Part shown: positions 1 to 39,048 of the stretch, one piece after another
Position numbering within the stretch: the first letter of the stretch is position 1
Layout of the letters: each line of letters starts with the position of its first letter
Assembly (NCBI GenBank): GCA_027297685.1
Contig: JAPUHN010000288.1
Coordinates: 1 to 39,048 of the forward strand
DNA: 39,048 nucleotides
Direction: 5' to 3'
Source of the DNA: Alphaproteobacteria bacterium
GTDB taxonomy: Bacteria > Pseudomonadota > Alphaproteobacteria > UBA6615
Notes under the pieces: generated by a model
What the model was told of the DNA's origin: nothing
Database searches by the model: none
The model's input: only the letters and a program-made list of their open reading frames with translations
Made by a program: the position numbers and the translations under genes

Positions 1-373
1 TCTGGCTCGACACGCACAAGGTGCCGCGGTCTTCTTCCGGAATATGGACGGTTTCGACCTCGTTGCCGTCGGCCAGCTTGATCAGCCATTTATGGGTGCC
101 GTCGATCGAGTCAAGGTCATGGGAGACCGCCGGCCGGGAGATCGAAAAGCGTTCGGCGAGCGCCGTACGCAGCGGTTTCGCCATGTTGGTCATGGCGTCG
201 AAGTCGGCGACGCCGCGATTGTAGACCCATTGGAACAGTTGATCGCCGCGAAACCGCGGCTCGCCCAATTCGGCCATCGCGGCAGCCATCTCATCGCGGC
301 TCATGCCGATCAAGTTCGGGCGCGCGTCTGCCGTCGGGTCGGGCGGGGCAAATATGTCGGGTGTCAACGGCAT
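1..373 (-). CDS. rlmN: 23S rRNA/tRNA adenine-C2 methyltransferase RlmN (N-terminal part)
   Basis: This is the first 124 codons of a radical-SAM methyltransferase that methylates C2 of A2503 in 23S rRNA and of A37 in some tRNAs; the rest lies off the left edge. The visible part has the family's helical N-terminal region (residues about 22-80, including FRGDQLFQWVY) and the strand leading to ETVHIPEEDRGTLCVSSQ. Cys120 in LCVSSQ matches the resolving cysteine of E. coli RlmN (C118). The CxxxCxxC cluster motif would follow just beyond the window. The start is the ATG at 373. An ialB-like gene lies immediately upstream on the same strand, a neighbourhood I recall from other alphaproteobacteria. 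Confidence 0.93.
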   Translation of the reverse strand, partial: MPLTPDIFAPPDPTADARPNLIGMSRDEMAAAMAELGEPRFRGDQLFQWVYNRGVADFDAMTNMAKPLRTALAERFSISRPAVSHDLDSIDGTHKWLIKLADGNEVETVHIPEEDRGTLCVSSQ

Positions 374-435
374 GGCGCTTGAGATAAGCCGCCACGGGCG
401 TGGGAGCAACCGGAATCAGTGCCGGCGCCGTAATT

Positions 436-969
436 CTAGGACCGTCCGCAGGCCTTATTCATGGCGCGATGGGCGGCGGTGACACCTTTCAAGGAATAGC
501 TGTCGGTTGTCGGATTGTTACGGCTCGACATACCTTTCACGGTCATACGCGAACCTTTGCGCATCGCCTGGACGATATTGGCGTCGTCGTCGCCGCGGTA
601 GGTCCAGGCGTTGCCGTCGCGGGTAAATAAACTCCACTCATTGCCGCCGATCTTTAATTCGACTTCCGTCTCCTTTTTGAAGGAATAGCCGGCATCGACC
701 TGGACCACGTCGAACTCGTCCTTGGCCGGCCGGTGCCAAATCAGCAAAAAGATGTCGCCGCGTCGCGAGCGCAGGCTGGCCTCCTTGGGCTTGGAGACGA
801 TGTAGCAGAAGCGGTCGGCCTTGCCGCCGCGGGTATACGCCTCCCAATCGCCGAAGCGGCCGATCAGTTTGGCGTCCTGAGCATGGGCTGGCGTAGCGTC
901 GATTGCGATGGTCGCCGCCAGCGCAACGCCGCTGAGCAATGCGGCAGACAAATAGTTGCGAATTTTCAT
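436..969 (-). CDS. Invasion-associated locus B (IalB) family secreted protein
   Basis: A 177-residue exported protein. The chosen ATG at 969 gives a normal signal peptide (MKIRNYLSAALLSG, then a hydrophobic run ending in AHA) and has an AGGA ribosome site about 11 bases upstream. A longer frame starting at 1023 would put 18 extra residues before the signal. The mature part has the IalB-type layout: an early GDWEAY motif, then a Cys about 20 residues later in the FCYIVS segment, and a C-terminal Cys near the end (NKACGRS). IalB relatives are periplasmic or surface proteins of alphaproteobacteria, and their biochemical role is not settled. It sits 62 bp upstream of rlmN and may share its transcript. 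Confidence 0.8.
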   Translation of the reverse strand: MKIRNYLSAALLSGVALAATIAIDATPAHAQDAKLIGRFGDWEAYTRGGKADRFCYIVSKPKEASLRSRRGDIFLLIWHRPAKDEFDVVQVDAGYSFKKETEVELKIGGNEWSLFTRDGNAWTYRGDDDANIVQAMRKGSRMTVKGMSSRNNPTTDSYSLKGVTAAHRAMNKACGRS

Positions 970-1055
970 GGCAGCCGTCCTAACAAAACTGAGCGAGTCT
1001 TGCAAAGGGTTGGTCGCAATCAATCGTGTGTGAAGGCCGATCTACGGTATCGGTA

Positions 1056-1601
1056 CTAACCCGTGCGTTTGCGTCGGATGACCGGTTCACCGAATTCGTG
1101 CGCCGGCAGCGCCTCGGTCGGCCCGCCCGATCGCACCGGGCGCGGGGCATGGCGGCCCAATGTCAGCACGCGGTCGTACATGACAATTGCAGCAGCGACG
1201 CCGACATTGACGCAAAACCGGGTCGGTATCTTTACCGTATGGTCGCATAGGGCGAGCAAGTTGGGCGACAGGCTGCCGCGCTCGGGACCCAACACATAAG
1301 CGCAGCGGCTGGGATGGCGGAAGCTCGGCAGGTCGGCGGCTTCGTCGATCAGTTCGACCCCCACCAAGGCACAACCCTTGGGCAGCCGCAGGCCGCTTGC
1401 ATCGTCGAATTCATATAGCGGCAGGTGTTCCAGCGCGTCGGAGGTATCGGACTTGCCGCCTTCGCCCTTCTGATAGGCCGCGCCGACGGTAAATACGAAA
1501 CTGGCGCCGAAGGCGTGCGCCGAGCGCATGATCGACCCCACGTTCATCGCTTTCGAGATGCCCTCGACACCGATACCGAAATAGCCGCGTGTATTTGTCA
1601 T
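1056..1601 (-). CDS. SPOUT-class (TrmH/SpoU family) RNA 2'-O-methyltransferase
   Basis: A 181-residue SAM-dependent RNA ribose methyltransferase of the SpoU/TrmH group. The three diagnostic motifs appear in order: NVGSIMRSAHAFGA near the N terminus, VLGPERGSLS in the middle, and IPTRFCVNVGVAAAIVMYDR near the C terminus, the last forming the knotted SAM site. The ATG at 1601 (MTNTRGYFGIGV) is preferred over an upstream ATG at 1667, because the extra 22 residues show no domain and would run into the divergent gene's leader. The C-terminal tail is basic. The RNA target cannot be told from the sequence. The gene is divergent from the quinone oxidoreductase at 1680. Confidence 0.85.
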   Translation of the reverse strand: MTNTRGYFGIGVEGISKAMNVGSIMRSAHAFGASFVFTVGAAYQKGEGGKSDTSDALEHLPLYEFDDASGLRLPKGCALVGVELIDEAADLPSFRHPSRCAYVLGPERGSLSPNLLALCDHTVKIPTRFCVNVGVAAAIVMYDRVLTLGRHAPRPVRSGGPTEALPAHEFGEPVIRRKRTG

Positions 1602-1679
1602 GACAGGCGTCAAACTTGCACGGGCGGCGGTCACGAGGCAAGGTGAGCGCGGCTTCCACCGGAACAAAGAGGCGAGCAG

Positions 1680-2660
1680 ATGCGGGCGATTTTATGTAGC
1701 GATTGGGGTGAACCCGAGACATTGACGCTCGGCGATGCGCCGTCGCCGGTGGCCGGACCGGACGAGGTGACCGTCCGCGTGCGGGCGGCCGGGGTTAACT
1801 TCGCCGATATCGTACTTGTGCGCGGCCAGTACCAGGAAAAACCGTCGCTGCCGTTTTCTCCCGGCCTCGAAGCGGCTGGCGAAGTTCTGACCGTCGGCGA
1901 GGGCGTCACCGGCATTTCGCCGGGCGACCGGGTCATGGCGGTATTGGGCGTTGGCGCGTTCGCCGAGGAGGCCGTCGCGCCGGTCGATGGCGTTTTCGCA
2001 ATTCCCGAAGGCATGGACTACACCACTGCGGCGGCGTTCCCGGTCGCCTACGGCACTTCGCATTTGGCGCTTACCGAGCGTGCTGCGATGAAAGCCGGTG
2101 AGACGTTGCTGGTACTAGGAGCCGGCGGCGGTGTCGGGCTGACCGCGGTCGAATGCGGCAAGGCGCTGGGCGCCACCGTGATCGCCGCGGCATCGACGCA
2201 AGAAAAGCTCGACCTCGCGCAAGCGCACGGTGCCGACCATCTGATCAACTATGTCGACGAGGATCTGCGCGCGAGCGCGCGCAAACTCACCAACGGGCGC
2301 GGCGTCGATGTGGTCTACGATCCAGTGGGCGGCGATGCGTCGAAGGCGGCGCTGCGCTCGCTCGCCCCCTCGGGGCGCCTGCTGGTGATCGGTTTCGCCG
2401 CCGGCGATGTGCCGCAGATTGCGGCCAATTACCTGCTGGTCAAAAATATCAGCGTGGTCGGTGTCTATTGGGGGTGGTACCGCCTCAACGAGCCCGAATT
2501 GTTTCGCGCGTCGTTCGACGAACTGGCGAAATGGTACGCTGAGGGCCGCCTGAAACCGCATATTTCACAGGTGTTCCCGCTTGCCCGGGCGGCTGACGCG
2601 TTGGCGGTGCTGGAAAGCCGTAAGGCGACCGGCCGCCTCGTGATCGATATCGACGGTTAG
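1680..2660 (+). CDS. NADPH:quinone oxidoreductase, zinc-free MDR family
   Basis: A 326-residue medium-chain dehydrogenase/reductase of the quinone oxidoreductase type. It has a GroES-like N-terminal half (VRVRAAGVNFADIVLVRGQY) and a Rossmann half with the AGGGVGLTAVECGKALGATVIAAAST nucleotide-binding segment. The cysteine and histidine ligands of zinc alcohol dehydrogenases are absent, as expected for this subfamily. The C terminus ends in a typical KATGRLVI motif. The start is ATG 1680 with AGAGG upstream. It ends 8 bp before the methyltransferase gene, so the two are probably co-transcribed. The natural substrate is unknown; members reduce quinones or alpha,beta-unsaturated acyl compounds. 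Confidence 0.85.
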   Translation: MRAILCSDWGEPETLTLGDAPSPVAGPDEVTVRVRAAGVNFADIVLVRGQYQEKPSLPFSPGLEAAGEVLTVGEGVTGISPGDRVMAVLGVGAFAEEAVAPVDGVFAIPEGMDYTTAAAFPVAYGTSHLALTERAAMKAGETLLVLGAGGGVGLTAVECGKALGATVIAAASTQEKLDLAQAHGADHLINYVDEDLRASARKLTNGRGVDVVYDPVGGDASKAALRSLAPSGRLLVIGFAAGDVPQIAANYLLVKNISVVGVYWGWYRLNEPELFRASFDELAKWYAEGRLKPHISQVFPLARAADALAVLESRKATGRLVIDIDG

Positions 2661-2668
2661 CGCCGCAC

Positions 2669-3931
2669 ATGACCGACAGCGGCCGCCGCGACCAACTGGT
2701 GCAATCGCAGTACGAGGGCTACCCCTACCCCGAGCGCAATCCGGCGGACGAGAAAAAACGCATGAATACCGGCTCGCCGAGCAACCTGGCCGAAGTCAAC
2801 CACTATGTGTTCGGCGGCCGCCGCGATATTTCGAAGCCATTGTCGGTTCTGGTTGCCGGTGGCGGCACCGGCGATGCCACCATCCAGATGGCGCAGCAAA
2901 TGGCAGATTTTGGCGTGCCGGGCGAGGTGGTCCATTTGGACCTGAGCGAACCCAGTCAAGCCGTTGCGCAGGAACGGGCGAAGGTGCGTGAGCTCGATAA
3001 TATACGCTTCGTACTTGGGTCGTTACTGGACGTCGCCGACATCGCGCCGGGTCCCTGGGACTACATCGATTGTTGCGGCGTGTTGCACCACCTGGAAGAT
3101 CCGGTCGCCGGTCTGGCGGCGCTTGCAAACGTCCTCGCGCCCGACGGCGGCATCGGCATCATGGTTTATGGCGCGCTGGGCCGCATCGGTATCTATCATG
3201 TGCAGGATATGATGGGCGCCCTCGCGCCACCGGGTGAAAGCGACGATATAGATCGGGTTGCCTTGACCCGGCGGTTGGTCGACCATTTGCCTCCGACCGC
3301 CTGGCTGATCCGCAACGGGCTGGTGCGCGATGACAAGGATGGCGGCGATCCGGGTCTCTACGATCTGTTCCTTCATGCCCGCGACCGCGCCTACCGGGTG
3401 CCAGAGGTGCTAGACCTCGTTGCATCGGCCAAGCTGCGCCTGGTCACATTCATCGAACCCTACCGCTACGACCCGCTATTTCTGGTGCGCGACCAACAAC
3501 TCAAGAAGGCGCTTGGCGCGCTCGACCCGCTCGAAGCGGCAGCCTTCGCTGAGCTTTATTTGGGAAATTTAAAAAAGCACGTGTTCTACGCCGTGCAGGC
3601 GGCTAATCCGGTGGCGCCGCCGCTACCGGACACGCCGGAAGCGATTCCGACTTTGGTTGGTCTGACCACCGAGGAAGCGGCGAAACAGATGCCGGTGGGT
3701 GGTAAGATCACCGTGTCGATGGAAGGTCATAAGATCGATATGTCGATGCCACCGCTGGCCCGCGCCATCGCGGCGCTCTGCGATGGCCGGCGCGATTTGT
3801 CGGCGATACATGGCGCCATCCACGAAAAGCGCGCCGACTTAGACTATGACGGCTTCAAACGTCAGTTCGACCAATTCTATGGCGTGATGAACGCGATCAA
3901 CCGGATGGTGCTGCGGCTGCCAGCCGACTAG
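2669..3931 (+). CDS. Class I SAM-dependent methyltransferase with extra C-terminal domain
   Basis: A 420-residue protein. Residues about 15-45 carry a YEGYPYPERNP segment that I associate with a group of bacterial methyltransferases. Motif I is VAGGGTGDATIQMA (about 63-76), and motif IV-like DYIDCCGVLHHLEDP lies around residues 132-146. The last 80 or so residues (ALCDGRRDLSAIHGAIHEK onward) look like a small helical, PqqD- or winged-helix-like add-on; this is inference from pattern only. The methyl acceptor is unknown. It follows the quinone oxidoreductase by 8 bp. Its stop codon overlaps that of the convergent transporter gene in the tetranucleotide CTAG at 3928-3931. Confidence 0.75.
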   Translation: MTDSGRRDQLVQSQYEGYPYPERNPADEKKRMNTGSPSNLAEVNHYVFGGRRDISKPLSVLVAGGGTGDATIQMAQQMADFGVPGEVVHLDLSEPSQAVAQERAKVRELDNIRFVLGSLLDVADIAPGPWDYIDCCGVLHHLEDPVAGLAALANVLAPDGGIGIMVYGALGRIGIYHVQDMMGALAPPGESDDIDRVALTRRLVDHLPPTAWLIRNGLVRDDKDGGDPGLYDLFLHARDRAYRVPEVLDLVASAKLRLVTFIEPYRYDPLFLVRDQQLKKALGALDPLEAAAFAELYLGNLKKHVFYAVQAANPVAPPLPDTPEAIPTLVGLTTEEAAKQMPVGGKITVSMEGHKIDMSMPPLARAIAALCDGRRDLSAIHGAIHEKRADLDYDGFKRQFDQFYGVMNAINRMVLRLPAD

Positions 3932-4842
3932 GCAGTCCCGCCGGCGGCCGTCCGCCGCCGCTCGACCGCCAGCACCATGCCCGCGGTGGTGACCGCGAGG
4001 CCGGCCCAGGCCAATGCGGTGGGTAATTCGTCGAGCAAGAAGATGCCGAACACCACCGCTAACGCCGGTGCGCCGGCTAGAAATACGGCGATTGTTGTTG
4101 CGCCGACGGAGCGGGTGGCGCGGGTCAGCAGAATGACGACGATGAGACTCGCAATCACGCCCTGGAAGCCCGCTTGTAAGGCGACTTCCCGCCATGGTGG
4201 GAAGACTTCGGCGCGTAACAACTGCGATGGCAGAAACAGCACCCACACGGGCAGATACAGTACTGCGCTGACAACGGGTACGGCGACGATCGTCTGGCGA
4301 ATATCCGGCTGCCATTTACGCAGTGCGGTCATATACAGCGCAAATATTGCGCCGGCCGCAACGAGCAGCAGATCGCCGAACCATTGCAAGGGTGCGGCAA
4401 TCCCGGTGAAACTGTCGCCGCCGATCAACAGCCCGCCGACGATAATCAACGCCATCGCCGCGAGCCGCTGGCGGGCGGGGCGTTCGCGTAGCCACAACAG
4501 ACCGAGTATGGCGGCGAAGATCGGCAGGGTGCCGTTGGTCAGCACGCCGGCATGGGCGACCGGCGCCAGCGCCATGCCGGCAAACGATGTCAGCGCAAAG
4601 GGCGCGCCGCCGCCAACTGAAATGACAAATGCGCGCGCCAGCGCCAACCCGCTGAGCCCCCGGGTCAGGACGATGGGCAGGACAATGAGGCTGGCGACGC
4701 CGATTCTGAGCGCGGTTATGTCGTAGGGAGTCATCGAATGGGTAACGCCGAAACGCGAAACGACGATCCAGGCACCCCAAACGAAAGGAACGGCCAATCC
4801 GCAGGCCAACCCGACCGGATAATTTGGCTGAGTTGTGCTCAC
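3928..4842 (-). CDS. EamA-family (DMT superfamily) transporter
   Basis: A 304-residue integral membrane protein with about ten hydrophobic segments in two EamA repeats, typical of drug/metabolite transporters. The second-repeat hallmark appears near the C terminus (GATTIAVFLAGAPALAVVFGIFLLDE). The first codon is GTG at 4842 with no clear Shine-Dalgarno sequence, so an internal start is possible. The substrate cannot be deduced; relatives export amino acids or other small metabolites. It lies 73 bp downstream of scoB on the same strand and could belong to that transcript. The stop overlaps the convergent methyltransferase stop. Confidence 0.85.
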   Translation of the reverse strand: MSTTQPNYPVGLACGLAVPFVWGAWIVVSRFGVTHSMTPYDITALRIGVASLIVLPIVLTRGLSGLALARAFVISVGGGAPFALTSFAGMALAPVAHAGVLTNGTLPIFAAILGLLWLRERPARQRLAAMALIIVGGLLIGGDSFTGIAAPLQWFGDLLLVAAGAIFALYMTALRKWQPDIRQTIVAVPVVSAVLYLPVWVLFLPSQLLRAEVFPPWREVALQAGFQGVIASLIVVILLTRATRSVGATTIAVFLAGAPALAVVFGIFLLDELPTALAWAGLAVTTAGMVLAVERRRTAAGGTA

Positions 4843-4915
4843 CGGTGGCCCGCGGCGTCGTCGACGGTCGACACAGAGCGCTCATCCTCTCCGGTCGATG
4901 AGGGTGCAGCGTGTG

Positions 4916-5545
4916 CTATTGAATAAATTCGGCTTCGGTGCGTTCGCGGACTTCGTCCAACGTGGTGTCCGGCGCCAGTTCGGCGAGGTAAAGCTGACCG
5001 CCCTTGATTTCGAACAGGCCGAGGTCGGTAATCACCGTATCGACCACGCCGGCGCCGGTTAGCGGCAGATCGCACTGCTTTAACAACTTCGGCGAGCCGT
5101 CCTTGGCGTTATGGTCCATCAGCACGACGACACGCCTGACGCCGGCCACCAAATCCATGGCGCCGCCCATGCCCTTGACCATTTTGCCCGGGATCATCCA
5201 GTTGGCGAGGTCGCCATTCTGGGCCACTTGCAGGGCGCCGAGGATCGACAGGTCGATATGGCCGCCGCGAATCATGGCGAACGAGGTGGCGCTGTCGAAA
5301 TAGACCGATTCCGGCAGTTCCGTAATCGTCTGCTTACCGGCGTTGATTAAATCGGCGTCGACTTCATTGTCGAGCGGGAACGCGCCCATGCCGAGCATGC
5401 CGTTCTCTGACTGGAAGGTAACGTCCATGTCGTCGGGGATGTAGTTGGCGACGAGAGTCGGCATGCCGATACCGAGATTGACATAGAAACCGTCTTCCAG
5501 CTCCAGCGCCGCGCGTTCGCACATTTGATCGCGAGTCCAAGCCAT
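4916..5545 (-). CDS. scoB: 3-oxoacid (acetoacetate/succinyl) CoA-transferase subunit B
   Basis: A 209-residue beta subunit of a 3-oxoacid CoA-transferase, which moves CoA from succinyl-CoA to a ketoacid such as acetoacetate. The catalytic glutamate sits in the SENGMLGMG motif (Glu47), and the family motifs NLGIGMPT and GAMDLV are present. An in-frame extension to 5689 exists but overlaps scoA. The ATG at 5545 is supported by an ideal AAGGAG site seven bases upstream and by homology with MAWTRDQM starts. It lies 34 bp downstream of scoA, forming a two-gene operon whose products make the heteromeric enzyme. It probably serves ketone-body or polyhydroxybutyrate use. Confidence 0.93.
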   Translation of the reverse strand: MAWTRDQMCERAALELEDGFYVNLGIGMPTLVANYIPDDMDVTFQSENGMLGMGAFPLDNEVDADLINAGKQTITELPESVYFDSATSFAMIRGGHIDLSILGALQVAQNGDLANWMIPGKMVKGMGGAMDLVAGVRRVVVLMDHNAKDGSPKLLKQCDLPLTGAGVVDTVITDLGLFEIKGGQLYLAELAPDTTLDEVRERTEAEFIQ

Positions 5546-5579
5546 TGACTTTCTCCTTAATTCCTTGTGTCCGCGCCGG

Positions 5580-6287
5580 TTAGGCTTCGCGGATGGTGCG
5601 GCGTTCGATACGCTTTTCGAAATTATGGCCCTCGAATATGCGGTCGACATATATGCCTGGCAAATGAATTTGATCGGGTTCGATGTCACCGACCTCGACC
5701 AGATGCTCGACTTCGACCACGCAGGTTTTACCCGCGGTGGCCATCGGCGCGTTGAAATTGCGCGCCGTTTTGCGAAACACCAGATTGCCCAACGTGTCGC
5801 CTTTCCAGGCCGTGACGATGGCCAGATCGCCGGTCAGGGCGCGTTCCATTAGATAGGTCTGACCGTCGAATTCGCGCGTTTCCTTGCCGTCGGCGATCAC
5901 CGTGCCGACACCGGTCTTGGTGAAGAAGGCTGGGATACCGGCGCCGCCGGCGCGGCAGCGTTCGGCGAGCGTGCCTTGCGGGTTGAATTCCAACTCGAGC
6001 TCACCGTTCAGAAACTGCTCTTCGAACAGCTTGTTTTCGCCGACGTACGACGAGATCATTTTCTTGATCTGTTTGGTCTGCAGTAGCAGGCCAAGCCCGA
6101 AATCGTCGATTCCGCAATTATTCGACGCGACGGTGAGGTTCTGCACGCCGGATTCGCGGATCGCCAAGATCATATGTTCGGGAATGCCGCACAGGCCGAA
6201 ACCGCCGGCCAGGATGGTCATACCGTCGGACAGCAGACCGTCGAGCGCCGATTTCGCGTCGGGATAAACCTTCTTGGAGTCACTCAT
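5580..6287 (-). CDS. scoA: 3-oxoacid CoA-transferase subunit A
   Basis: A 235-residue alpha subunit of the CoA-transferase. It shows the family's CoA-binding glycine motif GGFGLCGIPEH (about residues 28-38) and the KGDTLGNLVFRKTARNFN segment, both characteristic of the A subunit. The start is ATG 6287, with only a weak G-rich ribosome site. It is the first gene of the scoA-scoB pair, and its promoter should lie in the 6288-6746 gap. It could also be annotated as acetate CoA-transferase AtoD-like. The paired B subunit with a SENG motif favours the 3-oxoacid type. Confidence 0.93.
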   Translation of the reverse strand: MSDSKKVYPDAKSALDGLLSDGMTILAGGFGLCGIPEHMILAIRESGVQNLTVASNNCGIDDFGLGLLLQTKQIKKMISSYVGENKLFEEQFLNGELELEFNPQGTLAERCRAGGAGIPAFFTKTGVGTVIADGKETREFDGQTYLMERALTGDLAIVTAWKGDTLGNLVFRKTARNFNAPMATAGKTCVVEVEHLVEVGDIEPDQIHLPGIYVDRIFEGHNFEKRIERRTIREA

Positions 6288-6746
6288 TAATCAGCCCCGA
6301 TATCACGTTATTCTTCTCTTACTGCGGCGACGCATTCGTTGACGGCCGCCCTCCTCCCCCGGCAGGGCCAGGGCAAAACACGCGGCCCGATAAACACCGT
6401 AGCGGATGCGATGTCAACGCGGCCCGCCGGTGTGCTGCGCGCTTGCAGCCACAGTATGGCGCAGCGTCTCGCGGGTGCCTAGAGCGGTATCCAGCCTCAC
6501 GGTTCGTGACCGCCGGCGCGCAGGGAAGACTTGCAAATGTGGCATATCTTCGCCGTTGGCCGTGCTCGGCTACTGCTCTAGTGTGCCATCCATGCCCACG
6601 CAAAAATCCGAGGGCCGCATCGTCCAGTCGGCGCCCGTGCGGGGCGCTTTGTCGGCATCAGGTACGTTGATGTGGTTCAGCGCGCTGGCGCTGCTGCCGG
6701 TCGGCGAGGCGGTGGCGGCACGCCGGAAACCGGCGATGAGCGTACC
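6288..6746. other. Divergent intergenic region between scoA and the second EamA gene
   Basis: About 460 bases lie between the starts of scoA (minus strand) and the EamA transporter (plus strand). I see no convincing full gene. Within it are two copies of the heptamer CTAGAGC in inverted orientation (6479-6485 and 6575-6581) and, from about 6627, a short reading frame that looks like a piece of an EamA transporter. Promoters for both flanking genes should be here, but no strong -35/-10 pair stands out. Confidence 0.5.
6627..6716 (+). pseudogene. EamA-transporter-like remnant (about 30 codons)
   Basis: In a frame different from the intact downstream gene, this stretch reads as RGALSASGTLMWFSALALL followed by PVGEAVA. 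It closely resembles the third-to-fourth helix junction of an EamA repeat (compare FFIALSQMPLAEATALNF in the neighbour). Both sides of the match break off: the upstream frame is arginine-rich and featureless, and downstream a stop is met at 6748-6750. It could form part of a 52-codon frame starting at ATG 6591, but I read it as the relic of a lost or duplicated transporter gene. The match is by eye only. Confidence 0.4.
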
Positions 6747-7631
6747 GTGAACGACGGGGACAAAATCCCGTTCGGCATTCCGCAGCCGGTACTGGCAGCC
6801 CTGTCGATGATGCTGGGTGCCGCCGCTTTGGCGGCGAACCATAGCCTGGTTCGCGTCGTTACCGAGGAATTACATCCGTTGGAGGCCTCGGCGCTGCGTT
6901 TCCTTTGGGCCGTGCCGATCATGCTGCCGTGGTTGCTGCGCGGGCGCGGCACTGTCTTGCGGACGCGGCGCCACGGTCTTCATTTGGCCACCGCGGGGCT
7001 AACGGTGGTCATGACCGTAGCGTTTTTCATTGCACTGTCCCAGATGCCTCTGGCAGAAGCGACTGCGCTCAATTTTACCGCGCCTTTGTTCACCACCATC
7101 ATCGCCGCGCTGATGCTGAAGGAGCGGGTCGAGTTCGTCCGCTGGGGCGCGACCGTCATCGGCTTTATCGGCGTTCTGATAATCCTGCGGCCCGGTTTCG
7201 CCGACATACCGCCGGTGGCGCTGCTGCCGATGTTTGGGGCTTTCCTGCTCGCTTGGTGGTTTATCGCCGTCAAACGGCTCAGCGCGACCGAATCGACCGC
7301 CACCATTACGATCTATCAGACGCTGTGGTCGGCGCTGCTGCTAACATTGATCGCGGTGCCGGTGTGGATAACCCCGACCTGGGCGACGTTGGGCTATTCG
7401 GCGGCCATGGGGGGACTGGGAACCACGGGTATAATCTTCACCAGCCGGGCGTTTTCGATGGCCGAGGCTTCGATCGTCGCACCGCTCGATTACGTGCGGC
7501 TGCCGTTCATTGCTATCGTCGCCTATATAGCTTTCGGCGAAGTTCCCGATGGGCTGTCGATCGTCGGAGCGCTGATCATTACCGCCAGCGCGATCTATAT
7601 TGTGCGCCGGGCGGCGCGGCTCGAGCTATAG
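6747..7631 (+). CDS. EamA-family (DMT superfamily) transporter
   Basis: A membrane protein of about 294 residues with ten predicted hydrophobic segments. The first repeat carries the classic ALSQMPLAEATALNFTAPLF motif, and the second ends in a matching AEASIVAPLDYVRLPFIAI segment. The start is uncertain. GTG 6747 (VNDGDKIPFGIPQP) places the first membrane helix about 12 residues in, as usual. A TTG/ATG further upstream would add an arginine- and glycine-rich leader that fits poorly. The substrate is unknown. It is divergent from scoA. Confidence 0.82.
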   Translation: MNDGDKIPFGIPQPVLAALSMMLGAAALAANHSLVRVVTEELHPLEASALRFLWAVPIMLPWLLRGRGTVLRTRRHGLHLATAGLTVVMTVAFFIALSQMPLAEATALNFTAPLFTTIIAALMLKERVEFVRWGATVIGFIGVLIILRPGFADIPPVALLPMFGAFLLAWWFIAVKRLSATESTATITIYQTLWSALLLTLIAVPVWITPTWATLGYSAAMGGLGTTGIIFTSRAFSMAEASIVAPLDYVRLPFIAIVAYIAFGEVPDGLSIVGALIITASAIYIVRRAARLEL

Positions 7632-7704
7632 TGCCGAATTCGATCCGTCTTGACTCAACTTACCCGCTCGACGGTTAATTGGGGGCCCCGGAAGGACGGC
7701 TAAA

Positions 7705-8790
7705 ATGGAATTCGGAATATTCAACCTGATGAACCGGCGCGACCGTACGCAAAGCGTGCCATCGTTGATCGCCCAGACCGTCGAGCAGGTACAGGCCGCA
7801 GAGACCGCCGGGTTCGCCATCGCCTGGTTCACCGAGCACCATTTCTCGAATTATTCGCTGCCGCCCTCGCCATTGCTGATGGTCGCCCATGTCGCGCCGC
7901 AAACGCTGCGGATCAAGCTGGGTACGGCTGTGGTCCTGCCGGCGCTCTACCAGCCGGCCCGTCTGCTCGGCGAAATCGCTTTCACCGACTGCCTCGCCGA
8001 AGGCCGCCTGGTCCTCGGCCTGGGCAGCGGCTACCAGGCCCATGAACTGCTACGGTTTGGCCTCACCCTGGAAGAGTCGCGCGCCGCCACCGACGAATGG
8101 CTCGAATTCATCAGCCAGGGACTGGGCCAGGAAAGTTTCGAATTTCACGGCCAATACATCGATATGCCGAAGACGCCGTTCGCCGCACCGCCGGTCCAAC
8201 AACCGTGCCCGCCCATCTGGATCGCCGGCAGCAGCCCGGATTCGCAGCGCCGCGCGGCGCATGGGCCCTATCCGCTGTTCGTGTCGGGCTTTGGCGAGAG
8301 CAACGATACATTGGTGCGCATCCGCACCGAGACCGAGGCAACCTGGCGGGCCGAAGGATGCAATCCGGACGCGCTGCAGTTCGCTACCTTGCGCTATTGT
8401 TTGGTTACCGACGACAGGCGGGAGGCCTTGGCTTTTGCCGAGAACGCCCGCTTTCAGATCCGGCTGTCGCGATATTTGCGGCAGGGCCAGACCGACATTC
8501 CCGGCGCCTGGCTACCGGAAGAACCGTTCGACGGCGAAGCATCGCCGGAAGATATTCTGGCGTCGAACCCGATCGGCGACCCCGAGACCGTGGCGGCGTG
8601 CCTGGCAGATGAGATCACCCGCGTCGGCACGAGCCATCTCGCCCTCTTCATGACCATCGGAAACACCGACCATGAGGTGGCCATGTCGTCGATCCGCCGG
8701 TTTGGCGACGAGGTGGTGCCGCTGATCGAAAAAGCAGTTGGCCCCCTCGGCGGTGTGAATATTTCCAAACCCCTGCAAGCCGCACAGTAG
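7705..8790 (+). CDS. LLM-class flavin-dependent monooxygenase (bacterial luciferase-like)
   Basis: A 361-residue TIM-barrel oxidoreductase of the luciferase-like family, using FMNH2 or F420 and oxygen. The N-terminal strand MEFGIFNLMNRRD, the segment WFTEHHFSNYSLPPSPL with the conserved E-H-H, and GLGSGYQAHEL (phosphate/flavin loop) are all typical. The start is ATG 7705 with GGAAGGA eight bases upstream. An alpha/beta hydrolase remnant follows immediately, suggesting the gene once belonged to a small catabolic cluster. The substrate is unknown. Confidence 0.87.
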   Translation: MEFGIFNLMNRRDRTQSVPSLIAQTVEQVQAAETAGFAIAWFTEHHFSNYSLPPSPLLMVAHVAPQTLRIKLGTAVVLPALYQPARLLGEIAFTDCLAEGRLVLGLGSGYQAHELLRFGLTLEESRAATDEWLEFISQGLGQESFEFHGQYIDMPKTPFAAPPVQQPCPPIWIAGSSPDSQRRAAHGPYPLFVSGFGESNDTLVRIRTETEATWRAEGCNPDALQFATLRYCLVTDDRREALAFAENARFQIRLSRYLRQGQTDIPGAWLPEEPFDGEASPEDILASNPIGDPETVAACLADEITRVGTSHLALFMTIGNTDHEVAMSSIRRFGDEVVPLIEKAVGPLGGVNISKPLQAAQ

Positions 8791-8802
8791 GTGGCGCCGT
8801 CG

Positions 8803-9009
8803 ATGGTCGTTCGCGCCAACGGTATTTCGGTCGTCGGCCAATTCGCCAGCCCCGAGGGGGCGCCACCAGCGGGTATGCGGGAAGTAGCGAAACCCATCGC
8901 AAAGGCGCGCTTCGTCGAGATCGACCCAGCCGGGCATCTCTCCAGTATCGAAAATCGGAATGCGTTCAACGCGGCGCGCACCGAGTTTCTTGACGCCGCG
9001 CCGGGCTGA
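8803..9009 (+). pseudogene. Internally deleted alpha/beta hydrolase remnant
   Basis: A frame of 68 codons starts right behind the monooxygenase stop (GTG 8791 or ATG 8803). Its first 20 or so residues (VVRANGISVVGQFASPEGAPP) look like the first strand of a 3-oxoadipate enol-lactonase-type alpha/beta hydrolase. From about residue 25 on it reads like the extreme C terminus of the same fold, with the catalytic-histidine motif PAGHLSSIENRNAFN and a final EFLDA helix. The middle, including the nucleophile elbow and the acid residue, is missing. I interpret this as an in-frame deletion of most of the gene; a functional micro-protein is less likely. Confidence 0.6.
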
Positions 9010-9020
9010 GCCGGGTCACC

Positions 9021-9968
9021 ATGATGCGCCCGCCGGAAATCGTCGTTCATGCCGATTGGTCGATTGATCCGGCCAAGCGTTGGTGCGCGCGCGCCGTCCG
9101 TCTAGCCGCAGGCGGTTATGCGGCACTGGCGCCGCAACCGGTTGGATCGCTCGACGATTTTATGGCCAGCATGGTAGCGGCAGCCGGTCCGGGCGGCACC
9201 GTGCTCGCCGGCTTCGACTTTCCCCTCGGCCTGCCCCGCGCCTACGCGCAAGCGGCAAAGATCGATAACTTTACCGCCGCGTTGGCTGACTTTGGCCGTG
9301 GCCGCTGGCGAGATTTTTATACGCCGGCGGAGCGTGCCGACGAAATAGACCTGCGGCGGCCGTTTTATCCGGCCCGTCCCGGCGGCACCCGCCATCGCGA
9401 CCTCTACCAAGCGCTCGGCTTTTCGTCGATCAATGCGCTGCGGCGGCGCTGCGATCTGGCGACGGCAACGCGGTTTGCCGCGAGCCCGCTGTTTTGGACG
9501 CTTGGCGGCCAACAGGTCGGCAAGGCGGCGATTAGCGGTTGGCGCGATTTACTGGCGCCGGCGCTTTCCTTGTGGCCGTTCGATGGCGGCCTTGCCGATC
9601 TTCTGGACCGGCCCGGAATCGTGGTTGCGGAAACCTATCCGGGCGAAGTTTATAGCCATCTGCGGTTACGGGTGGGTGCGGCGAATAAATCGAAGCGCCG
9701 CCAGGCCGACCGCCGCGACGATGGCGATACATTGCTCGATTGGGCCGCCGCCGCACGGGTCCAAATCGCCGCCGCGCTGACCGCCGACATCCGCGACGGT
9801 TTCGGTGACACCACCACCGGCGAAGACCGCTTCGATGCGACGGTCGGCCTGTTCGGTATGCTCAACGTGGCGCTGGATTTGAGACCCCCGGGCGACCCCA
9901 CGGAGCGCGTGTTGCGCCAGGTCGAGGGATGGATTCTCGGGCAACAACCGGGGGCGCCGGCGGATTGA
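9021..9968 (+). CDS. Uncharacterised protein, possible DUF429/RNase H-like fold
   Basis: A 315-residue soluble protein that I do not recognise with confidence. It starts with an acidic beta-strand pattern (EIVVHADWSIDPAKRWCARAV) and a second strand ending in GFDFPLGLP. Later come VVAETYPGEVYSHL and, near the end, GEDRFDATVGLFGML. A first-strand Asp, a DFP-type motif, an E-x-YP motif and a late D-A-x-x-G helix are the order seen in DUF429-type proteins with a predicted RNase H-like core. That assignment is inference. Two adjacent ATGs (9021, 9024) are possible starts. It lies 11 bp after the hydrolase remnant. Confidence 0.6.
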   Translation: MMRPPEIVVHADWSIDPAKRWCARAVRLAAGGYAALAPQPVGSLDDFMASMVAAAGPGGTVLAGFDFPLGLPRAYAQAAKIDNFTAALADFGRGRWRDFYTPAERADEIDLRRPFYPARPGGTRHRDLYQALGFSSINALRRRCDLATATRFAASPLFWTLGGQQVGKAAISGWRDLLAPALSLWPFDGGLADLLDRPGIVVAETYPGEVYSHLRLRVGAANKSKRRQADRRDDGDTLLDWAAAARVQIAAALTADIRDGFGDTTTGEDRFDATVGLFGMLNVALDLRPPGDPTERVLRQVEGWILGQQPGAPAD

Positions 9969-10038
9969 ACGGGCTGGATACTGCTGTCGCAAACGCGTAG
10001 AACCGGCGGCGATAAAAACACGGCGAGAGGAAGTTAGC

Positions 10039-10800
10039 ATGGAATTGCAAGGCAGAGCCGCGATTGTAACCGGCGGCGGATCGGGTATCGGCGCCGAGTG
10101 CGCCCGCACCCTAGCGGCACAAGGCATGAAAGTTGCGGTCATGGACGTCAACATGGAGGGCGCCCGCGCGGTCGCGCAAGAATGCGGCGGCACCGCCATC
10201 GAATGCGACGTCACCAGTTCCGACAGCGCCGAGGCCGCGGTGGCGGCGGCGCGCGAGGCCAATGGCATTGCTCAGTTGCTGATAAATTGCGCCGGCATCG
10301 GCACGCCGGGCCGTATTGTCGGGCGTGACGGCCCGTTGCCGCTCGAGGCCTATGAGGCGGTGATTAAGGTCAACCTGATCGGCACGTTCAATATGATCCG
10401 TCTGGTCGCCGCCGATATGCAAGAGGCCGAACCGATGGAAGACGATGAGCGCGGCCTGATCATCAACACCGCATCGGTCGCCGCCTACGAAGGCCAGATC
10501 GGCCAGGCCGCCTATGCGTCGTCGAAAGGTGGTATCGTCGCGCTGAACATCGTCGCCGCGCGCGAGCTGGCGCGCAGCGGTATTCGCGTGAACACCATCT
10601 CGCCCGGCCTGATCGATACGCCGATGATGGCGGGCCTGCCGCAAGAAGCGCGGGAAAGTCTGGCCCAGCAGCCGGAATTTCCCAAACGGCTCGGTACGCC
10701 GAAGGACTACGCCAAGCTGGTGCTGCAACTTTGCGACAACGTGTTGATTAACGGCGAAGTCATCCGCCTCGATGGCGCGCTCAGGATGGCGGCGCGGTAA
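10039..10800 (+). CDS. SDR dehydrogenase, HSD10/3-hydroxyacyl-CoA dehydrogenase-like
   Basis: A 253-residue short-chain dehydrogenase. The cofactor motif is TGGGSGIG (11-18), and an Asp at 36 after the second strand predicts NAD rather than NADP. The catalytic Ser146, Tyr159 and Lys163 are intact (INTASVAAYEGQIGQAAYAS, then SK). The C-terminal NGEVIRLDGALRM is the signature of the type-10 17beta-HSD/3-hydroxy-2-methylbutyryl-CoA dehydrogenase group, so oxidation of short 3-hydroxyacyl-CoA esters is likely. The start is ATG 10039 with GAGAGGAAG upstream. It stands alone and is convergent with the pterin dehydratase gene. Confidence 0.85.
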   Translation: MELQGRAAIVTGGGSGIGAECARTLAAQGMKVAVMDVNMEGARAVAQECGGTAIECDVTSSDSAEAAVAAAREANGIAQLLINCAGIGTPGRIVGRDGPLPLEAYEAVIKVNLIGTFNMIRLVAADMQEAEPMEDDERGLIINTASVAAYEGQIGQAAYASSKGGIVALNIVAARELARSGIRVNTISPGLIDTPMMAGLPQEARESLAQQPEFPKRLGTPKDYAKLVLQLCDNVLINGEVIRLDGALRMAAR

Positions 10801-10819
10801 AAAAGAGCGATTAGCCCTC

Positions 10820-10859
10820 AGCCGTTAGCTAACAACGCATCAGCTAATAGCTAACTGCT
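10820..10859. repeat. Imperfect inverted repeat built on TTAGCTA, possible bidirectional terminator
   Basis: Two 12-base arms (10820-10831 and 10848-10859) match as inverted repeats at 11 of 12 positions, with a 16-base loop. The left arm contains the perfect palindrome GTTAGCTAAC, and a further AGCTAA lies in the loop. The element fills the gap between the convergent SDR and pterin dehydratase genes and is much richer in A+T than its surroundings. It may end transcription from both sides, though no long T tract follows the hairpin. Confidence 0.55.
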
Positions 10860-11148
10860 ACCCCGCCGCCGCGTCCATAAAGCCGGCGAGCTCGATATCG
10901 AGCTCGGTCAGACCGCCGGCGTCGTGGGTCGATAGGGTAACTTCGACCCGGTTCCAGACATTGAACCATTCGGGGTGATGGTTCATGGATTCGGCCTTGA
11001 GCGCGACTCGACTCATGAAACCGAAGGCCTCGTTGAAATCTTTGAACGTGAACGTCTTGGCGATCGCGTCGCGGCCATCGACCACGGTCCAACCGGACAA
11101 CCCCGCCAAAGCCGCTGTGCGCGCCGTGTCGCTCAGTTTTTCCGCCAT
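10858..11148 (-). CDS. phhB: 4a-hydroxytetrahydrobiopterin dehydratase (pterin-4a-carbinolamine dehydratase)
   Basis: A 96-residue protein of the usual family length (about 95-115). It dehydrates 4a-hydroxytetrahydropterin during recycling of the pterin cofactor of aromatic amino acid hydroxylases. The signature [18 protein letters not shown] (about residues 53-70) contains the catalytic histidine pair His57-His58 and Trp61, followed by the expected Asp in TELD. The start is ATG 11148 with GAGAGGA upstream. It is divergent from the zincin gene. No phenylalanine hydroxylase gene is in the window, so the partner enzyme must be elsewhere. Confidence 0.93.
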
Positions 11149-11248
11149 CGTCCTCTCCCGATTTTGCCGCGTGTCTATCGCAGCGATGTGAACGCGCCCA
11201 CAGTGGCGGCGCTTGGCGGCAAGATCAAGCGAGCTTATATCTGGTCGT

Positions 11249-11659
11249 ATGGCAGCTACCGGAAAATATGCGAATGCGCCAACGCGAGGCGATATCGAGG
11301 CGATCGCGTCGGAAGCGTTCGCAACGATCCCGCACGCGCTGGCGCAACATGTCGCCGAAGTGGCTATTCACGTCGTCGACTTTCCCGACGACGAGACCAT
11401 GGAGGTGCTCGAACTGGAAAGCCCGTTCGATTTGTTGGGCCTCTATCAGGGTATCAGCCTCGACCGGAAAAGCGTCGCCGATACGCTGAGCGATATCGAC
11501 CGTATTTATCTCTACCGGCGGCCCCTGTTGGACTATTGGTGCGAGAGCGGAGAGGATCTGTACCACGTCGTCCGGCACGTGCTGATCCACGAGATCGGCC
11601 ACCATTTCGGCTTCTCCGACGACGATATGGAAGCCATTGAGGCGCGCGCTTCCGGCTGA
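11249..11659 (+). CDS. Small zincin-like metallopeptidase family protein
   Basis: A 136-residue protein with a zinc-protease motif [14 protein letters not shown] (His114, Glu115, His118). HExxHxxGFSD is the hallmark of the small single-domain 'metallopeptidase family' (PF06262-type) found in actinobacteria and alphaproteobacteria. No signal peptide is seen, so it is probably cytoplasmic. Its substrate is unknown. ATG 11249 is preferred; an in-frame TTG at 11213 would add 12 residues with no clear ribosome site. It is convergent with the CBS gene, 13 bp away. Confidence 0.85.
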
Positions 11660-11672
11660 CCGCTACCGGGTG

Positions 11673-12104
11673 TCACCCCGTCGAGATATATTGGCGCAGC
11701 GCTTCGGCCTCGTGTTCGGTTTCCTCGATCCGGCGTTTCACGACATCGCCGATCGAGACCAGGCCAACCAACAATCCATCGTCCACCACCGGTACGTGAC
11801 GAAACCGGCCTTCGGTCATCAATGTCATCAAATGGTTCACCGTATCGTCGCGGGTACAGGTGATAACATTGCGCACCATGACCTCTTCAACAGAGCGCTC
11901 GAGGGACGAGGGTCCGCCGCTGGCGATCTGACGCATGACATCGCGCTCGGAGATGATCCCGACGATGCGCTGTTCGTCGGCGCTGACCACCAGCGCGCCG
12001 ACACCGTGTTCGGTTAGCTTTTCCACGGCCTGCAAAACGGTCCAATCGGGCCGCGCGGTTTTGACGCCCGCACCCTTTGTGCGGAGTATGGCGTCCACAT
12101 TCAT
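11673..12104 (-). CDS. Tandem CBS-domain protein
   Basis: A 143-residue stand-alone protein made of two CBS motifs. The first is about residues 8-62 and includes LTEHGVGALVVSADEQRIVGIISERDV; the second is about 72-130 and includes MTEGRFRHVPVVDDGLLVGLVSIGDVV. Such pairs form a Bateman module that binds adenine nucleotides and senses energy state. No catalytic domain is attached, so it probably acts as a regulator or nucleotide buffer. The ATG at 12104 has a perfect AAAGGAGG site upstream and is preferred over a frame start at 12158. It lies 149 bp downstream of ccmI on the same strand. Confidence 0.9.
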   Translation of the reverse strand: MNVDAILRTKGAGVKTARPDWTVLQAVEKLTEHGVGALVVSADEQRIVGIISERDVMRQIASGGPSSLERSVEEVMVRNVITCTRDDTVNHLMTLMTEGRFRHVPVVDDGLLVGLVSIGDVVKRRIEETEHEAEALRQYISTG

Positions 12105-12253
12105 TGGCACGTCCTCCTTTTGTCGACGCGCCGAGAGCCCCAAATACCGGTCACGCATCCAGCTTGGGACGCCGGCGCGTTTTTACGATAACCGCATTAT
12201 TTCACAATTTGGGCCGTTTGCCCACGCGCGCGGCAATCCGGCGATTTTTATGA

Positions 12254-13516
12254 TTAATCGGCTGGTTTGGAGGGCGTTAGCCGTTCGATGGCCTCACTCA
12301 CCGTCCGATAGGCGTCGCTATCTTCGGCAACGAAGCTGCGCAAGCGCTCGAAATAGACCAACGCTGTGGCGTTTTCCTTGGCTCGGGCGGCGGCCAGTCC
12401 GGCTCTTAGCAGCGTTTCCGGGTGGTTGGGCTCCAGCGACAAGGCCTTGGCATACGCTTCGGCCGCGTGGGTCGGCTGGTCGAGAACATCGTAAGATTGG
12501 CCGAGGCGGCGCCAGCCCTCGATGTCGTTGGGCTCGGATACAAGCCGGCTCGCCAGGCGTCCAACCATGCCGCGGATCATCTCTTGCTGTTGTTCGGCCG
12601 ACAGGTTTTGCGCTGCTGTAATATCCTCTTCGGTCGGTCCTGGTGGGGCGGGTAGATAGTTCGCGACATCGGCGCCCACTTCATCGGCAGTCCGGCGAAT
12701 GCGGTCGGAAACAGCTGCTAGCCAAGGCGCGCCGGGAGGGGCGTCGCTGGCGAGCGCCGACCATTGTTCCAGCGCCTCCTCGCGCAGGCCGGCCTGGTAG
12801 CGTGCCAGCGCCATGAAATACCGCGCACGGGGTTCGCTGGCATTTTCACTCAGCACTTTCTGAAAAAGCTGTTGCGCTTGGGGGACGACCAATCCGTCGG
12901 CGGCAAAAGTCAGTGCCTCGCCGTAGACCGAGGCAATGTCAGCGCGCCCGCCAGATAGGGTCATCGCCTGGGCCAAGGCTTCAACCGCGCCGGTTCCGTC
13001 GCCCACGACCAGGCGTAGTCTGCCGAGATCGCGCCAAACATCGGGATTTTCCAGCTCGGCGGACAATCGCCCTTCGACCGCAGCCAGACGCGAGCGCGCT
13101 TCGACGATCTGTGGGCTTTCAGACGGTTCCGGCACCCGTTGTGCGAATGGCTGGTTCGGGAGGCCGGGCGAGCCCAAATTCACGTAAAGGGCGAGCGTGG
13201 CAACCGCTATGGCGACGGCAATCGCCGCTGCCGCCATGGGGCGCCGCACCGCACTGGTGTCACCACCCGCCGCGCTATCGGCGGTCCGCGACGCGGCCAA
13301 TAAGCGCCGCTCTATCTCGAGTTTGGCGGCTGCTGCCTGTACCTCGTCGATGAGTTCGCGCGACGCATCGCGTTCGAGCTCGCGCAGTTGGTCGAGATAG
13401 ACCTCGATGTCGTAGTCGGCGCGGTTTGCAGGCACTGCACGCGGTCGCAATAGAGGCCACAGCACCGCGACAAGCACCGCGGCAAGCAGAACCGCGAAGA
13501 TGATCCACAGGGTCAT
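12254..13516 (-). CDS. ccmI: Cytochrome c maturation protein CcmI
   Basis: A 420-residue apocytochrome c chaperone. It has an N-terminal membrane helix (MTLWIIFAVLLAAVLVAVLWP), a basic, leucine-zipper-like cytoplasmic loop (YLDQLRELERDASRELIDE), a second helix around residues 95-115 (AAAAIAVAIAVATLALYVNL) and a long periplasmic part with TPR repeats (for example WRRLGQSYDVLDQPTHAAEAYAKAL near residue 340). This is the full CcmI layout of alphaproteobacteria. It delivers reduced apocytochrome to the CcmF-CcmH ligase. Its start overlaps the ccmH stop by 4 bp, so it is translationally coupled and last in the ccm operon. Confidence 0.92.
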   Translation of the reverse strand: MTLWIIFAVLLAAVLVAVLWPLLRPRAVPANRADYDIEVYLDQLRELERDASRELIDEVQAAAAKLEIERRLLAASRTADSAAGGDTSAVRRPMAAAAIAVAIAVATLALYVNLGSPGLPNQPFAQRVPEPSESPQIVEARSRLAAVEGRLSAELENPDVWRDLGRLRLVVGDGTGAVEALAQAMTLSGGRADIASVYGEALTFAADGLVVPQAQQLFQKVLSENASEPRARYFMALARYQAGLREEALEQWSALASDAPPGAPWLAAVSDRIRRTADEVGADVANYLPAPPGPTEEDITAAQNLSAEQQQEMIRGMVGRLASRLVSEPNDIEGWRRLGQSYDVLDQPTHAAEAYAKALSLEPNHPETLLRAGLAAARAKENATALVYFERLRSFVAEDSDAYRTVSEAIERLTPSKPAD

Positions 13517-14112
13517 GTAGTGCGATTGTCGCTTTCGCCGCCGTCGCCTTCTTGCGCACCGAAGGGGTGGTTAATTTCTGCCCGAAGCGAGTTTTTGCGC
13601 CGCGGTCGTCCTGGCTCGGCTGCCAGTTTCTCGACAAATGCATCGAGTTGTGCGCGGTCGGTCGGCGTTAGGGGTTCCGGCCCGGTTCGGGCACCCTGTT
13701 CGCGTTGATAGACTCGAAAAAACAGCAGGGCGAGCGTAGCGACAACGACGGCCATGAGGGGCGGGCCAACCCACAGCGCCAGGGTGTTGGTTTGGAATGG
13801 CGGCCGCAGTAGCACGTAATCGCCGTACCGGGCCACCATATGGTCGATGGTCTGCGAATCGGTGTCGCCGGCCACCAATCGCTCGCGCACCAGCAATCGC
13901 ATATCACGGGCGATATCGGCTGCGGAATCATCGATCGACTGGTTTTGGCACACCACGCAGCGCAAAACCTTGGAAAGCTCGCGCGCGCGCGCTTCCAGCG
14001 CCGGGTCGTCCAGCATCTCATCGGGTTCTACTGCCAGCGCCGGCGTGCCGCTCACCAGCGCAGATGTGGCGAACGCCGCGAGAATCGTGAAAACCGCCAG
14101 AAATCGCCTCAT
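13513..14112 (-). CDS. ccmH: Cytochrome c maturation thioredoxin-like protein CcmH
   Basis: A 199-residue protein with a signal peptide and the redox motif LRCVVCQNQSI (Cys52 and Cys55), which reduces the CxxCH cysteines of apocytochrome c or resolves mixed disulfides. A membrane helix follows at about residues 113-132 (LWVGPPLMAVVVATLALLFF). After it comes a charged, proline-rich tail of about 65 residues that is longer than in short CcmH proteins. Start and stop each overlap a neighbour by 4 bp (ccmG and ccmI). It acts at the periplasmic membrane face with CcmF and CcmI. Confidence 0.93.
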   Translation of the reverse strand: MRRFLAVFTILAAFATSALVSGTPALAVEPDEMLDDPALEARARELSKVLRCVVCQNQSIDDSAADIARDMRLLVRERLVAGDTDSQTIDHMVARYGDYVLLRPPFQTNTLALWVGPPLMAVVVATLALLFFRVYQREQGARTGPEPLTPTDRAQLDAFVEKLAAEPGRPRRKNSLRAEINHPFGAQEGDGGESDNRTT

Positions 14113-14654
14113 TCGCGCGCCTCCCGTATCTTGGGCAGGATCTTATCCTTCAGCACTTTCGGCGTCATTGGACCCGAATGCTTGTAGATGACCACACCGT
14201 CGGCGTTAATGATGAAGGTTTCTGGCACGCCCGTCACGCCCCATTCGACACTGACCCGGCCGTTTGGGTCGAATCCGACAGCAGTGTAGGGGTTTCCGTT
14301 CTTTTTCAACCACTTGGCGACATCAACCGCTGTGTCGCGGTGATCGATTGCATAGATCGGGAGGCCGTCGGCGGCGAGCCGGCTTATCAGTGGATGCTCG
14401 GCAAGGCAGGGTACGCACCACGATGCGAACACGTTGACCATGGTGACCTGGCCACGCAGATCGGCGGTGGCGAAGCCGCCGGGGATGTCTTCGGCGACCG
14501 CCGGCAGGCTGAACTCCGGCGCCGGTTTGCCGAGGAGTGCGGAAGGAATGAGCGACGGATCGCGGCCGTCCTTGGTTTGCAGCGTCAACACAGCGAGCAC
14601 GCCAATGAGGACCGCAAATATTACGACCGGAATAATAAACAAAATTCGACGCAT
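14109..14654 (-). CDS. ccmG: Thiol:disulfide oxidoreductase CcmG (DsbE)
   Basis: A 181-residue membrane-anchored thioredoxin. Residues 1-25 form an uncleaved N-terminal anchor. The active site is FASWCVPC (Cys80, Cys83), and the GVTGVPETFIINADG segment carries the cis-proline. The protein keeps apocytochrome heme-binding cysteines or CcmH reduced in the periplasm, receiving electrons from CcdA or DsbD. It starts 3 bp after the ccmF stop, and its stop overlaps the ccmH start, so ccmF-G-H-I read as one tightly packed unit. Confidence 0.93.
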   Translation of the reverse strand: MRRILFIIPVVIFAVLIGVLAVLTLQTKDGRDPSLIPSALLGKPAPEFSLPAVAEDIPGGFATADLRGQVTMVNVFASWCVPCLAEHPLISRLAADGLPIYAIDHRDTAVDVAKWLKKNGNPYTAVGFDPNGRVSVEWGVTGVPETFIINADGVVIYKHSGPMTPKVLKDKILPKIREARE

Positions 14655-14657
14655 CGT

Positions 14658-16673
14658 TTACTCCGCCGGCGCCGGAGCTCCGCTGACCCCCGGCGCGTGT
14701 TGTTGTTTGCGGCGTGGTGCACCGACCCGATGCCGGCGGTCGGACAGCGACAGAAGTCCTCCGCCGACCATGACCAGCGCGCCGAGCCAAATCCACGGCA
14801 CCATGGGATTAATGAAGAAGCGGACCGTCCATTGTTCGGTGCCTTCCGGAGTGGTTCTGGAGGTGCCTAGCACCGCGTACAAATCGGCCATGAGCGTTGT
14901 CTTGATTGCGGCTTCGGTCGTGGATTGACCGGCGACCGGAAAGAACCGCCGTTCGGGATACATAACAATGGTCGCGCCATTGCGGTCGGTCAGCAGGAAG
15001 GTGCCGCGTTCGAAATTGTAATTCGGACCCCTGCCGTTTTCGACCGCCTGCAGGGTAAGCGCGTAGTTCTTGACCTGGGCAGTCTCGCCGACGGCGAGGG
15101 TGGTTATCAGCTCGCTGCGCCAGGCCGATGCGCCGGTGATGCCCGCGATCATTATCGCCAGGCCAAGGTGCGCCAAGGTCATGCCGCTGGCCGCCCGTGG
15201 CAGGCCGGTCAGCCGGCGCCAGCTTTCCGCTGCGGGTGCGGCGAACAGCTTTATGCGCGCCGACCATTCAACCAGGGTTCCGGTGGCGATCCAGGCTGCC
15301 AGTCCGATTGCGAACGGCGCCAGCGCCGGGCCGTCGGGCACTGCGATAAAGGTGGCCGCGATGGCGGCGATCGCGGCGGCGGCGGCTAGCATGAGTTTGC
15401 GTGCTGCGGCGCGTAAATTTCCCCGTTTCCAAGCCAACAGCGGTCCAATGGCCATCGCGGCGACGAGAGGCACCATGATCGGCGCAAAGGTGGCGTTGAA
15501 ATAGGGCGGTCCGACCGACACCCGGCTGGCGCCGCTCGATGCCGCATCGAGTATCAGCGGATAGAGGGTGCCGAGCAAAACGGTGGCGCTGGCCAGTGTC
15601 AGCAGCATGTTGTTCAGCACCAACGCGCCTTCGCGGCTGACCGGCGCGAACAGCCCACCGCCGCGTATAGTCGGTGCCCGCCAGGCGAACAGGCTAAGCG
15701 CGCCGCCGACAGTAACGAGCAGAATCATCAATATAAAAATGCCCCGCGCCGGATCGGAAGCAAACGTATGGACCGAGGTGAGGACACCCGAGCGCACCAG
15801 GAACGTGCCGAGCAGGCTCATCGAGAATGTCAGGATGGCCAGCAGAATGGTCCAACTCTTCAAACTGTCGCGTTTCTCCACGACGATCGACGAATGCAGC
15901 AACGCCGTTCCGAACAGCCACGGCATGAAGCTGGCGTTTTCGACCGGATCCCAGAACCACCAGCCGCCCCATCCCAGCTCGTAGTAGGCCCACCAACTGC
16001 CCAGGGCGATTCCACCGGTCAGGAAAACCCACGCCGCCAGGGTCCACGGCCGTACCCATCGTCCCCAGGCGGCGTCGATGCGCCCTTCGATCAAGGCGGC
16101 GACGGCGAATGAAAAGGCCATCGAGAAACCGACATAGCCGAGGTAGAGCAAGGGCGGATGAAAGGCGAGACCGGGGTCTTGCAGCAGTGGGTTGAGGCCG
16201 GTGCCGTCGGGTGGTGCGGGATTGAGGCGTAAAAAGGGATTCGAGGTGAAGACGATAAAGGCCAAAAAGGCGACGCCGATCATTGCCTGCACGCTCAGCA
16301 CCCGCGCTTTCAGGGTCGGTGGCAGGTTGCGCCCGAACACCGCGACGGCAGCGCCGTAGACCGCCAGGATCAACACCCACATCAGCATCGAGCCTTCGTG
16401 GTTGCCCCACACGCCGCTCACTTTATAGAGCATCGGCTTCAGCGAATGGCTGTTCTGGAATACCAGCGCGAGGGAAAAGTCAGACACCACAAAACCGTGG
16501 GTAAGCGCGGCGAACGCTAGTATCAGGAGGACCGCTTGGGCGACCGCCATGCGGCTGCCAAAGGCCATCAGCGTGCCGTCGCCGCGCGCTGCGCCGACCA
16601 TCGGCACGACCACCTGGACGCCCGCGATGATCAACGCGAGAACGAGGGCGAACTGGCCAATTTCAGCAATCAC
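14658..16673 (-). CDS. ccmF: Cytochrome c heme lyase subunit CcmF
   Basis: A 671-residue polytopic membrane protein, the core of the heme ligation complex. The tryptophan-rich WWD signature WGGWWFWDPVENASFMPWL is present, preceded by HPPLLYLGYVG with a conserved histidine. There are about 15 hydrophobic segments and a periplasmic domain before the last helix. A TTG at 16697 lies in frame, but the better start is GTG 16673. Its GTGA overlaps the ccmE stop, giving the same 4-bp coupling seen elsewhere in the cluster. The length matches the family (about 640-680). Confidence 0.95.
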   Translation of the reverse strand: MIAEIGQFALVLALIIAGVQVVVPMVGAARGDGTLMAFGSRMAVAQAVLLILAFAALTHGFVVSDFSLALVFQNSHSLKPMLYKVSGVWGNHEGSMLMWVLILAVYGAAVAVFGRNLPPTLKARVLSVQAMIGVAFLAFIVFTSNPFLRLNPAPPDGTGLNPLLQDPGLAFHPPLLYLGYVGFSMAFSFAVAALIEGRIDAAWGRWVRPWTLAAWVFLTGGIALGSWWAYYELGWGGWWFWDPVENASFMPWLFGTALLHSSIVVEKRDSLKSWTILLAILTFSMSLLGTFLVRSGVLTSVHTFASDPARGIFILMILLVTVGGALSLFAWRAPTIRGGGLFAPVSREGALVLNNMLLTLASATVLLGTLYPLILDAASSGASRVSVGPPYFNATFAPIMVPLVAAMAIGPLLAWKRGNLRAAARKLMLAAAAAIAAIAATFIAVPDGPALAPFAIGLAAWIATGTLVEWSARIKLFAAPAAESWRRLTGLPRAASGMTLAHLGLAIMIAGITGASAWRSELITTLAVGETAQVKNYALTLQAVENGRGPNYNFERGTFLLTDRNGATIVMYPERRFFPVAGQSTTEAAIKTTLMADLYAVLGTSRTTPEGTEQWTVRFFINPMVPWIWLGALVMVGGGLLSLSDRRHRVGAPRRKQQHAPGVSGAPAPAE

Positions 16674-17113
16674 TGTGCGGCTGCTCCGTCTTGCCAACGG
16701 CCGGATTTCTTCAGCGCGTCGGCGACTTCTTTAGGCATATAGGTCTCGTCGTGTTTGGCCAGTACTTGCGAGGCCACGAACGTGCCGTCGGGCTGGAGGC
16801 TGCCTTCCGCGACCACCCCCTGACCTTCTCGAAATAGATCGGGCAGTACCCCGGTAAAGCTAACCGGAACGGTGCGGGTCAGGTCGGTTACGCGAAACGT
16901 TGTCGTCGAGCCGGATTGTCGTACACTGCCGGCCTCGACCAAGCCGCCGAGCCGAAACAATTGGTCGCCCGCGATTTCCCGCTCGGCCAGGTCAGCGGGG
17001 GTATAGAAAAATACCAAACTGTCCTCGACCGCCGTCAACACCAGCACCGCGCCGGCGCCAACGAGCCCGAGCGAGGCCAAGACCAGGAGTAATCGTTGGT
17101 GCTTTCGTTTCAC
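16670..17113 (-). CDS. ccmE: Heme chaperone CcmE
   Basis: A 147-residue periplasmic heme carrier anchored by an N-terminal helix (LLLVLASLGLVGAGAVLVLT). His121 in the motif LAKHDETYMP is the residue that binds heme covalently, and Tyr125 is the usual nearby ligand. The beta-barrel OB-fold region runs from about residue 40 to 115. CcmE receives heme from CcmC and passes it to CcmF. Its start overlaps the ccmD stop and its stop overlaps the ccmF start, both by 4 bp. Confidence 0.95.
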   Translation of the reverse strand: MKRKHQRLLLVLASLGLVGAGAVLVLTAVEDSLVFFYTPADLAEREIAGDQLFRLGGLVEAGSVRQSGSTTTFRVTDLTRTVPVSFTGVLPDLFREGQGVVAEGSLQPDGTFVASQVLAKHDETYMPKEVADALKKSGRWQDGAAAQ

Positions 17114-17307
17114 TGATCGGCGCTTCCGCTGCTACGCCGATGCCGGCCACCAGCTTTCTCGGCCGCTTGCAGCGCTGCTTCATTTGCCCGTAGCTGGCGC
17201 GTGCTTGTCACCGCCATGAGTATCAAAATAACCGCCGTCAGCCCGAGCGCCGGCCAGACAAAGGCGGCGTATCCGCCCATATTGAGAAATGTCGTAATAT
17301 CTTCCAC
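17110..17307 (-). CDS. ccmD: Heme exporter protein CcmD
   Basis: A 65-residue single-pass membrane protein. The hallmark FLNMGGYAAFVWPALGLTA is at residues 7-25, and the helix continues to about residue 35, with a basic cytoplasmic tail after it. CcmD binds CcmC and CcmE and helps release holo-CcmE from the CcmABC complex. Here it heads the second ccm block and is separated by about 300 bp and a cytochrome c gene from ccmC, its usual immediate neighbour. Confidence 0.9.
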   Translation of the reverse strand: MEDITTFLNMGGYAAFVWPALGLTAVILILMAVTSTRQLRANEAALQAAEKAGGRHRRSSGSADQ

Positions 17308-17602
17308 GGCTTCGGCTCTTCTGGGTTTCGCGGCGGATCGGCCGCGATGTCAAACACCACCCGGTCATTCACTCGGTGTGTCTCGTAAGTCGGCAATTGT
17401 AGCCAAGTATATAAGATATTTAGCGGAATGCGCCGGTCTTTCCCACCGGAGGCCCCTCACATTGCCGTGGGGCGCAGCCGGAATCCGGCCTGAATCCAAG
17501 CGAAATCCGGGATGGATACGGGGCCGAATGGGGGACCGTCGTCTCGGAATAGGATTGGAGTTCGCCTTCGAGACGCGGTTTGACGGAAAATTCTAAGGGC
17601 CG
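17308..17602. other. Gap inside the ccm cluster, no gene seen
   Basis: Some 295 bases separate the cytochrome c stop (17603) from the ccmD start (17307) on the minus strand. Reading frames here look non-coding (composition and no homology by eye). An A+T-rich patch near 17395-17430 contains TACAAT-like sequence on the minus strand and may hold a separate promoter for ccmD-I. A short GC-rich inverted repeat (GCCGGA/TCCGGC) lies near 17470-17490. Neither is strong enough to call alone. Confidence 0.4.
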
Positions 17603-17995
17603 TTATTGGGTAGCCGATTGTAAGTATGCGATGACGTTGTCCCGGTCGGCCTTTTTACGGAATCCGACGAACGGCATCTTGGTGCCGGGAATATAGTCCT
17701 TGGGGTTTTCCAGGAACCCGTCGAGTGTCTCCTCGCTCCACACGATACCCGACGCCTTAATCTCCGAAGAGTGGCGCCGATCGTAACTGAAGGCCCGTTT
17801 TCCGGCGGTAGCGCCAAACACGCCAAACAGATTGGGCCCGACTTTGTCGGCGCCGCCCTCCTCGACCGTGTGGCAGGCATGGCAGCGTTGCTGAAAAGTA
17901 ACTTCGCCCTTTTTGACGTCGCCTTCGGCGTGGCCGGGCGCCGCGCCGGTCGTCAGCGCGAGGAACATCGCAGCTATCGCGAGGATAAATTTCAT
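17603..17995 (-). CDS. Soluble class I cytochrome c
   Basis: A periplasmic monoheme cytochrome of about 130 residues. A signal peptide ([23 protein letters not shown]) is followed by the heme motif CHACH. The axial methionine lies in GTKMPFVGF about 65 residues later, and the terminal helix [10 protein letters not shown] is typical of the c2/mitochondrial-c type, so it probably shuttles electrons in respiration. Two ATGs compete (18001 and 17995). The AGAAAG element sits six bases before the second, which I chose. It begins 35 bp after the ccmC stop and so is probably co-transcribed with ccmABC, whose machinery its own maturation needs. Confidence 0.92.
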
Positions 17996-18030
17996 CGTCA
18001 TCTTTCTGGTCAGGTGTGGTTGCTCGGGTG

Positions 18031-18750
18031 CTATTCCGCCGCCCGGAGGCGCAACGCGCGCGCCTTACTGGCGGCCAAGTCGGCGCGCATGCGCACCAGC
18101 AGCATGGTCACAAAATACAGAGAGAACGCCACGCCCATCAGCAGCAACGGTGTCAGCATCGAAGGGTCGATGGCCGGTCCGTCGAGGCGGGTCAGACTGG
18201 CCGGCTGGTGCAACGTGTTCCACCAATCGACAGAGAATTTGATGATCGGGATGTTGACGAACCCGACCAATGCCAGGATTGCCGCTGCCTTGGCGCCGCG
18301 TGCCGGATTGTCGAAGGCGTGGGTCAGGGAAATATGGCCCAAATAGAGAAACAGCAGAACCAGAACCGAAGTCAGCCGCGCGTCCCACACCCACCAGGTA
18401 CCCCAGGTGGGTTTGCCCCAAAGGCTGCCGGTGGCCAGAACGATGACAGTAAAGCCAGCGCCCAAGGGAGCTGCCGAGCGTGCCGCGATGTCGGCCAGCG
18501 GGTGCTTCCAGATCAACGAAACGCCGCTCATAAGGGCGATGAACGTGTAGCAGGCCAGCGCGACCCAGGCCGCCGGGACGTGCACATACATGATGCGCAC
18601 GCTTTCGCCTTGCTGATAGTCGGCCGGTGACGCGAACAGCGCGAAATAAAGCCCGACGACGAAAAGAATAACCGTCCCTGTGGCAACCCACGGCAGCATC
18701 GTCGCCGCCAGGCGAGAAAAGCGGTTGGGGTTGGCGAAGCGATGCAACAC
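18031..18750 (-). CDS. ccmC: Heme transporter / CcmE-loading protein CcmC
   Basis: A 239-residue protein with six membrane helices. The WWD-type motif [13 protein letters not shown], flanked by a conserved histidine on each side, presents heme to CcmE. The reading frame starts at GTG 18750 with AGAGGAAAG about 15 bases upstream; no ATG lies close by in frame. It follows ccmB by 30 bp, and a run of ten A residues (coding strand) occupies that gap. The length matches the family. Confidence 0.94.
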
Positions 18751-18767
18751 GGGTTGGTTCTTTCCTC

Positions 18768-18777
18768 TTTTTTTTTT
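18768..18777 (-). repeat. Ten-base A homopolymer (coding strand) just before the ccmC ribosome site
   Basis: A run of ten T on the plus strand, so A10 in the ccm mRNA, lies directly upstream of the GAGGAAAG ribosome site of ccmC. Runs this long are rare in a GC-rich genome. It may help initiation at the GTG start, or it may be prone to slippage. Confidence 0.6.
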
Positions 18778-18780
18778 AGA

Positions 18781-19446
18781 TTACTCGATAGCCTGGCGCA
18801 ATGCAGCCGCTGTCGCCCAGGGCGCGGCCGCCAGGGCGAGCAGCAGAAAACCGCCCAACACCATGAGCAGGCCGCCGAACTCGCGGCCGGCGAGGGCGCC
18901 GTCGACGACCAGGGCGCCGAAAATCAAAACCGGAATGTACAGCGGTAGCACCAGCAGGGAAATCAAGACCCCGCTCCGTCGCGCGCCCAGGGTCAAGGCA
19001 GCGCCGATGGCGCCGATCAGGCTCAAGGTTGGCGTCCCGAGCAGCATCGAGACGATCAACGGCACGAAGGCGGAACCGGGCAAATTGTAAAATACGGCCA
19101 ACACCGGTGCGGCGACGAGCAGCAATACGCCGGTCGTCAGCCAGTGGGCGATTATCTTGGCCAGGGCGACCAATACCATCGGCAGCGGTGACAGGACAAA
19201 CTGTTCGAGGCTACCATCCTCGTAGTCGGCGCTGAACATTCGCTCGAGGCTCAGCATCGCCGCCAGCAGGGCGACCACCCAGATCACACCGCCGCCGATG
19301 CGCGGCAATATATCGGGGTCCGGGCCGACGCCGAACGGAAATAGGGTCGCGGCGAGAATGAAAAACACCACCGCCATCGCCGCATCGGTGCCGCCGCGAT
19401 ACGCCAGCTTGAGATCGCGGCGAATAAGGAGCACGAGCCCGTTCAT
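18781..19446 (-). CDS. ccmB: Heme exporter permease CcmB
   Basis: A 221-residue ABC permease with six hydrophobic segments. The N-terminal LIRRDLKLAYRGGTDAAMAVVFF and the cytoplasmic-loop motif YEDGSLEQFVLSPLP are characteristic of CcmB. It works with CcmA to release heme-loaded CcmE. The true start is ATG 19446, which overlaps the ccmA stop by 4 bp. A frame extending to 19623 lies inside ccmA and is not coding. Confidence 0.94.
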   Translation of the reverse strand: MNGLVLLIRRDLKLAYRGGTDAAMAVVFFILAATLFPFGVGPDPDILPRIGGGVIWVVALLAAMLSLERMFSADYEDGSLEQFVLSPLPMVLVALAKIIAHWLTTGVLLLVAAPVLAVFYNLPGSAFVPLIVSMLLGTPTLSLIGAIGAALTLGARRSGVLISLLVLPLYIPVLIFGALVVDGALAGREFGGLLMVLGGFLLLALAAAPWATAAALRQAIE

Positions 19447-20087
19447 GGCGCCGCGTCCGGTAGGCCGAGCCGGTCGGCGTGTCCACTGAGCGCGTCGTCG
19501 AGGCGGCCGCCATGACTGGCGATAACCGCCACACCCTCGTTGGCCAGATGGGCCAGGATGGAGTTGGCGAGCATGGCGACAGCTCCGGGGTCGAGCCCCG
19601 TCGCCGGTTCGTCGAGCAGCCACAAGGGCGGTCGCCAGGGTGAATTCTGGCCGACGGCCAGGCGCGCGAGAGTGAGCCGCCGCCGCTGACCGGCCGACAG
19701 ATAACGCGCCGGCAAGTCGGCGAGCTGCTCGATACCGAACTGGTAAAGTGCCGGTTCGATCTCTGGATCAAGACCGTAAAGCCTGGCCCAGAACTCGAGG
19801 TTCTCGCACACTGTAAGTCCCGGTTTAACCGGATCGGCGTGTCCGATATAGGCGATTCGCCGGCGATGGGCTTCGGCGTCGGCGGCGATATCTTCGCCCT
19901 CCCAGGCCAGCGTACCGGCGGCCGGCGGCAGCAATCCGGCCACTATTCGCAATAGGCTTGATTTGCCGCTGCCATTGGGCCCCGACAACAATAGCGCGCG
20001 GCCGGGATTGACGGCGAGCGCGACCCCGGCGAACACCAAGCGATCGCCGCGCACGCAGTCCAGCCCTTTCACCGTCAATCCTTGCAT
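19443..20087 (-). CDS. ccmA: Heme exporter ATP-binding protein CcmA
   Basis: A 214-residue ABC ATPase. It has Walker A GPNGSGKSS, ABC signature LSAGQRRR, Walker B LWLLDEPATGLD and the switch histidine in IASHGG. ATP hydrolysis drives release of holo-CcmE from CcmCD. The start is ATG 20087; a frame extending upstream to 20225 reads into the terminator of the DUF1127 transcript and is rejected. Five G residues sit only two bases before the ATG, and a GAG lies nine bases before it. It is the first gene of the ccm operon, whose promoter should lie in 20088-20200. Confidence 0.95.
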   Translation of the reverse strand: MQGLTVKGLDCVRGDRLVFAGVALAVNPGRALLLSGPNGSGKSSLLRIVAGLLPPAAGTLAWEGEDIAADAEAHRRRIAYIGHADPVKPGLTVCENLEFWARLYGLDPEIEPALYQFGIEQLADLPARYLSAGQRRRLTLARLAVGQNSPWRPPLWLLDEPATGLDPGAVAMLANSILAHLANEGVAVIASHGGRLDDALSGHADRLGLPDAAP

Positions 20088-20200
20088 TACCCCCGGCTCA
20101 ATTTTGTCTACACGCCGCCACTGCGGGCGCGAACCTAGAGCGTATTCCGGTAAGTTGGAACCATTCTGTTGGCGATCGGGGCGGCGGATTGTGGCAAACC

Positions 20201-20234
20201 AAAAAAGACCGCCGGCTGGGGGCAACCGGCGGTC
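20201..20234 (-). terminator. Rho-independent terminator with C-rich loop
   Basis: On the minus strand a perfect 9-bp stem (GACCGCCGG with CCGGCGGTC) encloses the ten-base loop TTGCCCCCAG and is followed at once by six U residues (20206-20201). It ends transcripts arriving from the DUF1127 gene before they reach ccmA. It also forms the 3' hairpin of the proposed small RNA. Confidence 0.85.
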
Positions 20235-20278
20235 TCAGGCCCTGGATCAACATCGGCCCTTGGGGGTGGGCTAGATGT
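20201..20278 (-). ncRNA. Putative twin-hairpin small RNA (CcsR/cuckoo-like) 3' of the DUF1127 gene
   Basis: Two stem-loops lie in tandem on the minus strand, 15 bases apart. The 5' hairpin (20278-20250) pairs ACATC with GATGT and GCCC with GGGC, leaving the loop ACCCCCAA. The 3' hairpin is the terminator, with the loop TTGCCCCCAG. Both loops present a run of five unpaired C residues. Known alphaproteobacterial CcsR/cuckoo RNAs are short, have two hairpins with C-rich anti-Shine-Dalgarno loops, and can be processed from the 3' end of a DUF1127 mRNA, as in Rhodobacter. Layout and position agree. The loop sequence CCCCC differs from the usual CCUCC type. The 5' end is unknown and may lie anywhere up to the DUF1127 stop at 20415. 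Confidence 0.55.
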
Positions 20279-20414
20279 CGGAGGCTGACCGGTCGTGCCC
20301 GATGGAGTAGACACGTCCGGCAGCTTCAATATGGGTCGGCGATTTGGCGACAGTTGGGTGTTTTTGCGGCGGAATTGTGATTTCAGTGGCAACTAATACG
20401 CGGTGTTTTGTTGC

Positions 20415-20711
20415 TTAAATCCAAAACCCCGGCGGGTGCGGGGCTCGCTCGGCGTCGGCGCGCGAAATTCCAATATCGCTCAATTGCCGATCGTCGAGCG
20501 CCCGCAGTTCGCGCTGCCAGCGACGCCGCAGACTATGGTTCCACAGGGCCGTTATCAACCGATCCAATGTGTTGGTCGATTGCGTAATATCCAACACTTC
20601 GGGATTCGTGCGGCCCTGGCCAACAGACCAAACCGCCTTCTTAAATGTGGTGACGGGGCGAAGCCGTGAAGGGGCAAAGCGGCCCACCGGTGAAGTTAAT
20701 GTCTGAGTCAT
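20415..20711 (-). CDS. Small DUF1127 (YjiS-like) protein
   Basis: A 98-residue protein. Its C-terminal 40 or so residues match the arginine-rich DUF1127 domain (RRRWQRELRALDDRQLSDI, then GISRADAERA). The N-terminal half has no recognisable domain. Such small proteins in alphaproteobacteria bind RNA or influence small-RNA turnover, and are tied to stress responses and phosphate metabolism. The start is ATG 20711 with AGGAG nine bases upstream; seven more in-frame codons upstream are possible. It diverges from a LysR gene and is followed by the twin-hairpin RNA, which suggests one regulatory module. Confidence 0.85.
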   Translation of the reverse strand: MTQTLTSPVGRFAPSRLRPVTTFKKAVWSVGQGRTNPEVLDITQSTNTLDRLITALWNHSLRRRWQRELRALDDRQLSDIGISRADAERAPHPPGFWI

Positions 20712-20759
20712 CGCTCGAACTCCTGCGTGCATTTGTATTCCTGGAATATGTGGTGCGAC

Positions 20760-20810
20760 TTGATATCAATCAAACGAATAATATTTATGACATTGATCAA
20801 AATATTTGAT
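20760..20810. promoter_or_regulatory. A+T-rich divergent promoter region with LysR-type boxes
   Basis: The 110 bp between the divergent DUF1127 and LysR starts are strikingly A+T-rich. They contain the palindromes TTGATATCAA (20760-20769) and TTGATCAA (20793-20800), and the inverted repeat ATCAAA-ATA-TTTGAT (20796-20810). The last contains a T-N11-A arrangement (T20797, A20809), the classic LysR-type binding core. It most likely serves autoregulation of the LysR gene and control of the DUF1127 transcript. Confidence 0.6.
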
Positions 20811-20821
20811 AGATAACAACG

Positions 20822-21694
20822 ATGGATACAACTCTTGAAACCCCGTTGCTGCGAACGTTGGTGGCGGTCTCCGAAACCGGCAGTTTCACCCGCGCCGCCG
20901 CTCAAGTGCACCGTACCCAGTCGGCTGTGAGCATGCAGATCAAGCGGCTCGAGCAGACGGTTGGCAAACCGTTGCTGGAGCGCGACCGCCGTCACGCCCG
21001 GCTGACCCGCGAAGGCGAGGCGCTGGTCGAGTATGCGCGGCGAATTCTCAATCTGCACGAGGAGGCATTGGCGGCGGTGTCAGAACCCGAGATCACCGGT
21101 CGTGTGCGGATCGGTACGCCGGACGACTACGCTGCCGGATTTCTTCCCCAGGTGTTGTCGGATTTTGCCGAGACCCATCCCAACGTCGAAGTCGATATGC
21201 GTTGCGAGACCAGCGCCAAGATTTTTCGTGCTTTCGAGCAGGGCGAAGTAGATGTGGCCTTGTTGACGTCCGGGCCCTGGCTGAAGGGCGGTGAGATTAT
21301 CCGCCGCGAACCGATCGTGTGGGCGACCTCGGTTCGGCACATGGTGCACGAACGCGATCCGTTGCCGCTCGCTGTGTTCGAGCCCGGTTGCCTGTTTCGT
21401 GAATCGGCGCTGGCGGCGTTCGACAAAAGCAGGCGTCCGTACCGAATAGCCTATTCCAGCGAATCCACCACCGGTCTTGTCACCGCCGCGTTGGCGGGTT
21501 TGGCGGTGACCGTGCTTGCCCGTAGCAGCGTGCCGGCGGGCTTGCGCGAACTGTCGCCCGACGAGGGCTTTCCGGTGCTGAGATCGGTCGATATCGCATT
21601 GCTGCGGCCGCCGCCCGGGCGTTCACGCGTGGCCGACCGGCTCGCCGATCACATCGCCCAGCGCGTGCCCATGGGAGCCGCCAAGGCCGCGTAA
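20822..21694 (+). CDS. LysR-family transcriptional regulator
   Basis: A 290-residue DNA-binding regulator. The N-terminal winged helix-turn-helix is textbook (LRTLVAVSETGSFTRAAAQV, then HRTQSAVSMQIKRLEQTVGK, about residues 10-50). It is followed by the linker helix and a periplasmic-binding-protein-like effector domain from about residue 92 (GRVRIGTPDDYAAGFLPQVL). The effector is unknown. It is divergent from the DUF1127 gene across an A+T-rich operator region. In Brucella and relatives the LysR regulator VtlR activates DUF1127 genes and a small RNA, so a similar role is plausible here. It ends 23 bp before a cytochrome b561 gene, which it may also control. Confidence 0.92.
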   Translation: MDTTLETPLLRTLVAVSETGSFTRAAAQVHRTQSAVSMQIKRLEQTVGKPLLERDRRHARLTREGEALVEYARRILNLHEEALAAVSEPEITGRVRIGTPDDYAAGFLPQVLSDFAETHPNVEVDMRCETSAKIFRAFEQGEVDVALLTSGPWLKGGEIIRREPIVWATSVRHMVHERDPLPLAVFEPGCLFRESALAAFDKSRRPYRIAYSSESTTGLVTAALAGLAVTVLARSSVPAGLRELSPDEGFPVLRSVDIALLRPPPGRSRVADRLADHIAQRVPMGAAKAA

Positions 21695-21717
21695 GATCTC
21701 GAGTACTGAAGGACGTT

Positions 21718-22398
21718 ATGAAATCGATTGTCGTTTGGGATCTGCCGACGCGCGCGTTTCATTGGGCGCTGGCGGCCTCGGTCATTCTCGCGCTGATCAT
21801 TATCGAAGACGAAGGCTTGGCCTATACGATTCACGTGATCCTGGGCGTCGCCGCGTTGGTGTTGGTGCTATTCCGGCTGGTCTGGGGATTCGCCGGTGGC
21901 GAACGTGCCCGCTTCACCGATTTTGTCGCCGGCTGGACCACCGTGCGCAGTCATACATTGCAGCTATTACGCTTGGCGCCGCCTCGGCACATCGGTCACA
22001 ATCCGCTCGGTGGTTGGGCGGTTTTGGTCCTGCTTGCGCTAACGCTGCTAGCCGCGACGACGGGGGTTCTAACCGGCGGTCTGCTCGGTAGCGCCACGGC
22101 GCGCGCCGTGGATGGTATTCACGAGCTCTTCGGCTCGCTGCTGCAGCTCATGGTGTTCATTCACATTGCCGGCGTGATCGTCGACTGGGTGCTGACGCGC
22201 GACAATATCGTTGCCGCCATGTGGCACGGGCGCAAGCGGATCGAAGATACCAGTTCTGCCGTCAGCGCGCGGGGCGGTAGCGTCTTGCTGGCTGCGGCCA
22301 TCGCGGTGCCGCTGATTGTGTTCGGCGGATATGTGATGACCCAAATCGACCTCACGGCGGCTCCCGGCCGATCCAGTTTTGATTCCGAAACCGGCTAG
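21718..22398 (+). CDS. Cytochrome b561 family protein
   Basis: A 226-residue membrane protein with four main helices and likely diheme b. It starts with the family's VWDLPTRAFHWALAAS segment, whose histidine is a heme ligand. Further histidines fall in helix 2 (TIHVILGV) and helix 4 (IHIAGVIVDW), and a NPLGGWAVL motif precedes helix 3. These proteins transfer electrons between quinones or periplasmic donors, for example to periplasmic cytochromes. An extra C-terminal hydrophobic segment follows. The start is ATG 21718, with AAGGACG upstream. It is likely co-transcribed with the LysR gene. Confidence 0.87.
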   Translation: MKSIVVWDLPTRAFHWALAASVILALIIIEDEGLAYTIHVILGVAALVLVLFRLVWGFAGGERARFTDFVAGWTTVRSHTLQLLRLAPPRHIGHNPLGGWAVLVLLALTLLAATTGVLTGGLLGSATARAVDGIHELFGSLLQLMVFIHIAGVIVDWVLTRDNIVAAMWHGRKRIEDTSSAVSARGGSVLLAAAIAVPLIVFGGYVMTQIDLTAAPGRSSFDSETG

Positions 22399-22421
22399 TA
22401 TCCCGATGTTTAACGCGTTCG

Positions 22422-22460
22422 CCCGCTTGGCGGGTGATGGCCTTTGGCCTATATAAAGGC
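22422..22460 (+). other. Two short hairpins in the leader region upstream of acnA
   Basis: CCCGC-TTG-GCGGG (22422-22434) and GCCTTT with AAAGGC (22440-22445 and 22455-22460, nine-base loop containing CTATAT) are perfect small inverted repeats in the 145-bp gap between cytochrome b561 and aconitase. They could be a weak terminator or a structured acnA leader. No T tract follows either. Confidence 0.35.
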
Positions 22461-22543
22461 GGAATCTGACGCCGATGGGTCACCACCCGCCCGTTAGGTC
22501 ATCCAAAAATCTAGCCCTCTGGCAGAAGATAAGGAGACCATCG

Positions 22544-25222
22544 ATGTCTACGATCGGCCAAGACAGCCTGAACACCCGCCGCACCCTCGAAGTCGGCGGT
22601 GTCAAATACGACTATTTCAGCCTGAGCGAGGCGGCGGCGAAGTTTGGCGATATTTCGCGCCTTCCCTATTCGCTGAAAGTATTGCTGGAAAATCTGCTGC
22701 GCTACGAAGACGGCCGCACGGTAACGGTGGACGACGTACAGGCGATCGTCGATTGGCAGAAGGAACGCAAATCGAGCCGCGAGATCGCCTATCGCCCGTC
22801 CCGCGTGCTGCTTCAGGATTTTACCGGCGTTCCTGCGGTGGTCGATTTGGCGGCGATGCGCGAGGCGGTGCAAAACCTCAATAGCGACCCGCGGCTGATC
22901 AATCCGCTGTCGCCGGTCGATTTGGTGATCGATCACTCGGTCATGGTCGATAGCTTTGGCGGCAAGGATTCGTTCGAGAAAAACGTCGAGCGCGAATTCG
23001 AGCGCAACGGCGAACGCTACGAATTTCTGCGCTGGGGACAGGCGGCGTTCGACAATTTCCGCGTCGTGCCGCCGGGCACCGGCATCTGCCATCAGGTCAA
23101 TCTGGAATATCTGGCGCAGACCGTGTGGACCGACGAGATCGACGGCGCCACCTTCGCCTATCCCGACACCGTAATCGGCACCGATAGCCACACCACCATG
23201 ATCAATGCGTTGGGCGTGTTGGGATGGGGCGTTGGCGGCATCGAGGCCGAAGCGGCGATGCTCGGCCAACCGGTGTCGATGCTGGTGCCGGAAGTGATCG
23301 GTTTCAAAATGACCGGCGCCTTGAAAGAGGGCACGACCGCAACCGATCTGGTGCTGACCGTAACCCAGATGCTGCGCCAGAAAGGCGTGGTCAGCAAGTT
23401 CGTCGAATTCTTCGGCGACGGGCTCGACCATTTGTCCCTGGCCGACCGGGCGACCGTCTCCAATATGGCGCCCGAATATGGCGCCACCTGCGGCATTTTC
23501 CCGATCGACAAAGAGACACTGCGCTACCTGCGGTTCACCGGGCGGCCCGACGATCGGCTGGCTTTGGTCGAGGCCTACGCTAAGGCCCAAGGCATGTGGC
23601 GCGAGAAGGGCGCCCCCGAGCCGCTGTTCAGCGATACAATGGAACTCGACATCTCAACCGTCGAGCCGTCGCTCGCCGGGCCCAAGCGCCCGCAGGACCG
23701 CGTCGCCCTGTCGGACATGGTAGCCAGCGCACGGCAGGCATTGGTCGATATGGGTTCCGGTACCGCAACCCCGGTCGAGGGAGCAGACTACAGCATCGAC
23801 CCGGGTGACGTGGTGATCGCGGCGATTACAAGTTGCACCAACACCTCGAACCCCTCGGTGTTGATCGCCGCCGGCCTGGTGGCCCAAAAGGCGCGCGAAA
23901 AAGGCCTCAACAGAAAGCCCTGGGTCAAGACATCGCTGGCGCCAGGTAGCCAGGTAGTGACCGACTATCTGGTGGCGGCTGGGCTGCAACAACCCCTGGA
24001 CGAACTGGGTTTCGATTTGGTCGGCTATGGCTGCACCACGTGCATTGGCAATTCGGGCCCGTTGGACCCGGCGATCCATGACGCCGTCGTCGGCGGTGAC
24101 CTCGGGGTCGGCGCCGTGTTGTCGGGCAATCGAAATTTCGAGGGCCGTGTACATCCACTCACCAAGCTGAATTATCTGGCCTCACCGCCGCTGGTGGTGG
24201 CCTATGCGTTGGCTGGCTCGCTGAACGTCGATTTCTACAACGATCCATTGGCTCAGGACGGCGACGGCAACGATGTGTATCTCAAGGATATCTGGCCGTC
24301 GAATGCCGAGATTTCGGAAATTCTGGGCAACGTGCTAACGCCGGAAATGTTTCGCAAACGCTACGACAATGTCTTCGCCGGCGACCAGAAATGGCAGAAC
24401 ATCAAGACCGCAACCGGCCTGACCTATCAGTGGAACGATGGGTCGACCTATGTGCGCCACCCCAGCTTTTTCGAAGACATGGCGCCCGAGCCGGCCGAGA
24501 TTTCCGATGTCGTCGGCGCCCGGCCGCTCATGATACTGGCCGATAGTGTGACCACCGATCACATTTCGCCGGCCGGCTCGATCAAGGAGGATGGTCCGGC
24601 GGGCGATTATCTCAAGATGCACCAAGTGCGGCCGATCGACTTCAATTCGTTCGGATCGCGGCGCGGCAATCACGAAGTGATGATGCGCGGCACGTTCGCC
24701 AACATCCGCATCCGCAACGAAATGGCGCCGGGCACCGAGGGCGGGGTCACGGTTCACCAGCCATCGGGCGACCCGATGTCGGTTTATGACGCCGCGATGC
24801 GTTACCTGGCCGACGGAGTTCCGCTGGTGGTCATCGGCGGGAAGGAATATGGCACCGGGTCGAGCCGCGATTGGGCGGCCAAAGGCACACGTCTGCTTGG
24901 GGTCAAGGCGGTGATCGTCGAGAGCTTCGAGCGCATCCACCGTTCGAACCTGGTCGGGATGGGCGTATTGCCGCTCCAGTTCAAGGATGGCCTCGACCGC
25001 GCGCAACTTGGTTTCGACGGCACCGAGATGTTTGATCTCACCGGCATCGAGGGCGGCATCACGCCGCGCATGGATATCGCGTGCAAGATAACTTACGCCG
25101 ATGGCGCGGTGCGCGAGATCCCCTTATTGTGCCGCATCGACACCCTCGACGAGGTAGAATATTACCGCCATGGCGGCATCCTTCAGTATGTGTTGCGGAA
25201 CATGTTGAAAGAGGCCGCGTAG
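22544..25222 (+). CDS. acnA: Aconitate hydratase A
   Basis: An 892-residue [4Fe-4S] aconitase that interconverts citrate and isocitrate in the TCA cycle. The cluster ligands are all present: Cys431 in SCTNTSNPS, and Cys497 and Cys500 in [12 protein letters not shown], almost the same positions as in E. coli AcnA. The active-site loop [19 protein letters not shown] lies near the C terminus. ATG 22544 is preferred because of the AAGGAG site nine bases upstream; a frame from 22475 adds 23 unlikely residues. The apo-form of such proteins can bind RNA when iron is scarce (family knowledge). It is a single gene with its own leader. Confidence 0.96.
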
Positions 25223-25281
25223 AGCGTCTGTCACTGTCAATTGATTGGCATGTGAAACTCCGGCGTCTCATAGTTGGCGTG

Positions 25282-26055
25282 ATGACCATGATTGCACATC
25301 CTCGGTTGACATTGCGCTGGCTGGTTTTGGCCGCGGGCTTGTTGCTGGCCGCGCTGGCTTCGGCACCGTCGAGCGCCGGCGAACGTCTGACGGTCGTCGA
25401 ATTATTTACCTCGCAGGGCTGCCCATTGTGTCCTTCTGCAGACGCGTTTTTAGGTGAGCTGACCAAGCGCGATGATGTGTTGGCGCTGAGCTTCCACGTT
25501 GGTTATTGGGATTACATCGGTTGGGCCGACCCGTTTGCCAAACCCGCCTACACCAAGCGCCAGGAAAAATATCTCGACTGGTTCGGCCTTCCCTATGTGT
25601 TCACGCCGCAGGCCGTCATCGATGGCCGCATGCACGCATCGGGCAATCGCCAGGAAAGCATTTTGCGCCACATAAAAGTGGCCGGCAAAGTCGAACGCGG
25701 CCGCATCGATGTCGAGTTGACGCGAATTTCGGCTGGCCAGGTGCGAATCCGTATTGCCATGACGGAAGCGGTCTATCGCGGCGAAGCGGAAATCATTCTG
25801 GTTCGCTTCGATGAGAAAAAAGAAACCGTGATTACCCACGGAGAAAATTCCGGCAAGACGCTGGTCAACTTCAACGTCGTCCGCGTCATGCGGCCGGTCG
25901 CCGACTGGAACGGCGAGCCTGTCGATATGGTGCAGCGCTTGGTCGATTTGGATTCCCCGGGCGGGGATTTTTGCGCTGTTTTGATCCAGGAGCGCGCCCA
26001 GGGCCGCATCCTGGGCGCTGCTGTGGTCGATATGCGGGGTCCTGGACCCACGTAA
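25282..26055 (+). CDS. DUF1223 secreted thioredoxin-like protein
   Basis: A 257-residue exported protein. A signal peptide is followed by VVELFTSQGCPLCPSADAFL, a thioredoxin-fold start with a CPLC redox motif. It then has FHVGYWDYIGWADPFAKPAYTKRQ, the segment that defines the DUF1223 family, and a C-terminal beta-rich part. It is probably a periplasmic thiol-redox protein; its substrate is not known. ATGs at 25282 and 25288 are both possible, and longer frames would overlap acnA. It is convergent with htpG, with only 8 bp between stops. Confidence 0.83.
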   Translation: MTMIAHPRLTLRWLVLAAGLLLAALASAPSSAGERLTVVELFTSQGCPLCPSADAFLGELTKRDDVLALSFHVGYWDYIGWADPFAKPAYTKRQEKYLDWFGLPYVFTPQAVIDGRMHASGNRQESILRHIKVAGKVERGRIDVELTRISAGQVRIRIAMTEAVYRGEAEIILVRFDEKKETVITHGENSGKTLVNFNVVRVMRPVADWNGEPVDMVQRLVDLDSPGGDFCAVLIQERAQGRILGAAVVDMRGPGPT

Positions 26056-26063
26056 CAGGCTCG

Positions 26064-27971
26064 TTAGCTGGATACGGCCTTGGTTATGATATCGGCCATG
26101 CGCCGGGCAAAAGCCGCCGGATCGGGCGGCGTTTCGCCTTCGATAATGCGCGCCTGGTCGAGCAGCAGCCAGGCGACATCGTCGAGTTCGACTGAAGCGT
26201 CGCCACCCTTCTCCGCAACGGTATCGGCGAGCCTGCGGATCAGCGGGTGTTTTGGGTTTATTTCGAGAATGCGCTTAGCGCCGGTCTTCACCTGCTTGGA
26301 TTGCCGCAGTATTCGCTCGATGTGCATGTCCATGTCGTCTTCGGCAGCCACCAGGCACACCGCGCTATCGGTCAAGCGGTTGCTCTCGCGCACGTCCTTT
26401 ACCGCGTCCGCCAGGGTGAGCTTGAGCAGCGCGGTCAGGCTAGACAGGGCGTTGTCGGCGGCGGCGGATGGTTTGTCGTCGGCCTCCGGCGCCGTGCCGA
26501 TCGCGTCTAAATCGATATCGCCGCGGGTCGCCGAACGGAAATTCTTGCCGTCGAATTCGTTGATCATGGACAGCCAGAACTCGTCGACCGGATCGACCAT
26601 CAACAAAACGTCGATGTTGCGCGCCCTGAACGCCTCGAGCTGGGGTGAAGCGGCTACCGCCTCCAAACTTTCGCCGGAAATATAATAGATATCCTCTTGG
26701 CCGTCGGCCATGCGGCCGACATAGTCGGCGAGATTTGTGAGGCCCTCCTGGCCGGTCGAGTGAAAGTGGGCGAGCGCTAAAAGGTCCTCGCGGTAATCGG
26801 CAGATTCGTAAAGGCCCTCTTTCAAGACGGCGCCAAAATTGTTCCAAAAAGACGCATAGCCTTCGGTGTCTTTCTTCGCTTTCTTTTTCAGCTCGCCAAG
26901 GACGCGTTTGACCATGCCGGTGCGGATCTTCGCCAACACCGGATTGAGCTGCAGCATTTCGCGGCTGATGTTGAGCGGTAGGTCCTCGGAATCGATAATG
27001 CCGCGAACGAAGCGCAACCAGGCGGGCAGCAGATCCTCGCAATCGTCGGTGATGAAGACGCGGCGCACGTATAGCTTCACATTGGTCTTGCGTTCCGGCT
27101 GGAACAAGTCGAAAGGCTGGCTGGTCGGTACGAACAGCAGACTGGTGTACTCGATCCTGCCCTCGACCCGGTTGTGCAGGGTCAGCCAGGGATCGTCGAA
27201 TAGGTGGCCGACATGGTGGTAAAATTCCTTGTACTGATCGTCGCTGATCTCGCCGCGCGGCCGTGACCACAGGGCCGATGCCGTATTGAGCTGCTCGCTG
27301 CCGCCGTCTTCGCCGACCAGGTTGATCGGCAGGCCGATATGGTCGGAATAGGTCTTGATAATGTGGCCGATGCGCGGCGCGTCGAGGAATTCCTTTTCGC
27401 CTTTTTCCAGGTGTAGCGTCACGGTTGTACCCCGCGGGGTGTCGGCGTCTATCGGAGCGATATCGAAACTGCCCTTGCCGTCGCTCTCCCATTGCCACGC
27501 TTCACCGGCGCCGGCGCGGCGGCTGGTGACGGTTACTTTGTCGGCGACCATGAAGGCTGAATAAAAGCCGACGCCGAACTGGCCGATCAGATTGCTGTTG
27601 CCGTCCTCTTCTTTACCGGTTTGTTCGACGAAGGCGGCGGTGCCCGAACGCGCTATCGTACCCAGATTGTCGACCAGCTCTTGATAGCTCATGCCGATGC
27701 CGTTATCGGCAACGGTAAGGGTGCGCGTCTTGGCGTCGGCGGTAATAGTGATTTTGAGATCGCCATCGCCGTCGAGCAAAGACGAGTCGGTCAACGCTTC
27801 GTAGCGCAACTTGTCGCAGGCGTCGGACGAATTCGACACCAGTTCGCGAAGGAATATCTCTTTATCGCTGTAGAGCGAATGGGCAACGATATCCAACAGC
27901 CGGGCGACTTCGGCCTGGAATTCATGGGTTTCCGCCTTTTTGGGGGTGGATTTATTTGTAGCGGTACTCAT
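26064..27971 (-). CDS. htpG: Chaperone HtpG (Hsp90)
   Basis: A 635-residue cytoplasmic ATP-dependent chaperone. The GHKL ATPase domain shows LRELVSNSSDACDKLRYEAL with the catalytic Glu, DNGIGM, and GQFGVGFYSAFMVAD with the ATP lid. The middle domain and C-terminal dimerisation domain follow, and the MEEVD tail of eukaryotic Hsp90 is absent. The start is ATG 27971 with GAGGA upstream; a frame from 28025 would begin inside the promoter. Control by the heat-shock sigma factor RpoH is predicted from the promoter at 28014-28042. The gene is divergent from the helicase. Confidence 0.96.
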   Translation of the reverse strand: MSTATNKSTPKKAETHEFQAEVARLLDIVAHSLYSDKEIFLRELVSNSSDACDKLRYEALTDSSLLDGDGDLKITITADAKTRTLTVADNGIGMSYQELVDNLGTIARSGTAAFVEQTGKEEDGNSNLIGQFGVGFYSAFMVADKVTVTSRRAGAGEAWQWESDGKGSFDIAPIDADTPRGTTVTLHLEKGEKEFLDAPRIGHIIKTYSDHIGLPINLVGEDGGSEQLNTASALWSRPRGEISDDQYKEFYHHVGHLFDDPWLTLHNRVEGRIEYTSLLFVPTSQPFDLFQPERKTNVKLYVRRVFITDDCEDLLPAWLRFVRGIIDSEDLPLNISREMLQLNPVLAKIRTGMVKRVLGELKKKAKKDTEGYASFWNNFGAVLKEGLYESADYREDLLALAHFHSTGQEGLTNLADYVGRMADGQEDIYYISGESLEAVAASPQLEAFRARNIDVLLMVDPVDEFWLSMINEFDGKNFRSATRGDIDLDAIGTAPEADDKPSAAADNALSSLTALLKLTLADAVKDVRESNRLTDSAVCLVAAEDDMDMHIERILRQSKQVKTGAKRILEINPKHPLIRRLADTVAEKGGDASVELDDVAWLLLDQARIIEGETPPDPAAFARRMADIITKAVSS

Positions 27972-28013
27972 CGGTGTCCTCGTCGCGTTGAATTGACCTG
28001 TTGATGTGAGCAC

Positions 28014-28042
28014 ATATGAGGGCACACACGGCGTGCGGCAAG
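28014..28042 (-). promoter_or_regulatory. RpoH (sigma-32) type heat-shock promoter of htpG
   Basis: On the minus strand a -35-like CTTGCC (28042-28037; consensus CTTGAA) is followed after 15 bases by CCTCATAT (28021-28014; consensus CCCCATNT, seven of eight). Transcription would begin near 28006, giving a leader of about 35 bases before the htpG ATG. Confidence 0.65.
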
Positions 28043-28094
28043 ATTAGTATTTCTAGTGGTTGCAATCCATCCGACGGCAACCGATTGTGTGATC

Positions 28095-30602
28095 ATGAGG
28101 TTTTCTGAAGCAGGGTCCGTGAAAGCCGTTCTCGGACCGACAAATACCGGTAAAACCTACCTCGCGATCGACCGCATGATGGGTCATTCGACCGGTATGA
28201 TTGGTTTTCCATTGCGCCTGCTGGCGCGCGAAAACTATGACCGGGTCGTGCGACTGCGCGGTGCCGGTTCGGCTGCCCTGATTACTGGCGAAGAACGCAT
28301 CATTCCCGATAATCCGCGCTATTATCTGTGCACCGTCGAGGCGATGCCGCAGGACCGGCAAGTTGCCTTCCTGGCGATCGACGAGATTCAGCTGTGCGCC
28401 GATGCGGAACGCGGGCACGTCTTTACCGAGCGCCTGCTGAGCGCGCGCGGGACCGAAGAAACGATGTTTCTGGGCGCTGAAACGATGGCGCCGATCTTGC
28501 GTAAACTGGTGCCGGAAGCCGAGTTTCTGCGCCGCGAGCGGTTGTCGCGGCTGAGTTATGTCGGGCCGAAGAAGCTAACCCGGTTGCCCCCGCGCTCCGC
28601 GGTGATCGCGTTTTCCGCGGCGAATGTCTACGCGCTTGCCGAATTGCTACGCCGCCAGCGCGGCGGCGCCGCCGTCGTTCTCGGCGCGCTCAGCCCGCGG
28701 ACCCGTAACGCCCAAGTCGGCCTGTACGAGGCCGGTGAGGTCGATTATCTGGTCGCCACCGATGCGATCGGCATGGGCCTCAACATGGGCATCGACCATG
28801 TCGCTTTTTCGTCGCTGAGGAAGTTCGACGGCAATCATTTTCGCCATCTGATGCCCGCTGAAATCGCTCAGGTAGCGGGCCGGGCCGGCCGCTATATGGC
28901 GGACGGCACATTCGGCCCGACGACCGATCTTGAACCGTTCGATCCCGATCTGGTGGCGGCGTTGGAGGACCACAAGTTCGACTCGATTCGCGCCCTGTTC
29001 TGGCGCGCCACCAACCTGGATTTCGATTCGCCGGCCAACCTAAAACGAAGCCTCGAAGCGCCACCGCCGGTGCGCGAGTTGCGCCGGGCGCGCGCAGCCG
29101 ACGATTATGGCGCGCTGGTCAGTGCGATTGCTTCTCCTGGCGTCGTCGATATGGCGGCCCATCCCGAAGCGGTTCGCCTGCTGTGGGATGTCTGCCGAAT
29201 TCCCGATTTTCTGGGAGACCTCAGCGGTTCTCACCCCCGGCTCGTCACCCGCATTTATAAATTTTTGATGTCGTCCGAGGCGAGGATTCCGAGCGAGTGG
29301 ATTAGCCGAGCGGTCGATCGGCTCGACCGCACCGACGGCGATATCGATACATTGCTTGGGCGGATCGCCGGGGTGCGGACCTGGACCTATGTGTCTCATC
29401 GCAGCGACTGGCTTGAGGATGCGGTCGGTTGGCAGCAACGCACCTGCGATTTGGAAAACAAGCTTTCCGATGCGTTGCACGACCGCCTGACCCAGCGCTT
29501 CGTCGACCGCAAGACGGCGGTGTTGGTACGTCGATTGCGCGAACGTAAAACCTTGCTGGCGGGCGTCGGCAATGATGGCCGCGTGACGGTGGAAGGACAC
29601 GATGTGGGGTGGCTCGAGGGGTTTCGCTTCGTGCCTCTCGACAGCGAAGTGGCGGCAAGTACCCATCTTATGGCCGCCGCGAACCGCGTTTTGCGCGAGG
29701 CCATCGCGGGCCGGGTGGCTGAAATCGGCGCGGCGGGCGACGACGCTTTCTCCATCGATCTCGAAAACGGGAAAATCAGGTGGCGAGACGCGCCATTGGC
29801 GCGATTGGCAGCGGGCGCCGCGGTGGTGCGCCCCCACATCGAAGTTTTCGCCAGTGACCTCATCGATGGTCCGGCGCGCGAGCAGGTTCGCCAGCGTCTA
29901 ACCCGTTGGTTGGATGACTATTTGCGGGCCCAGATCGGACCGCTGCTCGATTTGCGCCAGGCGACGTCTGCCGGGGCTGTGCGTGGTCTGGCCTATCGGT
30001 TGGCCGAAGGCTTGGGGTGCAGCTTTGGCGATCCCGCTGTCGACCGGAAGAGCAATTTCTCCGAAGACGAGCGCAAGTTGCTGGCGCGCTCGGGCGTGCG
30101 GATCGGTGTTGAAACGACCTACATGCCGGCGATGCTCAAGGGACGGCTGGTGCCGCTGAAAAGCTTGCTGTGGTCGGTGCACGCGGGCCGGCCGGCGCCG
30201 ACGGCGATCCCTGACGGCGGTGCGACGTCGCTGACGTGTCACGACGATGTGCCGGCTGGCTGGTATCTGGCGCTGGGATTTTGTCCCGCCGGACCACTGG
30301 CGGTGCGCGCCGACCTGTTGGAACGCTTATTGGCCGACGTGCGCCGGTCGAGCCGTGAGGGTGCGTTCGAAGTGAGCGCAACGATGATGAACGCGATCGG
30401 CGCCAACCCAGATGATTTTGCTCAAGTGTTGCGACGATTTGGTTACGCGGTTACCAGCACCGATGAGACGTTGCGCGTAGCCCGGCGGCGTCCCGGCAAA
30501 CGAGCGGCGACCAAGCCGCGGGGCCAGCGCGCCGCCAGCATTGTCGATCCGGACTCGCCGTTTGCCAAATTGGCCCAGCTGAATACCGGTTCCAGATCGT
30601 GA
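28095..30602 (+). CDS. Suv3-like DExH-box RNA helicase
   Basis: An 835-residue helicase. Walker A GPTNTGKT (14-21), motif II DEIQ (96-99), ATDAIGMGLNMGID (motif V) and QVAGRAGR (motif VI, 259-266) match the Suv3 branch, whose mitochondrial members unwind RNA for degradation. The N-terminal helicase core is about 330 residues long. A long alphaproteobacterial C-terminal extension follows, ending in a basic tail (RRRPGKRAATKPRGQRAA). I chose ATG 28095; GTG 28056 or GTG 28119 are possible. It is followed after 19 bp by an S4 RNA-binding gene, consistent with joint work on RNA or ribosomes. Its client RNAs are unknown. Confidence 0.88.
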   Translation: MRFSEAGSVKAVLGPTNTGKTYLAIDRMMGHSTGMIGFPLRLLARENYDRVVRLRGAGSAALITGEERIIPDNPRYYLCTVEAMPQDRQVAFLAIDEIQLCADAERGHVFTERLLSARGTEETMFLGAETMAPILRKLVPEAEFLRRERLSRLSYVGPKKLTRLPPRSAVIAFSAANVYALAELLRRQRGGAAVVLGALSPRTRNAQVGLYEAGEVDYLVATDAIGMGLNMGIDHVAFSSLRKFDGNHFRHLMPAEIAQVAGRAGRYMADGTFGPTTDLEPFDPDLVAALEDHKFDSIRALFWRATNLDFDSPANLKRSLEAPPPVRELRRARAADDYGALVSAIASPGVVDMAAHPEAVRLLWDVCRIPDFLGDLSGSHPRLVTRIYKFLMSSEARIPSEWISRAVDRLDRTDGDIDTLLGRIAGVRTWTYVSHRSDWLEDAVGWQQRTCDLENKLSDALHDRLTQRFVDRKTAVLVRRLRERKTLLAGVGNDGRVTVEGHDVGWLEGFRFVPLDSEVAASTHLMAAANRVLREAIAGRVAEIGAAGDDAFSIDLENGKIRWRDAPLARLAAGAAVVRPHIEVFASDLIDGPAREQVRQRLTRWLDDYLRAQIGPLLDLRQATSAGAVRGLAYRLAEGLGCSFGDPAVDRKSNFSEDERKLLARSGVRIGVETTYMPAMLKGRLVPLKSLLWSVHAGRPAPTAIPDGGATSLTCHDDVPAGWYLALGFCPAGPLAVRADLLERLLADVRRSSREGAFEVSATMMNAIGANPDDFAQVLRRFGYAVTSTDETLRVARRRPGKRAATKPRGQRAASIVDPDSPFAKLAQLNTGSRS

Positions 30603-30621
30603 ATTTCCTGGCAGTGGATTG

Positions 30622-31008
30622 ATGGTGGAAACCGACACGCTGCGGCTCGATAAATGGCTTTGGTTTACCCGCCTCTGCAAGACGCGCACCCAGGCCACGG
30701 CGCTCTGTCGGACGGGTCGGGTGCGGGTCAATCGCACGCCGGTCCGCAAGCCAAACCATGCGTTACGGCTGGACGACGTATTGACGTTTCCCTTGGGCCG
30801 CCGCATCTGGGTGGTCCGCGTGGTCGCATTGGGCGAGCGGCGAGGCCCGTTTCGCGAAGCCCAGACCCTCTACGAAGATTTGTCGCCGCCGCCGGTACCA
30901 CCGGCCGAACGGTCGCTGGGTAGTGGCCAACGAGATCGCGGCGCCGGGCGCCCGACCAAGCGTGACCGGCGCGCTATCGACCAATTGAACGACCCCGGAA
31001 ACCCCTAG
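30622..31008 (+). CDS. hslR: S4-domain RNA-binding protein, HslR (Hsp15)-like
   Basis: A 128-residue protein with an N-terminal S4 fold (LRLDKWLWFTRLCKTRTQAT, then GRVRVNRTPVRKP, about residues 7-45) and a basic, disordered C-terminal tail. E. coli Hsp15 recognises stalled 50S subunits carrying nascent chains, and this is the usual annotation for short S4 proteins of this form. ATG 30622 is used; a TTG precedes it. It is tightly coupled to the helicase gene (19 bp). Confidence 0.85.
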   Translation: MVETDTLRLDKWLWFTRLCKTRTQATALCRTGRVRVNRTPVRKPNHALRLDDVLTFPLGRRIWVVRVVALGERRGPFREAQTLYEDLSPPPVPPAERSLGSGQRDRGAGRPTKRDRRAIDQLNDPGNP

Positions 31009-31055
31009 AATGGCAATGGTTGTTGTAAGCGTCATTCGCGTGTAAACCGGCACCC

Positions 31056-31505
31056 ATGTTGGACCGGCTTAAGAAAATGTTCGGTGCGGACGAGACCGAC
31101 CCCAGTGAACCAGGGCGGCACACCGTCGACGAATTACACCTTGCCGCCGCCGTGCTCCTGATTGAAACGGCGCGTATGGACGATACCATCGGCGACGAGG
31201 AGCGTGGCGTGATTGTCGATCTAGTGCGCGACAGGTTCGAATTGTCCACCGAAGAGGTGTCGTCGGTGATCGAGTTGGCCGACGAAGTCGCGCACAACGC
31301 GGTCGAATTGTCGCGGTTTACCCGTCGCATTCGCGACGATTTCGACCATGACGAGCGAATTGAAATGGTCGAAATGCTGTGGCGCGTGGTCTATGCCGAT
31401 GGAGTCGTGCACGACCACGAATCGAACCTATTGCGGCGCGTTGCCGGCCTGCTTTACGTTAGCGACCGGGAAAGCGGCGAGGCACGAAAACGGGTGATAG
31501 CATAG
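31056..31505 (+). CDS. TerB-like protein
   Basis: A 149-residue acidic, all-helical protein. Two repeats of the pattern ETARMDDTIGDEERGVIVDL and WRVVYADGVVHDHESNLLRRV match the TerB fold (tellurite-resistance associated, metal-binding acidic residues at the helix junctions). The N-terminal MLDRLKKMFG is amphipathic and might contact a membrane. Stand-alone TerB proteins are common in alphaproteobacteria and their role is uncertain. It lies 47 bp after the S4 gene and 111 bp before fdxA, probably in the same transcript as the helicase. Confidence 0.8.
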   Translation: MLDRLKKMFGADETDPSEPGRHTVDELHLAAAVLLIETARMDDTIGDEERGVIVDLVRDRFELSTEEVSSVIELADEVAHNAVELSRFTRRIRDDFDHDERIEMVEMLWRVVYADGVVHDHESNLLRRVAGLLYVSDRESGEARKRVIA

Positions 31506-31547
31506 AATTGCATGACTCTGAGGCGGATGCATCGAAGCTAGTAGATC

Positions 31548-31564
31548 GGACCTAAATGAGGTCC
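31548..31564 (+). other. Short hairpin in the fdxA leader
   Basis: A perfect inverted repeat GGACCT-AAATG-AGGTCC lies about 52 bp upstream of the fdxA ATG. It could be an operator or a leader stem-loop; it lacks a U tract and so is a poor terminator. Confidence 0.4.
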
Positions 31565-31616
31565 CAGATTAGTCGAGTTTCCCCAGCGAGTTGGATTAGT
31601 AAGGAAGGAATTAATC

Positions 31617-31955
31617 ATGCCGTACGTGGTGACCGAGGCTTGCATCAAATGCAAGTACACCGACTGCGTGGAAGTCTGCCCCGTGGATTGCTTCTACGAA
31701 GGCGAAAACATGTTGGTGATACATCCCGACGAATGCATCGACTGCGGCGTGTGCGAGCCTGAGTGCCCGGCTGAAGCGATCATCCCCGATGTCGAGCCGG
31801 AAGCCGAGAAATGGCTTGAAATGAATCGTGAATACTCGGAAAAGTGGCCGAACGTTACGACCAGGTCGGATCCGCTGCCGGACGCAGACGCAGTCAAGTC
31901 AGAGCAAGGAAAGTTCGATAAATACTTCAGCTCCAATCCGGGCCAGGGTGATTAA
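31617..31955 (+). CDS. fdxA: Seven-iron ferredoxin FdxA
   Basis: A 112-residue [3Fe-4S][4Fe-4S] ferredoxin. Cysteines at 9, 12, 17, 21 and 25, then [12 protein letters not shown] (40, 43, 46, 50), follow the spacing of Azotobacter-type FdI. The extra loop and acidic C-terminal region of the family follow. It is a small soluble electron carrier. The ATG at 31617 is preceded by an AAGGAAGGA ribosome site. The fdxA-carD pair is a familiar neighbourhood in alphaproteobacteria. Confidence 0.94.
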
Positions 31956-32239
31956 CCGGAAGTAGAAACAAAATAATCCCGTAATAGTAGCAAAAAACTG
32001 GTGCCGACCTGGACAGCTGGCTGTTAATTACCCGATTTTTGTGGTACATTACCGGTCAACAATTGGGGACGGTCAATCGCTTCGTCGTGTGCGGCTGTCC
32101 CTTAATTTGTGTCTGATACCGCTGTCCAGACGCGCAGAACACGCAAGATACAAGTGTAGCCGGCCGAACCACCGGTGACGCTGGCGGTATAACGATGCAT
32201 GGTGGCGGCGAAAACAAGTAGGCGGATAGGGCGACAAGT
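31956..32239. other. fdxA-carD intergenic region, no gene seen
   Basis: About 284 bases without a convincing reading frame. The A+T-rich first third contains TGTTAA and, 17 bases later, TACATT (about 32022-32050), a possible plus-strand promoter for carD. A loose inverted repeat GGGAC/GTCCC (about 32066-32101) follows. The long leader suggests carD has its own promoter. Confidence 0.4.
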
Positions 32240-32749
32240 ATGAAAAGAAAAGCGCTTAAGGATTTGGAATTTGGCAAAGGGGATTTTGTTGTTTACCCGA
32301 CGCACGGCGTCGGCAAGGTAACCGGTGTCGAGGAACGTGAAATTGCCGGCCAGAAGCTGCAACTGTTTGTTGTCAGCTTCGAAAAAGAACGAATGACTTT
32401 GCGGGTTCCCATCGAGAAGGTTAAGGAATCCGGCCTGCGGAAGCTCTCCAGCGGTAAAGTGATCGATACTGCGCTCAAGACCTTGAAGGGTCGCGTGCGC
32501 GTTAAACGGACGATGTGGAGCCGGCGGGCCCAGGAATACGAAGCAAAGATAAATTCGGGCGACCCGGTCGCGATCGCCGAAGTGGTGCGCGATCTCCATC
32601 GCAACGCCGATCAACCTGACCAGTCATACTCCGAACGCCAGATGTATCAGGCGGCGCTCGAACGATTGGCCCGCGAGTTGGCAGCGGTCGAACAGGTCGA
32701 GCACGAGGCGGCGGTCGATAAATTGGAAACGCTTCTGAGTGCGGCCTAA
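32240..32749 (+). CDS. carD: CarD/CdnL-family RNA polymerase-binding regulator
   Basis: A 169-residue protein. The N-terminal Tudor-like RNA-polymerase-interaction domain (FGKGDFVVYPTHGVGKVTGV, then EFV-type strands, residues about 10-70) is followed by a helical domain containing the basic tryptophan motif RTMWSRRAQEYEAKI that stabilises the open promoter complex. Relatives (CdnL, mycobacterial CarD) are essential or growth-critical activators of rRNA and housekeeping promoters. It is followed by a very strong terminator. Confidence 0.93.
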   Translation: MKRKALKDLEFGKGDFVVYPTHGVGKVTGVEEREIAGQKLQLFVVSFEKERMTLRVPIEKVKESGLRKLSSGKVIDTALKTLKGRVRVKRTMWSRRAQEYEAKINSGDPVAIAEVVRDLHRNADQPDQSYSERQMYQAALERLARELAAVEQVEHEAAVDKLETLLSAA

Positions 32750-32793
32750 TTTACTCGGGCAGGATATTGCGTTAGCGCTCCATCGTGAATGAC

Positions 32794-32827
32794 GGCCGGG
32801 CACGGACACCGTGCCCGGCCTTTTCTT
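32794..32827 (+). terminator. Strong rho-independent terminator after carD
   Basis: A perfect 12-bp GC-rich stem (GGCCGGGCACGG with its complement at 32809-32820), a three-base ACA loop and a TTTTCTT tail. It lies 44 bp downstream of the carD stop. Confidence 0.93.
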
Positions 32828-32909
32828 CGCTGAAATTTAACCCGGCTGACGAAACAAGCTTGCGGCGACGCGGGCGCTTGATTCATGGTCTGGCACTGAG
32901 GCCAACCCC

Positions 32910-33737
32910 ATGTCGCACCCGCTCGTCGATACCGATAAGATTTCTGTGTTGCGCCACCCGCAACGGGTGTGGGCAGTTGCGTCTGTGCACGGCGAAGCCG
33001 GCAAACTAGCCCGTTTGCATCAGGAAATTGCACAGCGCTATCGGCCGGGCGACCGCCTCGTCTATTTGGGTAACATCTTGGGCCGGGGTGGAAATCCGGT
33101 CGACGCTGTCGATCACTTGCTGGCGTTCCGGTGCGCTGTTATCGGCATGCAAGGAATGTTTGTTGGCGATGTCGCCATTCTGCGCGGCGCCCAGGAAGAG
33201 ATGTGGCAGAAGTTGCTGCAACTGCAATTGGCGCTTAACCCGGCCGAAGTTTTGACTTGGATGCTTGACCAAGGCGTCGATGCTACGCTGACGGCATATG
33301 GCGGCAACGCGGCCGACGGTCTTGCCGCGGCGCGCTCCGGCGCGCCGGCATGCGCAAGATGGACGGCAACACTACGCGACGCAGTGCACGCGCGCACCGG
33401 CCATACGCATTTCTTGTCGGCGTTGCGCCGGGCCGCGGTAACCGAGCCTCGCGCGAGCGACGGCGCCGCATTGTTGTTCGTAAACGCCGGCCTTGATGTA
33501 AGCCGTCCGCTGGCGACACAGAAGGACAGTTATTGGTGGCCTTCGGCGGACTTCGATCGAATAAACGAACCCTATGGAGATTTCGCGCGAATTGTCCGCG
33601 GCTTCGACAAGCAGGCGGCCGGTCTGACCGAAGGATTGTTCACCGTCAGTGTCGACGGCGGTGCGGGCCGGGGCGGCGCCTTGCTGGCGATTTGCCTCGA
33701 TGCCGCGGGCGCCGTTGTCGAAACGCTGGAAGCGTAA
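32910..33737 (+). CDS. Metallophosphoesterase-fold protein lacking the metal ligands (predicted pseudo-phosphatase)
   Basis: A 275-residue protein whose layout follows PPP-type serine/threonine phosphatases. The active-site motifs are altered. GDxHG is here ASVHGEAGKL, GDxxDRG is GNILGRGGN, GNHE is GMQGMF, the HAG after the core is NAG (LFVNAGLDVSRPL), and the later VHGHTP is VRGFDK. Almost every metal-binding Asp, Asn and His is therefore gone, while the scaffold residues around them and a full-length frame remain. I infer a non-catalytic binding or regulatory protein. The start is ATG 32910. It stands alone after the carD terminator and is convergent with the M48 gene. Confidence 0.65.
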   Translation: MSHPLVDTDKISVLRHPQRVWAVASVHGEAGKLARLHQEIAQRYRPGDRLVYLGNILGRGGNPVDAVDHLLAFRCAVIGMQGMFVGDVAILRGAQEEMWQKLLQLQLALNPAEVLTWMLDQGVDATLTAYGGNAADGLAAARSGAPACARWTATLRDAVHARTGHTHFLSALRRAAVTEPRASDGAALLFVNAGLDVSRPLATQKDSYWWPSADFDRINEPYGDFARIVRGFDKQAAGLTEGLFTVSVDGGAGRGGALLAICLDAAGAVVETLEA

Positions 33738-33770
33738 AGGTCCACCTGTACACGGGTTGCCCGCGCGCCG

Positions 33771-35252
33771 CTATTCGACGACTACCTTAACCCGTTGATT
33801 GGCGAATGGCTGGGAATTCGGCGCCAAGCCATTCAGTACCCGAAACCATTCCTCTTTCGGGCCCGGCAGGGGAAACCCGCGCGATAATTGGGCCACGTTG
33901 CTTCCCGGCGCCACCGTCGGCGTCGTCACACGCCACGGTCTGAGATCGGCCTTTTCGCGTTCGGACAACCGGCGGAAACTGAAAGTTGTGCGCCGGAACG
34001 GCACGCTGAGCTGTTGTGTTGTCGCTGGCGGCGTGGCGAACATAAAGCGGTAGATTGTCTTCGGGCCGAAGCGGATGGCGACCAGACGCAGGTCGGCACT
34101 GCCGCCTTGTTGGGCGAGGCGTGTGGTGCCGGTTGCGGCATCCATACCATTTACATTAATGGCTTCGACGCCGCTCAGTTTGGCCGCCGGCGCCCAGGCT
34201 CCGGTCAGGTAAGACGTCATGCGGCCGCGATAGGTCTTGGTGTCGGCGCTGAACAATATCAGTGATTTGTTCGGCCCGCGGGCGATAACCTGCCGGGTTC
34301 CGTTTGCTAGATGAAAACCATCGGGCACCTCGAAACGAAAGCCGAGGATTTTATGCGCGAACACCCGACCTCTGACGAAACCCTGGCCGTCGGAATCGCC
34401 AAACACGATGCCATCGATGGCGTTGAGGTGGTCGATATTGCCAATCCGCGGATTGGAAACCGCCGTTATTTGCGCCGCCTTGGTTGCGGCGATAACACGG
34501 TCGCCGGTGCGCGGGTGGGTCGACAGGATATTGTAACGCGACGCGGGGTCTGGCAGGCCGCTGCTTTTTGCCTCGAGGGCGCTGTAGGCCTGTAACGACG
34601 ACAGGAACGAGGCCATCGATCCGGTCTCGTAGCCGGTGCGCGCCAGGTAGCGCACGCCCAGCTTGTCGGCCTCGAATTCCTGATCGCGCGAATAGCCTTG
34701 CAGATATACTGCGGCTCCCTGCTGACCCAATTGCGCCACGCCGCCCCCCGCCACGACACCGAGCAACGCCGTGCCGAGGCCGGCGACGATCGACGAGCTG
34801 TAGCGTTGCGCGCTGTGGCGCGCGGTCACATGGCCGATTTCGTGCGCCAGAACGCCGGCGAGCTCGGCTTCCGTATTAGCCAGCGCCAGCAAACCGCGGC
34901 TGATATAGACATAGCCGCCGGGAAGCGCGAATGCGTTAATCACGTCGCTGTCGAGCACCGTGAAGGTAAAATTGAGGTTCGGCAGGTCCGAATTGCGGGC
35001 GAGTTGTTGACCCACAGCGTTGACGTAGGCGCTCGCTCTGGCGTGGTCGTAGGCACCGCCGAACTCGGCCAAGATCTTGGGATGTTGCTCACGACCGACG
35101 CGCAGCTCGTCTGCCGGCGACATAAAGGCGGTAAAGCTCCGCTCACCGGTTGCCGGGTTTACCGAGCACGCCGCCAGCAGCAACGCCAGAGCCATGAGAA
35201 CGAGGTGGGTGGCGCGATTGTGTTGTCTCAACGATGGTGCTTCTGGTTTCAT
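33771..35252 (-). CDS. M48-family metallopeptidase lipoprotein
   Basis: A 493-residue zinc peptidase. A lipobox (LLAAC, Cys29) indicates a lipid-anchored periplasmic protein. The active site is HEIGH (His137, Glu138, His141) with the third ligand Glu194 in EFEADKLG, as in BepA/LoiP/YcaL-type outer-membrane quality-control proteases. After about residue 270 there is a C-terminal beta-rich domain, without the TPR repeats typical of BepA. Its start overlaps the stop of the upstream nuclease-like gene (ATGA), so the two are translationally coupled. Confidence 0.9.
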   Translation of the reverse strand: MKPEAPSLRQHNRATHLVLMALALLLAACSVNPATGERSFTAFMSPADELRVGREQHPKILAEFGGAYDHARASAYVNAVGQQLARNSDLPNLNFTFTVLDSDVINAFALPGGYVYISRGLLALANTEAELAGVLAHEIGHVTARHSAQRYSSSIVAGLGTALLGVVAGGGVAQLGQQGAAVYLQGYSRDQEFEADKLGVRYLARTGYETGSMASFLSSLQAYSALEAKSSGLPDPASRYNILSTHPRTGDRVIAATKAAQITAVSNPRIGNIDHLNAIDGIVFGDSDGQGFVRGRVFAHKILGFRFEVPDGFHLANGTRQVIARGPNKSLILFSADTKTYRGRMTSYLTGAWAPAAKLSGVEAINVNGMDAATGTTRLAQQGGSADLRLVAIRFGPKTIYRFMFATPPATTQQLSVPFRRTTFSFRRLSEREKADLRPWRVTTPTVAPGSNVAQLSRGFPLPGPKEEWFRVLNGLAPNSQPFANQRVKVVVE

Positions 35253-36067
35253 GGTTTAAGCACTTCGATCTGTTCGGGGTGGGTCACTTCGATCATCGGG
35301 CCGTTGCTCCATCTTAACCAGCCGCGCACCCGAACGCGACGGCCGGCATAGTCTTGCGGAATAATTCCGCTGCTCGCGAAGGATTTCAAGTTCCGGCTCG
35401 AAATAGAGATGGTGAAGTCGGTACGATAATCCTCATCAAAATTCAAATATGCCCGCCCGCGGACGATCGCCGTTTCCAGAACCCGGCCTTCGACCAGCGA
35501 GAACCGGCCGGTATGGTCGGGCGCGGCCGCGGTATCGAGGATTGCGTAGTAGGGGTGCCGCCAGATCCCTTGGGATGCGTTGCGCGCCGCCCCTTCTGCC
35601 TCCAGCATGCGGCCGACCAGGCTGCGATTGTCGGCAAAACTATAGACCCGCGCGAAGCCCAGCTCGAGCAGGCTTCCCTGTACCCACAAACCGTCGTCGG
35701 TGAACAGGTGCGCCAGTTCCCTGCCGTACCGGTCCTGCCGCTGCCCGCCATAGCCCAACGTTATGCGCCGTCCCAGGACCAGCTCGGTCAAGGCCTGTTT
35801 TGCTTCGTCGGCGAGCGGCCATTTCTCGAAATTCACCCGGCCGAGGGGTAACTTCGGCGCCTGAATGCCGACCAAGCGGACCTGGCGGCCGCCATCGAGT
35901 ATTACCGTGTCGCCGTCGACCACTTCGAGCACCACCGCGCTATCGCCGAGGCTAAGTCCGGCAAAGTCGTGCGGCAGCCCGTCGGCCGCGCTTGCGGGAA
36001 CGGGCGCGGAGAGCGCCAGCAGTACGATCAGGTGCAGGGCCAGAAATAGTGGGCGCGGCGGTTTCAT
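35249..36067 (-). CDS. Thermonuclease (SNase)-fold exported protein with altered active site
   Basis: A 272-residue protein with a signal peptide (cleavage near SAA, residue 28) and an SNase-like OB fold from about residue 44 (VVLEVVDGDTVILDGGRQVRL). Against staphylococcal nuclease, Asp21 (here Asp53), Arg35 (Arg64) and Arg87 (Arg116 in DRYGRE) are kept. The Ca ligand Asp40 is Gln69 and the general base Glu43 is Lys72 (GIQAPKL instead of a GIDAPE type). A second beta-rich region follows from about 190. It may bind but not cut nucleic acid. The ATG at 36067 gives the signal peptide; the frame extends to 36160. It is coupled to the M48 gene by a 4-bp overlap. Confidence 0.8.
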   Translation of the reverse strand: MKPPRPLFLALHLIVLLALSAPVPASAADGLPHDFAGLSLGDSAVVLEVVDGDTVILDGGRQVRLVGIQAPKLPLGRVNFEKWPLADEAKQALTELVLGRRITLGYGGQRQDRYGRELAHLFTDDGLWVQGSLLELGFARVYSFADNRSLVGRMLEAEGAARNASQGIWRHPYYAILDTAAAPDHTGRFSLVEGRVLETAIVRGRAYLNFDEDYRTDFTISISSRNLKSFASSGIIPQDYAGRRVRVRGWLRWSNGPMIEVTHPEQIEVLKP

Positions 36068-36105
36068 AGGCCTATTATATCGCGTTAATGCAGATATTCC
36101 GGCCG

Positions 36106-36131
36106 CTGATTGTGGCCACCGATTGTGGCCA
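36106..36131. repeat. Tandem 13-bp repeat between the nuclease-like and pip genes
   Basis: CTGATTGTGGCCA (36106-36118) is followed directly by CCGATTGTGGCCA (36119-36131), differing at one base; each copy ends in the palindrome TGGCCA. It lies in the 119-bp gap between divergent genes and could be a regulator binding site. Confidence 0.6.
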
Positions 36132-36135
36132 TAGG

Positions 36136-36164
36136 TTGACATCGTGAGCGGTCGCGGCACTCTA
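36136..36164 (+). promoter_or_regulatory. Candidate promoter of the pip operon
   Basis: A perfect -35 hexamer TTGACA (36136-36141) lies about 50 bp before the pip start and directly after the tandem repeat. The -10 element (TCTAGC-like at 36161, spacing 19) is poor, so this is tentative. Confidence 0.3.
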
Positions 36165-36189
36165 GCGCGCCGATTGAGAGGAAGCGTTG

Positions 36190-37137
36190 GTGCGCAGAGA
36201 ATTATTTCCTGAAATTACGCCTTATGAAACAGGTGTTTTGCCGCTCGATGGCGAGCATGTGATGTATTGGGAGCAATCGGGCAATCCCACCGGCGCCCCG
36301 GTGCTTTTCTTGCATGGCGGCCCCGGGGCGGGAACCACGCCGACCCACCGGCGGTTTTTCGATCCCGTCCGCTATCGAATTGTCCTGTTCGATCAGCGCG
36401 GTGCGGGAAAATCGACCCCCAGCGCATCGATCGAGGACAATACCACCCAGCATTTGATTTCCGACATCGAACGCTTGCGCGAAGCCCTTGCCATCGAACA
36501 ATGGCTGATCTTCGGCGGCTCGTGGGGCAGCACGCTGGGGTTGGCGTATGCCCAAGCGCACTCCGAACGGTGCCGCGGGCTGATCATGCGTGGGATATTT
36601 TTGTGCGGGGACGAGGAAGTCGACTGGTTCATGCGCGGCATGGGCCGGTTCTTTCCCGAGGCGTGGCGCAAATTCGCCGAAGCCGTTCCCGAGGCTGAGC
36701 GCGATGAATTGCTCACCGCCTACCGGCGTCGTTTGGATAGCACAGACCCAGATGTGAGCGTCCCGGCGGCGCGGGCCTGGGCCTCCTATGAGGCTACTTG
36801 CTCGACATTACGGCCCAACGGCCATGCGGTCGTGGCGATGAGCGAACCCGCCAGCGCATTGGCGTTGGCGCGGCTCGAGGCGCATTATTTGGCGCACAGA
36901 GCGTTCCTGCAAGACGGCGCCTTGCTCGCCAACATCGACGCCATTCGTCATTTGCCCGCCGTCATCGTGCAAGGCCGTTACGATATGGTCTGTCCGCCCA
37001 CCACCGCCGACCGGCTGGCCACCGCGTGGCCCGAGGCGCGCTTTGAAATTATCGCCGACGCGGGCCATTCGGCGCTCGAGCCGGGCATCCGGGCGGCGCT
37101 GCTGAAGGCGACCGAAATGATGAAGCAAACATCGTGA
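36190..37137 (+). CDS. pip: Proline iminopeptidase (prolyl aminopeptidase)
   Basis: An alpha/beta hydrolase of about 315 residues that removes N-terminal proline from peptides. It has oxyanion motif HGGPGAG, DQRGAGKS, the nucleophile GGSWGS (Ser near 111), an acid in GRYDMVCP and the catalytic His in DAGHSA. A helical cap lies between about 135 and 220. The start is uncertain between TTG 36187 and GTG 36190; the GAGAGGAAG site fits GTG better. It overlaps the SDR start by 4 bp (GTGA) and so heads a pip-SDR-folB operon. Confidence 0.92.
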   Translation: MRRELFPEITPYETGVLPLDGEHVMYWEQSGNPTGAPVLFLHGGPGAGTTPTHRRFFDPVRYRIVLFDQRGAGKSTPSASIEDNTTQHLISDIERLREALAIEQWLIFGGSWGSTLGLAYAQAHSERCRGLIMRGIFLCGDEEVDWFMRGMGRFFPEAWRKFAEAVPEAERDELLTAYRRRLDSTDPDVSVPAARAWASYEATCSTLRPNGHAVVAMSEPASALALARLEAHYLAHRAFLQDGALLANIDAIRHLPAVIVQGRYDMVCPPTTADRLATAWPEARFEIIADAGHSALEPGIRAALLKATEMMKQTS

Positions 37138-37940
37138 CCTCGCCAACATCAGCGCGCGGCGCTCTGGTAACCGGCGCGGCGCAACGGATCGGCCGGGCGA
37201 TCGCACTGGGTTTGGCCGATGACGGTTGGCACGCGGTCGTCCACTACCACCGCTCGGGCGAGGCCGCCGCAGAAACCGTCGCCGCCATCGAAGGTGGGGG
37301 CGGACAGGCAACCGCGATCGCCGCCGACTTGTCGGACCCGGCTGCCGCGGCCCGGCTGGTGGTGGCGGCGGTCGAGGCCACCGGCGGGCTCGGCTGTCTG
37401 GTCAACAACGCATCGATGTTCGCCGCCGACGATATCGCATCGGTAAGCGCCGCCGGCTTCGATGCCATGATGGCGGTTAATTTGCGCGCGCCGGTTTTGC
37501 TGTCGCGCGCCTTCGCCGAGGCCCTGCTCGATGGCGCGGCGGGGGTGATCGTCAACCTTCTCGACCAGAAATTGGTCAATCCGAACCCGGATTTCCTGTC
37601 CTACACTCTATCGAAATATGGTCTTGGCGGGCTTACCACGACGCTGGCAATGGCACTGGGGCCGCGCATTCGCGTGTGCGGCGTGGCCCCCGGATTGACC
37701 CTGCCGAGCGCCGATCAGACGCCCGATCAGTTCGCCGCCGCCCATCGCCGAACGCCGCTGGGGCGGGGCGCTACGGTGGCCGACATCGCCGGCGCGGTGC
37801 GCTATCTGGTCTCCGCGGTTGCCGTAACCGGCGAAGTGGTGTTGGTTGACGGCGGCCAGCATCTTGCCGGTAGCGCGCGAGATGTCATGTTTATGCCACC
37901 CGGTAATGGCCCAACCGGTGACAACGGGGACGCAACGTAA
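37134..37940 (+). CDS. SDR oxidoreductase, pteridine reductase (PTR1/FolM)-like
   Basis: A 268-residue short-chain reductase. TGAAQRIG (13-20) and VVHYHRS (35-41) match the NADPH-binding elements of trypanosomatid PTR1. The catalytic set is Asp144-Tyr157-Lys161 (VNLLDQKLVNPN, SYTLSK) instead of Ser-Tyr-Lys, again the PTR1/FolM pattern. The GVAPGLTLPSADQT segment is also PTR1-like. It probably reduces dihydropterin or dihydrofolate, and this is supported by folB lying 2 bp downstream. The start is GTG 37134, coupled to the pip stop. Confidence 0.82.
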   Translation: MTSPTSARGALVTGAAQRIGRAIALGLADDGWHAVVHYHRSGEAAAETVAAIEGGGGQATAIAADLSDPAAAARLVVAAVEATGGLGCLVNNASMFAADDIASVSAAGFDAMMAVNLRAPVLLSRAFAEALLDGAAGVIVNLLDQKLVNPNPDFLSYTLSKYGLGGLTTTLAMALGPRIRVCGVAPGLTLPSADQTPDQFAAAHRRTPLGRGATVADIAGAVRYLVSAVAVTGEVVLVDGGQHLAGSARDVMFMPPGNGPTGDNGDAT

Positions 37941-37942
37941 CC

Positions 37943-38365
37943 ATGACGACAGCTTCTGTCCCGGAGATCGACCCGGTTGAGCACCGTCTGCTCGAGCGCC
38001 AGTCCTCGATCCGCAAGATATTTTTCCGCGATTTGGAAATCCAGGCCCATATCGGCATCAACGATTCCGAGCAGGGACGTTCGCAGAACGTGCGGGTCAA
38101 TATCACGCTCTACATGGCGCCCGGCGAGCGGCCCCAGCGCGACAGCATCGCCGAAGTGTTTAACTATGATCAGGTGCGCGACGCCATCCACCGATTGATC
38201 GACGGCCGTCATATCAATCTGCAGGAAACCCTGGTCGAGGAAATTGCCGATTTGTGCTTTGGTTTCGATGCCGTCGTTGCGGTGCGGGTATCGAGCGAGA
38301 AAACCGATGTCTATGACGATTGCGCCAGCGTCGGCAGCGAGGTCGTGCGGCTGCGCGAAGTGTGA
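37943..38365 (+). CDS. folB: Dihydroneopterin aldolase
   Basis: A 140-residue folate-pathway enzyme that converts 7,8-dihydroneopterin to 6-hydroxymethyldihydropterin and glycolaldehyde. It has IFFRDLEIQAHIGINDSEQGRSQNVRVNITL at about 26-56, FNYDQVRDAIHRLI, and the substrate-binding/catalytic region INLQETLVEEIADLCF with the conserved Glu. An N-terminal extension of about 22 residues precedes the fold. It starts 2 bp after the SDR stop. No folP or folK is in view, though they may be elsewhere. Confidence 0.9.
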   Translation: MTTASVPEIDPVEHRLLERQSSIRKIFFRDLEIQAHIGINDSEQGRSQNVRVNITLYMAPGERPQRDSIAEVFNYDQVRDAIHRLIDGRHINLQETLVEEIADLCFGFDAVVAVRVSSEKTDVYDDCASVGSEVVRLREV

Positions 38366-38389
38366 TCGAACGATGGGGGGAGAAACGAC

Positions 38390-39048
38390 ATGAGCATCGA
38401 TTGGCCGACCGACCGGATTGACTACTCACCGATCCACGAGCGTCCGCCTTTGCCGTTGCCCGGCGGCGCCAGGGTCGTGGTGTGGCCGTGCGTCAATGTC
38501 GAGAACTGGGTGATCGACCAGCCGATGCCGCGCACCGTGGTCAGCCCGCCAGGCGGGGCCGAGAAGAGCGTGCCCGATATTCCCAATTGGGCCTGGCACG
38601 AATACGGTCAGCGGGTCGCGTTTTGGCGGCTGAAAAAGATTTTCGACGAGTTCGGCGTCGCCGCCTCGCTGGTCATGAACGGCACGGTCTGCGACGTTTA
38701 TCCGCAGATCGTCGACGCCTGCCTGGCGTCGGGCTGGGACCTGGTCGGCCATGGCTGGATCCAGCGGGCGCTGCCGGCGGTGCCCGACCAGCGCGAGATG
38801 ATCGACCGCGTCTTCAAGCGCCTCGAGGAATATTCCGGACGGCCGCCCAAGGGCTGGCTCGGTCCGGCGCTGGCCGAGACCCACGACACCGTGGACTGGC
38901 TGCACGAGGCCGGCTTCGAATACGTCGCCGACTGGGTGCTCGACGACCAGCCGGTCGACCTGCGCACCAAGCACGGCACGCTGGTTGGCCTGCCCTACAC
39001 GCAAGAGCTCAACGATCTGGCGATGCTGCTGATCCAGGGCCACCGGTC
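38390..39048 (+). CDS. Polysaccharide deacetylase/allantoinase PuuE-like protein (partial, runs off the end)
   Basis: 219 codons are visible without a stop. The start is ATG 38390 with GGGGGAG eight bases upstream. The sequence follows the PuuE-type branch of the NodB/polysaccharide deacetylase fold: an N-terminal segment with RVVVWPCVNVENW, WAWHEYGQRVAFWRL, then FGVAASLVMNGTVCDVYPQI and GWDLVGHGWIQRALP. In classical deacetylases the first motif is a D-D pair; here an N-V-E pattern replaces it, as in metal-independent allantoinase-like members. Substrate is uncertain. It lies 25 bp after folB and may belong to the same transcript. Confidence 0.8.
   Translation, partial: MSIDWPTDRIDYSPIHERPPLPLPGGARVVVWPCVNVENWVIDQPMPRTVVSPPGGAEKSVPDIPNWAWHEYGQRVAFWRLKKIFDEFGVAASLVMNGTVCDVYPQIVDACLASGWDLVGHGWIQRALPAVPDQREMIDRVFKRLEEYSGRPPKGWLGPALAETHDTVDWLHEAGFEYVADWVLDDQPVDLRTKHGTLVGLPYTQELNDLAMLLIQGHR

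Follow-up and report, generated by a model that had tools for sequence, protein, structure and literature searches.

The window analysed here, a stretch of 39,048 nucleotides from an alphaproteobacterial genome, carries C-rich hairpins downstream of a DUF1127 gene, and this raises the question of what kind of RNA is encoded there and whether it belongs to its DUF1127 neighbour. In a preliminary description the locus was presented as two tandem hairpins forming a divergent CcsR/cuckoo RNA. The features considered below, in the order of their coordinates, are as follows.

19446-20087, minus strand: ccmA, encoding the heme exporter ATPase (ABC_tran domain, followed by CcmB; assigned by synteny), the conserved downstream neighbour
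20201-20236, minus strand: hairpin 3 (H3), an intrinsic terminator with the loop CCCC, a C-run at 20222-20218 and T6
20248-20280, minus strand: hairpin 2 (H2), with the 8-nt loop ACCCCCAA at 20267-20260 and compensatory changes in 5 of 10 pairs
20280-20284, minus strand: CCUCC in the H1-H2 linker; GCCUCCGA is conserved, and GCCUCC is kept in 11 of 12 aligned family members
20284-20324, minus strand: hairpin 1 (H1), with a loop of approximately CUACUCCAUCGG (CCCCCAUCA in relatives) and compensatory changes in 5 of 10 pairs
20328-20333, minus strand: predicted -10 element CATATT (motif positions 51-56), whose last T, at position 56, is 96% conserved
20340-20383, minus strand: predicted operator/promoter block of four 11-bp direct repeats AAATCACAATTCCGCCGCAAAAACACCCAACTGTCGCCAAATCG, with a conserved C at 20379, 20368, 20357 and 20346
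20415-20732, minus strand: DUF1127 (YjiS-like) open reading frame (Pfam PF06568, E = 3.2e-9), whose stop codon lies about 30 nt 5′ of the promoter block
20822-21694, plus strand: gene of a LysR-type regulator, divergent from the DUF1127 gene, in the block between the putative sRNA and acnA
22475-25222, plus strand: acnA (aconitase), which directly adjoins the putative sRNA in genomes lacking the LysR/DUF1127 block

Both minus-strand hairpins of the preliminary description (20280-20248 and 20236-20201) are real and, as stated there, they lie downstream of a DUF1127 gene, but they are separated by about 11 nt and not 15, and their number was underestimated, since a third hairpin (20324-20284), placed directly 5′ of H2 and part of the same element, had been overlooked. 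Five unpaired C residues had been assigned to each loop; thermodynamic folding revealed that the stem of H3 runs on through UUG/CAG and leaves only CCCC unpaired, while the T6 end of the terminator was correctly recognized. Of the loops of the window (CUACUCCAUCGG, ACCCCCAA and CCCC), none contains CCUCC or CCUCCUCCC, but CCUCC is present in the linker between H1 and H2. The 90-nt stretch folds with -47.2 kcal/mol (z = -6.0; none of 200 shuffled sequences was equally stable), and a longer stretch of 220 nt has a z-score of -4.8 relative to shuffled sequences.

Syntenic relatives within the same family were recovered by DNA and protein searches. The three hairpins are almost unchanged in two of these genomes (G007 and G013), and two further genera retain about 70% identity together with the complete structure; the H3 terminator was found in all 12 aligned relatives. 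Because MAFFT places H1 of the window group out of register with that of the other genera, covariation was recounted on 12 relatives with the window group left out. In this set 94.7% of the cells were paired, double-change cells numbered 36, whereas shuffles gave 13.6 +/- 3.1 and slid controls no more than 7, and compensatory changes were contributed by H1, H2 and H3 each. The comparison of related genomes suggested in the preliminary description thus revealed compensatory changes in all three stems, and with the 5′ hairpins conserved in this way, the objection which it had raised against itself, namely that only a terminator is present, fails. Its broader proposal, that the tandem C-rich hairpins are those of a small regulatory RNA, is very probably right.

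A covariance model (R2) built from the 12 relatives, the E-values of which are rough, matched 20 of the 24 genomes in the window's family, each with one convincing copy (the element is single-copy in the window's genome), and in other families it found copies that are weaker, though syntenic. In a class-wide set of 99 ccmA loci, unbiased and drawn from a sample of the genomes of the class, 23 of the 24 R2 matches at E <= 2 were located 5′ of ccmA and on its strand. Similar C-rich RNAs 5′ of ccmA were found in Rhodospirillaceae and Rhodospirillales MAGs; Azospirillum melinis has one with a weak match to the model, and Telmatospirillum sp. J64-1 has one recognizable by eye, with a promoter block scoring below the cut-off. 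No such RNA was found in the Acetobacteraceae, rhizobial or Rhodobacteraceae ccmA loci inspected. All the evidence for the putative RNA is comparative.

Among these RNAs the C-tracts in the loops are preserved, while the stems drift. Of 35 representative RNAs, 32 contain runs of five or more C, where composition would predict 17, and 28 contain CCUCC, where 15.5 would be predicted; in several class relatives CCUCCCC is presented by H1, in loop 1. CCCC loops were found in 0 of 25 other terminators and in about half of the terminators 5′ of ccmA (80 named ccmA loci); this control has small numbers and a few duplicate rows, and it argues that C-rich terminator loops are not a local background.

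The second conserved component is the predicted promoter block, positioned at a nearly fixed distance 5′ of the RNA, with the consensus AAATCACAATTTCGCCRCATTCCGRCCC..TGTCGCCACATT, about 7 nt and TATATT. Its self-similarity is highest at offsets of 11 and 22 bp. The C residues at motif positions 5, 16, 27 and 38 are 96-100% conserved, and GCC at positions 14-16 and 36-38, together with C at 27, follows the same period of 11. With a matrix from which the window's family had been held out, the window site scored 46.1 bits and the next best site in the 39 kb (both strands) 8.0 bits. The motif passed the score threshold in about 50-54 of 150 ccmA upstream regions, mostly strongly and mostly 220-360 nt before ccmA; as the matrix was refined on these same regions, this frequency is descriptive and does not provide counts independent of the search. 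With up to 3 mismatches allowed, the best 21-bp core has a single occurrence in the genome of 3.8 Mb. Further copies of the block were sought in the genome, and 20 weaker 15-mer matches were rejected, none of them scoring as a full motif.

The -35 region of this predicted promoter is unlike that of sigma70. Such arrays of 11-bp direct repeats are characteristic of response regulators of the OmpR/PhoB family, and the conserved C positions are compatible with several response regulators. The block contains direct GCC repeats of the ChvI-like type (N-GCC-N8-GCC), and the reported ChvI consensus of Sinorhizobium meliloti is GCC-N8-GCC (PMC9731502). This is a resemblance to a ChvI site and not proof of ChvI binding.

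The genomic address of the element is more constant than its association with DUF1127. Read along the RNA, the order in the window is acnA < b561 < LysR / DUF1127 > RNA > ccmA. In G012, G017, G021, G022, G002, G011 and family f104 it is acnA / RNA > ccmA, with no DUF1127 detected, and DUF1127, present in the window, is missing from the locus also in relatives L063-L066 and L070-L073 and in other families. Judging from these gene orders, the constant neighbour of the RNA is ccmA, not DUF1127, and the association with DUF1127 appears to stem from a lineage-specific insertion. In two genomes (G006 and G015) the DUF1127 frame reads through the promoter block of the RNA (...TFPPHxxxxLAKLAPH; L032 and L028, respectively), which fits a later neighbour and not a partner. 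The promoter-block DNA consequently encodes protein in certain genera but not in others. No obvious terminator was found between DUF1127 and the RNA in the window, so a longer co-transcript is possible.

Two further elements were observed upstream: an exact FNR-like palindrome, TTGATTGATATCAA, at 20760-20773, between the divergent LysR and DUF1127 genes, and beside it a conserved ATTATTCGTTTGATT stretch, which looks like the LysR regulator's own site. Control by FNR was considered and rejected; the exact TTGAT-N4-ATCAA (20773-20760) is lost in G007, carries a mismatch in G013 and is missing from more distant genomes.

Given its fixed place, the element might be a cis-acting leader or attenuator of the ccm operon, whose hairpins and terminator govern read-through into ccmA. 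The RNA does lie on the ccmA strand, in distant families usually 50-240 nt upstream, it ends in a terminator, and in the window the ccmA start region CCGGGGGTAATG (20085-20096) is complementary to ACCCCC of the H2 loop. However, the uninterrupted same-strand arrangement fails in four genomes (G004, G010, G021 and G023; loci L059, L060, L064 and L062), where a SnoaL-like gene on the opposite strand is inserted between the RNA and ccmA and the gap amounts to about 600 nt. Moreover, in one relative (L131:986-1504) the whole unit, comprising promoter block, C-rich RNA and terminator, is tandemly duplicated 5′ of ccmA with a spacing of about 300 nt. Both arrangements point to an autonomous gene and not to a ccmA leader. 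No competing antiterminator was seen, and RNA-ccmA pairing was no better than with shuffled sequences in most genomes, for which reason the idea that ccmA is a conserved target of pairing was also rejected. A GGGGG ahead of the ccmA start occurs also in G007 and G013, and not in other genera. We therefore regard the leader as unlikely.

The reading of the preliminary description, in which RNase E releases a divergent CcsR/cuckoo RNA from a DUF1127 mRNA at its 3′ end, is improbable. In its favour are the DUF1127 gene lying upstream on the same strand, the tandem C-rich hairpins (three conserved ones, of which the last is a terminator, as in cuckoo-type RNAs) and a weak alignment of the ar14 model (RF02344) to all three hairpins. 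CcsR RNAs are reported to form an array whose transcription, shared with the DUF1127 gene ccaF1, starts at an RpoH promoter and whose maturation depends on RNase E (PMC10253847). Against this, many genomes keep the RNA and its promoter beside ccmA without DUF1127 at the locus, and the element has a conserved promoter block of its own, so that the proposed origin from the DUF1127 mRNA is not supported. One copy was found in the genome and not an array such as CcsR1-4, and the window lacks the CCUCCUCCC motif reported for every loop of cuckoo RNAs (PMC3927594).

The comparison with Rfam 15 gave no match at gathering in the window, every score being far below it. The ar14 model reached 23.5 bits (gathering 58.8) and sX13 (RF02232) 24.3 bits (gathering 50), while alpha-r8/MmgR (suhB, RF00519; gathering 41 bits) had no match there, with weak matches of 22-29 bits in three relatives (L093, L097 and L101). 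CcsR1 (RF02791) matched neither the locus nor, above the cut-off, anything in the 24 genomes; it scored 22.3 bits in the relative L115. Since sub-threshold CcsR1 matches occur also in Escherichia coli and other controls, the sub-threshold ar14 and CcsR1 matches in the genomes are noise. Among all ar14 matches the highest, at 35.5 bits against a gathering score of 58.8, was obtained 5′ of ccmA in L119:1271-1388 (relative G292), and it is possible that this RNA represents a link between the two families. None of the defining CcsR features named above was established, and with copy number, model score and loop motif all failing, the element was not filed as a cuckoo RNA. It would seem to work like a cuckoo RNA, while membership in that family is not supported.

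By computation, the three-hairpin structure and the promoter block are conserved at a fixed place 5′ of ccmA, independently of DUF1127 and of read-through into ccmA, and the element has what is expected of an autonomous gene (its own promoter, a conserved structure and a terminator); from this we infer its transcription, start site, regulator, anti-Shine-Dalgarno action and targets. The locus is thus probably best explained as an autonomous minus-strand sRNA gene of about 125 nt, with its own promoter and under control of the OmpR/PhoB-family type (possibly ChvI), encoding a trans-acting RNA of the anti-Shine-Dalgarno type. Transcription would proceed from the promoter at 20383-20328 (four 11-bp repeats and the -10 box), controlled by an OmpR/PhoB-family response regulator, possibly ChvI; the RNA is predicted to start at about 20325-20320 and to end at about 20200, at the C-loop terminator. 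Its three hairpins would expose C-rich tracts (C4-C7, CCUCC and CCUCCCC across the class), whose most likely pairing partners in trans are G-rich Shine-Dalgarno regions, so that translation would be blocked. The trans-acting mode is suggested by the enrichment of C-runs and CCUCC, by the terminator control and by the way in which C-rich loops are known to act in cuckoo/CcsR, MmgR and sX13 RNAs.

The same conserved loop C-tracts on drifting stems might instead serve as a sponge or decoy that titrates a G-rich sRNA or an RNA-binding protein and not mRNAs; as the enriched CCUCC and CCUCCCC are anti-Shine-Dalgarno-like, this is very improbable. Hardly credible is a mere DUF1127 terminator with a chance upstream hairpin, for which a good intrinsic terminator does exist, but which is contradicted by the conservation data: compensatory changes preserve all three hairpins, the promoter block is conserved class-wide, and the element occurs without DUF1127.

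The predicted sRNA shares features with several described RNAs. With the cuckoo/ar14 RNAs, including SmelA075-like ones, it has in common three hairpins, the last of which is a terminator, and C-rich, anti-Shine-Dalgarno-like loops that are kept while the stems vary; it differs in that its class has C4-C7 or CCUCCCC loops in place of CCUCCUCCC and in being a single copy that lies 5′ of ccmA and has its own promoter built of 11-bp repeats. CcsR1-4 of Rhodobacter sphaeroides are likewise C-rich hairpin RNAs, placed 3′ of a DUF1127 gene as in the window, whereas the RNA described here can do without DUF1127 at its locus, its promoter is separate and the CcsR1 model finds no match. MmgR/alpha-r8 is an alphaproteobacterial sRNA which also has a C-rich anti-Shine-Dalgarno sequence (a 10-mer) and a terminator (PMC12559287), but it has two hairpins and another locus, and its model scores are below gathering. 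ChvR of Caulobacter crescentus is Hfq-independent, pairs through stem-loops near the start codon and is controlled by ChvI (PMC6237742). The resemblance of the GCC-N8-GCC repeats to the reported ChvI site (PMC9731502) would be common ground with ChvR, which was compared by its description and which is confined to C. crescentus, beside recF. The sX13 RNA of Xanthomonas also has three hairpins with C-rich loops; it comes from a different class and is not orthologous. GsrN was rejected as a counterpart, having another locus and another promoter. No paper describing an sRNA 5′ of ccmA was found in the searchable literature, outside which the key cuckoo paper lies, and the RNA appears to be described neither in Rfam nor in searchable papers; the published thermodynamic matchers for cuckoo RNAs may already have caught some of these RNAs.

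For the locus itself, an adjoining DUF1127 gene is insufficient for a CcsR/cuckoo call, and its function-bearing partners would be the promoter repeats and the C-rich hairpins, not DUF1127. On a wider and more tentative view, for which the balance of probability is somewhat unfavourable, the element may represent a large family of sRNAs, as yet undescribed, in Rhodospirillales-type Alphaproteobacteria, in which a ChvI-like two-component regulator acts through one near-unique operator per genome on a hub of C-tract anti-Shine-Dalgarno pairing, connecting envelope or respiratory stress to many mRNAs, and in which DUF1127 moved in secondarily, mimicking CcsR. The RNA at this locus would add a conserved regulator in a branch of the Alphaproteobacteria for which few sRNAs have been described, and one that brings with it a promoter signature and a fixed address 5′ of ccmA, both checkable in existing transcriptomes.

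Follow-up and report, generated by a model that had tools for sequence, protein, structure and literature searches.

A Conserved Alphaproteobacterial Protein Family With a Predicted PPP Phosphatase Fold and a Replaced Metal Site, Frequently Encoded Next to carD

The Locus

The window, i.e., the whole stretch of 39,048 nucleotides that was analyzed, is one contig of an alphaproteobacterial genome of 3.84 Mb that is 97.85% complete. The gene of interest, encoding a putative pseudophosphatase, is preceded on the same strand by S4-domain, TerB, fdxA and carD genes, and on its 3′ side an M48 peptidase gene and a staphylococcal-nuclease-like gene are found on the opposite strand. The features concerned are:

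31617..31955, plus strand: fdxA-type ferredoxin gene (Pfam Fer4, DUF3470)
32240..32749, plus strand: carD, CdnL-type RNA polymerase-binding regulator (Pfam CarD_C 4.8e-25, CarD_TRCF_RID 1.3e-14)
32794..32820, plus strand: hairpin resembling an intrinsic terminator, 12 pairs followed by TTTTCTT, separating carD from the pseudophosphatase gene
32910..33737, plus strand: putative pseudophosphatase gene, 275 amino acids and stop, predicted PPP fold without the two-metal site (open reading frame, predicted structure)

The frame at 32910–33737 is free of internal stops over its 275 amino acids, as the original prediction had it, and a stop is present within the reverse strand of the gene. In its own genome the gene is the sole match at E ≤ 1. 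The best Pfam match of the window protein is Metallophos_3 at 13.4 bits, below the gathering cut-off of 28.2, and NCBIfam returned no match at E ≤ 1, its ApaH model included; among 36 family members, Pfam gave a single Metallophos_3 match at E ≤ 0.01 (best E 0.0094). Pfam and NCBIfam hold no family that covers the window protein, and the family described here would name proteins that have no assignment in either.

Predicted Fold and Motif Remnants

The AlphaFold2 model of the window protein, computed from an alignment with 80 relatives from named genome records, reached a pLDDT of 94.6 and a pTM of 0.92. Foldseek searches with this model ranked 2qjc, lambda phosphatase and RLPH2 at the top, and VIA-align superposed it on RLPH2 (5vjv) with a Z score of 21.4 and an rmsd of 3.2 over 226 aligned residues, followed by the PnkP phosphatase (Z 20.8), 2qjc (20.2), lambda phosphatase (19.2) and PP1/PP5 (about 17). 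Structure prediction and superposition, by which the original prediction was to be checked, thus point to a PPP metallophosphoesterase rather than to an unrelated fold, and the window protein is predicted to adopt the PPP fold along its whole length. Searching the solved structures with the single window sequence gave chance-level matches only; the family profile matched PPP structures weakly, yet in keeping with the fold (2qjc 4.7e-5, 5vjv 1e-4). Profile–profile comparison of 36 orthologues with nine intact paralogues gave a probability of 99.7% (E 1.8e-26, 226 columns), and because of this score and the PPP fold of the predicted structure the motif match is not due to chance. The remnants of the five PPP motifs, together with one look-alike, are located as follows:

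32979..32993, plus strand: motif I remnant ASVHG, residues 24–28 (canonical GDxHG), aligned with nine intact paralogues
33069..33089, plus strand: motif II remnant GNILGRG, residues 54–60 (canonical GDxxDRG)
33144..33158, plus strand: GMQGM, residues 79–83, not the GNHE motif according to the alignments
33186..33197, plus strand: motif III remnant GAQE, residues 93–96 (canonical GNHE), from paralogue and profile–profile alignments
33483..33491, plus strand: motif IV remnant NAG, residues 192–194 (canonical HAG)
33600..33605, plus strand: motif V remnant GF, residues 231–232 (canonical GH)

The six PPP metal ligands, which we take to be D64, H66, D92, N124, H173 and H248 in PP1 numbering, are reduced to one in the window protein when it is aligned with the intact paralogues: in motif I the canonical aspartate is replaced by serine and the histidine, H27, is retained, and motif V reads G231-F-D233 in full. 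The earlier statement that nearly all metal ligands are replaced therefore holds, and so does its placement of motifs I, II, IV and V; its motif III does not. GMQGM, originally taken as the counterpart of GNHE, is ruled out, as the intact-paralogue and the profile–profile alignments both put GNHE on G93-A-Q-E96 (window LRGAQEEM versus LKGNHEAM in the intact paralogues). GMQGM comes after a stretch that is gapped in the latter, and GAQE sits within the almost invariant family stretch LRGxQEEMW. Judged from these residues, the window protein does not carry the PPP enzyme motif set with its six metal ligands, and the missing ligands suggest that it performs no catalysis; H27 and N55 could still coordinate one metal.

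Note also that two family-specific segments, residues 73–78 (33126–33143) and 100–104 (33207–33221), are missing from the intact paralogues, residues 73–78 being gapped in eight or nine of the nine; R74 and K101, one in each segment, are invariant in alignment A1.

Distribution and Conserved Residues

A profile search of 289 alphaproteobacterial genomes (the class sample, at least 90% completeness requested) detected the family in 103 of them at 195–419 bits, the next matches below it being intact-type PPP paralogues at no more than 74.3 bits. Among the window's own genome and its relatives, 41 of 95 have a match at E ≤ 1e-3. The public genome collection yielded at least 559 relatives among at least 591 stretches with the search pattern, of which the best 80 were taken for analysis; record titles among the matches listed include Azospirillum, Nitrospirillum, Niveispirillum, Denitrobaculum and Oleisolibacter as well as many alphaproteobacterial metagenome bins. 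In a phylum sample 17 of 397 genomes gave a match, all carrying the same class label or the window's own, a figure that has no bearing on absence elsewhere, and the plasmid collection searched contains no relative of the window protein. One contig (L073), whose title assigns it to an Anaerolineae metagenome bin, bears an alphaproteobacterial-type copy adjoining carD and is probably mis-binned.

The loss of ligands is a property of the whole family and not of the window copy alone. Within it no sequence with intact ligands turned up, in agreement with the original prediction: an aspartate at position 25, 55 or 58 occurs in none of 118 family sequences, and across the six ligand positions one or two ligands are kept in 109 sequences, none in eight and three in one. 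Canonical residues are rare elsewhere too (H95 in two of the 118, N94 in three, H232 in one). Several replacements are fixed or nearly so among 105 members, namely N55 (102), G58 (105) and Q95 (103), and N55 and G58 recur in all 13 further, more distant members. H27 is present in 103 of the 105 and lost in six of the 13 added later (L156, L161, L163, L165, L166 and L167). Position 192 is more variable (H in 46, N in 43, S in 14 and A in 2 of 105), and position 232 is F or Y in 100 of 105.

E96 and H165 are invariant in alignment A1, and 18 columns are invariant across 36 aligned sequences. The mean Jensen–Shannon score is 0.69 for motif-loop columns versus 0.51 for other columns (Mann–Whitney p 2.4e-5), a conservation that is owed in part to glycines required by the fold; five of nine former active-site positions vary (25, 59, 94, 192 and 232).

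Ancestry

In a quickly built tree with long branches for L037, L166 and L167 and with nine intact PPPs as sole outgroup, a single branch (SH-aLRT 100) separates 49 pseudophosphatases from the intact proteins. Since all pseudophosphatases fall into one clade, a single loss of the metal site is indicated, and from the aligned sequences the ligands would apparently have been lost once. L044 is excluded from the paralogue set, its match having fallen in an unrelated long frame.

Selection on the Gene

The dN/dS ratio of the pseudophosphatase gene lies between 0.058 and 0.155 over ten pairs, and between the window and L048 it is 0.092, which falls inside the interval spanned by ten neighboring genes (0.032–0.152), all these ratios being rough because several pairs approach saturation at synonymous sites. 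No internal stop is found in 102 of the 103 class-sample members; one carries an internal TAG. Both results favor selection over decay, as had been proposed from the first reading. Together with the conservation of the motif loops, they exclude simple decay and suggest that the former cleft is still relevant. The gene thus appears, from its sequence, to be a conserved pseudophosphatase and not a decaying gene; predicted fold, loss of catalytic residues and selection across a clade, the marks by which a pseudophosphatase is recognized, are all present. As the relatives share the ligand losses and are under selection, a working non-enzyme is probable.

In L035 (G018:C1:1-6000), which was excluded from alignment A1 and from the tree, the gene is spread over two overlapping frames (residues 1–167 and 158–275), either through an assembly error or through a true frameshift.

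The carD Neighborhood

In the class sample, 87 genomes have carD among the matches listed, 16 of the 103 family members thus being left out of the count. In 72 of these 87 the gene shares the strand of carD and begins at most 600 bases downstream of it (median gap 150), in three further genomes it lies within 1.5 kb of carD, and in 12 elsewhere or on another contig; the 12 include different-contig cases in which adjacency is only partly judgeable. Likewise, carD is upstream in 33 of the 37 loci L001–L037, including L037, the most diverged in A1 (29% identity), and in 71 of the best 80 of at least 559 relatives; fdxA, a part of the conserved order fdxA-carD-pseudophosphatase, is present in 64 of these 80. 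On the tree, seven changes are counted between positions beside carD and elsewhere, the gene not being lost, with L008 (contig edge) unlabeled and two loci that have carD a few kb upstream scored as beside carD.

An RpoH-type gene is found 3′ on the same strand in at least 26 of 80 and at least nine of 37 loci. It also follows carD in at least six of 20 loci chosen for absence of the pseudophosphatase gene (L137, L139, L140, L141, L142 and L145, same strand); the counts are lower bounds because many stretches are too short to show rpoH. The longest-frame gene maps, which mis-drew several genes, served to spot candidates, and the sigma factor was confirmed by Pfam, with sigma-70 regions 2 and 4 in the RpoH-type frames of L140, L142 and L164. 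In L128 (G001:C5:210500-216000), a relative from the window's own family, pip directly follows carD, and the pseudophosphatase, M48 peptidase and nuclease-like genes are all missing there. The order fdxA-carD-pseudophosphatase, with rpoH in places, looks old and broken several times.

A terminator scan of the region around the gene gave one site versus a mean of 2.3 in shuffles, so that the count is not significant, the shuffles giving more, and it is the 12-pair stem that stands out. A similar terminator occurs in 16 of 64 other loci (0.1 expected from shuffles), and the gap between carD and the gene is below 60 bases in 13 of 64. The partial correlation of pairwise distances between the gene and carD is 0.44 over 63 loci with fdxA as control and −0.02 over 20 loci with fdxA and helicase as controls. 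Co-evolution specific to CarD was rejected, since the correlation vanishes with the helicase control and other neighbors score as high.

The position by carD suggests a link with transcription. Given the terminators, the relocations and the lack of a CarD-specific distance signal, this neighborhood is a lead and not proof of function.

Possible Functions

We consider it probable that the window protein is a PPP-fold pseudophosphatase that apparently lost its metal site once and is kept as a soluble protein that, free of metal, serves for binding or as a scaffold through the former cleft. An ancestral alphaproteobacterial PPP phosphatase would have lost its two-metal site, apparently in a single event; the inactive protein would afterwards have been retained while other residues became fixed in it, and the former active-site loops would provide a binding surface, as in eukaryotic VPS29. 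That the cleft is used for binding is what we infer.

The weakest step is the partner. A more specific form of the same explanation, which we put forward tentatively, makes the protein a partner dedicated to CarD, RNA polymerase or the neighboring sigma-32-type (RpoH-type) factor that would tune transcription initiation. Caulobacter CdnL binds RNA polymerase and has a homologue in virtually all alphaproteobacteria, according to PMC5324124, in which terms for phosphatase and neighboring genes retrieved nothing on the pseudophosphatase gene. The adjacency to carD, which persists down to 29% identity, and the RpoH-type gene downstream speak for such a partnership; the terminators, the relocations and the distance test oppose tight coupling. 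Moreover, fdxA and carD themselves stay in order although no joint function is obvious, and RpoH follows carD without the gene, so that the position may be merely inherited, and as carD is present in 261 of the 289 genomes and the family in 103, CarD does not need the pseudophosphatase. More doubtful still is the version in which the protein would act as a metal-free sensor or adaptor, its emptied cleft accommodating a nucleotide or else a peptide from CarD, RNA polymerase or an RpoH-type sigma and thereby tuning rRNA or stress transcription in alphaproteobacteria.

Rather improbable is a protein that is still an enzyme, its fold adapted to a reaction that needs one metal or none, such as nucleotide hydrolysis. 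H27, N55, Q95, E96, H165 and R230 would be the candidate residues, and the near invariance of the polar cleft-loop residues H27, N55 and Q95, the invariance of E96 and H165 and the weak matches of nine of 36 members to the NCBIfam symmetrical diadenosine tetraphosphatase model (E ≤ 0.01, best 6.5e-7) agree with it. However, the motif I aspartate and both motif II aspartates are missing from every one of the 118 sequences, motif III almost always has glutamine in place of its catalytic histidine, H27 is lost in six of the 13 distant members, and no ApaH match was obtained for the window protein.

A role as regulator of an intact PPP paralogue, through pairing or competition for substrate, is very improbable: an A2-type PPP does accompany the pseudophosphatase in 60 of 103 genomes and occurs in 60 of the 186 that lack it (odds ratio 2.9, ignoring genome size and phylogeny), but in 43 of the 103, the window's own genome included, no A2-type PPP is matched at E ≤ 1e-40. 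Decay of the gene, which the lost metal ligands, the split frame of L035 and the single TAG might evoke, is scarcely credible in view of dN/dS ratios near 0.06–0.16, 102 of 103 frames without internal stops and 18 invariant columns in 36 sequences.

The preferred reading, a metal-free binding or scaffold protein, concerns a family of hundreds of members that apparently lost the metal site only once, has intact paralogues to be compared with and keeps a steady place by a global transcription regulator; its function is therefore testable in culturable genera such as Azospirillum and Nitrospirillum.

Comparison With Known Systems

The closest sequences to the family in the sampled genomes are the intact PPP phosphatases of the A2 set (Pfam Metallophos, PF00149), which share its fold and length class and are 26% identical to it over 226 aligned columns. 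Unlike the pseudophosphatase, all nine retain the metal-ligand residues of GDxHG, GDxxDRG, GNHE, HAG and GH; they are without the stretches 73–78 and 100–104 and form a clade apart. The best structural matches are RLPH2 (Rhizobiales-like phosphatase 2, 5vjv), the PnkP phosphatase domain (4j6o) and the lambda Ser/Thr phosphatase (1g5b), with Z scores of 19–21 and 15–20% identity to the window protein in structural alignments. These three are active metalloenzymes. ApaH, the symmetrical diadenosine tetraphosphatase, likewise belongs to the PPP type by its fold (Z 17.6 between the window protein and the E. coli enzyme, 9ojd) and is weakly matched by the nine relatives mentioned above, but its metal ligands are missing from the pseudophosphatase.

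The PHLPP2 pseudophosphatase has a PP2C-type fold. It is metazoan, unlike the bacterial family described here. PMC12002173 presents it as a metal-dependent phosphatase in which the active site has diverged and activity has been lost. A literature search that covered few subscription papers turned up eukaryotic pseudophosphatases, bacterial pseudokinases and pseudo-orthocaspases, and within that coverage no bacterial PPP pseudophosphatase family and no paper on the fdxA-carD-pseudophosphatase order.

VPS29 lies on a different branch of the metallophosphoesterases. It resembles the proposed role as a metal-free phosphatase fold, by functional analogy and not by membership, being eukaryotic and part of another complex. 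PMC7539009 describes VPS29 of the eukaryotic retromer as an inactive phosphatase fold, and studies among its references treat it as a protein-interaction scaffold; the use of such a fold as a scaffold is thus an existing route.
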